Origin: Sphingomonas sp. So64.6b
Lineage (GTDB): Bacteria > Pseudomonadota > Alphaproteobacteria > Sphingomonadales > Sphingomonadaceae
Assembly: GCF_014171475.1 (NCBI RefSeq)
Contig: NZ_CP048817.1
Location: 1,054,001 to 1,118,000 of the forward strand
Reading direction: 5' to 3'
DNA length: 64,000 nt
Position 1 is the stretch's first letter; each line of letters starts with the position of its first letter. Positions 1-64,000 of this stretch are shown here, piece after piece. The translations under genes and the position numbers were made by a program. Below the pieces are notes generated by a model. That model ran no database searches. It had not been told where the DNA came from and saw only the letters and a program-made list of their open reading frames with translations.

Positions 1-544
1 CCTGCCCTTCACTCCACCAGCCGATACCGCTCGCCGCGTTCAAATGCCCCTGTTCCCCGGCGTCGACGAAATGGCTGCCCCAGGATACCGCCAAGCTGTG
101 CGCGCGGTCGATATCGATCCATGGATCATCGCGGCTGGCGACGACGATCGAGGGGAAGGGCAGGGGCGTGGACGGCGTCGGGCCGAACGCCTTCAATTCA
201 TCCTGCGCCTTGGCACGATCGGCATCGGCCGGTGCGACCAGCAAGGCGCCCGCTACCGGCCAGCCATAGGGCTGGCGCGTCAGTTCCGCCCACCAGGCAA
301 TGGCGAGGCAGCCCAGGCTATGCCCGGCAAGGATCACCGGCGCCTGCGCCCGACGGATCGCCTGGTCGAGCTTGGTCACCCAGGCGTTGCGATGCGGCGT
401 GTTCCACATGCCGAGCTCGACACGAACCGTGTCGGGCCGCGAGCTTTCCCATAGCGTTTGCCAGTGCGAGGGGCCTGAACCGCCCAGCCCGGGGACCGTC
501 AAGATGGTCGGTTGCGCAGGGTCGAACGGCGAAAAGATGCCCAT
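1..544 (-). CDS. RBBP9/YdeN-type alpha/beta hydrolase, 3' end cut by window edge
   Basis: Reading the minus strand from an ATG at 544 gives a protein starting MGIFSPFDPAQPTILTVPGL that stays open to base 1, so the C-terminus lies outside the window. It shows an early HWQ motif (SGPSHWQ), the nucleophile elbow GHSLG, a DDPW segment that would supply the acid and an HLN segment that would supply the base. These are the hallmarks of the small RBBP9/YdeN serine hydrolase family; the substrate is unknown. A purine-rich GGGAGA lies seven bases before the ATG. About 181 residues are visible, close to full length for this family. Confidence 0.85.
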   Translation of the reverse strand, partial: MGIFSPFDPAQPTILTVPGLGGSGPSHWQTLWESSRPDTVRVELGMWNTPHRNAWVTKLDQAIRRAQAPVILAGHSLGCLAIAWWAELTRQPYGWPVAGALLVAPADADRAKAQDELKAFGPTPSTPLPFPSIVVASRDDPWIDIDRAHSLAVSWGSHFVDAGEQGHLNAASGIGWWSEGQ

Positions 545-743
545 CTTCTGTCTCCCGAAAAATTGGTGAGAAGACGTGGCCGTGCTTTGCTCTAGGGGAC
601 GCCGAACAGCCACGCTTCCCAGTGCAAAAGGTATTCCTACTAATCTGATAGGCAATAGGGTGTGCGCCAGAATGCGCGCGCGTTGCGACAGCCGGAAAAA
701 CCTGCGCCGTTCATCGTAGAGAAAGGTTGGTTCGACCCGCGGT

Positions 744-1178
744 TCAGCCGATCGGGATGATCGTGGCCTGTGCAACAGCGGCAAGGACCGGATCCGAATC
801 GCCGGATTCTGACCACACATCGGCCCGTACGATCACCTGTCTTTTGCCCGCCTTGATTACGCTCCCTTTCGCGCGCAGCCGGCTGCCCCTGGCGGGGGAG
901 AGGAAATTGATGCTGTACGATCCGGTCAGGACATCGCCGGCGACTGAGCTTGCCGCCCAGGCACAGGCATTGTCGGCCATCAGCCCGATGATCGCGCCAT
1001 GCGCGAAGCCGTGATGCTGAGTCATGTCGGGGCGCACATCAAGGGTCAGTTCCGATTCTCCTTGCCAGCACAGCACCGGCTCCACGCCAAGGAAATGGGT
1101 GAAGCCCGACGCGTCGACCGCAACCCGCTTCATATGGGCGATCGACTCTTCATTGCTGGCAAACGCGGTGCGGGTCAT
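744..1178 (-). CDS. PaaI-family hotdog-fold thioesterase
   Basis: The product is 144 aa when started at the ATG at 1178 (MTRTAFASNEES). The reading frame extends further upstream, but that part overlaps the divergent regulator. The segment HHGFAHGAIIGLMADNACAW matches the hotdog-fold HGG-type active-site helix of PaaI/YdiI acyl-CoA thioesterases, and the C-terminal VIVRADVW strand fits the fold. The likely role is hydrolysis of an acyl-CoA; the substrate is not predictable. It is transcribed divergently from the HxlR regulator at 1257, with a palindrome between the two genes, so it is a probable regulatory target. Confidence 0.8.
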   Translation of the reverse strand: MTRTAFASNEESIAHMKRVAVDASGFTHFLGVEPVLCWQGESELTLDVRPDMTQHHGFAHGAIIGLMADNACAWAASSVAGDVLTGSYSINFLSPARGSRLRAKGSVIKAGKRQVIVRADVWSESGDSDPVLAAVAQATIIPIG

Positions 1179-1192
1179 GGCTGGCTCCAATA

Positions 1193-1209
1193 AGTCTGTA
1201 AAACAGACT
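1193..1209. promoter_or_regulatory. Inverted repeat, likely HxlR operator
   Basis: AGTCTGT-AAA-ACAGACT is a perfect 7+3+7 inverted repeat in the 78-bp gap between the divergent thioesterase and HxlR genes. Its size and position fit a dimeric winged-helix operator. Binding by the neighbouring regulator is an inference. Confidence 0.6.
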
Positions 1210-1256
1210 ATATCCATGCTATCCCCTGCGCGGCAAGTTTCGTAACCGTCGGTGTC

Positions 1257-1601
1257 ATGAAATCCTATCAGCCGTCCCGTTCGCCATGCCCGGTCGGTCG
1301 CGCCTCGCGTGTTATCGGCGATCGCTGGGCGCTGTTGATTCTGCGCGAGGCGTTCCTCGGTGCGGAGCGGTTCGACCAGTTTCTCGAGCGGCTCGACATT
1401 TCGCGCGCGGCGTTGAGTTCGCGGCTCGGCATCCTTGTCGCTGGCGGCGTTTTCGAACGCGTGCCGCCGGAGGGGAAGCGCGCGGTCTATCGCCTGACCG
1501 ATGCAGGGCAAGCGCTGAAGCCGACCTATGAGGCGTTACGCGCCTGGGGCGATGCCTGGTTATTCGCGGGGGAGGACCGTGATGGCCAAGGCGCGCGTTG
1601 A
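1257..1601 (+). CDS. HxlR-family winged-helix transcriptional regulator
   Basis: This 114-aa protein opens with the family signature: CPVGRASRVIGDRWALLILR, then FDQFLERLDISRAALSSRL (recognition helix) and a wing ending in YRLTDAGQAL. The N-terminal Cys before the winged helix is typical of HxlR proteins and in some members senses electrophiles or redox state. It is divergent from the thioesterase and its last 20 bases overlap tlyA. It probably regulates itself and the thioesterase through the palindrome at 1193-1209. Confidence 0.85.
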   Translation: MKSYQPSRSPCPVGRASRVIGDRWALLILREAFLGAERFDQFLERLDISRAALSSRLGILVAGGVFERVPPEGKRAVYRLTDAGQALKPTYEALRAWGDAWLFAGEDRDGQGAR

Positions 1602-2316
1602 TCAATTGCTGGTCGATCGCGGCCTGGTCGAGAGCCGCACTCGGGCACAGGCGCTGATCATGGCCGGGCTGGTGTTCGCCGGCGAGCGTAAGATCGACAA
1701 GCCGGGCCAGACGATTGCCGACGATGTCGTACTCGATGTGCGTGGGCGCGATCATCCCTGGGTGTCGCGCGGCGGGATCAAGCTTGCGCATGGGCTCGAC
1801 CATTTCGGCTGGGATGTAACCGGGATGGTGGCGATCGATGTCGGATCGTCGACCGGCGGCTTCACCGATGTGCTGCTCCAGCGTGGCGCGACGCGCGTCT
1901 ATGCGGTCGATAGCGGCACCAACCAGCTCGCCTGGAAACTGCGCCAGGATGACCGCGTCATCGTCCATGAACAGACCAGCGCGCGGATCCTGACGGCCAC
2001 GCACATTCCCGAGCCCATCGACCTGGTCGTGTGCGACGCGAGCTTTATCGGCCTCGCCAAGGTGCTCGACGTGCCGCTCGGATTCGCGCAGCCGGGCGCG
2101 CGGCTGATGGCGCTGATCAAACCGCAATTCGAGGCGGGGCGCGAGGAAGTGGGCAAGGGCGGCGTCGTGCGCGATTCCGCGATCCATCGCCGCGTCTGCG
2201 ACGAAGTCGCGGCCTGGCTGGATGCGAAAGGCTGGACTGTATCCGGGGTGGTCGAAAGCCCGATCACCGGTCCCGAGGGCAATATCGAATTCCTGATCGC
2301 CGCTACTCGCCAATAG
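1582..2316 (+). CDS. tlyA: TlyA-family rRNA methyltransferase
   Basis: The product is 244 aa: an N-terminal S4 RNA-binding domain (MAKARVDQLLVDRGLVESR) followed by an FtsJ-like Rossmann methyltransferase with the SAM motif DVGSSTGGFTDVLLQ, the VCDASFIGL motif and the K in LIKPQFEAG. TlyA proteins 2'-O-methylate cytidines of 16S and 23S rRNA; some homologues have been called hemolysins. The start at 1582 is chosen because GGGGGAGG lies just upstream; it lies inside the end of the HxlR gene. Confidence 0.9.
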   Translation: MAKARVDQLLVDRGLVESRTRAQALIMAGLVFAGERKIDKPGQTIADDVVLDVRGRDHPWVSRGGIKLAHGLDHFGWDVTGMVAIDVGSSTGGFTDVLLQRGATRVYAVDSGTNQLAWKLRQDDRVIVHEQTSARILTATHIPEPIDLVVCDASFIGLAKVLDVPLGFAQPGARLMALIKPQFEAGREEVGKGGVVRDSAIHRRVCDEVAAWLDAKGWTVSGVVESPITGPEGNIEFLIAATRQ

Positions 2317-2481
2317 GGGCCGCGAATAGGACAGGAGCGAGACCGTCCTATTTTGTTCGCAGCTGCAGAATTTAACGCTCCGTTTCCGCGCTGATTCTTT
2401 ATATATGGGCAACAATTGCCGTGGGGGCAGCATGGAAGGGCGATCGCGTTGAGGGAAATCGCATCGAGAGAGCAGCTGCGA

Positions 2482-3003
2482 ATGGCGTATCTGCGCTGGG
2501 CAGTGGTCACTGTGCCTTTCATCATGCTGCTTGGCTTTGCGTCGGCGCGGATCGTGCCGACCGGGTCCGAAAACAGATGGTATGCAGCACTGGTCAAACC
2601 GGAAGCGACGCCGCCGAACTGGGCATTTCCGGTTGCCTGGACGACAATCTACATCCTGATGGGGCTCGCTCTGGCGATGATCATCCATGCGCGCGGATCG
2701 AAGTTGCGTGGCACGGCGATCATCCTGTTTGCGGCGCAGATGGTGGTCAATTTGGTCTGGAGCCCATTGTTCTTCGGTGCGCACCAGGTGTTCTGGTCGC
2801 TCATCGTGATCGGCGTGATGTTCGTACTCGCGCTGGCGACGACGATGATATTCGGCCGGATTCGCACCGCCGCGGCCTGGTTGTTCGTGCCCTATCTGGC
2901 CTGGCTGGTGGTCGCGGGAATCCTGACCTACAGGATCGATCAGCTCAACCCCAATGCCGCAACACTTGTGCCGTCATCGAGCAGCACCCAGATTAGCCTT
3001 TAG
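2482..3003 (+). CDS. tspO: TspO/MBR family tryptophan-rich sensory protein
   Basis: The 173-aa membrane protein has the five hydrophobic segments and signature residues of TspO: WYAALVKPEATPPNWAFPVAW, then WSPLFFGAHQVFWSL and the late LNPNAA loop. TspO binds tetrapyrroles and in alphaproteobacteria modulates porphyrin and stress responses. The frame also allows TTG starts at 2416 and 2448; the ATG at 2482 gives the usual length. Confidence 0.85.
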   Translation: MAYLRWAVVTVPFIMLLGFASARIVPTGSENRWYAALVKPEATPPNWAFPVAWTTIYILMGLALAMIIHARGSKLRGTAIILFAAQMVVNLVWSPLFFGAHQVFWSLIVIGVMFVLALATTMIFGRIRTAAAWLFVPYLAWLVVAGILTYRIDQLNPNAATLVPSSSSTQISL

Positions 3004-3025
3004 AACTTACCCGGGAATATTGACC

Positions 3026-3307
3026 ATGCAGTCCGACAACAAGCTCTTCGACGATTTCGTGAAGTTCGTGAACGGCGCCGCCGGCACGCTCGCGGGCGTT
3101 GGCCGCGAAGCCGAGGCAGGCGCCCGTTCGCGCGCCAAGGAATGGATCGGCGGGCTTGATTTCGTGTCGCGCGATGAGTTCGAAGCGGTCAAGGCGATGG
3201 CCGCCGCCGCACGTGACGATGCCGATGCGCTGCGCGCGCGGCTCGACGCGCTCGAGGGCAAGGGCGCGGCGGACAAACCCGCCAGGAAGCCGAAAACCGG
3301 AGTCTGA
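3026..3307 (+). CDS. UbiK-type accessory factor (BMFP family)
   Basis: The 93-aa product has an amphipathic start (MQSDNKLFDDFVKFVNGAAGTL), the motif FVSRDEFEAVKAMAAAAR and a coiled coil (DADALRARLDALEG) with a basic tail. This is the layout of the BMFP/UbiK family, which assists ubiquinone biosynthesis in the Ubi complex in Proteobacteria. The start at 3026 is the only ATG giving a normal N-terminus. Confidence 0.8.
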   Translation: MQSDNKLFDDFVKFVNGAAGTLAGVGREAEAGARSRAKEWIGGLDFVSRDEFEAVKAMAAAARDDADALRARLDALEGKGAADKPARKPKTGV

Positions 3308-3416
3308 CCATCTTTTCCACAAGTTTTTCGAAATACTTGCCGATGTCCGGCTTGCATGAGATCATCTCCCCCGGCACCGCTGTGTTTATGAGCGATGCTG
3401 CTGGGGGTTTCGAGTG

Positions 3417-3917
3417 ATGCTCGACGAAGCCGATTATGAACGCGACGACGCCGCGCCGATCGACATGCTCGAGAGCTATTTCGCGGCGCATGGCTGGGAA
3501 CATGAGCGCCTCGAAGATGAAGTGATCGCCAAGGTCAAGGGCAGCTGGACCCAGTATGAGCTTCGCGCGCTGTGGCGCGACGAGGACAGCGTCCTGCAAT
3601 TCCTCGCTTTCCCCGACATCCGCGTCACGGACGAGCGTCGCGCCGCAATCTACGAAGCGATCGGGCTGATCAACGAACAGCTCTGGGTCGGCCATTTCGA
3701 GCTCTGGTCGTCGAGTGGCATCCTGCTCTATCGCCACGCCGCGATGATTGAGGGCGATGGTGGGACCTTGTCGCTTGGCGCGGCCGAATTGCTGGTCGAT
3801 TCCGCGATCGACGAGTGCGAGCGTTTCTATCCGGTGTTCCAGTTCGTCCTGTGGGGCGGCAAGAGCCCGAAGGAAGCAATGGCCGCCGCGATGACCGAGA
3901 CGCAGGGCGAGGCGTGA
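3417..3917 (+). CDS. YbjN-domain protein
   Basis: This 166-aa soluble protein matches the YbjN sensory-transduction-like family: an acidic N-terminus (PIDMLESYFAAHGWEHERL), the segment VLQFLAFPDIRV and INEQLWVGHFELWSSSG in the centre, and ERFYPVFQFVLWGGKSPKEA near the end. The biochemical role is not established. Its stop codon overlaps the GTG start of proC (GTGA), so the two are probably translationally coupled. Confidence 0.8.
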   Translation: MLDEADYERDDAAPIDMLESYFAAHGWEHERLEDEVIAKVKGSWTQYELRALWRDEDSVLQFLAFPDIRVTDERRAAIYEAIGLINEQLWVGHFELWSSSGILLYRHAAMIEGDGGTLSLGAAELLVDSAIDECERFYPVFQFVLWGGKSPKEAMAAAMTETQGEA

Positions 3918-4717
3918 GCATTTCGCGGCTGTGGATGGTCGGGTGCGGCAATATGGGCGGCGCGATGCTGCGCCAGTGGATCGCCAGTGGCGTGATTGCC
4001 GCCGACCGGGTCGATGTGGTCAATCGCGACGACCGCGACTTGCCGCCGGGCGTGCGCCAGGCACGCGACCTGCCCAACGCGCCGCTGCCCGATATGGTGA
4101 TGCTTGGCATGAAGCCGCAGCAGATCGGCGACATCGCCGCGCGGTTCGCCGACCGGTTGACCGGCGTGCCGGTGCTGGTCTCGATCCTTGCGGGAGTCGA
4201 GGAAGCAAGCCTCGCCAACCGGTTTCAGGCCGGCGCGATCGTGCGGGCGATGCCCAATCTGCCGGTTGGTATCGGCAAGGGCGTGGTCGGGCTTCACTCC
4301 GATAGCGCAGGTCCGGTGGTGCGCGATGACATCGCCAGATTGATGGCACCGCTCGGTCTGGTCGAATGGATCGACGACGTCTCGTTGTTCGACGCCGTCA
4401 CCGCGCTGGCCGGCAGTGGGCCGGGGTTTCTCTACCGCTTCATCGATGCACTGGCCGCCGGCGGCGTCGCGTTGGGCTTTTCCGCCGATCAGGCGCAGCG
4501 GCTCGCGGTTTCCACGGTTGAAGGATCGGCGCTGCTCGCCGCCGCCGCCGATGTTTCGCCTGCGGCACTGGCCGATCGTGTGGCGAGCCCGGGCGGTTCG
4601 ACCCGCGAGGGGCTGAACATACTCGATCGCGACGATGCGCTACAGAAACTGCTCATCGAGACATTACAGGCCGCCACGCGGCGCAACGCCGAAATGGCGG
4701 CTGCCGCGCGCCAATAA
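3914..4717 (+). CDS. proC: Pyrroline-5-carboxylate reductase
   Basis: The 267-aa enzyme catalyses the last step of proline synthesis, NAD(P)H-dependent reduction of pyrroline-5-carboxylate. It shows the Rossmann motif VGCGNMGGAM, the AMPNLPVGIGKG segment, and the family signature ALAGSGPGFLYRFIDALAAGG followed by SPGGSTREGL. The GTG start at 3914 overlaps the YbjN stop; no other start keeps the Rossmann motif at the N-terminus without a long extension. Confidence 0.95.
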   Translation: MSISRLWMVGCGNMGGAMLRQWIASGVIAADRVDVVNRDDRDLPPGVRQARDLPNAPLPDMVMLGMKPQQIGDIAARFADRLTGVPVLVSILAGVEEASLANRFQAGAIVRAMPNLPVGIGKGVVGLHSDSAGPVVRDDIARLMAPLGLVEWIDDVSLFDAVTALAGSGPGFLYRFIDALAAGGVALGFSADQAQRLAVSTVEGSALLAAAADVSPAALADRVASPGGSTREGLNILDRDDALQKLLIETLQAATRRNAEMAAAARQ

Positions 4718-4794
4718 CGGCCTGCCGCCAGGGCAAGGACCGGGTACGAACGATCGCCTCGGAATTGTGTGCAAGACGACACAAAGCCTGTGCC

Positions 4795-5301
4795 TCAGTC
4801 ACGCAGTCCTTCGACACGCGGCCGTTCCTCCGCCGGAATGAGCCCCTCGAGCACCGCCCAGAAGCCACCGACCGCTGCCTGTCCCGCACTCGCATAGGCG
4901 GCCGACAAGCGTTCGCGAAGCGCTTCGAACAATTCATTCTCCAGCGCGGTACCGTCCGCCGTCAACCGCAACAGGCGCTGCCGTCGATCGCGCTCGCCGG
5001 GGCGCACATCGATGAGCTTACGGTCTGTCAACTCATTGAGAACACGGCCCAAAGACTGTTTGGTTATCGCGAGCAGGCCGAGCAACTGGCTGACCGTCAT
5101 GTCGGGCTGACGCGCGACGAAATAGAGCGCGCGGTGATGCGCGCGGCCAAGGCCCTGCGCCGCCAGCCCGCGATCGATCGCCCGGGTCAGGTGGCTGTTA
5201 CCGAAATAAAGCAGTTCCACCCCGCGCCGGATTTCGGGCTCGCGGAGGAAAAGTGGTGAAGCGGAGGGGGGTGGGGCAGCCATGTTGACCCGTTTTGCCA
5301 T
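4795..5301 (-). CDS. MarR-family transcriptional regulator
   Basis: The 168-aa protein has a MarR winged-helix core: GRAHHRALYFVARQPDMTVS, LLGLLAITKQSLGRVLNELT (recognition helix) and DRRQRLLRLTADG (wing). It is divergent from ilvE with a short intergenic space, an arrangement common in Sphingomonadales. Its ligand is unknown. The start at 5301 is favoured by the upstream AAGGCGG; an in-frame ATG at 5283 is an alternative. Confidence 0.85.
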   Translation of the reverse strand: MAKRVNMAAPPPSASPLFLREPEIRRGVELLYFGNSHLTRAIDRGLAAQGLGRAHHRALYFVARQPDMTVSQLLGLLAITKQSLGRVLNELTDRKLIDVRPGERDRRQRLLRLTADGTALENELFEALRERLSAAYASAGQAAVGGFWAVLEGLIPAEERPRVEGLRD

Positions 5302-5375
5302 CCGCCTTAGGCGTTCGCAACCAGTTTGCCATGATCCGATCCGGGTCCGGCGATCCCGACCGCCAGAGGAAGACC

Positions 5376-6473
5376 ATGACCGCGACTACCGGCTTGTCGT
5401 TCGAATTCGAGGCCAACCCTTCGCCCGTCGCGGCGAATGAGCGAGCGGCGCGACTGGTCGACCCGGGTTTCGGCCGGGTCTTCACCGATCATATGGCGGT
5501 GGTGCGTTATACCGAGGGGCAGGGGTGGCACAGCGCCAAGATCCAGGCGCGCGCGCCGCTGCAGATGGATCCGGCCTCCTCGGTGCTGCACTATGCGCAG
5601 GAAATCTTCGAGGGCATGAAAGCCTATCGCCTCGCCGATGACGGCATCGCGCTGTTCCGGCCCGAGGCGAATGCGAAGCGTTTCCAGTCTTCGGCGCGGC
5701 GTATGGCGATGCCCGAATTGCCTGAGGAAATCTTTCTCGAATCGGTTCGCCGGCTGGTCGAGATAGACAAGGACTGGATCCCGGACAGCGATGGGGGCTC
5801 GCTTTATCTGCGACCCTTCATGTTCGCCAGCGAAGTGTTTCTGGGTGTGAAACCGAGCTCGGAATATCTCTACATCGTCATCGCCTCCTCGGTCGGCGCC
5901 TATTTCAAGGGCGGCGCGCCGAGCGTCTCGCTTTGGGTTTCGCAGGATTATACCCGCGCGGCACCCGGCGGCACCGGTGCGGCCAAGTGTGGCGGCAATT
6001 ATGCGACCAGCCTGCTCGCACAGTCCGAGGCGATTCGTCACGGTTGCGATCAGGTCGTCTTCCTCGACGCGGTCGAGCGCCGCTGGATCGAGGAACTGGG
6101 CGGCATGAACATCTTTTTCGTGTTCGAAGACGGATCGATGGTGACTCCGCCGCTGACCGGCACGATCCTGCCCGGCATCACCCGCGATTCGATCCTCACA
6201 TTGGCGCGTGATCAGGGCATCACGGTGCGCGAGGAGCCTTATTCGCTCGAGCAATGGCGCGCCGATGCAACAAGCGGCAGGCTGACCGAGAGCTTCGCCT
6301 GTGGGACAGCGGCGGTGGTCACGCCGATCGGCAAGGTCGCGACGCCCGAGGGCAGCTTCACGATCGGCAGCGGTTCAGCTGGGCAATTAACCTCGCAGAT
6401 GCGCACCCGGCTGGTCGAGATTCAGCGTGGCCAGGCGCCTGATCCACATGGCTGGGTCTCGCGGCTCGACTGA
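5376..6473 (+). CDS. ilvE: Branched-chain amino acid aminotransferase
   Basis: The product is 365 aa, in the long (BCAT2-like) class of fold-type IV PLP aminotransferases. Visible features are LHYAQEIFEGMKAYR, RPFMFASEVFLGV, the GTGAAKCGGNYATSLLAQ segment containing the PLP-binding lysine, EELGGMNIFFV and TGTILPGITRDSIL. It transfers the amino group between valine, leucine or isoleucine and 2-oxoglutarate. AGAGGAAG lies before the ATG at 5376. Confidence 0.95.
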   Translation: MTATTGLSFEFEANPSPVAANERAARLVDPGFGRVFTDHMAVVRYTEGQGWHSAKIQARAPLQMDPASSVLHYAQEIFEGMKAYRLADDGIALFRPEANAKRFQSSARRMAMPELPEEIFLESVRRLVEIDKDWIPDSDGGSLYLRPFMFASEVFLGVKPSSEYLYIVIASSVGAYFKGGAPSVSLWVSQDYTRAAPGGTGAAKCGGNYATSLLAQSEAIRHGCDQVVFLDAVERRWIEELGGMNIFFVFEDGSMVTPPLTGTILPGITRDSILTLARDQGITVREEPYSLEQWRADATSGRLTESFACGTAAVVTPIGKVATPEGSFTIGSGSAGQLTSQMRTRLVEIQRGQAPDPHGWVSRLD

Positions 6474-6530
6474 TCGGCGCTTTGCCCCTTTTCATGGGGC
6501 ATAACCGGCTTTAAGGCCGCGCATTCTTGT

Positions 6531-6605
6531 TGGGGCGTCGCCAAGCGGTAAGGCAGCGGCTTTTGATGCCGCCATGCGCAGGTTCGAATCCTGCCGCCCC
6601 AGCCA
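6531..6605 (+). tRNA. tRNA-Gln (anticodon TTG), CCA encoded
   Basis: The sequence folds as a cloverleaf: acceptor TGGGGCG pairs with CGCCCCA, anticodon stem GCGGC pairs with GCCGC around loop TTTTGAT (anticodon TTG), and the T-arm is GCAGG-TTCGAATC-CTGC. It ends with G plus an encoded CCA at 6602-6605. It stands alone between ilvE and a DUF3617 lipoprotein. Confidence 0.95.
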
Positions 6606-6986
6606 GAGACCTGAAGCCGAGCGCGAGCAGACGCACTGCGGCACGCTTGCTTTCCCTGCATCGTCCCGCATTGGTTTGGCCTGTCGTTCGCGGCCGGTAA
6701 TCCGGGAGCCGAATTGAGAAGCTCGTGCAGGTCTGAAATAGGCCTCAGAATCATCGTGCTTTCATGCCCTAAGTGCCGCTCATCCCGACTGTCGACGACA
6801 AACTTGTCCAAGCCAATACGGTAAAGGAATTGCTCAGCATAAATAATGGGATGCGGGGTTCTCCACACATTGTTTCAGAACCGTGGAAGACTTGTGTCAA
6901 GCAATTGACGCAGTTGACATCGCACCCCGATTTCGTCTCTCTGGCCGCGCGCCGCCTTGTATGTGGCGCCTGAAACAGGAGAGTTT
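6606..6986. other. Intergenic region 3' of tRNA-Gln
   Basis: These 381 bases hold no gene I can support. A stretch at about 6690-6870 is less GC-rich than its neighbours, and its minus strand reads as a protein-like open frame (for example VWRTPHPIIYAEQFLYR) that runs through the tRNA without a plausible start. It may be a decayed gene. Two TTGAC hexamers at about 6904-6920 could belong to the promoter of the following gene. Confidence 0.35.
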
Positions 6987-7535
6987 ATGCGTGTATTTCC
7001 AGCTGCTTCCGTCACGGCTTTGATTGCAGCGCTCGCGCTTGCCGGCTGCGGCAAGGGCGAAAAGCAGGTTTCCGCAGAGAATGCGTCGCTCGAAAGCGTC
7101 GCGAGCCAGGCGAAGGACGCGATCAAACTGGAACCCGGACAGTGGGAAATGACGTTTGAAATCGGCAAGATGGAAATTCCCGGCATGCCCGCCGGCGCGC
7201 CGCAGATGAAGCAGGCCGCGCAAACTTCATCGACCTGCATCACGCCCGAGCAAGCGGCCAAGCCCGCCGGTGACATGTTTGCCGGCAAGGGCGCCGGAGA
7301 CTGCAAGTTCGACTCGTTCAACATGGCGGGGGGCAAGCTTGATGCGGTCATGTCGTGCAAATTGCCAAACATGCCGGGTCAATCGAAGACGACCATGGCG
7401 GGCACTTATTCGCCGACTGCGTTCAGCAATGAGATCACCTCGTCCGTCTCGGGTATGCCAGGTGGGCAGACCATGACGATGCAGGCCAAATCGTCCGGTC
7501 GTCGCACCGGCGAGTGCGTCGCCAAGGCGAGCTGA
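6987..7535 (+). CDS. DUF3617-family lipoprotein
   Basis: The 182-aa protein begins with a lipoprotein signal (MRVFPAASVTALIAALALAGC, lipobox LAGC) and continues with a DUF3617-like domain: LEPGQWEMTFEIGKMEIPGMP, a conserved Cys in SSTCITPEQ and a Cys in GDCKFDSFNMAGG. Such proteins are predicted periplasmic lipoproteins of unknown function, common in sphingomonads. AGGAGAG precedes the ATG. Confidence 0.8.
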   Translation: MRVFPAASVTALIAALALAGCGKGEKQVSAENASLESVASQAKDAIKLEPGQWEMTFEIGKMEIPGMPAGAPQMKQAAQTSSTCITPEQAAKPAGDMFAGKGAGDCKFDSFNMAGGKLDAVMSCKLPNMPGQSKTTMAGTYSPTAFSNEITSSVSGMPGGQTMTMQAKSSGRRTGECVAKAS

Positions 7536-7549
7536 CCCTGACCTATTGG

Positions 7550-7588
7550 GCTCCGGGGATTGGATGACGTGCCGATCCCCGGGGCTTT
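7550..7588. terminator. Bidirectional terminator hairpin
   Basis: GCTCCGGGGAT at 7550-7560 pairs with ATCCCCGGGGC at 7575-7585, with one G-T pair, followed by TTT. It sits between the convergent DUF3617 and DUF1697 genes and can serve both. Confidence 0.65.
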
Positions 7589-8133
7589 CACATCTGACCG
7601 ATCGCGGCCTCGATCTTCATCACCGTACCCCAGTTGCGATTGGTGCCCACCGCGCCGAGCGATTTCAACCCGAAGCCGCCGATCAGCTTCGATCCCGCAA
7701 TCTCGCCATTGCCGAACCAGCAATAGAAATCGCCGCTCGCCGATCGTTCGACACGCTCGACGCCTTGCATGCGCCGGTGCAACTGGTCGAGCCCATGATC
7801 GGGCAGCGGATCGCGCATTGCCCAGGCAATCACCCGCGACGGCGTTGCTTCGGCTTCGGCCTTGAATGGATTGCCGGCGATCAGGGTGCGCCATTGCGCC
7901 GCCGTCTTGACGATGACCTCGGTCGCGCGGCCATATTCCTCGGCACAGGCTGATTCGAGCTCGCGCGTCAGCCGATCCACGCTCTTATGCGACCGGAACA
8001 GCAGATTGCCGGTGGCGATCACGGTCCGGGCGTCGGCCCCGCCGACCGCTTCGGCGATACGCAGCAACGCTTCGCGCGTCAGCCGGCGATCGCCGATCAC
8101 CATGCTTCGGAACAGGGCGATTTTGATCGGCAT
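7588..8133 (-). CDS. DUF1697 family protein
   Basis: The 181-aa protein starts MPIKIALFRSMVIGDRRLTR and contains ARTVIATGNLLFRS, a segment typical of DUF1697, and the C-terminal KLIGGFGLKSLGAVGTNRNW motif in which family members end with a TxRNW sequence. No enzymatic role is known. The frame continues upstream of 8133, but only this ATG gives the usual family N-terminus. Confidence 0.8.
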   Translation of the reverse strand: MPIKIALFRSMVIGDRRLTREALLRIAEAVGGADARTVIATGNLLFRSHKSVDRLTRELESACAEEYGRATEVIVKTAAQWRTLIAGNPFKAEAEATPSRVIAWAMRDPLPDHGLDQLHRRMQGVERVERSASGDFYCWFGNGEIAGSKLIGGFGLKSLGAVGTNRNWGTVMKIEAAIGQM

Positions 8134-8357
8134 CCGATCGTTCAAGCGCCGGCAGGATCGCAAGACTGCGGGCCTAGGGTGCGTTCGGGCGAATTCATCA
8201 TCGGGATATCGCATGAATCGAGGGCAGATATCGAGTTCATCAGAGTCAACTTCCAAGGCCCCATGGATGTCGCTGCTACGCGTCTCCTGAAAGCCGCATG
8301 GCTCGACCTTTGGGCCGATCTCGATACAAGAAGCAATCAGCCGCGAAGAGGTTTGTC

Positions 8358-10451
8358 ATGTCCCGGATTTGCCTGTCGCTTGTCCTGCTGCTCGCCGCGC
8401 TTGGCTGGTCCGCGCCGGCAATGTCGAGCGGTGATTTCGGATGTTCGACCTCCTGGAAGCTGAAACATCGCGACATGACCGGTTGCGACAATATGGCGAT
8501 CCTGTCGCCCGGCAACGATACGCGGGTGAATCTGGTGCTGTTGATCGGTCGAGGCGCTCCGAAACAAGGTGTGATCCTGCCGGAATCTGCAGCGAAACCG
8601 GGTGCCTTGTTCGATTGGGCGATGTTTGCGGGTTATAATTATTCCGGCCCGGAAACGACCGCCAATCTCAATTATGCCAATGGCGAGGGATCTCGCTGCC
8701 TGAGCAACCATTTCGGCACCGATGATTTCGTGGCGGCGGTCGAGGCGGAGCGCAAGGTCCCGCAGCGTGATCGGGACGAATTGGTCCGCGCCCGACGCGC
8801 GTTGCAACCGAACTGCGCGGGCGCGGCTGGAGCGGCGCCGATCGCTCAGGCCATCCAGTCGCCGCGCGGAAAGTTATTCGAGCGCTATCTGACCGGCGCG
8901 GCAGCCTTTTATGCGGGGGATTATGACGCCGCCGCCACAGCGTTCCGGGGCCTGGCTGGCGCGGACCAGGCATGGGTCGCGGAAACGGTGCGCTATATGC
9001 TGGCGCGCGTCGAAGTGAACCGTGCCCAGGTCGATGCCTTTGACGAATATGGCTCCCCCAAAGAGGGGTTTTCGGCTCAGGCCGGGATCATCGACGCGGC
9101 CGAGGCCAATCTGCGCGACTATCTCCGCGCCTATCCGCAGGGGCGCTACAGCAACTCGGCGCAAGGCTTGTTGCGGCGGGTCTATTGGCTTGGGCGGCGG
9201 ACCGACAAGCTGGTGGCGGAATATGTCGCGCTGTTCAGGCTCGCGCCGGAAAAGCGCGGTATCGAAACCGCGGACCTTGTGCAGGAAGTGGACAACAAGC
9301 TCCTGCCGCTGCTCACCACAGCCAATACGACCGATCCGATCCTGCTTGCCGTGATCGATCTCGCGCGGATGCGCGGGCCCGATAGCGATAAGCCAACGGA
9401 CTGCTGCGGCACGCCGCTCACGCTTGACGAACTACAGGCGCAGCGCGCGCATTTTTCCGGCAATCCGGCGCTGTTCGAGCATTTGCTTGCCGTGCATGCG
9501 CTGTTTATCGACAAGCGTCCTGCCGACGTCCTGCGGCTCATTCCGGATGCGGCGCGGCAGCGCGGGTTCGACTATCTCCAGTTCAGCCGGCAGATGCTGC
9601 GCGGCATGGCGCTAGAGCAAAGCCGGGATCGTAACGCGCGCGGTTTCTGGGTCGAGATGCTACCCGGCGCGACTTTGCCGTTCGAACGCCCTGCGCTCGA
9701 ACTCGCGCTGGCGCTGCACGACGAACGCTCCGCTGGCCTCGAGCGTATCTTCGCCAAGGAATCGCCGGTTCGAACACCGGATATCCGCGAGATATTGCTC
9801 AAGAATGTCGCGGGGCCGCAATTGCTCCGACGTCAGGCCAGAGACGGCGGCATTTCGCGCCACGAACGCGGCGTTGCGCTTGCCACCTTGCTGTACAAGG
9901 AGATGGGGCATGGCTTGTATCAGGACTTTCTCGACGACCTGAAATCCGTGCCGGCCAATGCGTCGGTCGAGGGCAGCCTTTATGATTTTGCCGCGACCAA
10001 TGATCCGCCATTGGGAGTCTTTCTGAAGTCCGGCAATATGGGGGATTATGGCTGCGCAACTTTCCGACAGACCATGATATCGCTGGCGAAGGCGCCGCGC
10101 GATGTGACGGCGCGTCTGTGCCTGGCCGAATTCGTGCGGGCGAACAATTTCGATCAGTCCGAGTTTGACCGTCAGCCACCCGCTGACCAACTTGGCGGCA
10201 CGCAATCGCTGTTTCCGGGCGAGCCCTATTCGCGGCTGGAAGTCTATAAGTCGATTATCGCCGACCCGCAGGCGCCCGCACGCGGCAAAGCCTATTCGCT
10301 GTATCGCGCGATCCATTGTTACGCACCGGGTGGCAGCAACGAATGTGGTGGGACCGACGTACCGCGCGCGCAGCGCAAGGCCTGGTTCGCCCGCTTGAAG
10401 AAGGATTATCCATCGTCGGAGTGGGCGCAGGACCTGCGATATTATTGGTAA
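8358..10451 (+). CDS. Large periplasmic repeat-like protein, function unknown
   Basis: This 697-aa protein has a clear signal peptide (MSRICLSLVLLLAALGWSAPA) and a mature part rich in short helical Ala-containing segments such as FYAGDYDAAATAFRGLAG and ANLRDYLRAYPQGRYSNSAQ, which look like tetratricopeptide-type repeats. I do not recognise a catalytic motif. Conserved-looking Cys pairs (GCSTSWKLKH with TGCDN; TDCCGTP) suggest an exported, possibly disulfide-bonded protein. The start at 8358 places the signal peptide at the N-terminus. It is followed after 3 bp by a DUF3142 gene, so the two form an operon. Confidence 0.7.
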   Translation: MSRICLSLVLLLAALGWSAPAMSSGDFGCSTSWKLKHRDMTGCDNMAILSPGNDTRVNLVLLIGRGAPKQGVILPESAAKPGALFDWAMFAGYNYSGPETTANLNYANGEGSRCLSNHFGTDDFVAAVEAERKVPQRDRDELVRARRALQPNCAGAAGAAPIAQAIQSPRGKLFERYLTGAAAFYAGDYDAAATAFRGLAGADQAWVAETVRYMLARVEVNRAQVDAFDEYGSPKEGFSAQAGIIDAAEANLRDYLRAYPQGRYSNSAQGLLRRVYWLGRRTDKLVAEYVALFRLAPEKRGIETADLVQEVDNKLLPLLTTANTTDPILLAVIDLARMRGPDSDKPTDCCGTPLTLDELQAQRAHFSGNPALFEHLLAVHALFIDKRPADVLRLIPDAARQRGFDYLQFSRQMLRGMALEQSRDRNARGFWVEMLPGATLPFERPALELALALHDERSAGLERIFAKESPVRTPDIREILLKNVAGPQLLRRQARDGGISRHERGVALATLLYKEMGHGLYQDFLDDLKSVPANASVEGSLYDFAATNDPPLGVFLKSGNMGDYGCATFRQTMISLAKAPRDVTARLCLAEFVRANNFDQSEFDRQPPADQLGGTQSLFPGEPYSRLEVYKSIIADPQAPARGKAYSLYRAIHCYAPGGSNECGGTDVPRAQRKAWFARLKKDYPSSEWAQDLRYYW

Positions 10452-10454
10452 TCG

Positions 10455-11174
10455 ATGATCCGCGGAACGATCGCCCTGATCCTGCTTGCGGTCGCGAGCG
10501 TGTCGCAATCACCGGTTCCGGCGGACCGGGTCGACGCGCGTCGTTACGATGCGTTCTGGCTATGGGCCGGGGTCAAGCCGCAACCGGTCCTGAAGCAGGC
10601 GAAGCGGATCTATTTGCTGCAAGGGCAGGTCGAGGCAGGCGACCCGGTGCGGCTGGTGCAGCAGCGCCCCGCCGTGCCGCATATCATCGGCCGGGAAATA
10701 TGGATGGTGGTGCGGGTTGAAACGCTGGCCTGGTCGCCGCAGATTCATCAGCAGGTGAGGGAGCAGCTTGCCCGGTGGCGTGCCGCCGGCAATCACGTGG
10801 CCGGGATCCAGATCGATTTCGACGCCCGTACACGCCATCTCGACCATTATGCCGTGTTCCTGGCGGACCTACGCCGCCGCCTGCCGGCCGATTGCCGGCT
10901 GGGCATCACCGGATTGCTCGACTGGAGCGCCAATGGCGATCCCAAGGGGCTCGACGCACTGGCCGGCACGGTCGATGAGATCGTGCTGCAAATCTATCAG
11001 GGCCGTCGGGTTATCCCGGGCTATGCGAGCTATCTCTCCCGGCTCGATCGCATGAAGACGCCGTTCCGGATCGGTTTACTGCAGGGCGGCGAGTGGCAGC
11101 CGCCCGCCGCGCTGGAATCAAATCCGAACTTCAGGGGCTATGTCGTCTTCCTGCAAAACGGCGCGGCCGAATGA
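10455..11174 (+). CDS. DUF3142 family protein
   Basis: The 239-aa protein has a hydrophobic N-terminus (MIRGTIALILLAVASVSQS) and a TIM-barrel-like body with the segments VAGIQIDFDARTRHLDHY, RLGITGLLDWS and EIVLQIYQGRRVIPGYASYL, which match DUF3142. The acidic DFD and DW positions would suit a glycosidase-like active site, but no activity is established. It starts 3 bp after the preceding 697-aa gene and probably works with it in the periplasm. Confidence 0.75.
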   Translation: MIRGTIALILLAVASVSQSPVPADRVDARRYDAFWLWAGVKPQPVLKQAKRIYLLQGQVEAGDPVRLVQQRPAVPHIIGREIWMVVRVETLAWSPQIHQQVREQLARWRAAGNHVAGIQIDFDARTRHLDHYAVFLADLRRRLPADCRLGITGLLDWSANGDPKGLDALAGTVDEIVLQIYQGRRVIPGYASYLSRLDRMKTPFRIGLLQGGEWQPPAALESNPNFRGYVVFLQNGAAE

Positions 11175-11202
11175 GCCGCGCCGGTCGCCCGAGCGTCGAC
11201 GA

Positions 11203-12360
11203 TCAGGCGCCGATCAGTTCGCGCCCGATGAGGAAGCGGCGGATTTCATTGGTACCCGCGCCGATATCGTAGAGCTTGGCATCACGCAGGAAGCGTTCGA
11301 CCGGCCATTCCCTGGTATAGCCGGCGCCGCCGAGCGCCTGAATCGCTTCAAGCGAGGTCTTCACGGCATTTTCGGAGGCAAGCAGGATCGCACCGGCTGC
11401 GTCGAAACGCGTGGTCTTGCCCGCATCGCAGGCGCGCGCGACGGCATAGACATAGGCGCGGGCAGAATTAAGCGCGACATACATGTCGGCGACCTTGGCT
11501 TGCATCAGCTGAAAGCTGCCGATCGGCGTGCCGAACTGTTTCCGCTCGCGGACGTACGGCAGGACCACGTCGAGGCATGCCTGCATGATGCCGATCGGTC
11601 CGCCGGCAAGCACGGTGCGCTCATAATCAAGTCCCGACATCAGTACACCGACGCCCCCGTTGACCGGACCCATGACATTCTCCGCCGGGACTTCGCAATC
11701 TTCGAAAACCAGCTCGGCAGTGTCGGAGCCGCGCATGCCCATTTTGTCGAGCTTCTTCGAGACCGAGAAACCGGCCATGCCCTTTTCGATCAGGAATGCG
11801 GTGATGCCGCGCGGACCCGCCTCGCCATCGGTCTTGGCATAGACCACGAGCGTGTCGGCCTCGGTCGAATTGGTGATCCAGAATTTGGTGCCGTTGAGCA
11901 GATAGCGGTCATTGCCCTGCAAGGTCGCCTTGAGCTTCATCGAGACGACGTCGGAGCCGGAACCGGCCTCCGACATGGCAAGGCTGCCGACATGTTCGCC
12001 GGAGATGAGTTTGGGGAGATACTTTGCCTTTTGCTCATCATTGCCCCAGCGGCGGATCTGGTTGACGCACAGGTTCGAGTGCGCGCCATAGCTGAGCCCG
12101 ATCGAGGCGGAGGCACGGCTGACTTCCTCCATCGCTATGACATGTTCGAGATAGCCGAGGCCCAGGCCGCCCCATTCTTCCTCGACGGTAATGCCATGCA
12201 GGCCGAGTTCGCCCATTTCCGGCCAGAGCGAGCGGTCGAACTTGTTGTTCTCGTCGATCTCGGCGGCGCGCGGCGCGATCCGGTCGGTCGCGAACCGCTC
12301 GGTCGTGTCGCGGATCATGTCGGCATTCTCGCCCAGGTTGAAATCCAGGGTCATGCTCAT
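11203..12360 (-). CDS. ivd: Isovaleryl-CoA dehydrogenase
   Basis: This 385-aa acyl-CoA dehydrogenase oxidises isovaleryl-CoA to 3-methylcrotonyl-CoA in leucine catabolism, passing electrons to ETF. The position that carries the catalytic Glu in most family members (YEGTNEI) is Ala here ([10 protein letters not shown]), and the alternative catalytic Glu is present in [13 protein letters not shown]. That swap is diagnostic of isovaleryl-CoA dehydrogenase. FAD-binding segments [11 protein letters not shown] and WITNSTEAD are intact. Its ATG overlaps the stop of the upstream membrane-protein gene, so it belongs to the acnA operon. Confidence 0.92.
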
Positions 12361-12638
12361 TGTCGCTCTCCAGCACTCGGTTGAGCGTTCCTCCTACCCG
12401 CCGATCTGGCGATGCGCCACAGTGTCACTATGCCGATCAGCAGCCATAATATGTTCAACACGGTTGATGGCAGCGCGCCATGCCAGCCGCTGTTGACGAT
12501 GAAACAGGCCGCCCCGAGCAGATTCATCCACTGGAACGCAGCGGACTGGCCGGTGAGCCGGCCCGCCGAGACCATCAGATAGGCGACGAGAATGAGGACG
12601 GCGCCGGTCCATCCCACAATCTCGATCGCAATGTTCAA
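12357..12638 (-). CDS. Small CBU_0592-like membrane protein
   Basis: The 93-aa protein has three hydrophobic segments: [35 protein letters not shown] and [16 protein letters not shown]. Short proteins of this pattern form the CBU_0592 membrane family, whose function is unknown. It overlaps both neighbours by 4 bp (ATGA), which couples it between acnA and ivd. Confidence 0.75.
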
Positions 12639-15319
12639 GCGGCAAGATTCCTGAGGACGTACTGCAGGATGCCGCCATGGAGGAAATACTCCAGTTCGTT
12701 GACGGTATCGATGCGGCAGCGAGTCATGAAGGTCTCGATCGTGCCATTGGCGCGGGTCAGGGTGACCTCGACATCCTGACGCGGGCGGATCTCGGCGACC
12801 TTCATGATGGTGAAGCTTTCCGATCCGTCCAGTTCGAGCGTCTGACGTGTCACGCCATCGGCGAACTGCAGCGGCAGCACCCCCATACCGACCAGGTTCG
12901 AGCGGTGGATGCGCTCGAAGCTCTCGGTGATCACCGCGCGCACACCAAGCAGATTGGTGCCCTTTGCCGCCCAGTCGCGCGACGATCCGGTGCCATATTC
13001 CTTGCCCGCGATGACGACCAGCGGCACGCCGTCCGCCTTGAAGCGCATCGCCGCGTCGTAGATCGGCATGAGCTCGCCCTTGTACGACGACATGCCGCCT
13101 TCGATGCCGGGGACCATTTCGTTCTTGATGCGAATATTGGCGAAGGTGCCGCGCATCATCACGTCATGGTTGCCGCGGCGCGCGCCATAGGAGTTGAAGT
13201 CGGCCTTGCTGACCTGATGCTCCTGCAGGAAAACGCCGGCGGGCGAATCCGCCTTGATCGACCCGGCCGGCGAGATGTGATCGGTAGTGATCGAATCGCC
13301 GAGAATGGCGAGCGGCCGTGCCTCGATGATGTCCTGCACGGGAGCCGGGGTCATCGTCATGCCGTCGAAATAGGGCGGGTTGGCGACATAGGTCGACCCG
13401 GCGCGCCACTGATAGGTATCCGATCCTTCGATCTGGATTCCGCTCCACTTCGCGTCACCCTGATAGACATTGCCGTAACGCGCGCGGAACATCGAATCGT
13501 CGATGTTCGCGGCCATCAACTCGTTGATCTCGGCATTGGTCGGCCACACGTCCTTCAGGAACACGTCCTGCCCGTCCGAGCCCTGGCCAAGCGGCGTTTC
13601 GATCATGTCCTCGGTAACGGTGCCCTTGATCGCATAAGCGACGACCAGTGGCGGTGAGGCGAGGAAATTGGCGCGCACATCGGGCGACACACGACCTTCG
13701 AAGTTGCGGTTGCCCGACAGTACCGACGCGGCAACGAGGTCGTTCTCGTTGATTGCCGCCGACAATTCGGTCGCAAGCGGGCCGGAATTGCCGATGCAGG
13801 TGGTGCAGCCATAACCGACCAGGTTGAAGCCCATCGCGTTGAGATCTTCGGTCAGCCCGGCCTTGTTGAGATAGTCGGTGACGACCTGCGATCCCGGTGC
13901 GAGCGAGGTCTTGACCCATGGTTTGGAGCTCAGGCCGGCGGCGCGCGCCTTGCGTGCGACCAGGCCTGCGGCGACCAGCACGCTTGGGTTCGAGGTGTTG
14001 GTGCAGCTGGTGATCGCGGCGATCACGACATCGCCGTCGCCGAGGTCATGGTCGCGGCCCTCGACCGCGACGCGGGTTGGACGGTTCTTGTTGTAAAGCT
14101 TGAACAGGTCGCCGTTGAACACTTCGTCGACCTTGGACAGCGAGACGCGATCCTGCGGGCGCTTCGGCCCGGCGAGCGACGCGGTGACTGTACCCATGTC
14201 GAGTTCGAGCGTGTCGGTGAATACCGGATCGACGCTGTCCGCATCATGCCACAGGCCTTGCGCCTTGCAATAGGCCTCGACCAGAGCGACGGTTTCGTCG
14301 GGTCGGCCGGTCAGCTTGAGATAATCGATCGTCTTGGTGTCGATCGGGAAGAAACCGCAGGTCGCGCCATATTCGGGGGCCATATTGGCGATGGTCGCTC
14401 GATCGGCAAGCGTCATCGTGTCGAGGCCGGGGCCGTAGAACTCCACGAAACGTCCGACCACGCCCTTGGCGCGGAGCATCTGCGTGACGGTCAGCACCAG
14501 GTCGGTCGCGGTGATGCCCTCGGCCATCGCGCCGGTCAGCTTGAAGCCGACGACTTCGGGAATGAGCATCGAGACCGGCTGGCCGAGCATTGCCGCTTCG
14601 GCTTCGATTCCGCCGACGCCCCAGCCGAGCACGCCCATGCCATTGACCATCGTGGTGTGGCTGTCGGTGCCGACCAATGTGTCGGGATAAGCGATGGTGG
14701 TGCCGTCGCCATAATCGCCGACGCTGTCGGTCGACCACACGCCGCGGCCGATATATTCCAGGTTCACCTGATGGCAGATGCCGGTGCCGGGGGGGACGAC
14801 CGAGAAATTGTCGAGCGCCTTGGAGCCCCATTTGAGGAACTCGTAACGCTCCATGTTGCGGCTATATTCGAGATCGACATTGTCGGTGAACGCCTTGGGC
14901 GTGCCGAATTCATCGACCATCACCGAGTGATCGATGACCAGATGGACCGGTACCAGCGGGTTGATCTTGGCCGCGTCGCCGCCGAGCTTGGTGATCGCGT
15001 CGCGCATCGCTGCGAGATCGACCACGCAGGGAACGCCGGTGAAATCCTGCATCAGCACGCGCGCCGGGCGATACTGGATTTCGCGGTCGGAGCGGCGCTC
15101 CTGCTGCCAGTCGATGATCGCCTGCACATCGTCGGTGGTGACCGTCTTGCCGTCCTCGAAACGCAGCATGTTCTCGAGCAGCACCTTCATCGAGAAGGGC
15201 AGGCGCGAAATGTCGCCATATTTCTCCGCCGCGGTGGCGAGCGAATAATAATCGTAGGACTTGCCACCAACGGTGAGGGTCTTGCGAGCGGAGAGCGTGT
15301 CCTGGCCGATGGCGGTCAT
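12635..15319 (-). CDS. acnA: Aconitate hydratase A
   Basis: The 894-aa enzyme interconverts citrate and isocitrate in the TCA cycle. The 4Fe-4S ligands appear as [12 protein letters not shown] and [13 protein letters not shown]; other signatures are [31 protein letters not shown] and the C-terminal swivel domain with [16 protein letters not shown]. Length and start ([15 protein letters not shown]) match AcnA/IRP1-type aconitases. It heads an operon with the small membrane gene and ivd. Confidence 0.97.
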
Positions 15320-15784
15320 GTGGCGGAGAGTCCTTCCCGTTGTGCTCAGCCGGAGCGCGGCGGGGAGGCGGGACGTAAAGGCCCGCGCGGGCGCGCTAGC
15401 GGCATGTGCGAATGCCTAGAGGCGGGCGGGCTTTAGCAAGGGGGTGGGGCGGGGGGAAGGGCTGGTTGGATGCAGCGGTCATTCTCATCCTGACGTGATG
15501 TTCCGAGCAATTTCGATGCGCGCCGGATAGCGGTGGACGACGACGACTGAATCGCGTGGATTGACGGGCGATCGGGAATTCCGGGACACAGGTTTGCCGC
15601 ACCGCCCCGGCAGCCGAGCGCGGTCTCACGCCGATCCGTTCGGATATGCGGCAATGCCTGACGAAGCGGCAGGCCACGGAAGCAATAAACCGATTGCGAT
15701 ACGAAATCGGGTCGATCTAGCTTGTCACCGATTGCATATTGCAATCAGATGCGCGCGATGGCCGCGCCGGGAAAGGATGTGGGT
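15320..15784. other. Intergenic region between acnA and the reductase-like gene
   Basis: The 465-bp divergent spacer must hold the promoters of acnA and of the gene at 15785. The part next to acnA is very GC-rich. Near 15688 and 15728 the phrase ACCGATTGC occurs twice, the second time as part of the palindrome listed separately. No coding frame looks real. Confidence 0.4.
15730..15746. promoter_or_regulatory. Inverted repeat upstream of the RibD-like gene
   Basis: GATTGCA-TAT-TGCAATC is a perfect 7+3+7 palindrome 38 bp before the ATG at 15785. The position fits an operator. No regulator gene is adjacent. Confidence 0.45.
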
Positions 15785-16315
15785 ATGGCAAAGCTCGTAT
15801 TCGGGATGAACCAGTCGCTGGACGGCTATGTCGATCATATGGCGTTCGCGCCGAGCCCCGAGTTATTCGACCACTTCATCGCCGAGGCTGAAGGGCAGGC
15901 GGGCAGCGTGTATGGGCGCAAGATGTACGAGATCATGCGTTACTGGGACGAGGATCGAACCGAATGGAAGGCGGCGGACCACGGCTTTGCGGCGGCGTGG
16001 CGGGCGCAGCCGAAATGGGTCGTCTCGCGATCGTCGCCGTCGGTCGGGCCCAATGCCAGCCTTGTCGAGGGCGATCTCGAGCATGCGATGCGTGCGTTGA
16101 AGGCCGAGCGCGAGGGGGAGATCGAAGTTGCCGGTCCGGACCTGGCGCAAAGCCTCACCAGACTTGGCCTGATCGACGAGTATCGTATCTACCTCCACCC
16201 CGTCGTGCTTGGCCGGGGCACGCCCTATTTCGCCGGAGCCCGGCCGCCGCTGCGCCTGATGGCTCATGACCGGATTACCGAAGATGTGATCAGGTTGACC
16301 TATGTTCCCGCCTGA
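15785..16315 (+). CDS. RibD/dihydrofolate reductase-like family protein
   Basis: The 176-aa protein begins MAKLVFGMNQSLDGYVDH, the usual start of the RibD C-terminal-domain (DHFR-like) family, and has GSVYGRKMYEIMRYW, then IEVAGPDLAQSLTRLGLIDEYRI, which carries the nucleotide-binding glycine loop, and HPVVLGRGTPYF. Members are predicted NADPH-dependent reductases with unknown substrates. AAAGGATG precedes the start; an upstream in-frame start at 15722 would overlap the palindrome. Confidence 0.8.
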   Translation: MAKLVFGMNQSLDGYVDHMAFAPSPELFDHFIAEAEGQAGSVYGRKMYEIMRYWDEDRTEWKAADHGFAAAWRAQPKWVVSRSSPSVGPNASLVEGDLEHAMRALKAEREGEIEVAGPDLAQSLTRLGLIDEYRIYLHPVVLGRGTPYFAGARPPLRLMAHDRITEDVIRLTYVPA

Positions 16316-16463
16316 ACTCGTCAGGCGCCGCTGCACCATCCTCCTTCCTGGAGCACCGGCCAGCGCGCCTACGCAGGAGAATGGCTAATTCAATCCGCCA
16401 CGTCACCGTGGTTGCCTCGTCTTCGAAGGATGCTTGCGGCACACAAACGTGGCGGGGCCTAAC

Positions 16464-16489
16464 GGAACCCTTGTCCGGGCGGCGGGTTC
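16464..16489 (+). promoter_or_regulatory. Possible EcfG-type stress promoter of sodC
   Basis: GGAACC followed after 15 bp by GGTT lies about 50 bp before the sodC start. The alphaproteobacterial general stress sigma factor EcfG recognises GGAAC-N(16-17)-CGTT, so this fits with one mismatch in the -10. A stress-induced superoxide dismutase would be a sensible target, but the call rests on sequence likeness only. Confidence 0.35.
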
Positions 16490-16538
16490 GCCCGATAGGA
16501 TGTGCGGCACATGCCGCTTCGGCGATGGGAGACAGGAA

Positions 16539-17075
16539 ATGCGGACGGTTTTGATCGGGACGGCGGCGCTGGCGATGCTCGCTCTGGCCGGATGCGACGA
16601 CAAAAGCATGGAAACCGGTATGCCTCTGGCGGGCGGCGCACATGCGGTGGCGATCCTCAAGACTGCGGCCGGCGCGGATGTCGGCCGAGTCAGCGCGAGC
16701 GAAGTCGCGGGCGGCCTGCGCTTCACCATCGACGCCAGGGGCATGCCGGCGGGTACGCACGGCGCGCATGTCCATACGACCGGGCTGTGCGAAGGGCCCG
16801 AATTCACCAGCGCGGGCGGCCATTGGAACCCGACCGGCATGAAGCATGGCTCGATGAACCCGCAAGGGCCGCATGAGGGCGACCTGCCCAATCTGATTAT
16901 TGGTACCGATGGTCGCGGTACGCTCGGCATAACCATTCCGGGCGCGACCATGGCCGGGCTGCTCGATGGCGATGGATCCGCGCTGGTCGTTCATGCCGCT
17001 GCCGACGATCTGATGACCGATCCGTCGGGCAACAGCGGCGCGCGCATCGCCTGTGGGGTGTTCGGCGCGAGTTGA
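16539..17075 (+). CDS. sodC: Cu-Zn superoxide dismutase, lipoprotein
   Basis: The 178-aa product has a lipoprotein signal (LALAGC lipobox) and a SodC domain. Metal-ligand motifs are visible as HGAHVHTTG, GGHWNP and GPHEGDLPN, a late VVHAAADD and the C-terminal GARIACGVF with the active-site Arg and disulfide Cys. It dismutates superoxide in the periplasm. The ATG at 16539 follows GACAGGA and gives a proper signal sequence; the frame upstream of it is not coding. Confidence 0.92.
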   Translation: MRTVLIGTAALAMLALAGCDDKSMETGMPLAGGAHAVAILKTAAGADVGRVSASEVAGGLRFTIDARGMPAGTHGAHVHTTGLCEGPEFTSAGGHWNPTGMKHGSMNPQGPHEGDLPNLIIGTDGRGTLGITIPGATMAGLLDGDGSALVVHAAADDLMTDPSGNSGARIACGVFGAS

Positions 17076-17081
17076 TCTGGT

Positions 17082-17624
17082 TCAGCCGAGCGGCCAGCGC
17101 CCGATCGGCTCATAGTGGGCGGCGTCGCTGTCGAGATGGCTTTCGTACAGGATGATGTGCGCGATGGCGAAAGGCTCGCTGACCAGGCCGCTATGCGCGG
17201 CGAGCCATTCGCTGGTCTCGGCTTGCTGTCCGGCACGCCGGGAGAGGCGGGCCAGCGTGATGTGCGGTCGATAGGCGCGGCCCTCGGGCGGGAGGCCACA
17301 GCGGACCAGCGCATGATCGATCTTGCGGTGCAGCGCGGCGAGCGGCTCGTGTGGCAGGACCCCTGCCCATAGGCTGTCATTGCCGCTTTGCGGATCGAAC
17401 CGGCCGACGCCGGAGAGGCGCAGGTCGAGCGCCTGCGCCTGGATGCTGCCCAGCGTCACGGCGATGTCCTCGGCCATGTGGCGATCGACTTTGCCGATAT
17501 AACGCAGCGTCAGGTGAAGCTGCTCGTCATCTTGCCAGCGCGCATCGGGAACGCCGTCCATGATGAGGTCAAGCGTCTCACGGATCGGGGGGGGAGGGCG
17601 GAGCGCGACGAACAGGCGGTGCAT
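17082..17624 (-). CDS. thpR: RNA 2',3'-cyclic phosphodiesterase
   Basis: The 180-aa protein has both HxTx motifs of the 2H phosphoesterase superfamily: LHLTLRYIGKV and YRPHITLARL. It begins MHRLFVALRPP, like ThpR/LigT proteins, which open 2',3'-cyclic phosphates and can ligate tRNA halves. It converges on sodC and is divergent from the BI-1 gene. Confidence 0.88.
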   Translation of the reverse strand: MHRLFVALRPPPPIRETLDLIMDGVPDARWQDDEQLHLTLRYIGKVDRHMAEDIAVTLGSIQAQALDLRLSGVGRFDPQSGNDSLWAGVLPHEPLAALHRKIDHALVRCGLPPEGRAYRPHITLARLSRRAGQQAETSEWLAAHSGLVSEPFAIAHIILYESHLDSDAAHYEPIGRWPLG

Positions 17625-17743
17625 CCGCTTCGTCTAGCCCGGACCGCATGGGCAACGCCAACCGCTTTCGCTTGAAAAAAAGCCCCGGACCGACGATATT
17701 GACGCTTATCCGGCATGAGGCCGGGCATAGGAGTTACTTCGAC

Positions 17744-18487
<744 letters not shown>

Positions 18488-18508
18488 GGCAGGCGAAATG
18501 GTTCGGCG

Positions 18509-18545
18509 AAAGGCCTGGCGGGGAAACCTGCCGGGCCTTTTTCTT
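18509..18545 (+). terminator. Rho-independent terminator after BI-1 gene
   Basis: AAGGCC-T-GGCGGG pairs with CCTGCC-G-GGCCTT around a GAAA loop and is followed by TTTTTCTTT. This is a well-formed terminator 20 bp after the stop codon. Confidence 0.85.
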
Positions 18546-18660
18546 TGCGCGTGCGTTGGGGATGTTGAGCGAAGTCATTTCGCTTACATCTCGCTCCTCT
18601 AAGCAAGCTCAATCATCCATCGCGCCGTACCGGTGCGATCGGGATTCTCCGGGAACATCA

Positions 18661-19809
18661 ATGCGCCTCTCGATCGACGTCATGCTGGATTATTTCGTCG
18701 ACGACAGTGCGGAAGTGCTGTTGCAGATCGAGGCGGCGGCGATGGCCGATCAGTGGCTCGAACATCAGGATTTGCGCATCTATTGCAACGATCCGTTGCG
18801 CGCGGTGCCGGGCGAGGATGGGATTGGGCAGCGCACCTGGGCGCGTGGCACCGGGTCTTTTCAAGCGGAATATCGCGCGACTGTGGTGATCGACCGGGCC
18901 GGCGTCGATCTTTCGACTCTGCCGCCGACCGCGATGGCCGAGCTGCCGGCTGAAGCGATCCCCTATCTGTTGCCGAGCCGTTATTGCGAATCCGATCGGT
19001 TCGAGGGATTCGTGCAAAGCGAATTTGCCGGGATCGAAGGCGGCGCACTGGCCTCCGCGATCGGCACATGGGTGCGCGAGCATCTGACTTATGCGTCGGG
19101 CTCGAGCAGCGGGGTGACCACCGCGATGATGACGTTTGCCGACCGGCGCGGCGTATGCCGCGATTATGCCCATCTGCTGGTCGCGCTGGCCCGGGCGGGA
19201 GGCATTCCGGCGCGCTGCGTCTCTGCTTATGCGCCCGGCGTCGATCCGCCGGATTTCCACGCGGTCGCCGAAGTGTGGCTGGCCGGCAGCTGGCATTTGA
19301 TCGATGCGACGGGCATGGCCAGCTGCGACGAGATCGCTCGCGTGGCGGTCGGTCGCGATGCGACCGATATCGCGTTCATGACTGTGTTCGGCACCGCAAC
19401 GATGTACGCGCAGACCGTAAAAGTCACTCGCCTGGACGACCATATCGGAACGACCGCGCAAACCGATCGTTCTGTTACCGCAACAGCCGAGAGAGGATTG
19501 GCCATGAGCGATGACAGCAAGACGATCGACCCAAAGGCGCTCGACAGCCTGTCGGTCGCACCGCCCGAGCCAGACGAGAATGACCAGATCCACCATCCGC
19601 GCCAGAATGCCGGCCAGGATGAATCGATCAAGAAGCGTTTGGAGAAGAATCCGGAGGACGAGGAAGCACGGCTCGATGCGGCGCTGGACGAGTCGATGGA
19701 TGCGTCGGATCCGCCGGCATCGACTCAACCGGTGCACAACAATGCGCCGGCCGTGTCGTCGGGTTTTGACGCCGATGCAGAAGAGAAGATCCAGAAGAAC
19801 CGCGACTGA
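18661..19809 (+). CDS. Transglutaminase-like cysteine protease-fold protein with acidic C-terminal extension
   Basis: The 382-aa product has a transglutaminase-like domain: an N-terminal beta domain (MRLSIDVMLDYFVDDSAEVL), then the catalytic triad as RRGVCRDYAHL (Cys near residue 166), DFHAVAEVW (His near 200) and WHLIDATG (Asp near 215). After about residue 281 the protein changes to a 101-residue hydrophilic, acidic tail that starts with its own Met (MSDDSKTIDPK) and contains KKRLEKNPEDEEARLDAALDES. GAGAGGATT sits before that internal ATG at 19504, so the tail may also be made as a separate protein. Confidence 0.8.
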   Translation: MRLSIDVMLDYFVDDSAEVLLQIEAAAMADQWLEHQDLRIYCNDPLRAVPGEDGIGQRTWARGTGSFQAEYRATVVIDRAGVDLSTLPPTAMAELPAEAIPYLLPSRYCESDRFEGFVQSEFAGIEGGALASAIGTWVREHLTYASGSSSGVTTAMMTFADRRGVCRDYAHLLVALARAGGIPARCVSAYAPGVDPPDFHAVAEVWLAGSWHLIDATGMASCDEIARVAVGRDATDIAFMTVFGTATMYAQTVKVTRLDDHIGTTAQTDRSVTATAERGLAMSDDSKTIDPKALDSLSVAPPEPDENDQIHHPRQNAGQDESIKKRLEKNPEDEEARLDAALDESMDASDPPASTQPVHNNAPAVSSGFDADAEEKIQKNRD

Positions 19810-19931
19810 CCCGCCCGCGGTTCGGGCTTTCCGCCAAAAATTGTTGCGTAAACGTCGCACCTGACGACCTTTTTGTCCGCAACAATCCATTCATCGCAAC
19901 CTTTGTTGCGTCGCAGCACGAACTATGATTC

Positions 19932-19966
19932 CATGCTTAACGCCGGACGACACGGCGTTAAGCATG
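19932..19966. promoter_or_regulatory. 13-bp inverted repeat between two genes
   Basis: CATGCTTAACGCC at 19932-19944 is repeated inverted as GGCGTTAAGCATG at 19954-19966, a perfect match with a 9-bp spacer. It lies 123 bp after the transglutaminase gene and 60 bp before the next start. No T-run follows, so an operator or an mRNA hairpin is more likely than a terminator. Confidence 0.5.
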
Positions 19967-20025
19967 GTGTTAACCATCTTGGCGCATGATCCGCTCCGGT
20001 CCAACAATGCGGGCGGGGTGACGAC

Positions 20026-20577
20026 ATGGGTTCCAGGATGAAACCGGCCAACGGTGCGATGACCTTGGCGGAAATGAAGGAATTTGCCGGGTTCAGTTCG
20101 GCGACGCAGCGTTATGTACGCCGCTCGCTCGATATCGGGCTTGATCGCGACGATGCGATGGCGCGCTGGTCGCGCGACATAGTCGAAGCGGCGAGCATCC
20201 GTGCCCAGGCGAGGCTCTACGAGCGCCTGCCTGACATTCGCGCCATGGTGCCCGACGATAGCGGCCTCGACGCGGTCGAGCCGTTCCTCGCGCCGCTGAT
20301 GACGGTCACCGCGTTCGATCTGGGGCAGGAGCGGCTGACCACTTTTTCGGCGTATCGCTTCCTTTATGAGCGGTTGATCGGCGCCGATGTGCGGCCCTGG
20401 CTGCCGGCTGCCTTTTGTTCGGCCTCGGCCTTGCCGCATCTCCATCCCGACCTGCGGCGAAAATTGCTGCAGTCGATCAGCGAAGCCGCGGCGACCGCGT
20501 CGGGCTGGTCCAACCGGGCACCGGCGTTCTTCCCGAAATGGGTTGAGAAGGTCGACATGGCGGCTCTGCCGAACTGA
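20026..20577 (+). CDS. Conserved-looking hypothetical protein
   Basis: This 183-aa protein has no signal peptide, no membrane segment and no motif I recognise. The composition is that of a soluble helical protein, with MTLAEMKEFAGFSSATQRYVRRSLD near the start, a region that could be a helix-turn-helix, and LQSISEAAATASGWSNRAP near the end. An in-frame ATG at 20038 is an alternative start. Confidence 0.6.
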   Translation: MGSRMKPANGAMTLAEMKEFAGFSSATQRYVRRSLDIGLDRDDAMARWSRDIVEAASIRAQARLYERLPDIRAMVPDDSGLDAVEPFLAPLMTVTAFDLGQERLTTFSAYRFLYERLIGADVRPWLPAAFCSASALPHLHPDLRRKLLQSISEAAATASGWSNRAPAFFPKWVEKVDMAALPN

Positions 20578-20612
20578 CTTGGCCGAACTGATCGCCAACT
20601 GATCGCTTGCCG

Positions 20613-21341
20613 CTAACGGCACGATCGCCAGCTCATCTGGCCCCGCTCGGCCTGATCGAGGTGGAAATGATCGCGATGCGCCGCATTGTAATCGGGCGAG
20701 AGCGCGGTCGAGAACAGGCGGCACGCGCCGTTGCGTACAGCGCGCAGGAACGTGCCCTTGTCCCCGGTATCGGCCCAGTCGGCGAGCACGGTGATCTTCG
20801 TGCCGTCCTCCAGTGTGAAGCCGGCGATATCGATCGCGTCCGCCGTTGCGTGTTCGCTCAGCGAGCCCGTCGCCCGGCCATACATGTTGCGGCAATTATA
20901 ACTGCCGAGATGATCGATGCTGGCGACGCGCTGACCGAAGAAGCGGCGCGCCTCGGGCTGCACGACATTCCATTCCCACACCGAGAGGGCGGCCGCGACC
21001 GGGCATGATGTGCCAAGCTCTGCCGGTTCGAATGCGATCCGCCGTGCACCGCCCGCATCGAAGCGGACGCCATCGCGGTAACCGCATCGGCCCGCGCTGA
21101 CCGGCGCGAGCGCAGTATATCGCACCCCGGCGCGGTCGAGCAGGGCGCGGCATTTGGGGAAATCATGAGTCAGGCCGGCAAGTTTGCGTCCGGTGAACAT
21201 GCCGACCGGCTGCGACAGGTCGAGCGGAGTCCAGGGCAAGTCCTGCGGTCGCCCACGCAACGCAGCGAAGACCGCCAGGAAGAATACCAGCATGATCGCG
21301 CCCGCGACGGCGGCGCCGGCGATGCGCCGCACCGCGTGCAT
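20613..21341 (-). CDS. Extensin-like C-terminal domain protein
   Basis: The 242-aa protein has an N-terminal signal anchor (GAAVAGAIMLVFFLAVFAAL) and the bacterial extensin-like domain: HDFPKCRALLDRAGVRY, SCPVAAALSVWEW, a HLGSYNCRNMYGR segment, LSEHATADAIDIAGF and HRDHFHLDQA. The His and Asp residues in the last two segments resemble the zinc ligands of DD-carboxypeptidase folds, so a role in the cell wall is possible but unproven. Confidence 0.85.
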   Translation of the reverse strand: MHAVRRIAGAAVAGAIMLVFFLAVFAALRGRPQDLPWTPLDLSQPVGMFTGRKLAGLTHDFPKCRALLDRAGVRYTALAPVSAGRCGYRDGVRFDAGGARRIAFEPAELGTSCPVAAALSVWEWNVVQPEARRFFGQRVASIDHLGSYNCRNMYGRATGSLSEHATADAIDIAGFTLEDGTKITVLADWADTGDKGTFLRAVRNGACRLFSTALSPDYNAAHRDHFHLDQAERGQMSWRSCR

Positions 21342-21374
21342 CAGGCGCGCCCGGCCTCGACCTCAAACCCGATC

Positions 21375-22136
21375 TCAACCACGCATCGCACTCGCGATCG
21401 TTTCCGAAGCGACCGGATAACCGATGTCATGTGGGATGCAGAGATAGTCTTCGCCGCCGCGCTGTTCGATCCACGGCGTGACCGTCCTGATCGGATGGCG
21501 GATCGTATCGTCGACCGCTTCAGCGAAGCTGCGATATTGTGCGAGCCGTTCGAGATTGCGCCGCGTCGGAAAGATGATTCTCGCCCGGCCGGCGTCGGCG
21601 TCATCGAGCACTTGCTGCGCCGTCGTCCATAATACCCGGACATTCTCCGTCGCATCGACCTCGGGCAACGGCGCGTTTGCCGGCAGCCGGGCGAGATAGA
21701 AACGCGTGTCGAAGATACGCATATTGGCATGGCGCGGCAGCCAGCGCGCATAGGGCACGAGCGATGACGGATTAAGCGACAGGCCGGCATCGGCCAGTGC
21801 CTCGCCGAACGAGGTGCCCGCATGAAGCGCCGCACGCAGTGCGGCGAGCTCTTCTGCTGTTGGTACCGGCTCAAGCCCGATCGGCATCGCGACTTCCTCG
21901 ATCGTCTCGCGGATCGCGGCGATGCGCCCCGCCGTATCTTCGCGATCGCCTCCCAGGATCGTCGCGAGCGAATGATCGCCCGGGTCGATGCGTCCGCCGG
22001 GGAAGACCAGGGCACCCGCGGCGAAGACCATCGCCTTGGCGCGTTCGACCATCAGCAATTCAGGCGCGCCGCCCGGACGTTCGCGGAACAGCACCAGCGT
22101 CGCTGCAGGAATGGCTTCGAGAAATTCGTCGGTCAT
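21375..22136 (-). CDS. NUDIX hydrolase
   Basis: The 253-aa protein starts MTDEFLEAIPAATLVLFRER and has a NUDIX box with a long insertion: VFPGGRIDPGD, then IAAIRETIEEVAMPIGL. Such proteins resemble the NUDT19-type branch. The remaining sequence (WLPRHANMRIFDTRFYLARLP) is typical of it. The true start is 22136; the open frame continues far upstream antisense to the M20 peptidase and is not coding there. Confidence 0.82.
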   Translation of the reverse strand: MTDEFLEAIPAATLVLFRERPGGAPELLMVERAKAMVFAAGALVFPGGRIDPGDHSLATILGGDREDTAGRIAAIRETIEEVAMPIGLEPVPTAEELAALRAALHAGTSFGEALADAGLSLNPSSLVPYARWLPRHANMRIFDTRFYLARLPANAPLPEVDATENVRVLWTTAQQVLDDADAGRARIIFPTRRNLERLAQYRSFAEAVDDTIRHPIRTVTPWIEQRGGEDYLCIPHDIGYPVASETIASAMRG

Positions 22137-22215
22137 GGGTTGGATGTAGTATCGCCCGGGCGGTGGCGATAGTTCCCTTGGCAGCGGCGCTGGATTGCCG
22201 CTATCCATTGCGGCC

Positions 22216-23529
22216 ATGAACCATATCGCTCTTCGCGCGCTGTTCGGCGCCGCCCTGATCGCCTTCATCCCCGCCACCGCCCAGGCAAAGCTCAGCGCAG
22301 CCGAGGCGCGCATGGCGAAGACGGTCGATGCCGAATATGAGCGCTCGGTCGCGCTGCTGCAGAAGCTGGTCGACCAGAACAGCGGCACGATGAACTTCGC
22401 CGGCGTCGATGCGGTCGGCAAGATGATGCGCGCCGAACTCGAGCCACTCGGTTTCACCGTGGAATGGAAAACCCAAGCCGCCGCCAATCGCGCCGGCCAC
22501 CTGATCGCGACCAAGACCGGCAAGCCCGGCGCGAAAAAGCTGTTGCTGATCGGCCATCTCGATACCGTGTTCGAGAAGGATTCACCGTTCCAGAAATTTA
22601 CCCGCAAGGGTGAAAAAGGCGAGGGGCCCGGCGCCGGCGACGACAAGGGCGGCATGGTCGTGATGCTCGCCGCGTTGCGCGCGATGCAGGCGGCGGGGAC
22701 GCTCAAGGACGCCAATATCGAGATCATGCTGTCGGGTGACGAGGAGGATGCGGGCGACCCCATAGAAGTTGCTCGTGCCGACCTGATCGCGGCGGGCAAG
22801 CGCGCCGATGTCGCGCTCGATTTCGAAGGGCTGTCGATCGAGGACGGCAAGGATATGGGTTCGATCGCACGGCGGTCGTCCAACACCTGGACGATCACCA
22901 CCATCGGCAAGACCGGCCATTCCTCGCTGATCTTCTCGAACGAATATGGCGACGGCGCGATCAACGAGATGACGCGCATCCTGGCGGCATTCCGCAAGGA
23001 ATTGCCCGAACCCAATCTGACCTTCAACACCGGGATCATTGCCGGCGGGTCGAGCGCTGCGCTCGACGCCGATGCGGTGCGCGCGACTGCGGCGGGCAAG
23101 GGCAATATCATTCCGCAAACGGCGGTCGCACGTGGCGATTTCCGCACTTTGTCGCCCGAGCAGACCGACCGTGTCCGCGCCAAGATGCAGGCGATCGTCG
23201 CGGCGCACGCGCCGGGCACCGATGCGAAGATCGCGTTCGATCCGGGCAGCTATCCGGCAATGGCGCCGACCGCGGGCAACAAGGCGCTGCTTGACGCACT
23301 CAATGTCGTGAACAAGGATCTCGGTCTTGAAACGATGGCGGCGCTCGATCCGCTCAAGCGCGGTGCGGGCGACATTTCCTTTGTCGCGAGCGATGTCGAC
23401 GGGCTGATCGGGCTCGGTACCAGCAGCAGCGGCGATCATGCGCCCGGCGAGACGGTCGATCTCGACAGTATCCGCCGCCAGGGCAAGCGCGCGGCGATCC
23501 TGATGACCCGGCTTTCGGCCGCCAAATGA
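22216..23529 (+). CDS. M20-family metallopeptidase, exported
   Basis: This 437-aa protein has a signal peptide ending near TAQA and an M20 zinc peptidase domain similar to glutamate carboxypeptidase. Metal-ligand positions appear as IGHLDTVF, GAGDDKGGM, SGDEEDAG and SGDHAPGETVD near the end; the dimerisation domain lies between. It would cleave N-acyl amino acids or peptides in the periplasm. Its stop overlaps the start of the MHS transporter gene by 4 bp, suggesting that the released product is taken up by the transporter. Confidence 0.85.
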   Translation: MNHIALRALFGAALIAFIPATAQAKLSAAEARMAKTVDAEYERSVALLQKLVDQNSGTMNFAGVDAVGKMMRAELEPLGFTVEWKTQAAANRAGHLIATKTGKPGAKKLLLIGHLDTVFEKDSPFQKFTRKGEKGEGPGAGDDKGGMVVMLAALRAMQAAGTLKDANIEIMLSGDEEDAGDPIEVARADLIAAGKRADVALDFEGLSIEDGKDMGSIARRSSNTWTITTIGKTGHSSLIFSNEYGDGAINEMTRILAAFRKELPEPNLTFNTGIIAGGSSAALDADAVRATAAGKGNIIPQTAVARGDFRTLSPEQTDRVRAKMQAIVAAHAPGTDAKIAFDPGSYPAMAPTAGNKALLDALNVVNKDLGLETMAALDPLKRGAGDISFVASDVDGLIGLGTSSSGDHAPGETVDLDSIRRQGKRAAILMTRLSAAK

Positions 23530-25205
23530 GCGACGCGACAACCATCGAGGATCTGCCACCCCACCACAAAGCGACGCAGAGTGAGAAGCTCGTCATCGCG
23601 GCATCGTCGCTCGGCACGGTGTTCGAATGGTACGACTTCTACCTGTACGGCCTGCTCGCGACGATCATCACCGCGCAATTCTTCTCCGGCGTGAATGAGA
23701 CGACCGGGTTCATCTTCGCGCTGGCGGCGTTCGCGGCGGGTTTCGCCGTACGGCCGTTCGGGGCGCTTCTTTTCGGCCGGATCGGTGATTTGGTCGGGCG
23801 CAAGAATACGTTTCTCGTCACCATGGGCATCATGGGCTTGTCGACCTTCGTCGTCGGCCTGTTGCCAAGCTATGCGACGATCGGCGTCGCCGCGCCGATC
23901 CTGCTGGTGGTTCTCCGCCTGTTACAGGGCCTTGCGCTCGGCGGCGAATATGGCGGCGCGGCGACCTATGTCGCGGAACATGCGCCGAACCATCGCCGCG
24001 GGCTTTACACCAGCTTCATTCAGACCACGGCGACGCTCGGCCTGTTCGCGGCGTTGCTGGTGGTGATCGGCGTGCGCACCGCGATCGGCGAAGCGGCGTT
24101 CGCCGACTGGGGCTGGCGCGTGCCATTTATCGTTTCGATCATATTGCTCGGCGTTTCGCTGTGGATCCGCATGCAGCTCGAGGAAAGCCCGGTTTTCCTC
24201 ACGATGAAGGCCGAAGGCAAGGGATCGAAGGCGCCGCTGACCGATGCGTTCGCCAAATGGGGCAACCTTCGCATCGTTATCATCGCGCTGGTCGGTGCGG
24301 TCGCGGGGCAGGCAGTGGTCTGGTACACCGGGCAATTCTACGCGCTGTTTTTCCTCGAAAAGATGCTCAAGGTCGATGGCGCGACCGCCAATATCCTGAT
24401 TGCTATCGCGCTTGCGCTGGGCACACCATTCTTCCTGATCTTCGGCTGGCTGTCCGACAAGATCGGACGCAAGCCGATCATCCTGGCGGGCTGCGCGCTG
24501 GCCGCGCTGACTTATTTCCCGTTGTTCCATGCGCTGACCTACGCAGCCAATCCGGCGCTCGCTGCGGCACAGGCAAGTGCCCCCGTCAGCGTCGTCTCCT
24601 ATGACGATAAATGTTCGTTCCAGTTCGACCCGATTGGCAAGAATCGTTTCGAATCCTCAAGTTGCGATGTCGCCAAATCCTATCTCGCCAAGGCTGGCGT
24701 ACCCTATCAGGCGGAGCAGGTGCTGGCCCCGGGCGTCCGTCGCCTGACCGCGATCACGATCGGTCAGGAAGTCTATTCGATCGTCGACCCGGCAACCATG
24801 ACCGCAGCCGCCCGAAAGACCGCGATCGCGACCTTTCAGGGTGAAGTGAAAGCCGGCCTCACCAAGGCCGGCTACCCCCCCAAGGCCGATCCGGCGCGGA
24901 TCGACAAACCGATGGTGGTCGCGATCCTGTTCGTTCTCGTCCTGCTGGTGACTGCCGTCTACGGACCGATCGCCGCACTGCTGGTCGAACTGTTCCCGAC
25001 CAACATCCGCTACACCTCGATGTCGCTGCCCTATCATATCGGCAATGGCTGGTTCGGCGGTTTCCTGCCGACCACCGCGTTCGCGATGGTCGCCGCGACC
25101 GGCGATATCTATTACGGCCTGTGGTATCCGATCATCGTCGCGGGGCTGACCGTCATCCTCGGCCTGTTCCTGCTGCCCGAGACCTTCCGGCGCAGCATCG
25201 ACTGA
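23526..25205 (+). CDS. MHS-family major facilitator transporter with a large loop insertion
   Basis: The 559-aa transporter has the metabolite:H+ symporter marks: SLGTVFEWYDFYLYG, RPFGALLFGRIGDLVGRK, LLQGLALGGEYGGA and FGWLSDKIGRKP. About residues 340-458 form an insertion between the eighth and ninth membrane segments with two Cys (DDKCSFQFDP, SSSCDVAK). The usual length for the family is about 430-450 residues. Coupling to the M20 peptidase suggests a carboxylate or amino acid substrate. Confidence 0.88.
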   Translation: MSDATTIEDLPPHHKATQSEKLVIAASSLGTVFEWYDFYLYGLLATIITAQFFSGVNETTGFIFALAAFAAGFAVRPFGALLFGRIGDLVGRKNTFLVTMGIMGLSTFVVGLLPSYATIGVAAPILLVVLRLLQGLALGGEYGGAATYVAEHAPNHRRGLYTSFIQTTATLGLFAALLVVIGVRTAIGEAAFADWGWRVPFIVSIILLGVSLWIRMQLEESPVFLTMKAEGKGSKAPLTDAFAKWGNLRIVIIALVGAVAGQAVVWYTGQFYALFFLEKMLKVDGATANILIAIALALGTPFFLIFGWLSDKIGRKPIILAGCALAALTYFPLFHALTYAANPALAAAQASAPVSVVSYDDKCSFQFDPIGKNRFESSSCDVAKSYLAKAGVPYQAEQVLAPGVRRLTAITIGQEVYSIVDPATMTAAARKTAIATFQGEVKAGLTKAGYPPKADPARIDKPMVVAILFVLVLLVTAVYGPIAALLVELFPTNIRYTSMSLPYHIGNGWFGGFLPTTAFAMVAATGDIYYGLWYPIIVAGLTVILGLFLLPETFRRSID

Positions 25206-25217
25206 GGCGAGGCCGGA

Positions 25218-25886
25218 TCAGGCGCCGACCAGCTCGAGCAGTCCCTCGAACAATCGGCGGCCGTCGCTGCCGCCATGCGCTGCCTCGATGCGGCGTTCCG
25301 GGTGGGGCATCATGCCCAGCACGTTGCCGCTCGCATTGATCACGCCGGCGATGTCGCGCGCCGAGCCGTTGACCCTGCCGTAGTAACGGAACGCCACCCG
25401 GCCTTCGCCTTCAAGGCGGTCGAGCGTCGCTGTATCAGCGAAGAAATTGCCGTCATGATGCGCGACGGGAATGGTGATTTTCTCGCCCTGGGCGTAGCGG
25501 CTGGTGAAGATCGACTGGGAATTCTCGACCGTCAGCTTGACGTCGCGGCATACGAAATCGATCCCGGCATTGCGCATCAGCGCCCCTGGCAGCAGGCCGG
25601 CTTCGGTCAGCACCTGGAAACCGTTGCACACGCCGAGCACCGGCACACCGCGACCCGCCGCGTCGATTACTGCACGCATGATCGGGGAGCGCGCCGACAT
25701 CGCGCCCGAACGCAGATAATCGCCATAGGAAAAGCCGCCGGGCAGCGCGATCAGGCCGAGATCGTCGGGCAGGTCGGTATCGCCGTGCCACACCATCGTC
25801 GGCGCGGTGCCGCTGACATCGCGAATCGCCACCGCCAGATCGCGGTCGCAGTTCGATCCGGGAAAGACGATGACTGCGGATTTCAT
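25218..25886 (-). CDS. purQ: Phosphoribosylformylglycinamidine synthase, glutaminase subunit
   Basis: The 222-aa class I glutaminase starts [17 protein letters not shown]. Its catalytic Cys is in [15 protein letters not shown] and the His-Glu pair is in [10 protein letters not shown]. It supplies ammonia to PurL in the fourth step of purine synthesis. Its start overlaps the purS stop by 4 bp. purL is not in the window. Confidence 0.95.
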
Positions 25887-26113
25887 ACCCGTTCCACCCG
25901 ATAATTTTCGATCACTGTGTTGGCGAGCAGCTTACGGCACATCTCGTCGATCGTCGCGTCGTCGGTCGAATCGGCGACATCGAGCTCGATCAGCTTGCCC
26001 GCCCGCACGTCATTGACCCCGGCAAAACCCAGGCCGTCGAGCGCTTTGTGGATCGCCTTGCCCTGCGGATCCAGCACGCCGGATTTCAGCGTGACGAAGA
26101 TGCGGAGTTTCAT
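25883..26113 (-). CDS. purS: Phosphoribosylformylglycinamidine synthase subunit PurS
   Basis: The 76-aa protein ([20 protein letters not shown], ending in [12 protein letters not shown]) matches PurS, which bridges PurQ and PurL in the three-subunit FGAM synthase. The ATG at 26113 gives the normal length; the frame upstream is not coding. Confidence 0.93.
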
Positions 26114-26259
26114 GGGCAGATCCTGATGCTTTTGGCGGGCACGGGTCCTATGGCGAGGCCGCCCGCGTGCCGCAAGCTTCATCGCTCGTTTACGAATTGC
26201 GCGCGATGTTCGCCGCGGCGAATCGCGCTGAAGCGAGGCGCCATTCGGGGAATCACACC

Positions 26260-26409
26260 ATGGCCACCCTCGCAATGACCATGTTCGTCGCGCTGTTCGC
26301 GTTCGGCGGGCAATATTTCGGCTGGACCGACCCGGTCGGCCGGGTTCAGCTCGCTTTGTTCAGCGCCTTTGTGTTCGGCATCATCTGCGGGTACCGCGTG
26401 AAGGGATAA
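26260..26409 (+). CDS. Small two-segment membrane protein
   Basis: A 49-aa product (MATLAMTMFVALFAFGGQYF and onward) has two hydrophobic stretches ending in GIICGYRVKG. GGGGAA lies nine bases before the ATG. A longer version from 26206 or from the GTG at 26167 is possible. It lies between purS and purC on the opposite strand. No family recognised. Confidence 0.5.
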   Translation: MATLAMTMFVALFAFGGQYFGWTDPVGRVQLALFSAFVFGIICGYRVKG

Positions 26410-26412
26410 GGC

Positions 26413-27192
26413 CTATTTGCCCTTGCTCTTGCGGTGCTTTTCAAGGTCTAGCACGGCACCGTCGGCGCCTTCGGGCATCAGGCCAAGACGACGCGCAACT
26501 TCCTGATATGCCTCAACTTCGCCGCCGAGATCACGGCGAAAACGATCCTTGTCGAGCTTCTCGTTGGTTTCCATATCCCAAAGTCGGCAACCGTCCGGGC
26601 TGATCTCGTCGGCGAGAATGACTCGCGCATAGTCATTGTCCCAGATGCGGCCGAATTCGAGCTTGAAGTCGACCAGGCGGATGCCGATCCCGGCGAACAG
26701 GCCGCACAGGAAATCGTTCACGCGTATCGCCAGGTCGGCGATGTCGTGCATCTCCTCCTGGCTAGCCCAGCCGAACGCCGCGATATGTTCGTCGGTGATC
26801 ATCGGATCGCCGAGCGCATCGTCCTTGTAATAATATTCGATGATCGTGCGGGGCAGCTGTGTGCCCTCCTCGATCCCGAGCCGCGTCGAAAGCGAACCCG
26901 CCGCGACATTGCGAATCACCACCTCGACCGGAATGATCTCGACCTGACGGATCAGCTGCTCGCGCATATTGAGGCGGCGAATGAAATGGGTCGGCACGCC
27001 GATCAGGCCGAGCAGGGTGAAGATATGTTCGCTGATCCGGTTGTTAAGTACGCCCTTGCCGCTGATCGTGCCCTTTTTCTGGGCGTTGAAGGCGGTCGCA
27101 TCGTCCTTGAAATACTGGATCAGCGTACCCGGCTCCGGACCCTCGTACAGGATCTTTGCCTTGCCTTCGTAGATTTGGCGGCGGCGAGCCAT
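26413..27192 (-). CDS. purC: SAICAR synthetase
   Basis: The 259-aa enzyme joins aspartate to CAIR in purine synthesis. Signatures are [15 protein letters not shown] (nucleotide binding), [29 protein letters not shown] and [14 protein letters not shown]. The length is as expected. It is on the same strand as purS-purQ but separated by about 300 bp that carry a small gene on the other strand. Confidence 0.95.
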
Positions 27193-27301
27193 GCGGCATT
27201 ACCCCTGAAAAGACGGTCACGAAAAGACAGCCCCGGCGGCGCGGGTGCGCGGGCCGGGGCCAGGAACGCGGAGCTATACGCCAAGCGTTTCAGAGGCGCA
27301 A

Positions 27302-28159
27302 TTATTCAACACCATCCAATTTCGCCGCAGCCGGCCGGCGGCGCGGCCGAAACCGCCGCCAGGCGAGCCAGCCGAGCAGCAAGAGAAGTCCCGGTGGGCC
27401 GAAGATCGCGATCGCGCCGAGCACCACGGCAATGGTGATTTGGACCGATCCGATTCCGGTATCGAGTGCACTGCTCAGTGGCGCACTGGCGTCGAAGCCA
27501 CGGATCGCCTTGCCCGATTCATAATTGAAGGTCATCGGCGTGGTGGCGAGGCTCTCGCGCTGTTCCGCGCGGCTGTCATCGGTCGCGCTGATATTCTGCA
27601 CGATCTCCGCACGTTGCCGCTGCAACTCGGCGCGCTCGCTGGCGGTCAGTTTGGGCTTGGCCAATTCGCCATCGATGCGGCGTAGTTCGTCCGAAGCGCG
27701 GCTGCGCTGCGTGGTCAGCCGGTCGATCGCCGCGCCGGCATCGGTGCCGGTAATCTCTGCATCGACCAGCGCGCCCTTCGCTGTAGTGACTTGGGCGATG
27801 GCGTTTTTACCGAACTCACGCGCGATGGTCGGATCGAGCTTGAACGACAGCATCGCTTCAATGTTGTTCTCGCCGAGCAGGCGATAGCGCATGCCGGTAA
27901 TCCGGCACCGCGCGATGCCGAGCTTCTCGCACGCTGTCGCATGCGCCTCCTGCGAAGCGGAGATGCTCGTTGAGGGCAGGCGAAAGGCGTAGCGATAGGT
28001 GAAGGCGACGCCGGGTGCTGCGGTGACTGCAATGCCTGGAGGTGCCTGTTCCGCCACATCCGCTGTGGTCATGTCGGCTCTGGCTGTTTCGGAAGCTTCA
28101 GGGGCGCGACTACAGGCCGCGAGCGCAAGGGGAATTGTCACCAACAGCAAGCCACGCAT
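27302..28159 (-). CDS. DUF4349-type lipoprotein
   Basis: The 285-aa protein has a lipoprotein signal (LALAAC), a periplasmic domain with a central coiled coil (ELRRIDGELAKPKLTASERAELQRQR) and a C-terminal membrane segment (IAVVLGAIAIFGPPGLLLLLGWL) with a basic tail. That is the DUF4349 layout. Function unknown; probably an inner-membrane-tethered lipoprotein. Confidence 0.75.
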   Translation of the reverse strand: MRGLLLVTIPLALAACSRAPEASETARADMTTADVAEQAPPGIAVTAAPGVAFTYRYAFRLPSTSISASQEAHATACEKLGIARCRITGMRYRLLGENNIEAMLSFKLDPTIAREFGKNAIAQVTTAKGALVDAEITGTDAGAAIDRLTTQRSRASDELRRIDGELAKPKLTASERAELQRQRAEIVQNISATDDSRAEQRESLATTPMTFNYESGKAIRGFDASAPLSSALDTGIGSVQITIAVVLGAIAIFGPPGLLLLLGWLAWRRFRPRRRPAAAKLDGVE

Positions 28160-28223
28160 CGCCGATCTCCCGTTGAATTCGATACAACATCACATTGATG
28201 GAAGATCAAGTCAACGTGAAAAC

Positions 28224-29150
28224 CTACCGCTTTGCCGCACTCTTTATCTTGAGTGCTGCACGGATCAGGCGTTTGGCTTCCGACCAGGCGGCGGTTTCTG
28301 GCGCAACGAGTTCAACATGACCGGTATTCGGCACGATGTGCAGGGTCGCTCTGTCGCCGGCCTTCTTCGCCTGCTCTTCATATCCGGTGCCGAGCCGGAT
28401 CGGGATGATGCTGTCCTCGCGGCCATTGACCAGATCCTGCGGCACGCCAAGCGGCAACAGGCGTGGGACCGACGTATCGGCATAGACGTCACTGCGCGTG
28501 GGGGAGGGCACGCCGACCAACCGCGCGATCACCTCGGTACCGCAGCCATTGTCGGGGCTGGCGGCGGTCGCTTCGAGATCGGGCAGGCCGCCAAGGCTGA
28601 TGACATGGGCGATGGCGATCGGCTTGCTGGTGTGAAGCGGGCTGTTCCGGGGCAAATTGGCGCGCGCGGCCAGCCATAGCGCGAGGTGACCACCGGCCGA
28701 ATGTCCGACCGCGACGATATGTTTCGTGTCGAGGTGGAAGTGGGTCGCGTTGGTGCGCAGCGCGTCCGCCGCCGCCGCAGTGTCGAGGAAGGTGCCGGGG
28801 TATCCGCCACCCGTACGGTCGATCCCGCGATAATCGATATTCCACACCGCGATTCCGTCCCGGCGCAAATCGTCGGCGATCCAGTTCATCAGGCTGCGGT
28901 CGGCGATGCTCGTTGTCCAGCATCCGCCATGGACCATCAGCACGGTGGGATGTTTTTTCTTACCGTGGCGACCGCCGGCCGGAAGCCAGACATCGACCTT
29001 TTGCAGATGGTCGGCGCCATAATCGATCGTGGCATCGGGCTTGGGCTGAGGGCGACCGGTCAGGTCGGGCCAGGTCAGCAGCTTCGGTTCGGCGGCTTTG
29101 GACATGGTCGGGGTGAACGCGAGAAGCGCGACGAGAGCAAGCCTGAACAT
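28224..29150 (-). CDS. Exported alpha/beta hydrolase (esterase/BD-FAE-like)
   Basis: The 308-aa protein has a signal peptide (MFRLALVALLAFTPTMSKA) and an alpha/beta hydrolase domain with the oxyanion motif MVHGGCW, nucleophile elbow GHSAGGHLALW, an acidic residue in GREDSIIP and the catalytic His in NTGHVELV. It resembles kynurenine formamidase-like and BD-FAE esterases. Substrate unknown. Confidence 0.82.
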   Translation of the reverse strand: MFRLALVALLAFTPTMSKAAEPKLLTWPDLTGRPQPKPDATIDYGADHLQKVDVWLPAGGRHGKKKHPTVLMVHGGCWTTSIADRSLMNWIADDLRRDGIAVWNIDYRGIDRTGGGYPGTFLDTAAAADALRTNATHFHLDTKHIVAVGHSAGGHLALWLAARANLPRNSPLHTSKPIAIAHVISLGGLPDLEATAASPDNGCGTEVIARLVGVPSPTRSDVYADTSVPRLLPLGVPQDLVNGREDSIIPIRLGTGYEEQAKKAGDRATLHIVPNTGHVELVAPETAAWSEAKRLIRAALKIKSAAKR

Positions 29151-29285
29151 GCGCCATCTTAGCCCTGCTTGACCTTGTTGTCGAAAGCCTATCGGGGCTG
29201 GCTCAGCCCGGAATGAGGAGGTTGTTCAGGCAAGTCGTGCGATATGCCGGCCGCGAGGGAAACGGCCGGCATCCGCGCCGCGCGA

Positions 29286-29456
29286 TCAATGCCTGGCCGC
29301 CGTCCTGGTTTTCGAGCGAGGGCGCCAGGGCGCGTCGAACTGCTGGGCGTTCAGCCGATTGAACGTATGACCAATGGCATGAAATAACCGATCGACCGCA
29401 GCGCTGAGTTCGCCATGATGGTCGGCCCATGCGGCGCTCTGATAATCGTCACGCAT
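29286..29456 (-). CDS. Small hypothetical protein divergent from the LysR gene
   Basis: The 56-aa product starts MRDDYQSAAWADHHGELS and ends with a basic tail. An AAGGAGA Shine-Dalgarno lies seven to nine bases before the ATG at 29456, which is the main support. No motif recognised. Confidence 0.55.
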   Translation of the reverse strand: MRDDYQSAAWADHHGELSAAVDRLFHAIGHTFNRLNAQQFDAPWRPRSKTRTAARH

Positions 29457-29569
29457 TGTCTTTCTCCTTGTCTGTTTGAGGATGCTGACAACGCGAATAT
29501 GCTCGCCTAGCAGGCCGTCCGCCAACAAATCGTTGGACAGGATCGACAAGCCAGCCTTATCAAGTCGCC

Positions 29570-30484
29570 ATGCGCCGCATTCCCCCGCTCGCCGCCGTCC
29601 GCGTCTTCGAGGCGGCGGCGCGTCACGAGAATTTCACCGCCGCAGCGGCGGAACTGGGCATGACCCAGGCCGCGGTCAGTTATCAGATCAAATTGCTCGA
29701 GGAGCGGCTCGGCGTGCCGCTGTTCCGTCGCGAAAAGAAACGCGTGCTGCTGACCGATGCGGGACGGCGCGTTTCGCCGCAGGTGGTGCGCGCGTTCGAC
29801 GCGCTCGATTCGGCATTCGGGTCGCTCCGCGCGGAGGATGAGGCACTGCTCACCGTGTCCACCACCAACACCTTTGCCAATACCTGGCTGGCATGGCGGC
29901 TGGGCGGGTTTCAGATGGCGCATTCCGACATGGCGGTGCGGCTGCTGACCAGTGACGTGTTGGACGATTTCGTATCGGGCGATGTCGATGTGGCGATCCG
30001 CACTGGGCAGGGGGAATGGCCGGACGTTGCGCGGGAATTGCTGCTGCCGATCGACTTCACGCCGATGTGCAGCCCGGATTTCCTCGCCCAGCATGGCGGC
30101 AAGATCCTTCCCGCCGATCTGACGTCGCTGCCACAGATCAGCCCGCAGGATACATGGTGGTCGCTATGGTTGCGCGAAGCCGGCATCGATGTTCCCCAAG
30201 GCCCGCCCCGTCTCGGCGTGCGGCTCGATTCGCAAGCGCATGAAGGCCATGCCGCCATGGCCGGGCAGGGCGTGGCGATGCTCACGCCATTCTTCTGGCG
30301 CAACGATATCGCCGAGGGGCGGCTGGTGCGGCTATCCGATCAGGCGTCGACGCGCGGTTATGCCTATTGGCTGGTCTATCCCGAGCATCGTCGTAACGCG
30401 CCGAAGATCCGGCGCTTCCGCGACTGGCTGGTCAGCGAAATCGCGCGCGACCGCGGGCTGGATGCCTTGCCGCCGAAGGGGTGA
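29570..30484 (+). CDS. GcvA-like LysR transcriptional regulator
   Basis: The 304-aa regulator has the LysR helix-turn-helix at its N-terminus (LAAVRVFEAAARHENFTAAA, then MTQAAVSYQIKLLEERLGVP) and a periplasmic-binding-like effector domain. The PLAAVRVFEAAARH start is typical of the GcvA subgroup, whose members control glycine cleavage and other targets. No gcv genes lie nearby. Confidence 0.85.
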   Translation: MRRIPPLAAVRVFEAAARHENFTAAAAELGMTQAAVSYQIKLLEERLGVPLFRREKKRVLLTDAGRRVSPQVVRAFDALDSAFGSLRAEDEALLTVSTTNTFANTWLAWRLGGFQMAHSDMAVRLLTSDVLDDFVSGDVDVAIRTGQGEWPDVARELLLPIDFTPMCSPDFLAQHGGKILPADLTSLPQISPQDTWWSLWLREAGIDVPQGPPRLGVRLDSQAHEGHAAMAGQGVAMLTPFFWRNDIAEGRLVRLSDQASTRGYAYWLVYPEHRRNAPKIRRFRDWLVSEIARDRGLDALPPKG

Positions 30485-30551
30485 TTCGTACGCTGAGCGC
30501 GCACTGCGCATGTCCGCGTTGCGTACCCGCGCGCCTTCTTTCTCCAGGACG

Positions 30552-31163
30552 TCACGGACGGATCTGGATGCGCGACTCCGCGCGTTGCAGCCAGGCCTCC
30601 GCCGCGATCAGGTTCGGAACCCAAGCGAGGAACGAGATGGCGCGGTACCAAGGCAGAAACTGCAGGTCCAAGGCCATGACCAGCGGCAAATAGAGCCGCA
30701 GCGTGACGGCGGCCAGAGTGAGCGCCCAGGAGCGGATCATCCAGCGACGGTGTTCGGCGAAGCGGCCCTGCACGGCCGCGCGCCAGCCCAACAGAGTCAC
30801 CGCGATCCAGATGACGGCGAGGCTGCCAAAGCCCGCCGAGGCGATCGGGCCTGCGGCCGAGCCAAATGCCAGGATCAGCCCCGCCGTGCCACCGACCAGG
30901 CATCCGATCACATAAACTCGCCCAATCCAGCGGTGCGGTGGCCCCGAGCCTTGACGCAAGGCGGGCAGGAACTGCAGCGAGCCAAGCGCCAGCGCAGTAA
31001 CCGCGCCGGCGACATGAATGAAGAGCCACGGAACCCCGAACGGGTTGTGCAACGCCTGGGCCTGCGTCTGCGGCGGGTGCAGCAGGAAGCGTGCTGAATA
31101 GGCCGCGATCCCCAGGCAGAGGATGGTCAGCAGAATCCAGGCGGCGCGGGCGGGCCAGGACAT
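30552..31163 (-). CDS. DUF2306 membrane protein
   Basis: The 203-aa protein has six to seven hydrophobic segments and the DUF2306 pattern: GSLQFLPALRQGSGPPHRWIGRVYV, then FAEHRRWMIRSWALTLAAVTLR. Conserved His residues in these loops suggest a haem- or metal-linked membrane protein, unproven. It is divergent from a LytTR regulator, a pairing that suggests control by it. Confidence 0.8.
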   Translation of the reverse strand: MSWPARAAWILLTILCLGIAAYSARFLLHPPQTQAQALHNPFGVPWLFIHVAGAVTALALGSLQFLPALRQGSGPPHRWIGRVYVIGCLVGGTAGLILAFGSAAGPIASAGFGSLAVIWIAVTLLGWRAAVQGRFAEHRRWMIRSWALTLAAVTLRLYLPLVMALDLQFLPWYRAISFLAWVPNLIAAEAWLQRAESRIQIRP

Positions 31164-31311
31164 GGTCCTGGTCCTGGTCGGGAGCGTGGCGACGGTGGTG
31201 GTCAAGCGGCGTATCCTTGTTGGCGATCTCGCCGAACGTCGTTGCCGGCCAGGCGGCGGCTCGCTAGGCCTTGCTTCGCGAACGGTGCCAGGATTGCGCG
31301 AACGGGGCGGC

Positions 31312-32088
31312 ATGGACGATAAGGCAAGGGGGCAGGGCGGGGCGGCAACTGCGCGACGGTGGGCGATCGACCTCGCAATACTGGTCGCGATCGGCTTGCT
31401 GATGGGGTTCCTCGGCCCCTTCGCTTCGGAGCGCGCGCCGATCGTCGGGCGCTATGTCTACTGGATGATCTGCATCGTCGGCGGTGGGCTGATCGGGGTC
31501 GTGGCGGACGTGCTGTTGAGCCGGTACATGGCCGCGACCTGGCGGCGGGTGGCGGTGGTCTCGGTGCTGATGACGCCGGCTGTATCGCTGCTGGTCATGA
31601 CCACCGAGCACTACCTTATGGGCGGACTGTTCGGCTGGCTGGGCTACCGGCGGCTGCTCTGGCAGGTATGGCCAATCTTGCTGGCGGTGATGGTGGTCCG
31701 GGCCCTGGCCTGGCGGCGCTTGCCTGTGCGGGTCGAGACGCGAACCGTCATCGCCCCGCCGCTGCCCGAGACCGAAGCAATCTTTCGGCGGCGGCTTTCC
31801 GCGAAACGTCGCGGGGCGCAGCTAATCGCGATCGAGGCGCATGACCATTACCTGAAGGTCCATACCGACGCCGGCGTGGAGCTTATCACGCTTCGTTTCG
31901 CCGACGCGCTGGATGAACTGACGCGAGCCCATGGCTGGCGCGTCCACCGCTCATGGTGGGTAGCGGCTGACGCGGTGGAGGACGTGCGCTGGCGGCGTGG
32001 CGCAGGGGAGATGCGCCTAGTCGGCGGCGTCATGGTGCCGGTGAGCCGAACCTATGCTCCGGTGTTGAAGGAGGCCGGCTGGATATAG
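31312..32088 (+). CDS. Membrane-anchored LytTR DNA-binding regulator
   Basis: The 258-aa protein has four N-terminal hydrophobic segments (WAIDLAILVAIGLLMGFLG and following) and a C-terminal LytTR domain: QLIAIEAHDHYLKVHTDAG, RFADALDELTRAHGWRVHRSWWVA and VPVSRTYAPVL. The membrane part may sense a signal directly, without a kinase. The start at 31312 is the first ATG after the divergent promoter. Confidence 0.85.
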   Translation: MDDKARGQGGAATARRWAIDLAILVAIGLLMGFLGPFASERAPIVGRYVYWMICIVGGGLIGVVADVLLSRYMAATWRRVAVVSVLMTPAVSLLVMTTEHYLMGGLFGWLGYRRLLWQVWPILLAVMVVRALAWRRLPVRVETRTVIAPPLPETEAIFRRRLSAKRRGAQLIAIEAHDHYLKVHTDAGVELITLRFADALDELTRAHGWRVHRSWWVAADAVEDVRWRRGAGEMRLVGGVMVPVSRTYAPVLKEAGWI

Positions 32089-32155
32089 TGGCTGTGATGA
32101 CCCCGCTGCGATCGCAACAGCGGGTACGGCAGCGCCTAACGGCTTGCGCTACGGT

Positions 32156-32935
32156 CTATTCGTAGATGGCCCATTGAGCGTCCATACGCGCGGCAGCTAT
32201 TGCCGGCTTGCGATCCACAGTGACCATCCAGGTTGCCCCGGCGGCAGCGTAAGGAAAGGTGAACTGAACATGTGCCGGTCCCCACGGCGCATCGGCGGGT
32301 TTGCGGTCGCCGACATAATAGGGTTCGCCTCTTGGGTTTACTTGTTCGACGGAGCCGAGTGCGCTCCAGTCAATTGAAGCTAAGGTCTGCCTGGGATTCG
32401 AACCGCACGCACCTTTCTGGCCCTTGCACCTGACGGTGATCTTGCGTGGTCGGGAGGCGAGCGCAAAGGCATTGCGGGCCTGTGCAACCAGAGCGGCGGC
32501 TTGCTGCAGACTGAGGCCCCCGGTTTCGAAACCTGATGCTTGCGCGGGAGCAGTGGCACATGTTGCAGCGGTCGCCACGCCGGTCGGGGGCACCCAGAGT
32601 CGATCATATTCCTCGATATTCACAGGATGGGTCGGCACCGCGTCGACATAGGGCTTCGCGTCAGGATCGGATTTCATCTCGATGTCGAATACGTGTGACC
32701 GACATAGCTTGGCGTCGAAGGGCACCATTTGCTCTACCAGCCAGAGCCGATTGAGGCTTTTGCTTGGGGGTGTCAGCGCACCCCGGCCGTTGAATATGAC
32801 ATCTACGATCGGGCCAAGCTTGCGGTCGGGCATCAAGCGACCGGCAAGGGAGGTCGGCGACATCGCCGTGGCCTCGCCCAGCGTCACGGACGGCGGGAGA
32901 GGCGAGGCGGCTTGCAGGAGAAGTGCGAGTATCAT
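32156..32935 (-). CDS. Hypothetical exported protein
   Basis: This 259-aa protein has a short hydrophobic N-terminus (MILALLLQAASPLPPSV), which may be a signal peptide, and four Cys residues in the mature part, including TVRCKGQKGACGSNPR. No family recognised. It stands alone between the LytTR gene and the LysR gene. Confidence 0.65.
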   Translation of the reverse strand: MILALLLQAASPLPPSVTLGEATAMSPTSLAGRLMPDRKLGPIVDVIFNGRGALTPPSKSLNRLWLVEQMVPFDAKLCRSHVFDIEMKSDPDAKPYVDAVPTHPVNIEEYDRLWVPPTGVATAATCATAPAQASGFETGGLSLQQAAALVAQARNAFALASRPRKITVRCKGQKGACGSNPRQTLASIDWSALGSVEQVNPRGEPYYVGDRKPADAPWGPAHVQFTFPYAAAGATWMVTVDRKPAIAAARMDAQWAIYE

Positions 32936-33157
32936 CTTGGAGGAAGTCCTGTCACGGTCCAGGCTAGCCTCTGAGCCAACACCTTACCAGCCCGGCGGTG
33001 GATCCGACGTGTCATTGGGCATCGCTAAGAAACGTCAGCTATGCGTCATTGTCGGTAATTCAGCGGCCACATCGACAATCTCGAAAGCGGTTGCATGTTG
33101 AGAAGCTGCAGCAGGCCCGGCTTTCCGCTGCCAACATTGAGGGCGACCTGTCGCACG

Positions 33158-34054
33158 TCAGTCACGCGATATTGAAAGCCCTGCGAGAAGTGGCGCGTGC
33201 GCGGTTAGCTTGCGAGACACGAACTCGGTGAAGAGCCGCACGCGTTTCGTCTTGCGTGTCTCACCCTGGGTGAGAATCCAGAGCGTTCCGTACAGGTGCA
33301 GGTCGGTGCCTGGCACCCTCGCAAGTAGCGGGTCGGCATCTCCGACGAAGCATGGCAGCGTCGCGATCCCGAGCCCTTGCCGTAGAGCAACGATCTGCGC
33401 CGCCGCGTCCGTGGTCCTGAAGGGAACCCCGGTGGTGCGAACCTCACCCTCGCCGGCCCACTCCGGAATGCCATGCATGGTTATGACGATCCACCGGATG
33501 GGATCAGGCGCGCCCGCACGCCACGCGTCCAGCCGATCCCAGGATATATAGACGCCACCGAACAGCTCCGGTCCCTTCATGCCATGAAGGTTGAGCGGCA
33601 GGGTTTTGCGATCATAGACGACGCGGATCGCCACGTCGGCCTCCCGGTTGGTCAAGTTGGCCAGCTCGCCGGACGTCAAGATGTCCATCTCGATGTCCGG
33701 ATGCAGCCGCGCGAAATCGGCGAAGTCCGGGACGAGCAGATGTGTTGCAAGGATCGGTGTCAACGTCACCCGCAGGAGCCCGCGCACGCTCTGGTCGCGC
33801 CCCAGGACGCGCGTCTCCAACTGGTGCGATGACGCCTCCATCTGCTCCGCGAACTCGAGGACTTCCTCGCCCGCGTCCGTCAGGCGATAGCCCGAGGGCA
33901 GCTTTTCGAACATCTGCGCTCCGAGGCGCTCCTCAAGCTGGGCGATGCGGCGCAGCACGGTCGCGTGATTCACGCCGAGGCGCTTGGCGGCGGCCCGCAC
34001 CGAGCCGCCGCGCGCGGCGGCTAGAAAATAACGAACGTCATCCCAGTCGATCAT
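33158..34054 (-). CDS. LysR-family transcriptional regulator
   Basis: The 298-aa protein has the LysR helix-turn-helix (MIDWDDVRYFLAAARGGSVR, then LGVNHATVLRRIAQLEERLG) and an effector domain that includes GLGIATLPCFVGDADP. It is divergent from the SDR operon starting at 34282, the arrangement expected for a local activator. The ATG at 34054 gives the usual N-terminus. Confidence 0.85.
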   Translation of the reverse strand: MIDWDDVRYFLAAARGGSVRAAAKRLGVNHATVLRRIAQLEERLGAQMFEKLPSGYRLTDAGEEVLEFAEQMEASSHQLETRVLGRDQSVRGLLRVTLTPILATHLLVPDFADFARLHPDIEMDILTSGELANLTNREADVAIRVVYDRKTLPLNLHGMKGPELFGGVYISWDRLDAWRAGAPDPIRWIVITMHGIPEWAGEGEVRTTGVPFRTTDAAAQIVALRQGLGIATLPCFVGDADPLLARVPGTDLHLYGTLWILTQGETRKTKRVRLFTEFVSRKLTAHAPLLAGLSISRD

Positions 34055-34281
34055 GGTGCATTCCCGCGCCGCAAGTCCCGCTTCCAAAGCGCCGTCTAGC
34101 ACTTTGAGCCGTCGTGCGCGCCGTAATCTCAGCGTTCAATCTCCTGTCTGGATCGTTTTCGCACCACGGATGTGCGCGATTCAGCACTCACCGCCTGACT
34201 TCGGCGGACCCATTTTGAGGCTCTTGGGGGACCTCTCCCTGCTGCCAAAGACCCAAGATGGCGCAACGAAGGATGCACGAT

Positions 34282-35016
34282 ATGACGAGATTGAATGGAA
34301 AGACCGCCGTCGTCACAGGCGGCGCCACCGGCATCGGCTTCGCCGCAGCAAAGCGATTTATCGAGGAAGGCGCCTTCGTCTTCATCTTCGGCCGCCGGCA
34401 GGAATCGCTCGACACGGCTGTGGCCGAGCTTGGGCCCAGTGCCCGCGCGGTGAAGGGTTCCGTCTCGGATGAAGTCGACCTCGACCGGCTCTACGCTGCG
34501 GTGAAGGCCGAGCGCGGAAGCCTCGACATCGTCTTTGCCAATGCCGGGGCGGGAGGCCCCCTGGCGCTCGGCCAGATCACTGCCGAGCACATCGACAAAA
34601 CCTTCGACACCAACGTGAAGGGTACGATCTTCACTGTCCAAAAGGCTTTGCCACTGATGGGCCCGGGCGGTTCGATCATCCTGACCGGATCGAGCGCCGG
34701 CACCACGGGCGCGCCGGGATTCACTGCCTACAGCGCCAGCAAGGCGGCAGTGCGCAATCTCGCGCGGACCTGGGCGGAGGACCTGAAGGGCACCGGCATT
34801 CGGGTCAACGTGCTGTCGCCCGGCGCGACGGCGACCGAACTCGCGAAAGAGGCGCTGGGCGCGGAAGGCCAAAAGGCCTTCGCCGCGATGACGCCGCTCC
34901 AGCGCATGGCCGATCCGGCGGAAATCGGGGCCGTGGCCGCTTTTCTCGCGTCGTCGGACAGCAGTTTTATGACCGCCAGCGAAGTCGCCGTCGACGGCGG
35001 CTTGGCACAACTCTGA
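34282..35016 (+). CDS. SDR-family oxidoreductase (first of a tandem pair)
   Basis: The 244-aa short-chain dehydrogenase has the cofactor motif VVTGGATGIG, the FANAGAGG loop, and the active-site SSAG...YSASK (Ser in LTGSSAG, Tyr-Lys in AYSASKAAV). GRR after the second strand suggests NADP. It is followed by a close paralogue, and ACGAAGG precedes both likely starts in the same way, which supports the ATG at 34282 over the one at 34258. Substrate unknown. Confidence 0.87.
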   Translation: MTRLNGKTAVVTGGATGIGFAAAKRFIEEGAFVFIFGRRQESLDTAVAELGPSARAVKGSVSDEVDLDRLYAAVKAERGSLDIVFANAGAGGPLALGQITAEHIDKTFDTNVKGTIFTVQKALPLMGPGGSIILTGSSAGTTGAPGFTAYSASKAAVRNLARTWAEDLKGTGIRVNVLSPGATATELAKEALGAEGQKAFAAMTPLQRMADPAEIGAVAAFLASSDSSFMTASEVAVDGGLAQL

Positions 35017-35063
35017 CCACAGCTCGGTCTCATGCCGGCCCCCACACAACGAAGGATAAACCT

Positions 35064-35816
35064 ATGAAAAAGCTAGAAGGCAAGGTCGCCGTCATCACGG
35101 GCGGCAGCAGCGGGATCGGGTTGGCCACAGCCAAGCGCTTCGCGGAAGAAGGCGCGCACGTCGTGATCACCGGGCGGCGAGAGAAAGAGCTGAAGGACGC
35201 CGCAGCCTTCATCACGGAAAACGTCACGACGGTCGTGGGCGACGTGTCGCGCCTGGAAGATCTGGACCGGCTCTACGCCATCGTGAAAGAGAAACATGGT
35301 CACATCGACATTCTCTTCGCGAACGCGGGCGCGGGGACGATCGCACCGCTCGCGGTCGCTACCGAGGCCCATTTTGACCAGACGTTCGACGTGAACGTGA
35401 AGGGGCTGTTCTTCACGGTTCAGAAGGCTCTTCCTCTGTTCAGGGACGGCGGTTCGATCATCCTGACCTCTTCGGTCTCGAACGTGTTGGGGCTGCCAGG
35501 GTTCAGCGCCTACGCCGCGAGCAAGGCGGCTGTGCGTAACTTCGCGCGCGCTTGGACACTGGAGCTCAAAGACCGAAAAATCCGTGTGAATTCAATGAGC
35601 CCCGGACCAACCGAGACTCCAGCCTTGGAGACAACGACGGGCCTTACCCCTGAGCAAGCCAAGCAAGCGGCCGCCCAGTTTGCCTCACAAATCCCAATGG
35701 GTCGCAGAGGCAAGCCAGAGGAAATCGCGGATGCCGTCACGTTCCTCGCCTCCGATGAAAGTTCATACATCACCGGCGTGGATCTCGCCGTCGATGGAGG
35801 CATGGCGCAGGTCTGA
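35064..35816 (+). CDS. SDR-family oxidoreductase (second of a tandem pair)
   Basis: The 250-aa enzyme has VITGGSSGIG, FANAGAGT and LTSSVSN with AYAASKAAV. It aligns along its whole length with the SDR directly upstream, including shared phrases such as DLDRLYA, VQKALPL and SKAAVRN, so the two are tandem paralogues. Gap to the previous gene is 47 bp. Substrate unknown. Confidence 0.87.
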   Translation: MKKLEGKVAVITGGSSGIGLATAKRFAEEGAHVVITGRREKELKDAAAFITENVTTVVGDVSRLEDLDRLYAIVKEKHGHIDILFANAGAGTIAPLAVATEAHFDQTFDVNVKGLFFTVQKALPLFRDGGSIILTSSVSNVLGLPGFSAYAASKAAVRNFARAWTLELKDRKIRVNSMSPGPTETPALETTTGLTPEQAKQAAAQFASQIPMGRRGKPEEIADAVTFLASDESSYITGVDLAVDGGMAQV

Positions 35817-35847
35817 CCCCGGCAATACACAAGATCGGAGAAAATAT

Positions 35848-36447
35848 ATGAGTTACGCAATCATCGGCTTCGGCGAAGTCGGCCAGACTCTCGCCAGGGC
35901 ATTCGCCCGAAGCGGCATCAACGTATCCGTTGCAACCACGCGCGACCCGGAAAGCTTCGCGTCCGAGACGGCCGCGATCGGACCCGAAGTCACCGCCAAG
36001 ACGCTCGCCGACGCGATCAAGGCGGACGTCATCTTCCTGGCCGTTCGTTTCCAGTCGCACCCGGATGTCGCGAAGGCGCTCCCGTCCTGGGAGGGGAAGA
36101 TCATCGTCGATGTGACCAACGCCTATGGCGTTCCCGAGCAAGAACTGGGCGGACAGCCTTCCGCCAAGGTCGTCGCGCAGGCTTTCGCCGGCGGCAGGCT
36201 GGTTAAGGGCTTCAACCATCTGGTCGCGGCAGTTCTCGACCAGGATCCGGCCGTGCATGGTGGCAGGCGAGTCGTGTTCCTGGCGAGCGACGACGCCGCC
36301 GCCGCCGAGGAGATTGCGAAGCTCGCGGGGAATCTCGGCTTCGCGCCGATCAAGCTTGGCGGGCTGTCGGAAGGCGGACTGCTTGTGCAGGCGCACGGGA
36401 ATAGTTGGGGCCGCCTGATCTTCAAGGACCTGGTCGAGTTCGACTGA
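35848..36447 (+). CDS. F420-reductase-like NAD(P)-binding protein
   Basis: The 199-aa protein has an N-terminal Rossmann motif (AIIGFGEVGQTLARAFARSG) and follows the pattern of NADPH-dependent F420 reductase homologues: LAVRFQSHPDVAKAL, IIVDVTNAYG and LVKGFNHL. In bacteria without F420 such proteins are predicted NADP oxidoreductases of unknown substrate. CGGAG precedes the ATG. Confidence 0.8.
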   Translation: MSYAIIGFGEVGQTLARAFARSGINVSVATTRDPESFASETAAIGPEVTAKTLADAIKADVIFLAVRFQSHPDVAKALPSWEGKIIVDVTNAYGVPEQELGGQPSAKVVAQAFAGGRLVKGFNHLVAAVLDQDPAVHGGRRVVFLASDDAAAAEEIAKLAGNLGFAPIKLGGLSEGGLLVQAHGNSWGRLIFKDLVEFD

Positions 36448-36484
36448 CGAACACGCGTCTCCGCCGGCCGTGGACATAGCCCAC

Positions 36485-36512
36485 GCGATCGGATCGAGCG
36501 CGATCCGATCGC
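36485..36512. promoter_or_regulatory. 12-bp perfect palindrome inside the SDR operon
   Basis: GCGATCGGATCG and CGATCCGATCGC are perfect inverted copies separated by AGCG, 21 bp before the SnoaL-like gene. No T-run follows, so it may be an operator or an RNA hairpin that affects the downstream gene. Confidence 0.5.
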
Positions 36513-36532
36513 GTCAAAATGGAGAAAATCCG

Positions 36533-36982
36533 ATGAGCATTGAGAAGAACATCCAGACCGTGAAGGACTTCTTCGTCGCGATCGGCAGCGGCGACAGGGA
36601 GAGTCTGTTGGCGCTGGTCGCCGAGGACATGGAGTGGATCATTCCGGGCGAAGACTGGCCGCTGGCCGGAACATACCGCGGGCATGCGGGGCTGGCGGAG
36701 TTGCTTGAGACGGCATCCAAGTCGATCGAAACGTCCACCGAGCCCCGGGAGTTCGTAGCGCAGGGAGACCGGGTCCTAATCATTGGCTTTGCGAGGGGAA
36801 GGATCAAAGCCACGAACAAGACGTTCGAGGACGACTGGATCTTCGCCATCACGGTTCGAGACGGCAAGTTGACCAACATCCGGGAGTATGTCGACACCCA
36901 GGCATTGGCGCAGGCCTCCAAGACAGACACGAACCTGACGCCCTCGTCCACCGACAACGGAGCCGCACAACGGGCCTCGTAG
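36533..36982 (+). CDS. SnoaL-like/NTF2-fold protein
   Basis: The 149-aa protein has the SnoaL-like pattern: VKDFFVAIGSGDRESLLALV, DMEWIIPGEDWPLAGTYRG and the closing ITVRDGKLTNIREYVDTQAL. These cone-shaped folds serve as isomerases, cyclases or binding proteins; the function here is unknown. The ATG at 36533 follows GGAGAAAATCCG. Confidence 0.82.
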   Translation: MSIEKNIQTVKDFFVAIGSGDRESLLALVAEDMEWIIPGEDWPLAGTYRGHAGLAELLETASKSIETSTEPREFVAQGDRVLIIGFARGRIKATNKTFEDDWIFAITVRDGKLTNIREYVDTQALAQASKTDTNLTPSSTDNGAAQRAS

Positions 36983-37063
36983 GGCCTACGAATACGGTGA
37001 AAGCGCGGCGGATCGCCGCCTCATCGCGCGCCAGTCGAATGCCCAACCGCAACGGAGATCACG

Positions 37064-37696
37064 ATGTACGACCAATCCAAGCAATCCGAGTTGATCCGGT
37101 TCGCACGCGTCGGTGTGGGCTCTACCGTCATCGACGTCTACCCAGGCGACGGCGACTGGACGCGTCTGTTCTCCGATGTCGTGGGACCCGAAGGTCGGGT
37201 CTACAGCTTCGTGCCGGCCGAAGTCGCCCACTTCAAGAACGATCCGGTCGGCCTCATGCGAATGCTTGCGAGGGAGCCGGGCCTGGAGAATGTCGAAGCC
37301 GTCTCCGCGGATCTCGTCGCGATGCCGGAAGCCATGCAGCCCGCGGATGTCGTGTGGCTGCACTTGTTCTACCACGATCTTCACACCGCGCTTATCCAGG
37401 CCAAGGGCGCGACCGCGGCCGACTTCAATCGAGCCGTCTACGAGCGGCTGAAGCCTGGTGGGTGCTACGTCATCGTTGACCACGCCGCCGCTGCGGGGTC
37501 GGGCACGACGAACACCCAGTCGCTGCATCGGATCGATCCCGCGTCCGTCCGCCAGGAGGTCGAGGCGGCCGGCTTCGTGCTGGACGCGGTAAGCACCATG
37601 CTCGTGGACGAGGACGATCAACACTCGATCAAGGTGTTCGATCCTTCGATCAAGGGTCAGACCGATCGCTTCGCCTATCGGTTCGTTAAGTCCTGA
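37064..37696 (+). CDS. Class I SAM-dependent methyltransferase-like protein
   Basis: The 210-aa protein has a Rossmann methyltransferase order: VIDVYPGDGDWTRLFSDVVG (in place of the common DxGxGxG), ADLVAMP, PADVVWLHLFYHDLH and RLKPGGCYVIVDHAA. It resembles the COG4798 predicted methyltransferases. It closes the operon that starts with the SDR pair. Confidence 0.8.
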   Translation: MYDQSKQSELIRFARVGVGSTVIDVYPGDGDWTRLFSDVVGPEGRVYSFVPAEVAHFKNDPVGLMRMLAREPGLENVEAVSADLVAMPEAMQPADVVWLHLFYHDLHTALIQAKGATAADFNRAVYERLKPGGCYVIVDHAAAAGSGTTNTQSLHRIDPASVRQEVEAAGFVLDAVSTMLVDEDDQHSIKVFDPSIKGQTDRFAYRFVKS

Positions 37697-38228
37697 CAGG
37701 TCCGGCTCGCATCCTTCAGTAGCCCGGCCTACCAGGCAGCGGCGCGTAACGCCCCCATCTCCTGATCAGGTTTTTGCACGGCCTGCCTCCGTTACGCCCG
37801 CGTCTCCGTACCATGGTATCGCACTGCGGGGCGCCTTGCCCATGGGTTGTCAGGTATAAAGTTTATCTTATTGAATTAGCGCCGATATTTTAAATCTCCA
37901 CTCCCGCTCACGCTAGAGATATGTTACAAAAGGGGTGTAACATATCTCCCCGGTCGCCCCTCTCGATCCTTCCGCATTGCCCTTGAGCGGATCGATTTTC
38001 CTCACGCGCGAACGACACGCCGGGGATACTACACAACCGGTGTCCCATATCTCCCCCGCGCCATACTTCTCCTCCCGGCCCCGCGCCCACTCACGGCACG
38101 ATTCAACCACGCTCCGGCCTCCGCTATTCATCAGCAATGGAGAAGCCGCGCGCCAACCTCAAACCCGCTGATACCCCTCCGTCGCTGCACTCTCGCCACC
38201 GCCGATCCGCGCTGCTATCGGCAAGGGA
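37697..38228. other. Intergenic region before parC with repeats
   Basis: These 532 bases hold no supportable gene. The part at 37840-37910 is AT-rich and may hold a promoter. The stretch 37916-38053 contains the interspersed repeat listed separately. A short frame on the minus strand (37913-38137) is a by-product of the repeat. Confidence 0.5.
37916..38053 (-). repeat. Interspersed palindromic element, two units
   Basis: GAGATATGTTACA at 37916-37928 is mirrored perfectly by TGTAACATATCTC at 37936-37948. On the minus strand, GAGATATGGGACACC lies at 38053-38039, and between them a block reads AATCGAT, then GGGCAATGCGG and AGGAT (37965-37997). The same blocks in the same order occur on the plus strand at 60577-60627, so this is a dispersed element and not a single operator. 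Confidence 0.65.
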
Positions 38229-40487
38229 ATGACCATCGATGTGACCGACACCATTCCCGACCCCTTCAACGCAATCGTCGACGCGCCCTTCGATAGCGCG
38301 CTCTCCGATCGCTATCTCGTCTATGCGCTGTCGACGATCACCGCGCGCTCCTTGCCGGATGTCCGCGACGGGCTGAAGCCGGTGCATCGCCGCCTGTTAT
38401 GGGCGATGCGGCTGCTCAAGCTCGATCCGAGCCAGGGTTACAAGAAATGCGCGCGCGTCGTCGGCGACGTGATCGGCAAATATCATCCGCATGGCGACCA
38501 GTCGGTCTATGACGCGATGGTCCGCCTCGCGCAGAGTTTCGCGATGCGCTACCCGCTGGTCGACGGACAGGGCAATTTCGGCAATATCGACGGCGATAAC
38601 GCCGCCGCCTATCGCTATACCGAGGCGCGGCTGACTCAGGTCGCGATCGACATGATGGACGGCCTGGACGAGGATGCCGTCGATTACCGCCCGACCTATA
38701 ATGGCGAGGAGCAGGAGCCTGAGCTCTTTCCCGGCCTGTTCCCCAATCTGCTCGCCAATGGCGCCGCCGGCATCGCGGTCGGCATGGCGACGAGCATCCC
38801 GCCGCACAACGCCGCCGAACTGTTCGACGCCGCGATCCTGCTGATCGATCAGCCCGGCGCAACCGACGCGCAGGTGCTGGAACATGTGAAGGGTCCGGAT
38901 TTCCCGACTGGCGGCCTGGTCGTCGACAGCGCCGCTTCGATCGCCGAATCCTATGCAACCGGGCGCGGCGGTTTCCGCGTTCGCGCGCGCTGGATAATCG
39001 AGCGCGAAAAAGGCGGCGGCTGGAACGCGATCATCACCGAGATCCCGTACGGCATCGCCAAGGGCAAGCTGATCGAACAGATCGCCGGCTTGATCAACGA
39101 CAAGAAACTGCCGATCCTCGCCGATATCCGCGATGAATCCGACAGCGAGATCCGCATCGTCATCGAACCGCGCAGCCGCACGGTCGATCCCGAGATGCTG
39201 ATGGAAAGCCTGTTCCGGATGAGCGATCTGGAAAATCGCGTCAGCCTCAACCTCAATGTGCTCGATTCGCGCCGCACCCCGCGCGTGATGTCGCTGCGCG
39301 AGGCGCTGCAGGGCTGGGTCGAGCATCAGTTCATCGTTCTGCAGCGCCGTACCGCGCATCGGCTGGGCAAGATCGGCGACCGGGTCGAACTGCTCGACGG
39401 CTATCTCATCGCCTATCTCAACCTCGACCGGGTGATCGAGATCATCCGCACCGAGGATGAGCCCAAGCCGGTGATGATTGCCGAATTCGGCCTGACCGAT
39501 CGCCAGGCCGAGGCGATCCTCGACATGCGGCTGCGGCGCTTGCGTAAGCTGGAAGAGATGGAAATCCGCAAGGAGCGCGAGGGACTCGAGGCGGAAAAGA
39601 CCGGCCTCGAACTGCTGCTCGGCAGCGACGCGCGGCAACGCACCCGGCTGAAGAAGGATATGGGCAAGCTGCGCGAGCGCTATGGCCCCGAGACGTTGCT
39701 CGGCAAGCGCCGCACCACCGTCGAAGAGGCCGGGCCGGCGCGCGATATCCCGCTCGAGGCGATGATCGAGCGCGAGCCGATCACCGTGATCATGTCGCAG
39801 CGCGGCTGGATCCGCGCGATGAAGGGCCATGCCGACGAAGCGACGATCGCTGCGCAGAAGTTCAAGGAAGGCGATGGTCCGATGTTCGCCTTCCCGGCGC
39901 AGACCACCGACAAGATCCTGCTCGCCGCCGAGACCGGGCGCTTCTACACGCTCGCGGCCGACAAGCTGCCCGGTGGGCGAGGCTTCGGCGAACCGGTGCG
40001 GCTGATGATCGACCTTGATGGCGAGACCGGCATTGTCGGCCTGTTGCCGGCGAGTGCGGCGGAAAAGCTGATTGTCGCCGCGACCGATGGCCGCGGATTC
40101 ATCGTCCGCACCGCTGATACGATCGCCGAGACGCGAAAAGGAAAGACGGTTGTCACACCTCGCATCGGCGCGAAGCTGAAAGTCGTCCGGCCGGTGACGC
40201 CAGATGCCGATTATGTCGCCGCGATCGGCGACAATCGCCGCTTGCTGGTTTTCCCATTGTCCGAACTGGCCGAGCTGGCACGCGGGCAGGGGGTGCAGTT
40301 GCAGCGTTACGGCGACGGCGGCCTGTCCGATGCGATCACCTTCGTGTTCGCTAGCGGGTTGAGCTGGCCGATGGGCGGCGACACTGGTCGCACACGGACC
40401 GAGACCGATCTCGCGCCGTGGCGCGCCGCGCGTGGCGCGGCCGGCCGCATGCCGCCGACCGGGTTCCCGCGCGACAATCGCTTTTAA
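38229..40487 (+). CDS. parC: DNA topoisomerase IV subunit A
   Basis: The 752-aa protein is the DNA-cleaving subunit of topoisomerase IV, which unlinks daughter chromosomes. The catalytic Tyr is residue 130 in [11 protein letters not shown]. The N-terminal domain has [15 protein letters not shown] and the quinolone-contact region [15 protein letters not shown]; in the position of the sensitive Ser of E. coli ParC there is Gln 91, with Asp 95 at the acidic position. The C-terminal part has beta-pinwheel-like repeats but is short. It is distinguished from GyrA by that short tail and by lack of a GyrA box. Confidence 0.93.
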
Positions 40488-40498
40488 TAGCTTTTGGG

Positions 40499-40524
40499 GC
40501 AAGGCGGTGGCGGCACCGCCTTGC
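40499..40524 (+). terminator. Hairpin after parC
   Basis: GCAAGGCGGT pairs perfectly with ACCGCCTTGC around a GGCGGC loop, 11 bp after the parC stop. There is no T-run after it, so it may be a rho-assisted or processing hairpin. Confidence 0.5.
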
Positions 40525-40601
40525 TCGAAAGCACCAAAACGCGTGCGTAATTGAGCCAATTTTCAGCGGGCCTTAACGAAATTGGATTAGGCGCTGATCC
40601 A

Positions 40602-42317
40602 ATGGCGCTGACAAAGCCTCTAAACCTTTTCAAATTGAAGCAGCCGGACGTCCCGGCGGCGCCGATCACTGTCACCCCCGCGCTGGACATGGCAGCAGCG
40701 GCGATAGACCTGTTGCCGATCCCGGCGGCGCTCGTCGCGCATCGCGACGGCAAGTTCCTGCTGCTGACCGTCAATCACCCGTTCCGCCTCGCCGGCCTCG
40801 GCACGCACCCGGAACAATCGCCGTTTATCGCGCAAATCGGCGCCCGCCTGCAGGCATTTATCGAAGGGGATAGCCTGCGCGAGGATTTCGCGTGGGAATT
40901 CGGCGACACGGTTGATTGCCGCTACTACCGCGTGACCTTGGCGCGCCTCGTGCGCAATGAGGACCGCCGGTGCCTCGTCACACTGGTCGATCACACTTCG
41001 GAACTGCGCACCGAACATAATCTGCGCCGTGAGATGATGACCGACAGCCTGACCGGCCTGTCGAATCGCGCGGGTTTCTCCGACCGGCTCGAAGCCCTGA
41101 TGGCGGACCAGGATCAGCGCGCGCGTTATGCCGTGCTTGTGCTCGATCTCGACCGTTTCAGCCGGGTCAACGCTTGCCTGGGTTCGATGGCAGGCGACGA
41201 ATTGCTGATCACCGTGGCGCGCCGGCTCAAGGGCGCGCTCAGGGCGCATGACGTGCTCGCGCGTACCGGCGGTGACGAATTTGGCATCCTGCTGACGCTC
41301 GAGGAAGGGCCGGCCGACGCCGATCAGGTCGCCCGACGCATTCAGGGCGCACTTGCCACGCCGTTTCGTCTGTCGGATTTCGAAATCCGCGTTTCCTGTT
41401 CGATCGGCATCGCGTTCGGTTCGGCCGATGTCGACGATGCCGAGGAACTGATCCGCCACGCACAGTTCGCGGTCAAACGGTCAAAGGTCAGCGGTGGTGC
41501 CGAAGCCTATCAGACTCAGGCGTTCGACCTGGCGCGTGAACAGTTCGGCATGGAAACCGCGCTGCGCCGCGCGATCGAAAACGGCCTGATGCGCCTGACG
41601 TATCAACCGATCTGCGATCTCGCAACGGGCAAGATCGTCGCCTTCGAATCGCTCGCACGCTGGACCGACGAAGACGGCGTCGAGCATTCGCCCAATGATT
41701 TCATCCCCGTCGCCGAAGAATCGGGCCTGATCGTGCCGCTCGGCCGCTGGGCGATCGAGGAAGCGGCGCGGACGCTCGCCGGCTGGGATGCGAGGTCGGG
41801 CGGCGATTGCGGCGTGAAGCTCGCGGTCAATCTGTCGGCGATCCAGTTGCAGCGCGATGCCATCGCGCCGGTGGTCGAACGCGCTTTGTCGCTTAACGGC
41901 CTGCCCGGATCACGCTTTACGCTGGAACTGACCGAAAGCGCGCTGGTCACTGATCCCGACCGTATCGCGTCGATCATGCACGCGCTCAAAAGCCTGGGCA
42001 CGACAATCGCGATGGACGATTTCGGCACCGGATATTCCAACCTCGCCTATTTGCAGAAACTGCCGATCGACGTGCTCAAGATCGACCGCAGCTTCATCAC
42101 CGGCATGCTCGCCGATCGTGACAAGATCGCCATTGTGCGCGCGATTCTCAGCCTGGCCCAGGCGCTCGGCATGAAGACGACCGCAGAGGGGATCGAGACC
42201 AACGAACTGGCGCAAACGCTTGCCGCGCTCGGCTGCACCTATGGCCAGGGTTATGTCTATGCCCGCGCGCTCGAGGCCGATGCGGCCTATACCTATCTGG
42301 TCGCCAACAACCATTGA
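40602..42317 (+). CDS. GGDEF-EAL cyclic-di-GMP protein
   Basis: The 571-aa protein has an N-terminal PAS-like sensor region (AALVAHRDGKFLLLTVNHPF), a GGDEF domain with intact RTGGDEFGIL and an EAL domain with FESLARW (the motif is ESL), LAVNLSAIQLQ, ELTESALV, DDFGTGYSNL, KIDRSFI and AEGIET. Both domains keep their key acidic residues, so it could make and break c-di-GMP. It appears soluble. Its end overlaps the convergent CCA transferase gene by 25 bp. A TTG start at 40551 is possible. Confidence 0.88.
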   Translation: MALTKPLNLFKLKQPDVPAAPITVTPALDMAAAAIDLLPIPAALVAHRDGKFLLLTVNHPFRLAGLGTHPEQSPFIAQIGARLQAFIEGDSLREDFAWEFGDTVDCRYYRVTLARLVRNEDRRCLVTLVDHTSELRTEHNLRREMMTDSLTGLSNRAGFSDRLEALMADQDQRARYAVLVLDLDRFSRVNACLGSMAGDELLITVARRLKGALRAHDVLARTGGDEFGILLTLEEGPADADQVARRIQGALATPFRLSDFEIRVSCSIGIAFGSADVDDAEELIRHAQFAVKRSKVSGGAEAYQTQAFDLAREQFGMETALRRAIENGLMRLTYQPICDLATGKIVAFESLARWTDEDGVEHSPNDFIPVAEESGLIVPLGRWAIEEAARTLAGWDARSGGDCGVKLAVNLSAIQLQRDAIAPVVERALSLNGLPGSRFTLELTESALVTDPDRIASIMHALKSLGTTIAMDDFGTGYSNLAYLQKLPIDVLKIDRSFITGMLADRDKIAIVRAILSLAQALGMKTTAEGIETNELAQTLAALGCTYGQGYVYARALEADAAYTYLVANNH

Positions 42318-43492
42318 GCGACGCTGTCGTCGGCGATCGCCGCCACGCGCGCCGCATCGGGGAAACCTTCCGCGATCCATTGCTCTTCGACACTGCGCAG
42401 CAATCGCGCGACATCCGGGCCTTTCCTAACCCCGCGCTCGACCAGCGCACCACCGGTCAGCCGCAGTATCGGGCTGGTCCAGTCGGTCAGTGACGCGGTC
42501 TCGGTGACGGGGCGTTCGGACAGCAGCAACCGGTCGATCGCGAGCGCTTGCCCCAATCGATAGGCGATCACCTCGGCCGGTTCGTCGCCTGCGGATTGCG
42601 CCGCGCTGATCAGGCGCCGGCGGTCGATCTTGGACAGTTTGAGCCGGGCGCCGACATCCTCCGCCGCCGCCGGATCGCGCGGCAGCAGCGCGCTCAGTCG
42701 GCGAATCGCATCGCCGGTAACGCCGGCTGCCGCTTCGCGTTCGGCAAGAACCGCCAAACGCTCGACGCCCTGCGCACCGATCTCGGGCAGGACGGGCAGG
42801 AAAATGCCGCGCTCGACAATCAGTTCCACGACCGGCACCGCATGCTGGGCAACTAGCAGCTTGAGCAGTTCCGACGCGATCCGTTCGCGCGACAATGCCA
42901 TCAGGTCGTTGGCGCGCGTGGCGCATGCCTCCAGACCCGCATGGTCGATCTCGTCACCAAAACGGGCATGGAACCGGAAGAAACGCAGGATGCGTAAATG
43001 ATCCTCGGCGATGCGCTGCAACGGATCGCCGATGAAGCGCACGCGTTGTGCCGCCAAGTCCTCGCGTCCGCCGAAATAATCGACGATTTCGCCGGTCAAT
43101 GGGTCGGCGTAGAGCGCGTTGATCGTGAAATCGCGCCGCGCCGCATCCTCGCGCCAATCGTCGGTAAAGGCGACCGTCGCATGCCGCCCGTCGGTCGAAA
43201 CGTCGCGGCGCAACGTGGTCACCTCGACTGGCGAGCCGCCCGGCAGGATCGCGGTGATCGTGCCGTGCGCCAGCCCGGTCGGCACCGCGCGGATGCCCGC
43301 CGCGCGCAAGCGATCGAGTACGTCTTCGGGCGCCAGTGGCGTGGCGAGGTCGATATCCGCGACGTCGATGCCGAGCAAAGTATCGCGCACCGCGCCGCCG
43401 ACGAATCGGACATGACCCTCGGCCGCGCCGAGCACGTCGCATAGTCTCGCCAGCCCCTCGCGCTCGCGCCATGCAGCGGGTGGCAGAGTCAT
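42293..43492 (-). CDS. CCA tRNA nucleotidyltransferase / poly(A) polymerase family
   Basis: The 399-aa class II nucleotidyltransferase has HVRFVGGAVRDTLLG, DIDLAT (catalytic Asp pair), RRDFTINALYADPLTG, and the RNA-binding part LRILRFFRFHARFG. Alphaproteobacteria use such proteins to add CCA to tRNA; the sequence does not separate that role from poly(A) polymerase with certainty. Its ATG overlaps the end of the NUDIX gene, making an operon of DUF1285, NUDIX and this gene. Confidence 0.9.
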   Translation of the reverse strand: MTLPPAAWREREGLARLCDVLGAAEGHVRFVGGAVRDTLLGIDVADIDLATPLAPEDVLDRLRAAGIRAVPTGLAHGTITAILPGGSPVEVTTLRRDVSTDGRHATVAFTDDWREDAARRDFTINALYADPLTGEIVDYFGGREDLAAQRVRFIGDPLQRIAEDHLRILRFFRFHARFGDEIDHAGLEACATRANDLMALSRERIASELLKLLVAQHAVPVVELIVERGIFLPVLPEIGAQGVERLAVLAEREAAAGVTGDAIRRLSALLPRDPAAAEDVGARLKLSKIDRRRLISAAQSAGDEPAEVIAYRLGQALAIDRLLLSERPVTETASLTDWTSPILRLTGGALVERGVRKGPDVARLLRSVEEQWIAEGFPDAARVAAIADDSVAQWLLATR

Positions 43493-44091
43493 CCGGTCCA
43501 TCGCAGCCTGCGCGACAGATTGACGATCATCGCGGCGGTCGCACCCCAGATGCGGCGGCCTTCCCAGTTGATCTCGTAATAATGCCGGTTGCGCCCCTGC
43601 CATTCGGTCGTCGCCTCGATATGGTTGGCGCTTTCGAGCAGGAAGCCGAGCGGCACCTCGAATACGTCCGCCACCTCTGCTTTGTTGGGAATGAACGACA
43701 GGTCGGGCGGCACCACGCCGATCACCGGCGTGACATCGAAACCGGTGACGGTGCGATAGCGGTCGGCGGTGCCGATTACGGTGACCTGGTCGCGCCGCAG
43801 GGCGATTTCCTCTTCCGCCTCGCGCAGCGCGGCGGCGATCGCGTCGGTATCGCCCGAATCGATTCGTCCACCGGGAAAGGCGATCTGTCCGGCATGGCGA
43901 CGCATCGTGTCAGGCCGTTGAGTCAGGATGACGCCCGGATCGTCCCGGTCGGTCACCGCGACGAGCACCGCCGCCCGCGCCATCGCCGGGCTGGCGTCGA
44001 GTTCGGGATCGCGATGATCTCCGGTCAGCAACACGGTGTCGAGCGTGTGTCCGGTTTCCAGCGCAAGGCGCAGCCGTTCGGCAAGCATCAT
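43489..44091 (-). CDS. CoA pyrophosphatase-type NUDIX hydrolase
   Basis: The 200-aa protein has the CoAse-type NUDIX box HAGQIAFPGGRIDSGD followed by ALREAEEEIAL, and the UPF0035-like RRHAGQIAFPGG motif before the box. It would split CoA or related pyrophosphates. It overlaps the genes on both sides by 4 bp. Confidence 0.88.
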   Translation of the reverse strand: MMLAERLRLALETGHTLDTVLLTGDHRDPELDASPAMARAAVLVAVTDRDDPGVILTQRPDTMRRHAGQIAFPGGRIDSGDTDAIAAALREAEEEIALRRDQVTVIGTADRYRTVTGFDVTPVIGVVPPDLSFIPNKAEVADVFEVPLGFLLESANHIEATTEWQGRNRHYYEINWEGRRIWGATAAMIVNLSRRLRWTG

Positions 44092-44654
44092 GCTACCGGC
44101 TCCAGCGCGAAGAAACTGCCATCACTCCAGATGCCTGGCGGCACATCCTCACCGGCCAGCGCGATCGATGCCAGTTCGTAATAGACTGGCCGCGCGACCA
44201 GCGCTTCGAGACCGCCGCGCACGTGCAGATAGGGGCGCGGGCCGTCCTCGCGGTCTTCGAAACGCAGCGGATGATCATGTCCTGCCGTCACCAGGTCACC
44301 GGTATTGAGTCGAAAGGCGAGGCGGGCATTGCGCCCTTCGCCCTCTGCTTTCATCTCGACCGCGACGAACGGCGCGTCCTCGACTATAATGTCGAGTTTC
44401 TCGACCGGCGTGACGAGTACATATGCGCCATCCGGCTCGCGCCGCAATATGGTCGAGAACAGCCGCACCATCGCCTGTCGTCCGATCGGCGATCCCTGAT
44501 GGAACCATGTGCCATCGCGCGCGATGCGCATCTCGCTGTCGCCACAATGCGTCGGATTCCAGCGCTCGACCGGGGGCAGCTTATTCTCTTCGGCGAGCCG
44601 CGCGATGTCGGTCAGCGACAGCGAAGCGAGATCCGGGACGGGGGGCATCGGCAT
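44088..44654 (-). CDS. DUF1285 family protein
   Basis: The 188-aa protein has the DUF1285 pattern: PVERWNPTHCGDSEMRIARD, GTWFHQGSPIGRQAMVRLFS, and RRELDG-like RREPDGAYVLVTPVEKL. It is usually found next to a CoA pyrophosphatase and CCA transferase in Alphaproteobacteria, as here. The function is unknown. Confidence 0.85.
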   Translation of the reverse strand: MPMPPVPDLASLSLTDIARLAEENKLPPVERWNPTHCGDSEMRIARDGTWFHQGSPIGRQAMVRLFSTILRREPDGAYVLVTPVEKLDIIVEDAPFVAVEMKAEGEGRNARLAFRLNTGDLVTAGHDHPLRFEDREDGPRPYLHVRGGLEALVARPVYYELASIALAGEDVPPGIWSDGSFFALEPVA

Positions 44655-44710
44655 CAGGCTGCGGTAGGCCAGCCCCGCGCGCCGGTAAAGCGCCGCAGTT
44701 CAGTGAAGCA

Positions 44711-45220
44711 TCAGGCATCGACGAGCAGCGGACCCAGCGACCCCGCGCCGATCGGCACATTGGCCCCACGCGCGAGCAGACGTTCGCGTTCGACCGGGCC
44801 AGGGACCCGCCAGCCGCCAGTCCGCTCGGCTGAAAATCCGAAAAACCGGCCATAATATTCCGGATCGCCGATCAGCATCAGGCGTTCCGAATCGCCGTGC
44901 GCTTCGGCGGTGTCGAGCGCGTGGTGCATCAGCATCCGGCCAATGCCGTCACGCTGCCGCACCGGCTCGACCGCAACCGGCCCGACCATGACCAGTGGCA
45001 CGACGGCGCCCTCCGCGCTGGTAAAGGCGATCGGCCAGCATTGGATCGTGCCGATCAGCGCGCCATGCTCGATTGCCGCGAAACTCAGCGCGGGCAGGGC
45101 GGGCACGCCGTCGCGGATGCGATAGGCGGTTCGGCCGTGCCGGTCGGTGCCGAACGCGCGATCGAGCAATTGCTCCACCGCATCCTCGTTCACATCGGCA
45201 ATCGGCACGATCTCGATCAC
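44711..45220 (-). CDS. GNAT-family N-acetyltransferase
   Basis: The 169-aa protein follows the GNAT fold: VVPLVMVGPVAVEPVRQRDG with the acetyl-CoA loop QRDGIGRMLM, then ERLMLIGDPEYYGRFFGFSA. It resembles the YhbS-type acetyltransferases (IGDPEYYGRFGF). Substrate unknown. It lies upstream of the DUF1285 operon with a 56-bp gap. Confidence 0.85.
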   Translation of the reverse strand: MIEIVPIADVNEDAVEQLLDRAFGTDRHGRTAYRIRDGVPALPALSFAAIEHGALIGTIQCWPIAFTSAEGAVVPLVMVGPVAVEPVRQRDGIGRMLMHHALDTAEAHGDSERLMLIGDPEYYGRFFGFSAERTGGWRVPGPVERERLLARGANVPIGAGSLGPLLVDA

Positions 45221-45355
45221 GGTCCAGGCTCCCCTTCGCGGTCATTCCCCCGGGCAATATATAGGGGCCGCGCGCTTTAGCTGTGGCGTGGCTGAACGCA
45301 AGCGGAATGACATTGGTCGAGCCGCAGGCGGCTTTCGCGGCCCGCGCCATCTGCT

Positions 45356-45760
45356 ATGGCGCGCGCTCAGTCAGTGAAAGGGCCGCGCTTGGACGACCGT
45401 CTCAGCCTCGAAGTACATGATCTCGACGTTCAGGTGCTGACGGGAATCTATTCCGAGGAGACGCACCTGCCGCAGCCGCTGCGCATCTCGATCACCGTGG
45501 ATATCGATTGCCCGGACCGATTCGTCGCCAATTCGCCGCTGCGCGCATCGAAAAACTATATGGATATCAAACACGCCGCGACCACCGCGCTGCCGGAAGG
45601 GGTGCACTTCACCCTGATCGAGGGAGTCGCCGATCATATCGTCGACACCCTGTTCCTGCAGGACAAACGCGTGACGAAAGTCGTCGTGAAGATCGTCAAG
45701 CTGGCGATCGCCGAAGCCGGCGAATCGATCGGCATCACGCTGACCCGCCACCGACGATGA
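45356..45760 (+). CDS. folB: Dihydroneopterin aldolase
   Basis: The 134-aa enzyme acts in folate synthesis. The family pattern is visible in LEVHDLDVQVLTGIYSEETH, NYMDIKHAATTAL (with the Asp-Ile and Lys positions), HFTLIEGVADHIVDTLF (catalytic Glu region) and VVVKIVKLAIAEAG. Its stop overlaps the start of the next gene by 4 bp. Confidence 0.9.
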   Translation: MARAQSVKGPRLDDRLSLEVHDLDVQVLTGIYSEETHLPQPLRISITVDIDCPDRFVANSPLRASKNYMDIKHAATTALPEGVHFTLIEGVADHIVDTLFLQDKRVTKVVVKIVKLAIAEAGESIGITLTRHRR

Positions 45761-46131
45761 CCGCCGGGCCGGCAACCGGCGATCTGCTCTCCGCTGTCGT
45801 CACTCTGCTTGGCGGTATATCCGATTCGGTGCGAATCCTGCCGGCGACCGTCCCGATCGGGGACATGATCGATCAGCTCCGGGGCGCCCGGCCGGAAATG
45901 ACCCCGGAAATGACTCTTGTCCTCGCCGGGCCGGACCTGACGGCGATCGATCGCGCCATGTTGCTGGCGGCGATGGGTCCTTTGGCGATCGAATTGGCAC
46001 CGGCGCGGCGAATCGGTGTGCTCGATATCGCCGATGGCGCCGCTGCCGCAGAGATCGCTGCAGCGGCCCGGTTCCTGATCGAGGCGGGATCGACCACCGG
46101 TCAGACCCTGCGAATCGAGGCCGTCTCCTAG
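45757..46131 (+). CDS. Short Rossmann-like protein coupled to folB
   Basis: The 124-aa product begins MTAGPATGDLLSAVVTLLGG and has alternating hydrophobic strands and helices (EMTLVLAGPDLTAIDRAML, RRIGVLDIADGAAAAEIAAA), like part of a Rossmann fold, but no complete cofactor motif. It starts inside the folB stop codon, so it is likely translated with folB. Function unknown. Confidence 0.65.
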   Translation: MTAGPATGDLLSAVVTLLGGISDSVRILPATVPIGDMIDQLRGARPEMTPEMTLVLAGPDLTAIDRAMLLAAMGPLAIELAPARRIGVLDIADGAAAAEIAAAARFLIEAGSTTGQTLRIEAVS

Positions 46132-46982
46132 CGGACCGGCCCCCGGTCGCAAGCGCCGAGCGATTCGATGACGACGCGATAATCCTCCCGCACGATCGCC
46201 GCATCGCTCGCCTCGAGCGATGCGAGGCCGGTGTTCGGCAACGCCGGTGGCAATGCGCAGGCCAGCCGATACCAGAGCAATGTGTCGCGCGCCGGCGGCG
46301 GGGCGGCCTGTTCGACCACGTCGCTCAACGATACCGACCAGCGCGGCGCTTCACCGGGTCGGCGCGAGATGCTCAGCGACACCGGCCGACTGTCGGCGGT
46401 GGTCAGGAATATCTGGGTCTCGCCTTCGCCGGGCAGGTTGCCGGCGGTGTGGAAGGCATTGCCGATCCCGGTGATCGTCGGCGGCGCGTCGGGGGCAATC
46501 GTCTCGGTGGTGATTCGCCGGGTCAGCTCGTCGGCGGCCGGCGTCCATGCGCGCTGCCCATCGGGCCGCACAAGCTGGACCTGGCCGGTCGCACCCGGCA
46601 CGGGGCGAGCGAACAACAGCACCCGGAACTTGCGCAAGGCGGGTAATTTCCCTCGCGAATCGATCGGAACGTCGAGCACATACCCAATACGGGGCGGCAG
46701 CGGGGCAGGGCTGCGAATCAGCGCCAGCACATCGGCTTCGACATAAAGGCGCGCAAAACCCTGGGGTACAGTTGTGGCTTCCGGTCCCTTGATTCGCGTC
46801 GTGCCGCGGATCACCGCATCGACGACCGCGGGTGCCGCCAGAACGAGGTCGGCATAGGCCGCATAAGGCGGTGGAGGCGCCGGCAGGGGGGCTGCGACGG
46901 GCTTGCGCTGCGCCATGGCGGGGTGGGAGATTGCGGCGGCGGCAAGGGCCGCTCCGCAGAGAATTCCGGGAACACGAACCAT
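46128..46982 (-). CDS. Exported protein of unknown function
   Basis: The 284-aa protein has a signal peptide cleaved near AMAQ and a proline-rich start of the mature chain (APLPAPPPPYAAYAD). The rest has strand-rich segments such as FRVLLFARPVPGATGQVQLV and no motif I know. It converges on the folB pair, overlapping by 4 bp, and lies upstream of, and divergent to, the TonB operon. Confidence 0.7.
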   Translation of the reverse strand: MVRVPGILCGAALAAAAISHPAMAQRKPVAAPLPAPPPPYAAYADLVLAAPAVVDAVIRGTTRIKGPEATTVPQGFARLYVEADVLALIRSPAPLPPRIGYVLDVPIDSRGKLPALRKFRVLLFARPVPGATGQVQLVRPDGQRAWTPAADELTRRITTETIAPDAPPTITGIGNAFHTAGNLPGEGETQIFLTTADSRPVSLSISRRPGEAPRWSVSLSDVVEQAAPPPARDTLLWYRLACALPPALPNTGLASLEASDAAIVREDYRVVIESLGACDRGPVR

Positions 46983-47201
46983 GCTGTGGCGTTACGCGAT
47001 CAAGGCCGCCTTATACAGAAATAATTCTGTCGTGTTCCGATTGTACGATTGTTGCGTCCGACAAAGCGTTTGCGTCGTAGTTTACCTCACGATAGAGGTT
47101 CGGCTCTGTTTGAGGATACACTAGCCCTTGGCAGGCGGATCGGCGATCGGTTAACGATCGTCCAAGCCGGACTGACCGGGATAGAGGAGTGTCGTTTCTG
47201 A

Positions 47202-47867
47202 ATGGCCTACGTTGACCAAAGAATGAGCGGTAGCAAGGTGGTCGCGATCGTTATCGTCGCGCTCATCCATGCCGTAATCGGTTATGCTTTCGTCACCGGA
47301 CTCGCGTACCAGTACGTGAAGAAGGCGGCTGAAAAGCTCAATACGTTCGACGTCGAGGAGCCACCGCCCCCGCCGCCGGACGAACCGCCGCCCCCGCCGC
47401 CTGACACGCCCCTGACGCCGCCGCCGGTCGTATCGCCGCCGCCGATCGTCAATGTGCCGCGTCCTCCTGTTGTGATGCAGACCGTGACTACACCGCCACC
47501 GGCAGCGCCGATGGTGCCGATCGCGGCGCCGCCTGCGCCACCGGCGCCACCAGCACCGCCTCGTGTTGCTGTGCCGGTCTCGCCACGCGGTAATCAGGGC
47601 GATTGGTTTCCGCAGGATTCTTATCCGCCGGCTGCTCGTCGCGCTGAAGCCGAAGGTCGCGTCAGCGTGTCCGTTACGGTGGATACGCGTGGTCGAGTGT
47701 CGTCTTGCCGCGTGACGTCGTCGAGCGGCAATTCGGATCTTGATGACGCCACCTGTCGTCTCGCCACGCGCAATGGCCGGTTCAACCCGGCCAAGGATGC
47801 GAATGGGACTCCGATCGAAGCCACGACGTCGATCCGCGCCGTGAAGTGGCAGATCGAGGACCGCTAG
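47202..47867 (+). CDS. tonB: Energy transducer TonB
   Basis: The 221-aa protein has one N-terminal membrane anchor (VVAIVIVALIHAVIGYAF), a long proline-rich spacer (PPPPPPDEPPPPPPD and following) that spans the periplasm, and a C-terminal TonB domain: QDSYPPAARRAEAEGRVSVS and ATCRLATRNGRFNPAKDANG. It passes proton-motive energy from ExbBD to outer-membrane receptors. It heads a tonB-exbB-exbD-exbD operon. Confidence 0.93.
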   Translation: MAYVDQRMSGSKVVAIVIVALIHAVIGYAFVTGLAYQYVKKAAEKLNTFDVEEPPPPPPDEPPPPPPDTPLTPPPVVSPPPIVNVPRPPVVMQTVTTPPPAAPMVPIAAPPAPPAPPAPPRVAVPVSPRGNQGDWFPQDSYPPAARRAEAEGRVSVSVTVDTRGRVSSCRVTSSSGNSDLDDATCRLATRNGRFNPAKDANGTPIEATTSIRAVKWQIEDR

Positions 47868-47876
47868 ATTATACCG

Positions 47877-47902
47877 ACGCCTCCGGTGATCCGGGGGCGT
47901 CG
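47877..47902 (+). other. Intercistronic hairpin between tonB and exbB
   Basis: GACGCCTCCGG pairs with CCGGGGGCGTC (one G-T pair) around a TGAT loop, right after the tonB stop and 44 bp before exbB. No T-run follows, so it is likelier to alter RNA stability or readthrough than to stop transcription. Confidence 0.55.
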
Positions 47903-47946
47903 ATCCAGTTTTCAGTATTTAGACTGTTTGAGAGGGAAGTACCGCA

Positions 47947-48717
47947 ATGTTGACCACCATTTTTGCCGCAGGCGCGGCGCCCGCCGGAAACAACCCGTAC
48001 GGCTTCTGGGAAGCGCTCCAGCAGGGCGGCGTGATCGCCTGGACCGTGTTCGGAATCCTGGCGTTCATGTCGATCGTCTCGTTCTACATCCTCTTCACCA
48101 AGCTGTTCGAACAGCAGAAGATCATGAACCAGGCGAAGCGCGTCCGGGCGAACTTCTGGAACTCGCACTCGCTGCGCGAAGGCGCCGCCAAGCTCGAGAA
48201 GAACTCGGCCTATCGCCAGATCGTCGACGACGGTCTCGAAGCGCAGGACCAGCACGGTCAGCTGACCGATCCGGTCGAGGCGCATGACTGGCTGCACGGT
48301 TCGCTGGCGCGCTCGGAAGCATCGATCAACTCGAAGCTGGGTGGCGGTCTCGCTTTCCTCGCGACGGTCGGCGCAACCGCACCGTTCATCGGTCTGTTCG
48401 GTACGGTTATCGGCATCTACCGCGCACTGATCAAGATTGGTGCCGCTGGTCAGGCTTCGATCGACGCCGTCGCCGGCCCGGTCGGTGAGGCACTGATCAT
48501 GACCGCGCTTGGTCTGGCCGTGGCCGTCCCTGCCGTGCTCGCATACAACTGGCTGCAGCGCCGTAACAAGTCGATCGCGGAAGACCTTAGCTCCTTCTCG
48601 AACGACGTGCTTGGCTTCCTCGCCTCGAATGGCGCGGTTCGCCCGGCATCGTTGGCTCGCAAGGCCGCACCGGCAGCCAAGCCGGCCGCTGCGACGACGG
48701 CGGCTCCTGCGCGCTGA
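47947..48717 (+). CDS. exbB: MotA/TolQ/ExbB proton channel protein
   Basis: The 256-aa protein has three membrane segments: GVIAWTVFGILAFMSIVSFY, LGGGLAFLATVGATAPFIGL and EALIMTALGLAVAVPAVLAY, with the family motif GLFGTVIGIYRAL. It forms the pentameric channel around ExbD. A Pro-Ala-Lys-rich tail ends the protein. Confidence 0.95.
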   Translation: MLTTIFAAGAAPAGNNPYGFWEALQQGGVIAWTVFGILAFMSIVSFYILFTKLFEQQKIMNQAKRVRANFWNSHSLREGAAKLEKNSAYRQIVDDGLEAQDQHGQLTDPVEAHDWLHGSLARSEASINSKLGGGLAFLATVGATAPFIGLFGTVIGIYRALIKIGAAGQASIDAVAGPVGEALIMTALGLAVAVPAVLAYNWLQRRNKSIAEDLSSFSNDVLGFLASNGAVRPASLARKAAPAAKPAAATTAAPAR

Positions 48718-48728
48718 TAATGATGGAT

Positions 48729-48751
48729 CGGGGCCGCCTCGTGCGGCCCCG
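48729..48751 (+). other. Intercistronic hairpin between exbB and exbD
   Basis: CGGGGCCGC pairs perfectly with GCGGCCCCG around CTCGT, 11 bp after the exbB stop. No T-run follows. Confidence 0.55.
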
Positions 48752-48842
48752 GACCTTTGCAGGTGCCCCGCTGGTGTCTGTTGAATGCAAGCCCTGCCGG
48801 AAATATCCGGCGGCGCGACTGAATGGATAGGGATAGCCCTCA

Positions 48843-49328
48843 ATGGCAATGAGTGTTGGCGGCGATGGCGCCGTCGAAAAGCCGATGTCGGACATCAACA
48901 CCACTCCGTTGGTGGACGTGATGCTCGTGCTGCTGATCATCTTCCTGATCGCGATTCCTGTCGCGATCCAGGCGATCAAGCTCAAGCTGCCGTCTGTGAA
49001 ATATGATCCGACGACGACCAAGCCGGAAAACGTGTCTCTGTCGATCACCACCGACAAGGATGGCCGGTGCGCGGTGTATTGGAACCTCTCGCGGGTAACG
49101 CATCAGGAATTGCTCGATAAGGCGGTGACGAAGCTGAAGGCGGAAATCGAACGCCAGGGTGGCGTCGGTAATCCGGACCTCGAGCTTCCCGAGGCGCATA
49201 TTCGCGGCGATATCAACGTGCCGTACCAGTGCATCGGCGGCGCCATCTATACCATGCAGATGGCCGGCTTCGCGAAGGTAGGCTTCATTTCAGAACCGCC
49301 TCCCGGCGGCAATGTCCAGCGCCTGTAA
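48843..49328 (+). CDS. exbD: ExbD/TolR family protein, first copy
   Basis: The 161-aa protein has the ExbD start: MSDINTTPLVDVMLVLLIIF, with the conserved Asp inside the single membrane segment, followed by a periplasmic domain with a Cys pair (RCAVYWNL, YQCIGGAIY). It works with ExbB as the force-generating part of the motor. Confidence 0.93.
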   Translation: MAMSVGGDGAVEKPMSDINTTPLVDVMLVLLIIFLIAIPVAIQAIKLKLPSVKYDPTTTKPENVSLSITTDKDGRCAVYWNLSRVTHQELLDKAVTKLKAEIERQGGVGNPDLELPEAHIRGDINVPYQCIGGAIYTMQMAGFAKVGFISEPPPGGNVQRL

Positions 49329-49357
49329 CGGCCCGCGAGACTCAGGAGTAATATAGT

Positions 49358-49786
49358 ATGTCAATGAGCGGCGGTTCCGACGACGGTGAACCGATGATGG
49401 AAATGAACACGACGCCGTTGATCGACGTCATGCTCGTGCTCCTCATCATGTTCATCATCACGATCCCGATCCAGACCCACGCGGTGAAGGTCGACCTTCC
49501 CGTCAACGATCCCAACGCTGTGAATCAGCCGATCGACCCTGAAAAGAACAAGGTCAATATCGATCCGGCTGGCGTGGTTACCTGGAATGGCGCCCCGGTC
49601 GATACGGTTACGCTCCAGCAATATCTGGAACAGACCCGCACGATCAATCCGGAGCCTGAGCTCCACTTCCAGCCCGATCCGCAGGCACGTTATGCCAAGG
49701 TCGACGAGGTTCTGGCGGTGATCAAGCGCTCCGGCGTGGCCAAGCTCGGCTTCATCGGCAACGAACAATATCGCAACGATTTCTGA
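49358..49786 (+). CDS. exbD: ExbD/TolR family protein, second copy
   Basis: The 142-aa protein has MEMNTTPLIDVMLVLLIMFI with the channel Asp, then a periplasmic domain including ARYAKVDEVLAVIKRSGVAK. It differs from the first copy in its periplasmic part and has no Cys pair. Two exbD genes in tandem are common in Sphingomonadales and Xanthomonadales. Confidence 0.93.
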   Translation: MSMSGGSDDGEPMMEMNTTPLIDVMLVLLIMFIITIPIQTHAVKVDLPVNDPNAVNQPIDPEKNKVNIDPAGVVTWNGAPVDTVTLQQYLEQTRTINPEPELHFQPDPQARYAKVDEVLAVIKRSGVAKLGFIGNEQYRNDF

Positions 49787-49809
49787 TCTCTGATCACATC
49801 GTTACGCGG

Positions 49810-49838
49810 AAAAGGGCGGCCCTCGGGTCGCCCTTTTT
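49810..49838 (+). terminator. Rho-independent terminator of the tonB operon
   Basis: AAAAGGGCG pairs with CGCCCTTTTT around a short GC-rich loop, ending in a T-run, 23 bp after the last exbD stop. Confidence 0.85.
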
Positions 49839-49874
49839 CGTTTCGGCGCATTCGCCCGGTCTTTTCTTGCATTT

Positions 49875-49914
49875 GTTTCACTAAAGTGACACAACAGTGT
49901 CACAAAAGTGAAAC
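49875..49914. promoter_or_regulatory. 40-bp nested palindrome upstream of a small exported gene
   Basis: The site is symmetric: GTTTCACT, AAA, GTGACAC, a 4-bp AACA centre, GTGTCAC, AAA and AGTGAAAC. Both the inner 7-bp and outer 8-bp arms are perfect inverted copies. It ends 34 bp before the ATG at 49949, in promoter position, and looks like two overlapping operator half-sites for a dimeric or tetrameric regulator. Confidence 0.65.
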
Positions 49915-49948
49915 CTTCCGAGAATGGAAGGTCGCGAGGAGACAGAGG

Positions 49949-50308
49949 ATGCGCATCGCTTTCCAGATGATGATCGCCGCGACGGCGTTAGCCGTCCCCG
50001 CGCTCGCTCAGGCCGCCGGCGATGACCGTAACGGGTCGGCCGAAATCATCCGTGGTGACTATGTCAGCGCGGAGCGCACGCTGGTTGATCAGCGTCGCCT
50101 GTTTCCCGACCATGCGGATCTGACGCTCAACCTGGCTGCGGTCTATCACCATGCCGGGCGCGTGAGTGAGGCGCGCGCATTGTACCGTGATGTGCTGCGG
50201 CGTCCGGACGAGGACGTCAATCTGGTGACTGACCGGACATTCTCGGCGCATCAACTGGCGACGATCGCGTTGCAGCGCCTGGAGCGCACACAGCTCAGCG
50301 TTCGCTGA
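49949..50308 (+). CDS. Small exported tetratricopeptide-type protein
   Basis: The 119-aa protein has a signal peptide (MRIAFQMMIAATALAVPALA) and about two helical TPR-like repeats: GDYVSAERTLVDQRRLFPDH and DLTLNLAAVYHHAGRVSEAR. It may act as a periplasmic adaptor. CAGAGG lies just before the ATG at 49949. Confidence 0.75.
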   Translation: MRIAFQMMIAATALAVPALAQAAGDDRNGSAEIIRGDYVSAERTLVDQRRLFPDHADLTLNLAAVYHHAGRVSEARALYRDVLRRPDEDVNLVTDRTFSAHQLATIALQRLERTQLSVR

Positions 50309-50367
50309 TTGCCCGCCACGGTCTCGTCAGCGCGACCGTGGAGTGCGCCATAGCTGTATTTGGACCG

Positions 50368-50922
50368 CTATAGTTTGGGCAGCGTGACCCCGCGCTGGCC
50401 CATATATTTGCCCGCACGATCGGCATAGCTCGTCTCGCATGGCTCATTGCCCTGCAGAAACAGGAACTGGCACGCGCCTTCATTGGCATAGATCTTGGCG
50501 GGCAGGGGCGTGGTGTTGGAAAACTCCAACGTGACATGTCCTTCCCAGCCGGGTTCGAGTGGCGTCACGTTCACGATGATCCCGCACCGCGCATAGGTCG
50601 ACTTGCCCAGGCAGATTACGAGTATGTCGCGCGGTACGCGAAAATATTCCACCGTCCGCGCCAGCGCAAAGCTGTTGGGCGGGATGATGCAGACATCGGT
50701 CTTGCGATCGACAAAGCTGTTCGCCGCGAAATCCTTCGGATCGACGATCACACTGTCGATGTTGGTGAAGATCTTGAACTCGTCCGACACCCTGGCGTCA
50801 TAGCCATAGGATGACAGGCCATAGGAGATGCATCCGTCGCGTTTCTGTCCGTCGACGAACGGTTCGATCATTCCGTTTGTAACGGCCTGTTCGCGGATCC
50901 AGCGGTCAGACAGAATCGACAT
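50368..50922 (-). CDS. dcd: dCTP deaminase
   Basis: The 184-aa trimeric enzyme converts dCTP to dUTP for thymidylate synthesis. Visible marks: [49 protein letters not shown] and the catalytic Glu in [14 protein letters not shown]. Length is normal. Confidence 0.95.
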
Positions 50923-51020
50923 GCTCTTGCTCTCCTAATCAACACGCTTTCGCGGGAATGCCGATGCTGAGCAAGGGGCGAAACGACCGGCCGGCGACTC
51001 TCTTGAACACGTCATTGTAT

Positions 51021-51040
51021 TAGGGTAGGGGGGTATCCTA
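51021..51040 (+). promoter_or_regulatory. RcnR-like G-tract operator overlapping the start codon
   Basis: TAGGGTAGGGGGGTATCCTA contains a run of six G flanked by AT-containing arms, like the G-tract operators of RcnR/CsoR proteins (TACT-G6-N-AGTA in E. coli). It runs into the ATG at 51040, and the G-run is the only candidate ribosome binding site, so repressor and ribosome may compete for one sequence. Confidence 0.55.
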
Positions 51041-51315
51041 TGGCTCATCTCACCAAAGATAATGAGGCGCTGACCAACCGCGTCAAACGAATCGCTGGCC
51101 AGGTCGAGGCAATCGATCGCGCGCTTGCCAGTTCGGCGAGCTGTGCCAGTATCCTGCATCTCGTCGCGGCAACGCGCGGGGCGATCAACGGTTTGATGGA
51201 GGAAATCATCGACGCCTATCTGCGCGAACATGTCGCGAGCCCGGATCTCTCCGACGCGGCACGCAGCCAGGGCGCCGACGAGCTTCTCGCGGCTATCCGA
51301 CGTTATGCGAAATAA
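51040..51315 (+). CDS. RcnR/CsoR-family metal-sensing repressor
   Basis: The 91-aa protein belongs to the DUF156 family. It keeps His 3 (MAHLTKD), Cys 35 (SSASCASILHL) and His 64 (LREHV), three of the four Ni/Co ligands of E. coli RcnR; residue 60 is Tyr instead of His. The next gene is a CDF cation exporter, so nickel or cobalt sensing is the likely role, as for DmeR. Confidence 0.85.
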   Translation: MAHLTKDNEALTNRVKRIAGQVEAIDRALASSASCASILHLVAATRGAINGLMEEIIDAYLREHVASPDLSDAARSQGADELLAAIRRYAK

Positions 51316-51325
51316 GGCCGGGACG

Positions 51326-52273
51326 ATGGCCGATGCAAAACCGGTGACGGTTTGTCATGCGCCGATTCCACTTGCCGCCAGCCATGACAGCAATGCGCGC
51401 CGCACCATGTGGGTCGTTCTGCTCACCGCGGTAACGATGGTCGGGGAAATCGTTGCGGGTTATCTCACCGGGTCGATGGCACTGCTTGCCGACGGTTTTC
51501 ATATGGCGACGCATGCAGGGGCACTGGGCGTCGCCGCAGCGGCCTATGCCTATGCCAAGCGCCATGCGGCGAGCGGGCGTTACAGCTTCGGCACGGGCAA
51601 GGTCGGCGATCTGGCCGGCTTCACTTCGGCATTGCTGCTCGGACTGGTCGCGATCGGCATCGGAGTCGAATCGGTCGTGCGCCTGGCGCATCCGACGCGG
51701 GTGGATTTCGGCGATGCCACGCTGGTCGCGGTGCTTGGTCTGCTGGTCAATATCGTCAGCGCCGTGCTGCTTTCCGGCGGGCATGGCCATTCGCATGGGG
51801 CGGCGAACGCGGCCCATGATGCCGGCGAGCATGACCACCATGATCATCATCATGCGCATGGCCATGACAATAATATGCGGTCGGCCTATGTGCATGTGCT
51901 GGCCGATGCGCTGACCTCGATCTTTGCGATCATCGCATTGCTGGCGGGGCGTTATCTCGGCTGGGTATGGCTCGATCCGGCGATGGGCGTGGTCGGTGCG
52001 CTGGTCATCGCGCGTTGGTCCTGGGGTTTGCTCCACGATACGGCAGGCATCCTGCTCGACCGCACCGACGCGCGCCTCGCCGCTCAGCTTCGTGCCGCGA
52101 TCGAGGCGCCGGGTGATGTGTCGATCCTCGATCTGCATGTCTGGCCGCTCGGTGCGGCGGCGCATGCCGCGATCGTAACCGTCTCGTCCGCCGGCACTGT
52201 CCCGGTTGCGACGATCCGTGAGCGTGCTGCGATCGTCGGCGGGATCCGGCACCTCACGATCGAATGCGCGTAA
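51326..52273 (+). CDS. CDF-family cation efflux protein (DmeF-like)
   Basis: The 315-aa protein has six membrane segments with the CDF metal-site motifs ADGFHMATHA and HVLADALTS, and a very His-rich cytoplasmic loop (HGHSHG, HDHHDHHHAHGHD) between the fourth and fifth segments. This matches DmeF-type Ni/Co exporters. It starts 10 bp after the RcnR-like gene. The ATG at 51326 follows AAGG. Confidence 0.88.
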   Translation: MADAKPVTVCHAPIPLAASHDSNARRTMWVVLLTAVTMVGEIVAGYLTGSMALLADGFHMATHAGALGVAAAAYAYAKRHAASGRYSFGTGKVGDLAGFTSALLLGLVAIGIGVESVVRLAHPTRVDFGDATLVAVLGLLVNIVSAVLLSGGHGHSHGAANAAHDAGEHDHHDHHHAHGHDNNMRSAYVHVLADALTSIFAIIALLAGRYLGWVWLDPAMGVVGALVIARWSWGLLHDTAGILLDRTDARLAAQLRAAIEAPGDVSILDLHVWPLGAAAHAAIVTVSSAGTVPVATIRERAAIVGGIRHLTIECA

Positions 52274-52290
52274 AGCGCGTGCGACCGGAT

Positions 52291-52743
52291 TTATTGCAGG
52301 TCGCGTGGCCCGAATGCATGGGGTAGCAGCTCGGACAGGAGGTAGTGTTCGACCGCGTCGCCCTCGGCGCCGCCACACCACACGACAACGTCGCGATCGC
52401 CGATTTGGGCTGCTTCGTTGATCACCTGGCGGCATCGCCCACAGGGTCGCACCGGCGTCAGGCCGCGCGCAATGCCAGTGACGTCCATCGCACCGCCGAT
52501 CACGCCGATCGCCACCACATCTGCCAGCCGGCCCATGCTGCTGACCGTGGCCAAAGCGACCGTCTCGGCGCAGAGCGACAGGCCGTAGCTCGCATTTTCG
52601 AAATTCGCGCCGGTCACCACATTGCCATCGGTCAGCAGGACCGCCGCGCCGACACCGAAGCGCGAATAGGGGGCATGGGCGTTGCGCGCCGCGTCGCGTG
52701 CCGCCGCGATCAGCTTGTCGCGAGTGTCGTCGTTCAACATCAT
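52291..52743 (-). CDS. cdd: Cytidine deaminase
   Basis: The 150-aa enzyme has the tetrameric-type zinc site: NASYGLSLCAETVAL (Cys-Ala-Glu) and VRPCGRCRQVINE. It converts cytidine to uridine in pyrimidine salvage. Its ATG overlaps the end of the GH25 gene by 4 bp. The frame extends upstream but is not coding there. Confidence 0.93.
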   Translation of the reverse strand: MMLNDDTRDKLIAAARDAARNAHAPYSRFGVGAAVLLTDGNVVTGANFENASYGLSLCAETVALATVSSMGRLADVVAIGVIGGAMDVTGIARGLTPVRPCGRCRQVINEAAQIGDRDVVVWCGGAEGDAVEHYLLSELLPHAFGPRDLQ

Positions 52744-53435
52744 GGCGCCACCACGTTCCAATGTACCGGTCCCTCGACGCCATCGATGCGCCGCATGTCG
52801 CTTGCCTGCCACATGCGCCACGGGCGGGCGGCATAGTCGGGCGGAAAGAAATTCTGCATGCTCCAGATCGGTCGCGGCACCGACGCGGACAGTTGATACG
52901 CCGCCTCGACCGGTTGTGCGATCTTGAGCAACACCGGTTTGCGGGTGTGCGATTCGACCATCGTGATGAAGCGCTTCACTTCGCTGACCACGACGTCTCG
53001 CGCCGGCCGCGCCGCGCAGTCCTCCGCGAATTCCAGATAGATCGCGGCGGGCAGTGCATCATCGGCATAGGGCACGGTGGTATTGAAATTGTTCGCCTGG
53101 TCCGCGGCCAGTTGACAGAAGGACCAGACATGGATCGCACCACGCCTGATGCCGCTGGCATGGGTGTCGCCCCAGTTCGCCGCGAAGCGGTCGTCACGGC
53201 CGGTCGCGCCCATGGTCGCGCGCAGATATGCGAAGTCCGCGCCGCTCGCCATCACGGTCGGCCATTGAATCTTGCCCTGCGCCGCACTGACATCGACGCC
53301 CTGAAAAACATAATCGGTGTCGGACGGCCGCCAGCTCAATGCGAGCGTCCAGACGACGACACCGGTCAACGCGATGGCGATGACGATCGCACCGGTGCGG
53401 CCGATGCGTCGACCCAAAAGGCGCAAGCTCACCAT
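52740..53435 (-). CDS. GH25-like domain protein with altered catalytic residues
   Basis: The 231-aa protein has an N-terminal membrane anchor (AIVIAIALTGVVVWTLALSW) and a GH25 lysozyme-like barrel: VFQGVDVSAAQGKIQWPTVM, FAYLRATMG, and SGIRRGAIHVWSF. The DVS start of the barrel is kept. The usual KATEG reads RATMG and the DxE motif reads YLE, so key acids are missing and muramidase activity is doubtful. It lies between the UPF0262 gene and cdd. Confidence 0.78.
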   Translation of the reverse strand: MVSLRLLGRRIGRTGAIVIAIALTGVVVWTLALSWRPSDTDYVFQGVDVSAAQGKIQWPTVMASGADFAYLRATMGATGRDDRFAANWGDTHASGIRRGAIHVWSFCQLAADQANNFNTTVPYADDALPAAIYLEFAEDCAARPARDVVVSEVKRFITMVESHTRKPVLLKIAQPVEAAYQLSASVPRPIWSMQNFFPPDYAARPWRMWQASDMRRIDGVEGPVHWNVVAP

Positions 53436-53437
53436 CG

Positions 53438-53920
53438 TCAGCCCTTGATGTGCAGGACGCAGATCAGCGTGAAGAGCCGGCGGGCGGTGTCGAAATCGAT
53501 CTCGATCTTGCCCTCCAGCCTTTCCTTCAGCAGCTCGGCCGCTTCATTGTGGATACCGCGCCGCGCCATATCCACGGTCTCGATCTGGGTCGGCGTCGCA
53601 TTGCGGATTGCCTGATAATAGCTGTCGCAGATCGCGAAATAATCCTTGATCGGCCGGCGAAAGCGACCGAGCGCAAGGATATAGGTTTCGAGATGCGTGT
53701 CGTCCTCGGCATTGATCGCGATCGCCAGCCGGCCTTCCTCGACCGCCAGCTCGATTTTGTACGGGCCGGCATAGCCATTGTGATAATCGCGCTGTGGCGC
53801 AAAATGATTGCCCTCGATCAGGTCGAAGATTGCGATGCGGCGTTCCTGCTCGATATCCGCCGACCGCCATAATATGGTACGTTCGTCGAGGTTGACGGCG
53901 ATGATGCGCGGATCGGACAT
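53438..53920 (-). CDS. UPF0262 family protein
   Basis: The 160-aa protein (MSDPRIIAVNLDERTILWRS and onward) contains ERRIAIFDLIEGNHFAPQ and PYKIELAVEEGRLAIAI, which mark UPF0262, a family found mainly in Alphaproteobacteria. Function unknown. It ends 2 bp before the GH25 start. An ATG at 53926 is an alternative start. Confidence 0.85.
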   Translation of the reverse strand: MSDPRIIAVNLDERTILWRSADIEQERRIAIFDLIEGNHFAPQRDYHNGYAGPYKIELAVEEGRLAIAINAEDDTHLETYILALGRFRRPIKDYFAICDSYYQAIRNATPTQIETVDMARRGIHNEAAELLKERLEGKIEIDFDTARRLFTLICVLHIKG

Positions 53921-54065
53921 TGCCATCGCCCTATCGGGGATGACGGCGTGGGACAATGCGTGGCGTTGACCCAGGCGGGGACGCCGGCTTGGAATGGGCC
54001 ACCGCTATCACCGTTATCCACAGTTGCTTTGGCGCAAGTCGCTTGAGAGAAGGGGCAGGGCGTCT

Positions 54066-55571
54066 ATGAGGTCCGATATGGCCACCATCCTTCCACTACC
54101 CACGACAACCGAATCGACCGCGCTGCCGCAGAATATCGAGGCCGAGGCGGCGATGCTTGGTGCGATGATGATCGACAACCGGCTGGCCGACGATCTGATC
54201 GACAAGCTTGAACCCGACCATTTCTTCGAACCGCTGCATGGCCGCATCTTCGCCGCGATCAAGACCGCGCGCATCAACGACATGCTCGCCACGCCAGTGA
54301 CGCTGCGGCCGATGTTCGAAGCGGACGAGGGCATGAAGCAGCTGGGCGGCCCGGCCTATCTCGCGCAGCTGACCGGCAGCGGCGCCGGCCTGATCGGCGC
54401 GCGCCAGTTCGCGCAGCAGATCTACGACCTCGCCATGCTGCGCACGCTGGTCACGGTCGGACGCGGCCTGGTCGATCGCGCGCTCGACACGTCGGAAGAA
54501 GTCAATCCGCGCGGGCAAATCGAACTGGCCGAGGAGGAATTGTTCAAGGTCGCGGCGGACGGCGGCACCGAAAGCCAGATCAAGACCTTCGCCCAGGCGA
54601 CCACTGCGGCGGTCAAGATGGCGCAGCGCGCGCTTAATTCGGGCGGCAATCTGTCGGGCATCACCACCGGCCTCGATTCGGTCAACGCCAAGATCGGCGG
54701 CATGCACCATTCGGATCTGATGATCCTCGCCGGCCGTCCCGGCATGGGCAAGACCGCGCTTGCCACCAATTTCGCCTTCAATGCTGCACAGCGCTACATG
54801 CGCGACCGCGCCGACGGGATGGAGCATTCCGCGTCGGTCGGGGCGAAGGTCGCCTTCTTCAGCCTGGAAATGTCGGCCGATCAGCTGGCGACGCGTATCC
54901 TGGCCGAACAATCGCGGATCAGTTCCGAAGCGTTGCGCATGGGCAAGATCAGCCGCGTCGAGTTCAACCAGCTCGCCGCCGCCGCCGCCGACCTGGAGAA
55001 TCTGCCGCTGTTCATCGACGATACCGCCGGTCTGACGATCGGTTCGCTGCACACACGGATGCGGCGTCTGCAGCGGCGCCATAACAATGAGATCGGCTTG
55101 GTCGTGGTCGATTACCTCCAGCTGCTGACCGGTTCGGCGCGCGCGTCGAGCGATGGCCGCGTGCAGGAAATTTCCGAAATCAGCCGCGGGTTGAAGACAC
55201 TCGCCAAGGACATGAACGTGCCGGTGCTGGCGCTCTCGCAGCTCAGCCGGCAGGTCGAGCAGCGCGAGGACAAACGCCCGCAGCTATCGGATCTGCGCGA
55301 ATCGGGATCGATCGAGCAGGACGCCGACATCGTCATGTTCGTGTACCGCGAGGATTATTACGTCGCCGCGAAGGAGCCGAAACGCCCGGTCGATGGCGAC
55401 AATGCCAAGATCTTCGAAGACCATGCGCAATGGGCGACCGACATGGAGCGGGTCTATGGCCTGGCCGAATTGATCATCGCCAAACAGCGCCACGGCGCGA
55501 CCGGCAAGGTGGTGATGAAATTCGAGCCGAGCGTGACCAGGTTCTCGGATTTCGTGGGTGAGGGATATTAG
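54066..55571 (+). CDS. dnaB: Replicative DNA helicase
   Basis: The 501-aa helicase has the N-terminal DnaB domain ([20 protein letters not shown]) and the RecA-type motor: LMILAGRPGMGKTALATNFA (Walker A), FFSLEMSADQLATRIL, IGLVVVDYLQLLTG (Walker B) and LSQLSRQVEQREDKRPQLSD. It unwinds DNA at the replication fork. A start at 54078 (MATILPLP) also has a fair ribosome binding site. Confidence 0.95.
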   Translation: MRSDMATILPLPTTTESTALPQNIEAEAAMLGAMMIDNRLADDLIDKLEPDHFFEPLHGRIFAAIKTARINDMLATPVTLRPMFEADEGMKQLGGPAYLAQLTGSGAGLIGARQFAQQIYDLAMLRTLVTVGRGLVDRALDTSEEVNPRGQIELAEEELFKVAADGGTESQIKTFAQATTAAVKMAQRALNSGGNLSGITTGLDSVNAKIGGMHHSDLMILAGRPGMGKTALATNFAFNAAQRYMRDRADGMEHSASVGAKVAFFSLEMSADQLATRILAEQSRISSEALRMGKISRVEFNQLAAAAADLENLPLFIDDTAGLTIGSLHTRMRRLQRRHNNEIGLVVVDYLQLLTGSARASSDGRVQEISEISRGLKTLAKDMNVPVLALSQLSRQVEQREDKRPQLSDLRESGSIEQDADIVMFVYREDYYVAAKEPKRPVDGDNAKIFEDHAQWATDMERVYGLAELIIAKQRHGATGKVVMKFEPSVTRFSDFVGEGY

Positions 55572-55583
55572 CCTCTAAAGTTC

Positions 55584-56339
55584 TCAGAAAACCGGCTCTT
55601 CGCCTGGTTTTTCAGCGACGTGGATGCCGCATTCGACCTTTTCCCAGCCGCGCCAGCGCCCCGCACGCGGGTCTTCGCCCGGCTGGACCTTGCTGGTGCA
55701 GGGCGCGCAGCCGATCGACGGATACCCTTCCGCCTCGAGCGGATGATGCGGCAGCTGATGCTCGTCGAAATAGGCGTTGAGCGCGTCCTTATCCCAATCC
55801 GCTAGGGGATTGAGCTTGAGCCGGCCTTCATCCTCCTCGAAGCGCGGCATGGCGATGCGCGTGCCGGCCTGGAAACCCTTGCGCCCCGACACCCAGGCAT
55901 CGAACGGCGCGAGCGCGCGGCGTAGCGGCTCGACCTTGCGCAGATCGCAACAGCCATCGGGATCGTAGGACCAGCGTAAGCCCGTCTTGTCCTTCGCGGC
56001 AAGCAGGCGTGGGTCGGGACGGAAGACGCGCAGATCGGTGAAGCCGAGCTGTTCGGACAGCGTATCGCGATAGGCGAGCGTCTCGCCGAAGATCTTCTGC
56101 GTGTTGACGAAGATTACCGGGATATCGCGGTCGATACTCGCGATCAAATGGAGCAGCACCGCGCTCTCGGCGCCGAACGATGATACCGCAGCGACGCGGC
56201 CGAGCAACTCGCCGGTGAGCAGTTCCTCGAGCATGGCGCGTGTCGACACGCCGGCGAAGCGCGCGTTCATTGCCGCCGCGTCCGCCTTGGTGAAGGGCGT
56301 CACGTCGATCAGGTCGAGTTTGCGCACGGCTTCACCCAT
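55584..56339 (-). CDS. cysH: Phosphoadenylyl/adenylyl-sulfate reductase
   Basis: The 251-aa enzyme reduces activated sulfate to sulfite. It has the 4Fe-4S cysteines (DPDGCCDLRKVEPL, SIGCAPCTSKV) found in APS reductases and the C-terminal catalytic VECGIHV. So APS is the likelier substrate, although some cluster-containing enzymes accept PAPS. It is the last gene of the sulfite reductase operon. Confidence 0.93.
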   Translation of the reverse strand: MGEAVRKLDLIDVTPFTKADAAAMNARFAGVSTRAMLEELLTGELLGRVAAVSSFGAESAVLLHLIASIDRDIPVIFVNTQKIFGETLAYRDTLSEQLGFTDLRVFRPDPRLLAAKDKTGLRWSYDPDGCCDLRKVEPLRRALAPFDAWVSGRKGFQAGTRIAMPRFEEDEGRLKLNPLADWDKDALNAYFDEHQLPHHPLEAEGYPSIGCAPCTSKVQPGEDPRAGRWRGWEKVECGIHVAEKPGEEPVF

Positions 56340-56757
56340 GCCGCAGCTTCCATACCGGCACCGCGCCGTCGGCAGCGGTCTGGTAGAATTGCTTGTAACG
56401 CGCGAGCGATGCCTGGGCAGTCGCCGCGTCGATCTCCGCCTCGGGTGCGAAGCTGTCGAAGCCGCAGCGGCGCATGTAAAGCAATTGATCGACCAGCACG
56501 TCGCCTTGCGCGCGCAGCTCGCCGGTATAGCCGGCCTCGCGCAGGATGCGCGCGGCCGAATAGCCGCGCCCGTCGCGGAAAGACGGGAAGCTGATTTCGA
56601 CCAGACCGATCTGGCCGAGATGCGGGATCAGCGCGCGGGCGTCATCACCGGCCTCGATGCGCACCGCGGTGGCGTTGGTCTGGCCGAGGAACGCCTCAAG
56701 CGTCACGGCGGGTTCGTCGTGTGCGGCGTCGTCGCGGAAGCGGAGGAGATTATCCAT
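56332..56757 (-). CDS. DUF934 family protein
   Basis: The 141-aa protein (MDNLLRFRDDAAHDEPAVTL) contains LVEISFPSFRDGRGYSAARI and DQLLYMRRCGFDSFAPEAEI, the DUF934 marks. It occurs next to siroheme sulfite reductases in Proteobacteria. It overlaps cysH and the reductase gene by 8 bp each. Confidence 0.88.
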   Translation of the reverse strand: MDNLLRFRDDAAHDEPAVTLEAFLGQTNATAVRIEAGDDARALIPHLGQIGLVEISFPSFRDGRGYSAARILREAGYTGELRAQGDVLVDQLLYMRRCGFDSFAPEAEIDAATAQASLARYKQFYQTAADGAVPVWKLRHG

Positions 56758-58381
56758 AAAGCGCCTCCTTGAACGGATCGAGGCCGACGCGGCGATAGGT
56801 GTCGAGGAAGCGTTCGCCATCCTCGCGCGACGCCAGGTAGACATTGGTCACTTTCTCGACCGCATCGACGATGCCGTCTTCGTCAAAACCGGGGCCGGTG
56901 ATGCGCGCCAGGCTGGCATCCTCCGCGCCCGAGCCGCCGAGCAGCAGCTGGTAATTCTCGGTGCCTTTCTTGTCGACGCCGAGAATGCCGATGTGGCCGG
57001 CATGATGATGGCCGCAGGCATTGATGCAGCCGCTGATCTTGAGCTTCAGTTCGCCCAGTTCGCGCTGCCGCCCGAGATCGGCGAAACGCTCCGCGATCTT
57101 CTGCGCGATCGGGATCGAGCGGGCATTGGCGAGGCTGCAATAATCCAGACCGGGGCAAGCGATGATGTCGCTGATCAGGTCGAGATTGGCGGGTGCCAGG
57201 CCGGCCGCGTCGAGCGCTTGCCACACGGTGTAGAGATCGGCGGTGCGGACATGCGGCAGGACGATGTTCTGCGCATGCGTGACGCGCAGTTCATCGAACG
57301 AATAACGCTCGGCGAGATCGGCCATCAGGTCGATCTGGTCGGCGCTGGCGTCGCCCGGAATGCCAGCGGTCGGTTTCAGGCTGATATTGACGATCGCATA
57401 GCCCGGCTGCTTGTGCGGCTTGACGTTCTGGTCGAGCCACACCGCGAAGTCGGGATCGCTGCGGTCGGCAGCCACGCCGTCATCCGCAACGAAAGCGGGT
57501 GGGGCAAAGAACGCGCTGATACGGTCGAACTCGGCCTGGGGCGGATCGATGCCGAGCGCCTTGACCAGAGCGAACTCTTCCTCGACCTGGCGGCGATATT
57601 CGTCGGCGCCGAGTTCGTGGATCAGGATCTTGATCCGCGCCTTGTAGATATTGTCGCGCCGGCCATAGCGATTGTAGACGCGCAGGCACGCCTCGACATA
57701 GCTGAGTAGGTCGGCGGCGGTGATGAAGTCCTTGATCTCCGGCGCGACCATCGGCGTGCGGCCCATGCCGCCGCCGACGAACACGCGCCCGCCAAGTTGC
57801 CCGTCACGCTCGATCAATTGGATGCCGATATCGTGCAGCCGCATCGCCGCGCGATCTTCATCCGCGGCGATCACCGCGATCTTGAACTTGCGCGGCAGAT
57901 AGCTGAATTCCGGATGGAACGTGCTCCACTGGCGCAGCAGCTCGGCCCAGACGCGCGGATCGGTGACTTCGTCCGCGGCGGCGCCGGCATATTGGTCGGA
58001 CGAGATGTTGCGGATGCAATTGCCGCTGGTCTGGATCGCATGCATTTCGACCGTGGCGAGATCGGCGAGGATGTCGGGCGCGTCCTCCAGCTTGATCCAG
58101 TTATACTGGATGTTCTGCCGCGTGGTGAAATGGCCGTAACCGCGATCATATTTGCGCGCGATATGACCGAGCATGCGCATCTGGCGCCCGTCGAGCGTGC
58201 CATAAGGCACCGCGACGCGCAGCATATAGGCGTGCAGCTGCAGATACAGGCCGTTCATCAGCCGTAGCGGCTTGAACTGGTCCTCAGTGATCTGACCGGC
58301 GAGACGGCGCTTCACCTGGTCGCGGAATTCCTCGACGCGGGAATCGACGATCGCCTGATCGTAAGTGTCGTACTTATACAT
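56750..58381 (-). CDS. Nitrite/sulfite reductase hemoprotein
   Basis: The 543-aa protein has the siroheme and 4Fe-4S ligands (IACPGLDYCSLANARSI and GCINACGHHHAGHIG) and the two ferredoxin-like half domains (YGHFTTRQNIQYNWIKLEDA, TSGNCIRNIS; and FDELRVTHAQNIVLPHV). Because it sits with cysH and cobA it is most likely the assimilatory sulfite reductase. The flavoprotein or ferredoxin partner is not present. Confidence 0.92.
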   Translation of the reverse strand: MYKYDTYDQAIVDSRVEEFRDQVKRRLAGQITEDQFKPLRLMNGLYLQLHAYMLRVAVPYGTLDGRQMRMLGHIARKYDRGYGHFTTRQNIQYNWIKLEDAPDILADLATVEMHAIQTSGNCIRNISSDQYAGAAADEVTDPRVWAELLRQWSTFHPEFSYLPRKFKIAVIAADEDRAAMRLHDIGIQLIERDGQLGGRVFVGGGMGRTPMVAPEIKDFITAADLLSYVEACLRVYNRYGRRDNIYKARIKILIHELGADEYRRQVEEEFALVKALGIDPPQAEFDRISAFFAPPAFVADDGVAADRSDPDFAVWLDQNVKPHKQPGYAIVNISLKPTAGIPGDASADQIDLMADLAERYSFDELRVTHAQNIVLPHVRTADLYTVWQALDAAGLAPANLDLISDIIACPGLDYCSLANARSIPIAQKIAERFADLGRQRELGELKLKISGCINACGHHHAGHIGILGVDKKGTENYQLLLGGSGAEDASLARITGPGFDEDGIVDAVEKVTNVYLASREDGERFLDTYRRVGLDPFKEALYG

Positions 58382-58382
58382 C

Positions 58383-58679
58383 TCAGATTACCCAGCTTCC
58401 CGCCTGCGGATCGGCGGGCTTCAATGTCAGATCGGGGCGCACGGTCGGGCCGAGCGCGCGCACACGGTCCTTGATATGCGCGGGACGGGGCCCCTCGGGC
58501 GTGGCGGTCGCGTCGATCACATAAGCGGCGTTGACGCGGCGCGCGCCTTCCTCGGCCCGAGCGATGCTCTCGCCCTGATCGGTGACGTCGGCGGCGTCCT
58601 CGACGTGACGCGACCAGCTCTCACCGGTCCACCAGATCACATCGCCGGTCGGCAGGTCGTTTCCAGTCAGCAATTTCAT
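58383..58679 (-). CDS. DUF2849 family protein
   Basis: The 98-aa product (MKLLTGNDLPTGDVIWWTGE) contains a WTGESWSRHVEDAADVTDQG segment typical of DUF2849, a family always found near sulfite reductase genes. Function unknown. Its ATG overlaps the cobA stop by 4 bp and it ends 1 bp before the reductase gene. Confidence 0.87.
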   Translation of the reverse strand: MKLLTGNDLPTGDVIWWTGESWSRHVEDAADVTDQGESIARAEEGARRVNAAYVIDATATPEGPRPAHIKDRVRALGPTVRPDLTLKPADPQAGSWVI

Positions 58680-59467
58680 GCAAAGCTTCCTTCGGCGACG
58701 CGCGCCCAGCGGCCGAGCTTGTCCTCGGCATCCGAGAGATCGACGACTTCGCCGACGACGATGATCGCCGGGCTGGCGACCTTCTCCCGCTCGACCATCG
58801 AGCCGAGATCGGCGAGCAAGGTCCGGATCGCGCGGGCGCCTTTCAGCGTGCCGCGTTCGAGCACCGCGACCGGCATCTCCGGGGCAACGCCGTCGCGCAT
58901 CAGCTTGTCGGCGATATCGGCGGCGGTCGCGACACCCATATAGATGACCAAAGTGCGGCCCTTGCCGGCGAGCCCCGACCAGTCCTGATCGGCCAGGCCC
59001 TTGCACTGGCCGGCAACGAAGCTGACCGCGCTGCTATGGTCGCGGTGCGTGAGCGGCAGCATCGCTTCGGCGGCGCAACCGAGCGCGGCGGAGACGCCGG
59101 GAATGACCTCGACCGGCAGGCCGGCGGCGCGAACCGCCTCGACCTCTTCGCCGCCGCGGCCGAAGATGAACGGATCGCCGCCCTTCAGCCGCACGACGAT
59201 CGCGCCGGTCTTCACATGTGCGATGATCAGTGCATTGATCGCTTCCTGCGGCAAGGTATGGCGCGCGCGGCGCTTGGCGACCGAGATGCGCAGTGCCTGT
59301 GGCGGCGCGATGTCGAGCACGCGCGGATCGATCAGCCCGTCATGCACGACGATGTCGGCAGATTTCAGCGCCGCGACGGCGCGCACGGTGAGCAGCCCGG
59401 GATCGCCGGGCCCCGCACCGACCAGAATGACGCGCCCGCGCGCGGTGGGATCGAGGAGAGTGGCCAT
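58676..59467 (-). CDS. cobA: Uroporphyrinogen-III C-methyltransferase
   Basis: The 263-aa enzyme makes precorrin-2, the precursor of siroheme for sulfite reductase. It has the SUMT marks VILVGAGPGDPGLLTVRA, RLKGGDPFIFGRGGEE, PGVSAALGCAA and PLTHRDHSSAVSFVAG. It lacks the N-terminal CysG dehydrogenase/ferrochelatase part. The ATG at 59467 gives the family length. It begins the sulfur operon. Confidence 0.92.
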   Translation of the reverse strand: MATLLDPTARGRVILVGAGPGDPGLLTVRAVAALKSADIVVHDGLIDPRVLDIAPPQALRISVAKRRARHTLPQEAINALIIAHVKTGAIVVRLKGGDPFIFGRGGEEVEAVRAAGLPVEVIPGVSAALGCAAEAMLPLTHRDHSSAVSFVAGQCKGLADQDWSGLAGKGRTLVIYMGVATAADIADKLMRDGVAPEMPVAVLERGTLKGARAIRTLLADLGSMVEREKVASPAIIVVGEVVDLSDAEDKLGRWARVAEGSFA

Positions 59468-59570
59468 CGCTGTCAGATGGTCGCATGGCCCGCGCATGGC
59501 AACCGACGCTTGCTTTTGGCGGGGGTAGGGAAACTTTGCGCCCGCATGAGTGAAGGGGGCACGCCCACGC

Positions 59571-60248
59571 CTATTTCTTCTTGCGGTCGATCAGCCAGGG
59601 CTTGACCAGCCCGGTCGGCCTGGCCGGGCCATCGAGCCGCCGGGCGTTGACCACCGGAACCGATTTGAGCAGCATCTGCCCGCGCATGCCGCCGCCGGTC
59701 GCCCGGGCGAGGATGCGCTTGACCGTGTCCATGCCGCCGACGACCCGGCCGAACGCGGCATAACCGGGGAAATCACCCTTTGCGTCGAAACTGGGCAATG
59801 CGCCGACGGTGATGAAGAAATTGCCGCCGGCCGAACCGGGTTCGGTGCGCCGCGCCATCGATATGGTGCCGTCGAGGTGCTTGATCCCGGTTTGGTCGGT
59901 GCGCTCATGCTTGAACGGCGGCAGGATGCGGCGCGCATCGGTGCGGATGCCGCCCTGGATAAAGCCATATTGCTGCGCGTTGCGGCTGCGCGCCGAACGA
60001 TAGATCACCGCGCCGTCGAAGCGCCCGTCATCGACATAAGCGAGGAAATTGGCACTGGTCACCGGCGCGCGGCGCGTGTCGAGCGCGAGAATGATCGGCC
60101 CCTCGGCGGTGAGCATGCGTACGCGCACGATCCCGGCGGCGGGGCGGGGCGCCTTGTTTGCGGGCTTTGCGAAGACCGATTGAAGGGGGAGCGGGCCGGT
60201 GACGAGGAGGGCGGCAAGGGCGAGGGCGATAAAACGGATAAAGCGCAT
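59571..60248 (-). CDS. Exported cyclophilin-type peptidyl-prolyl isomerase
   Basis: The 225-aa protein has a signal peptide (MRFIRFIALALAALLVTGPL) and a cyclophilin domain: IILALDTRRAPVTSANFLAY, YGFIQGGI, SMARRTEPGSAGGNFFITVG and YAAFGRVVGGMDTVKRI. Several canonical active-site residues differ (YRSARS in place of FHRV), so isomerase activity may be weak. It acts in the periplasm. The ATG at 60248 is chosen because it begins the signal peptide. Confidence 0.85.
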   Translation of the reverse strand: MRFIRFIALALAALLVTGPLPLQSVFAKPANKAPRPAAGIVRVRMLTAEGPIILALDTRRAPVTSANFLAYVDDGRFDGAVIYRSARSRNAQQYGFIQGGIRTDARRILPPFKHERTDQTGIKHLDGTISMARRTEPGSAGGNFFITVGALPSFDAKGDFPGYAAFGRVVGGMDTVKRILARATGGGMRGQMLLKSVPVVNARRLDGPARPTGLVKPWLIDRKKK

Positions 60249-60304
60249 TGGGGTTAGATAGGGGAAGACGCGCGCGCGCCCAAGGGGGTGCGAATTCCCG
60301 TCGT

Positions 60305-60426
60305 TACGGGAGCGGTTACGGGAAGTCGCTTTTTCGAACGGGCCACGGGAATTTACGGGAGTTTCTACGGGAAAATTGGCGGCGCCGCAGGGGAGTTTTG
60401 CGGCGTGCTTACGGGAATATCGGGAA
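60305..60426. repeat. Cluster of ACGGGA repeats
   Basis: ACGGGA occurs with its A at 60306, 60318, 60345, 60355, 60367 and 60411, plus TCGGGA at 60420, usually preceded by T and followed by A or G; TTCCCGTCG at 60295 is an inverted copy. All lie in the promoter-proximal region of the cyclophilin gene. No repeat-derived gene is present. Confidence 0.6.
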
Positions 60427-60576
60427 AATCCGGGGGTGGAGATCATGGTCTGCTCAATTTGGCGTTTCCTTGTTCCGGTCTGCGCGATTGAACCGATCCG
60501 TCGAATGGACCGTTCGCCCGTGACGTGCAGAGCGAGCGCTTAGAGAGCGGGGATGCCAACATCCGGGAGCGATGTT

Positions 60577-60627
60577 AATCGATGCGTTTGGGGGCAATGC
60601 GGGAGGATTGGTGAGATATGGGACACC
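60577..60627 (+). repeat. Second copy of the interspersed element
   Basis: AATCGAT, then GGGCAATGCGGG, AGGAT and GAGATATGGGACACC occur in the same order as on the minus strand at 37965-38053. GAGATATGGGACACC is identical over 15 bp. The blocks are closer together here than in the first copy. Confidence 0.6.
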
Positions 60628-60930
60628 ATAATGTTGCATACCCCAGCGCCGGATGGTTGCAATAAACCTGTTATATATCAATTGCTAAGACATATCGAAT
60701 GTGATCTGCCTGTGAGTATCGTCGATGTCCGAATCGAACGCGATAAAATGTGCTGTCCGGAATTTTCATCTTGTGCCAGCGCGGAAGTCGGCATCGCGCC
60801 GTGGATTGGCCATGGTCGAGCGCGCGCGTTGCTTGACGCTGTCACGTAGTTTGTAATTTTGGAGCATCGGCATGGGGAAATACCGCATGCACAGGATAAG
60901 CCGTTCTACCGCAGCGTAGCTGTAATTGTT
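60628..60930. other. Gene-poor AT-rich spacer
   Basis: About 300 bp after the repeat with TATA-rich parts (TTATATATCAATTGC near 60670). I see no supportable gene here; a plus-strand frame to 60849 has no credible start beyond the repeat. Confidence 0.4.
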
Positions 60931-61110
60931 ATGTCGGGCGCAACTTCTTTTTTTTTCGACTATTTGTCTGATCGAGGGATCATTGTCGTTTTGAGGTTGG
61001 AAGCTGATTGCATTATCTTCGCCGCTGTCATGCTCTGGGTTCTGATTGCGACTGTAATGACTAAAAGAAAGGTTGGCGATAGATCTCTCTCGGCGAGTTG
61101 GCGTCGTTGA
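60931..61110 (+). CDS. Possible small membrane protein
   Basis: A 59-aa frame from the ATG at 60931 has one strong hydrophobic segment (DCIIFAAVMLWVLIATVMT) and a basic end. No good ribosome binding site is seen, and a TTG start at 60859 is an alternative. It may not be expressed. Confidence 0.3.
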   Translation: MSGATSFFFDYLSDRGIIVVLRLEADCIIFAAVMLWVLIATVMTKRKVGDRSLSASWRR

Positions 61111-61405
61111 CAAAGCTTGACCTGAGACCCGCAGGTTGATTCAATGCTCTTTTTGGCGGCGGCGTTGGGTGCGCGGATCGGTGTATCGGACGAATAGTGG
61201 GGGCTGATCGGGCGCTTGCCGCTGCTATGCCTAAGAATGAGAAAAGTGGACTGTCACCGTAACTTATTTTAGCTCTACGCCAGCTTATCTCACGAATGAC
61301 AGATCCGATCGCAGCGATCGAGAGGAGCGTCGGAGGAGGTTGGTGGCCGCTGAAACGAAGAGAGTTAAGGACAATGCCTACTGTGGCAATATTCGGTGGG
61401 GAACC
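61111..61405. other. Spacer without recognisable genes
   Basis: About 295 bp. TGACCTGAGACC near 61118 and ATCGAGAGGAGCG near 61317 are unremarkable. No RNA gene or element recognised. Confidence 0.35.
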
Positions 61406-61618
61406 ATGAAGAGTAGTACCTTGAAAGCGCTGCCGCTTGGGGCCTTACCAGTACTTATCGACCTTGCTAACGACGGCAGACGTCGCGTTACAGCTAGAAA
61501 TGTCTCTAGGGGCACGCTTACTAGGGGATTTTATGTAGCCACAGCCATTGGAATTATGATAGATCTCGCCGGAGCTACTAATAATATTGCACAATGCGGG
61601 CAAGGGCCCCTGGATTAA
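61406..61618 (+). CDS. Small hypothetical protein with hydrophobic tail region
   Basis: A 70-aa product (MKSSTLKALPLGALPVLIDL) has a basic middle (DGRRRVTARNVSRGTLTRG) and a hydrophobic GFYVATAIGIMIDLAGA segment ending in NNIAQCGQGPLD. GGGGAA lies before the ATG. No family recognised. It lies in an AT-rich island with other small frames. Confidence 0.4.
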   Translation: MKSSTLKALPLGALPVLIDLANDGRRRVTARNVSRGTLTRGFYVATAIGIMIDLAGATNNIAQCGQGPLD

Positions 61619-61651
61619 CTGTTGACTGCCACGAGCTAAAGGGTAAGCTCC

Positions 61652-61861
61652 ATGATTGGGAAAAGTATTTTTTCAGATATTTCAACTATAATACTTATTT
61701 TTACCATTGTTGCTGCTATTTTTATATATAAATACGGCGATCTTAAAACCAACACTCCGGCAATTAGCTCTCTCTTAATTGCAGCGATGGTTGTTTGCGT
61801 CCCGTTTTTGGGATGCCGTATTGCTCTCTGGGGTTGGCGCAAGATTCGTAAAACAGAATAG
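61652..61861 (+). CDS. Small two-segment membrane protein
   Basis: A 69-aa product starting MIGKSIFSDISTIILIFTIV has two hydrophobic segments and a basic C-terminus (WGWRKIRKTE), the usual positive-inside pattern. AAAGGG lies ten bases before the ATG. The codons are AT-rich unlike the surrounding genome, which suggests recent acquisition. Function unknown. Confidence 0.5.
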   Translation: MIGKSIFSDISTIILIFTIVAAIFIYKYGDLKTNTPAISSLLIAAMVVCVPFLGCRIALWGWRKIRKTE

Positions 61862-61936
61862 TGTGCTATTAGATAGCGAGGAAGATCGAGTTACCGCGGT
61901 GTCAATTTTGAAGTGCAACACCCCCGTTTTCGGTGG

Positions 61937-62041
61937 CCAGCCGATGCCGCCGAACGGCGCGCCGGAGCTCGCGCCGTTGGTCGGTTTGTTCCTGTTGACG
62001 ATGCCGGCGCGGGCATTGGCCCAGAAGCGGTCGTAAAGCGC
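61937..62041 (-). pseudogene. astD: Fragment of succinylglutamate-semialdehyde dehydrogenase (astD)
   Basis: The minus strand from about 62041 to 61937 reads ALYDRFWANARAGIVN then RNKPTNGASSGAPFGGIGW, which matches the highly conserved C-terminal part of AstD (RAGIVNWN-PT-GASS-APFGGIG). Before and after this, the match stops: no dehydrogenase sequence precedes it and the following SGNHRPSAYY-type end is lost. So only about 35 codons of the gene remain, at the border of the AT-rich island. Confidence 0.75.
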
Positions 62042-62148
62042 CGGGGGTGACGGTGACGTGGCGTAGCTGAATTAGCATGGGGTGAAGAAGGAGAGGCGTC
62101 AGCTTTGCCCACGGAATACTGCCAGGATATCGGCCTCACACGCCGTTC

Positions 62149-63693
62149 TTATTCGTCAAAAAAGCAACACGTCGTCAGCACAAGGAACAGCAGCCCGAAC
62201 GCCTCGGAAGGCAGCGCTTCGATATCCCCATCAAGCGCCGCCAGCACCCGGTCGCGGTCGACAAGTTCCGGATCCAGCACGGGCGACCTCGCCAACATTG
62301 TCAGCAGATACTCACGGTTCTCGGCGATCCCCCGCACCGCAACCTCGCGGAAACTCTCCTTCACATAATCCTGCTCGAACACCGGATCGCCCAGCCGGGC
62401 GGTCAGGGTCCGGCGCAGCAGCATGCGATCGCGGCGATACTCCCAAGGGAGGCTGGCGACGAAGCGCGCCAGTATCGGGTTGATATAGGGATAGATCGGC
62501 CAGATTCCCTGGCGCAGCAGGCGTTGCGAGCGGCCGGCGGCGGAGAGCCAGCTGGTGTCGGCCACCACGCCCTGCGATCCCGGCGCGCCGCCTTTACGGG
62601 CCAGTGCGCGGCCGCGTGCGGTGAGATACGGGTGATCCTCCAGCGCGCGGTCGTCGGTGTCGGTGGTTTCGTCGCTATAGACGGCATAGAGTTCATCGCC
62701 GCCAAAGCCGCTGGTCAGCGTGTCCACCCCGGCACGGGCAAGCAGGTCGAAAAACGCCTCGAAAATCTCCGGATAGCTTTCGTCCTGCGGCCAGACGCCG
62801 AAGCGGTCGCGACGTGCGCTGCGCGGGCCAAACGGGAGGAAGCGGCCCGCTGGCAACACGACATCCTCGAACCCGCCATGTCGGCACAGACGTTCGCGCC
62901 GGCCGTGTTGCGCCGCGCCCATCGCGCCGCTGAATTCGGCACCGTAACTGAGCACGCCCGGGCCAAGCACATCGGCGGCGGCAAGCGCGATCAGCGCCGA
63001 ATCCATGCCGCCGCTGAGTTCGATCGCGGTGCGCTGCGGGTCGATATCGCGCGCGGCGAGCAGTGCCTTCACCGTATCGAACAACAAGGTCTCGGCCGAG
63101 GCCTGCTCGGACAGGCTTTGCGCGCCCGGCATGCCCATCGGGGGCGCCATATGCGTGTCGATCGTGTCGCCGCGCGCGGTGAGGGTCGCGCCGGCGATCG
63201 AGCGGTACAGGCCCGCGACCATGGTGCGCGGCGTATAGGACATCAGCCCTGCGATCTGCGCCATGGTCGCCGGCCAGTCGATCGGCGCACCCGTGCCCCG
63301 CAGCAGCCGGGTGCAATCCCAGTCGATCGTCAGGCGGCCGGCATGGTTACGCAGATAGACCGGGGCCGAATGAATCAGCGAGGTTTCATAGGATACGGCG
63401 CCGCGGACGCGGTCGATGGTCAGGATCGACCAGTCGAGCAAGTGCGACCGAATGCTGTTCAGCCGATCGGCAAGCGCCTGGTCATTGCCCGGGCAGACAT
63501 GGTCGATGCCGTGCGGATCGCCGCGGAACCGTTCCAGGCAGGCAATGGCAATTTTCGTGTCGGTATCGATCACCAGCGCGCGCAGCAGCCGGTGTGCGAA
63601 TGGGGTAACGCGCGACCCACCCAAAACAACGCTCCCGTCGATGATCTCGACGGGAGCGCGCAAGTGCGAAAAATCGATCCCGGCCGTCAGCAT
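62149..63693 (-). CDS. Asparagine-synthetase-like protein, probable lasso-type RiPP cyclase
   Basis: The 514-aa protein starts MLTAGIDFSHLRAPVEIIDG. There is no catalytic Cys 2, so the N-terminal part is not an active glutaminase. The C-terminal part is an ATP-pyrophosphatase domain with the PP-loop ELSGGMDSALIALAA, then SGFGGDELYAVYSDE and a late YVKESFREVAVRG. Such proteins adenylate a carboxylate and form an amide; those next to a small peptide gene form the lasso macrolactam. It starts 23 bp after the peptide gene stop. The in-frame ATG at 63753 lies inside that gene and is rejected. Confidence 0.8.
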   Translation of the reverse strand: MLTAGIDFSHLRAPVEIIDGSVVLGGSRVTPFAHRLLRALVIDTDTKIAIACLERFRGDPHGIDHVCPGNDQALADRLNSIRSHLLDWSILTIDRVRGAVSYETSLIHSAPVYLRNHAGRLTIDWDCTRLLRGTGAPIDWPATMAQIAGLMSYTPRTMVAGLYRSIAGATLTARGDTIDTHMAPPMGMPGAQSLSEQASAETLLFDTVKALLAARDIDPQRTAIELSGGMDSALIALAAADVLGPGVLSYGAEFSGAMGAAQHGRRERLCRHGGFEDVVLPAGRFLPFGPRSARRDRFGVWPQDESYPEIFEAFFDLLARAGVDTLTSGFGGDELYAVYSDETTDTDDRALEDHPYLTARGRALARKGGAPGSQGVVADTSWLSAAGRSQRLLRQGIWPIYPYINPILARFVASLPWEYRRDRMLLRRTLTARLGDPVFEQDYVKESFREVAVRGIAENREYLLTMLARSPVLDPELVDRDRVLAALDGDIEALPSEAFGLLFLVLTTCCFFDE

Positions 63694-63716
63694 ATGGATC
63701 GGCCGCGTTGATTGGA

Positions 63717-63869
63717 TCAGCCGGCGCCGCGTCCGCCGAAGACCGCATCCCAAGGCTCGAACGGAGTCTTGCGCGCCACGGTGATGCCTTCTTTCGGCAC
63801 ACCGTTGACGATCGCCTTGTCCAGTGATTCCAATTGATTCTGCAAGGTTTTTGAGTCGACTGCTTTCAT
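63717..63869 (-). CDS. Putative RiPP precursor peptide (lasso-like)
   Basis: The 50-aa peptide has a helical, charged leader (MKAVDSKTLQNQLESLDKAI) and a tail ending ARKTPFEPWDAVFGGRGAG. Thr 30 two residues before Ala 32, and Glu 38 at the seventh position after that cut, would fit lasso rules (Thr at -2; acid at position 7-9). AGGAG lies eight bases before the ATG at 63869. The first core residue would be Ala rather than Gly, and the leader has no VETQ-type end known from sphingomonads. So it is a precursor by context and size, with an inferred core. Confidence 0.65.
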   Translation of the reverse strand: MKAVDSKTLQNQLESLDKAIVNGVPKEGITVARKTPFEPWDAVFGGRGAG

Positions 63870-63929
63870 TGTCTCTCTCCTCGTTGGATGGATGAGGCTA
63901 TGGTCCGGCAGGGACTTAGGCAACGAATG

Positions 63930-64000
63930 TTAGCTCCACTTTGGCAGCATCGCGATGAACCGGCCATGCGGCGCGGCGAACCGGCGTTGTCGACGAAAAT
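63930..64000 (-). other. Possible 3' end of a gene from beyond the window
   Basis: One minus-strand frame entering at base 64000 reads RRFAAPHGRFIAMLPKWS and stops at 63930; another frame ends at 63916. Either could be the end of an upstream gene in the same direction as the peptide gene. The window is too short to decide. Confidence 0.25.

Follow-up and report, generated by a model that had tools for sequence, protein, structure and literature searches.

The DNA analysed here is a stretch of 64,000 nucleotides (the window) from the 5.06 Mb genome of Sphingomonas sp. So64.6b. Near its right end lies a gene for a 50-aa precursor peptide, followed by a gap of 23 bp (peptide stop to enzyme start) and then by the gene of a 514-aa AsnB-like enzyme, hereafter C. 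These genes and the features discussed below are the following.

63875..63882, minus strand: ribosome binding site GAGGAGAG of the peptide gene, read from the sequence
63720..63869, minus strand: precursor peptide gene, 50 aa (ATG at 63869, stop at 63717-63719), recognised by its open reading frame and ribosome binding site
63768-63770, minus strand: Lys34 of the precursor
63747-63749, minus strand: Asp41 of the precursor
63720..63770, minus strand: predicted core K34-G50 (KTPFEPWDAVFGGRGAG), a K-x6-D variant with putative core limits
62152..63693, minus strand: gene of the AsnB-like enzyme C, 514 aa (ATG at 63693, stop at 62149-62151), assigned by PF00733
62998..63015, minus strand: PP-loop SGGMDS, residues 227-232 of C
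62896..62910, minus strand: clade signature Q262-x2-R265-R266 of C, from an alignment of 73 members of the B-less clade
61937..62045, minus strand: astD fragment of 109 bp, 95% identical to part of intact astD

The reading of the ORFs confirms what the first-pass annotation had described, namely a 50-aa peptide gene with a ribosome binding site 23 bp ahead of an AsnB-like gene whose product lacks the glutaminase Cys (Leu at position 2) and keeps SGGMDS. The GAGGAGAG element ends 5 bases ahead of the ATG, the predicted core also contains Glu38 (K-x3-E), and C matches the Pfam family Asn_synthase (PF00733) with 30.3 bits (cut-off 21). Compared with strain G157 of the same genus, the 150 bases of the peptide gene contain 3 differences (dN 0, dS 0.09) and C is 95% identical (dN 0.024, dS 0.176), and since dN is low relative to dS, both genes behave as coding.

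An astD fragment had also been reported downstream of C; the fragment is indeed present, but the intact astD gene lies upstream of the peptide gene, beyond the window (the matching part is at 6174-6282 of the extended contig L009). The 109-bp astD sequence is thus a direct repeat that flanks the cassette on both sides, which suggests that it is the footprint of the arrival of the cassette by insertion or duplication. The gene to the right of the window, the astD of the earlier note, we take to be an aldehyde dehydrogenase, and a further gene there is presumably SelO-like. Since tblastn found no astD gene at 15 related loci, seven of them with only ~1.5 kb of flank, the arrival at this locus may be recent.

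Distribution and gene neighbours of the pair

Proteins homologous to C fall into 50 clusters, and the scan of genome contigs with alignment A1 yielded 79 loci. Those at 40–69% identity to C come from Sphingomonas, Myxococcus and Gluconacetobacter, and those at 24–34% from Dyella, Luteibacter, Xanthomonas, Bradyrhizobium, Mesorhizobium, Cupriavidus, Yokenella, further Sphingomonas and many Actinomycetota. A protein search with a broad alignment returned 51 proteins, 50 of which had already been found. Within the genus, C is present in 9 of 295 genomes (our own included), and in a family-wide sample of 149 genomes (E 1e-20) it was found in our own genome only; its distribution is patchy at both levels. 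A homologous small ORF precedes C in eight of the nine close loci, so the peptide is conserved beside the enzyme. The gene of C is split into two frames in Sphingomonas sp. 7/4-4 (L021, 10001-11547; L100/L101) and in one Bradyrhizobium contig (L079, 9409-10994), and a motif-bearing peptide ORF precedes each split C.

The pair also occurs on plasmids. All six plasmid loci have an annotated 'hypothetical protein' of 40–54 aa directly before C, each with K-x5-D (see below). Three of them are near-identical and come from Rhizobium (L133-L135), two (L136 and L137) resemble loci already found and one (L138) is from a further Streptomyces, so that the plasmids contribute two new lineages. The annotated peptide ORF of L137 overlaps C and has a tail of 26 residues. 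Of the 53 plasmid records that match the Rhizobium C, 31 reach at least 60% identity; some matches are truncated. In L133-L135 (4867-7599), on plasmids typed as conjugative, the pair stands directly after an acyl-homoserine-lactone synthase gene and near rhiA-type genes. The pair sits in the rhi region in Rhizobium leguminosarum, a position hinting at quorum-sensing control, and 'asparagine synth' does not occur in the listed records of 12 open-licence papers on the rhi locus.

The common neighbours in the wider set are clade-specific (among the 25 largest neighbour clusters). No peptidase or exporter conserved with the pair was found among the 6-kb flanks of our own locus, L014, L015, L016 and L020 (0 BLASTP matches above 45 bits). 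In 19 actinobacterial loci C is followed closely by one gene family, which can be on either strand (for example L041, 11539-12156); the L041 member is a GNAT (PF00583). Mesorhizobium L137 has an annotated phosphotransferase and a GNAT after C (7563-8986). It is possible that these neighbours serve for self-protection and that the product is an antimicrobial. An ABC transporter family is found near the pair in 10 mostly rhizobial loci (for example L039, 7798-9312, where it was assigned by Pfam) and is a possible exporter. In addition, the pair of Gluconacetobacter L018 and L019 has a TonB-dependent receptor gene on one side and an M1 aminopeptidase gene on the other (assigned by Pfam in L018, and by homology to L018 in L019). 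Aldehyde dehydrogenase was considered as a conserved neighbour and rejected: because the family is common, the relatives in L061, L067 and L070 (25–31% identity) were taken as chance.

The AsnB-like clade and leader peptidase B

The PP-loop SGGxDS together with the fold places C in the AsnB-type PP-loop superfamily; the solved folds nearest to its AlphaFold model (pLDDT 91, pTM 0.90) are those of AsnB-type synthetases. In the tree, C belongs to an AsnB-like clade of 73 sampled members that is separate from the lasso cyclases (support 99, by a quick method and with long branches flagged) and it stands apart from the asparagine synthetases of its own genome. The tree was built from L097 and 72 of the 80 loci, incomplete C sequences being left out. 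The clade has a signature of its own, with Q in 73/73, R265 in 73/73 and R266 in 71/73 members, while 16 lasso C and four Asn-synthetase-like proteins of our own genome carry E or D in these places and lack the R. Position 2 is L, I or F in 71 of the 73 members and T or a gap in the remaining two, none thus having the glutaminase Cys. The catalytic Lys is found in all 16 lasso C versus only 32 of the 73 clade members.

The scores of profile models give the same division. With the clade HMM, the B-less loci reach 56–808 bits, the 16 lasso cyclases adjoining B 18–54 bits and the four own Asn-synthetase-like proteins 22–30 bits; four of the 20 B regions used here (L113, L116, L122 and L132) have no C match and are outside the 16. 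Conversely, the lasso cyclase models NF033561 and NF033535 give at most 33 bits in six clade members, and the better of the two gives 97–239 bits in six of seven canonical C and 773 bits in the seventh, six of the seven canonical C falling below the curated cut-offs. The pair had been described as the A-C pair of lasso clusters, a claim that is not supported here: C is outside the lasso cyclase clades by the clade HMM, B is absent from the clade as sampled, nor is the pair a lasso cluster that has mislaid its B. The broader view of the pair as a RiPP-like unit is borne out; neither of the two outcomes that the first-pass annotation had named as refuting it appeared, the peptide being conserved beside C and C being apart from the asparagine synthetases of its own genome. 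Databases label the relatives of C 'asparagine synthase', but a metabolic asparagine synthetase beside a chance ORF is contradicted by the separate clade, the conserved peptide and the low dN in both genes, and it is hardly credible.

An HMM of B, seeded on ten B proteins from our own and related genomes, recovered B in every one of the 20 regions fetched for it (L113-L132), 15 of which do not overlap the seeds, and detected no B gene at any of the 79 clade loci from Sphingomonas to Streptomyces (flanks of up to 10 kb per side, shorter in some). The absence of B near the pair, noted in the first-pass annotation, holds on either side of it, and three explanations had been offered. The first, B beyond 64000, does not hold for the 13 kb inspected past the window (L009), which contain no B by eye or HMM. 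The second, a peptidase encoded elsewhere, is possible for this strain, as B genes do exist at other places in our own genome. The third, maturation in another way, fits best; B is missing throughout the clade as sampled, not only at our own locus.

The whole-genome search with PF13471 covered the genomes of 55 of the 79 loci, many of them drafts, and gave no match in 19, only partial matches of 21–31 bits in 10 and strong matches in 26. Among the nine genomes with close C, both Gluconacetobacter (one of the two records being titled a complete sequence) had no match and Myxococcus had only a partial one of 27.7 bits. Among the 46 with distant C, 17 had no match and nine had only 21–31 bits over 43–59 of 117 positions. 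Eight of the 10 weak matches exceed the Pfam cut-off of 26 bits; since they cover only part of the model and fall within frames of 340–570 aa, we read them as probably other transglutaminase-like proteins.

Our own genome has three PF13471 genes, two of which adjoin canonical C genes (L130 and L131), and it could be supposed that the pair is an ordinary lasso cluster for which B acts in trans from another cluster. This is very improbable, considering the genomes without a PF13471 match, the position of C outside the lasso clades and a leader without the YxxPxL motif. The B-type peptidase of L132 (own genome, 2195000-2205500) lies apart from the two canonical C-B pairs and has no C match with the clade HMM; we take its neighbours to be a sulfotransferase-like gene and a PqqD-like ORF.

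Lys/Asp spacing in the precursors

At 80 loci (the 79 and our own) the ORF upstream of C was picked by its ribosome binding site alone. A candidate was obtained at 72 of the 80, and 66 of these 72 have K-x5/6-D within the last 32 residues, compared with a mean of 15.5 and a maximum of 29 in 1000 residue shuffles of these ORFs and with 3 of 31 control ORFs on the opposite strand. Hand inspection adds a motif ORF at L037, L060, L079, L080 and L089, which brings the total to 71/80; at L088 the ORF picked mechanically was wrong, and the real one, elsewhere, also bears the motif. At nine of the 80 loci (L024, L033, L051, L055, L071, L083, L084, L085 and L090) no convincing motif ORF was seen even by hand. 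When all residue pairs at offsets 1–11 were ranked over 36 cluster representatives, K-x5-D came first (27/36, expected 3.8, z 12.7; runner-up z 5.3), as it did separately in the non-actinobacterial (17/22) and actinobacterial (10/14) representatives. The shuffle test and the pair scan are unanchored and were run after the motif had first been spotted by eye.

The peptide alignment comprises 69 peptides, four corrected by hand (L024, L051 and L085 having been taken out, and L037 and L079 not being among them); it is anchored on K and D, and their invariance there is by construction. L027, which has K-x5-D with a longer tail, is scored as 'none' in it. The variant K-x6-D occurs in our own peptide, L014 and L015 (the same subclade) and in L023. 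The residue preceding Lys is variable (K 22, P 13, G 4, R 3, T 3 and others, n=55), the tail after Asp has 6–13 residues (59 distinct aligned cores), and no C-terminal residue is conserved. The YxxPxL leader motif is found in none of the 69 peptides, and Thr at the lasso -2 position in two or 12 of the 69, depending on the assumed cut site. A lasso reading with A32 or G28 as residue 1 was dropped, position 1 being unconserved.

Three precursors carry tandem cores, namely six copies of K-G-[TA]-A-G-Q-D-A-Q-N-R-R-N in one ORF of L037, four related cores in one ORF of L061 and three in one ORF of L052, and the residue before Lys differs among the copies (R, K, A; K, R; G, S). Tandem cores are awkward for N-terminal closure, because closure through an alpha-amine needs a cut before each copy; closure through the Lys side chain would allow every ring without cutting. 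The six-core precursor (L037, 8954-9841) has a long N-terminal domain with no Pfam match, and the core pattern GTAGQDAQ had no matches in 296 order-level genomes. L037, L070 and L087, which belong to one subclade, have a common neighbour of 288–378 aa (the L070 copy without Pfam match) that, as we assume, resembles aerolysin-type pore formers.

Proposed reaction and comparison with known systems

The sequences show directly that peptide and enzyme occur as a conserved pair with no B next to it, that C belongs to a clade of its own, that Lys and Asp keep a fixed spacing and that C has a PP-loop; from this we infer the following course. C would bind the precursor in its uncut form and activate, by adenylation, the carboxyl side chain of an acidic residue close to the precursor's C-terminal end, which is Asp41 in our peptide and the K-x5-D aspartate in the others. 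The conserved Lys that precedes it by six or seven residues (Lys34 here) would then attack through its epsilon-amine with loss of water, and the product would be a side chain-to-side chain macrolactam (isopeptide) of ~7–8 residues with a short tail. A B protease or RRE partner would be unneeded, because a Lys side chain, in place of a freshly exposed N-terminus, would act as the nucleophile; later trimming and export might be left to unlinked or clade-specific proteins. A stand-alone AsnB-like macrolactam synthetase using the Lys side chain is the best reading of the pair and, in our judgement, probably the correct one, if by a modest measure. We are evenly divided on the wider proposal, that this is a new RiPP class in Pseudomonadota, Myxococcota and Actinomycetota, in which a stand-alone AsnB-like cyclase joins Lys and Asp side chains in uncut precursors, multi-core ones included. 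The conserved Lys could also serve recognition instead of nucleophilic attack, and in our own subclade the acceptor could be Glu38, given K-x6-D plus K-x3-E. Other points that weigh against the Lys reading are the catalytic Lys of lasso C, retained in only 32 of the 73 clade members, the nine loci with no convincing motif ORF, and the B genes present at other places in our own genome and, as strong matches, in 26 of the 55 genomes.

The main rival to the Lys side-chain reading is an unorthodox lasso, in which an unlinked protease cuts immediately ahead of the conserved Lys or one residue further upstream and the freed alpha-amine attacks Asp to give a ring of seven, eight or nine residues, Lys being conserved for recognition. 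A ring of 7–8 residues with a tail of 6–13 is lasso geometry, genes for M1, M20 or S9 peptidases lie near C in some loci, and the linkers that separate tandem cores are conserved and might be where a protease cuts. Moreover, triculamin and lariocidin read SKKSKPGD (PMC13192320, PMC12427821), and lariocidin is shown to close through the alpha-amine of Ser1 (PMC11451635); with identical K-x5-D spacing, they form the strongest caution against the Lys model. Among 392 genomes around a Streptomyces, the core of triculamin was found once (L140, 8864-9118); it stands immediately behind a Met inside the longest frame, and a C-terminal follower comes after it. Such a precursor needs no leader cleavage, and the cyclase-like ORFs of L140 are outside the range of the clade with its HMM (10.8 bits for the ORF after the precursor and 30.1 bits for a canonical lasso C-B pair ~4 kb away). 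Against the unorthodox lasso there are also the 19 of 55 genomes without a PF13471 match, the lack of a clade-wide common peptidase among the 25 largest neighbour clusters, the Pro, Lys or Arg that often precedes Lys, and the rarity of Thr at -2. We consider it rather unlikely.

C might instead catalyse another AsnB-type reaction on the peptide, amidating Asp or the C-terminus, forming a nitrile or attaching a different amine. Precedents are TsrC and ScdTA (amidation) and PesC (nitrile), AS-like RiPP enzymes that modify the C-terminus according to the nitrilobacillin preprint (PMC13060819). The glutaminase Cys is absent from C, although ammonia could serve, no C-terminal residue is conserved, and the Lys-Asp spacing would be left unexplained; such a reaction is improbable.

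In the open-licence literature, no description of such a pair of peptide and AsnB-like enzyme was found, nothing relevant on multi-core or stand-alone AsnB RiPPs, and no mention of the peptide strings. If the Lys side-chain reading is true, the enzyme would be a one-enzyme, leader-tolerant macrocyclase and a simple tool for constrained peptides. It would illustrate how an enzyme of the AsnB type can work without the lasso protease, and how lasso-cyclase chemistry does the job of a graspetide ligase with two genes. It would also explain many gene pairs annotated 'asparagine synthase-related' and 'hypothetical protein', including those by rhi genes on Rhizobium plasmids, and make them directly testable.

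Among known systems, beta-lactam and carbapenam synthetases have their fold in common with C and form an intramolecular amide without ammonia. Graspetides, among which multi-core precursors are known, are made by ATP-grasp ligases, whereas the enzyme here is AsnB-like. Their product is a side-chain macrolactam (PMC13097080), the product type proposed here. Lasso systems (A, B or B1-B2, and C) are alike in that a small precursor immediately precedes an AsnB-like PP-loop enzyme and in that the acidic acceptor stands 7–8 residues along a short C-terminal core that ends in a tail; they differ from the present loci, where B is absent and C falls into the separate Q-x2-R-R clade, and where Lys stands at a fixed spacing, YxxPxL is missing and three precursors carry tandem cores. 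Triculamin and lariocidin share the K-x5-D core, and the lariocidin cluster has a GNAT as do many actinobacterial loci here, but it differs in having B1 and B2 and in closing by Ser1 (PMC11451635). The triculamin type, as seen in L140 only, differs in that its N-terminal core avoids leader cleavage and its cyclase is outside this clade. TsrC, ScdTA and PesC are likewise AsnB-like enzymes acting on ribosomal peptides, unlike the present pair, which has a K/D motif and no glutaminase Cys. The same preprint counts ~3,800 RiPP-linked PF00733 proteins, ~3,500 of them lasso and ~300 uncharacterised (PMC13060819), and the clade described here may overlap the latter.
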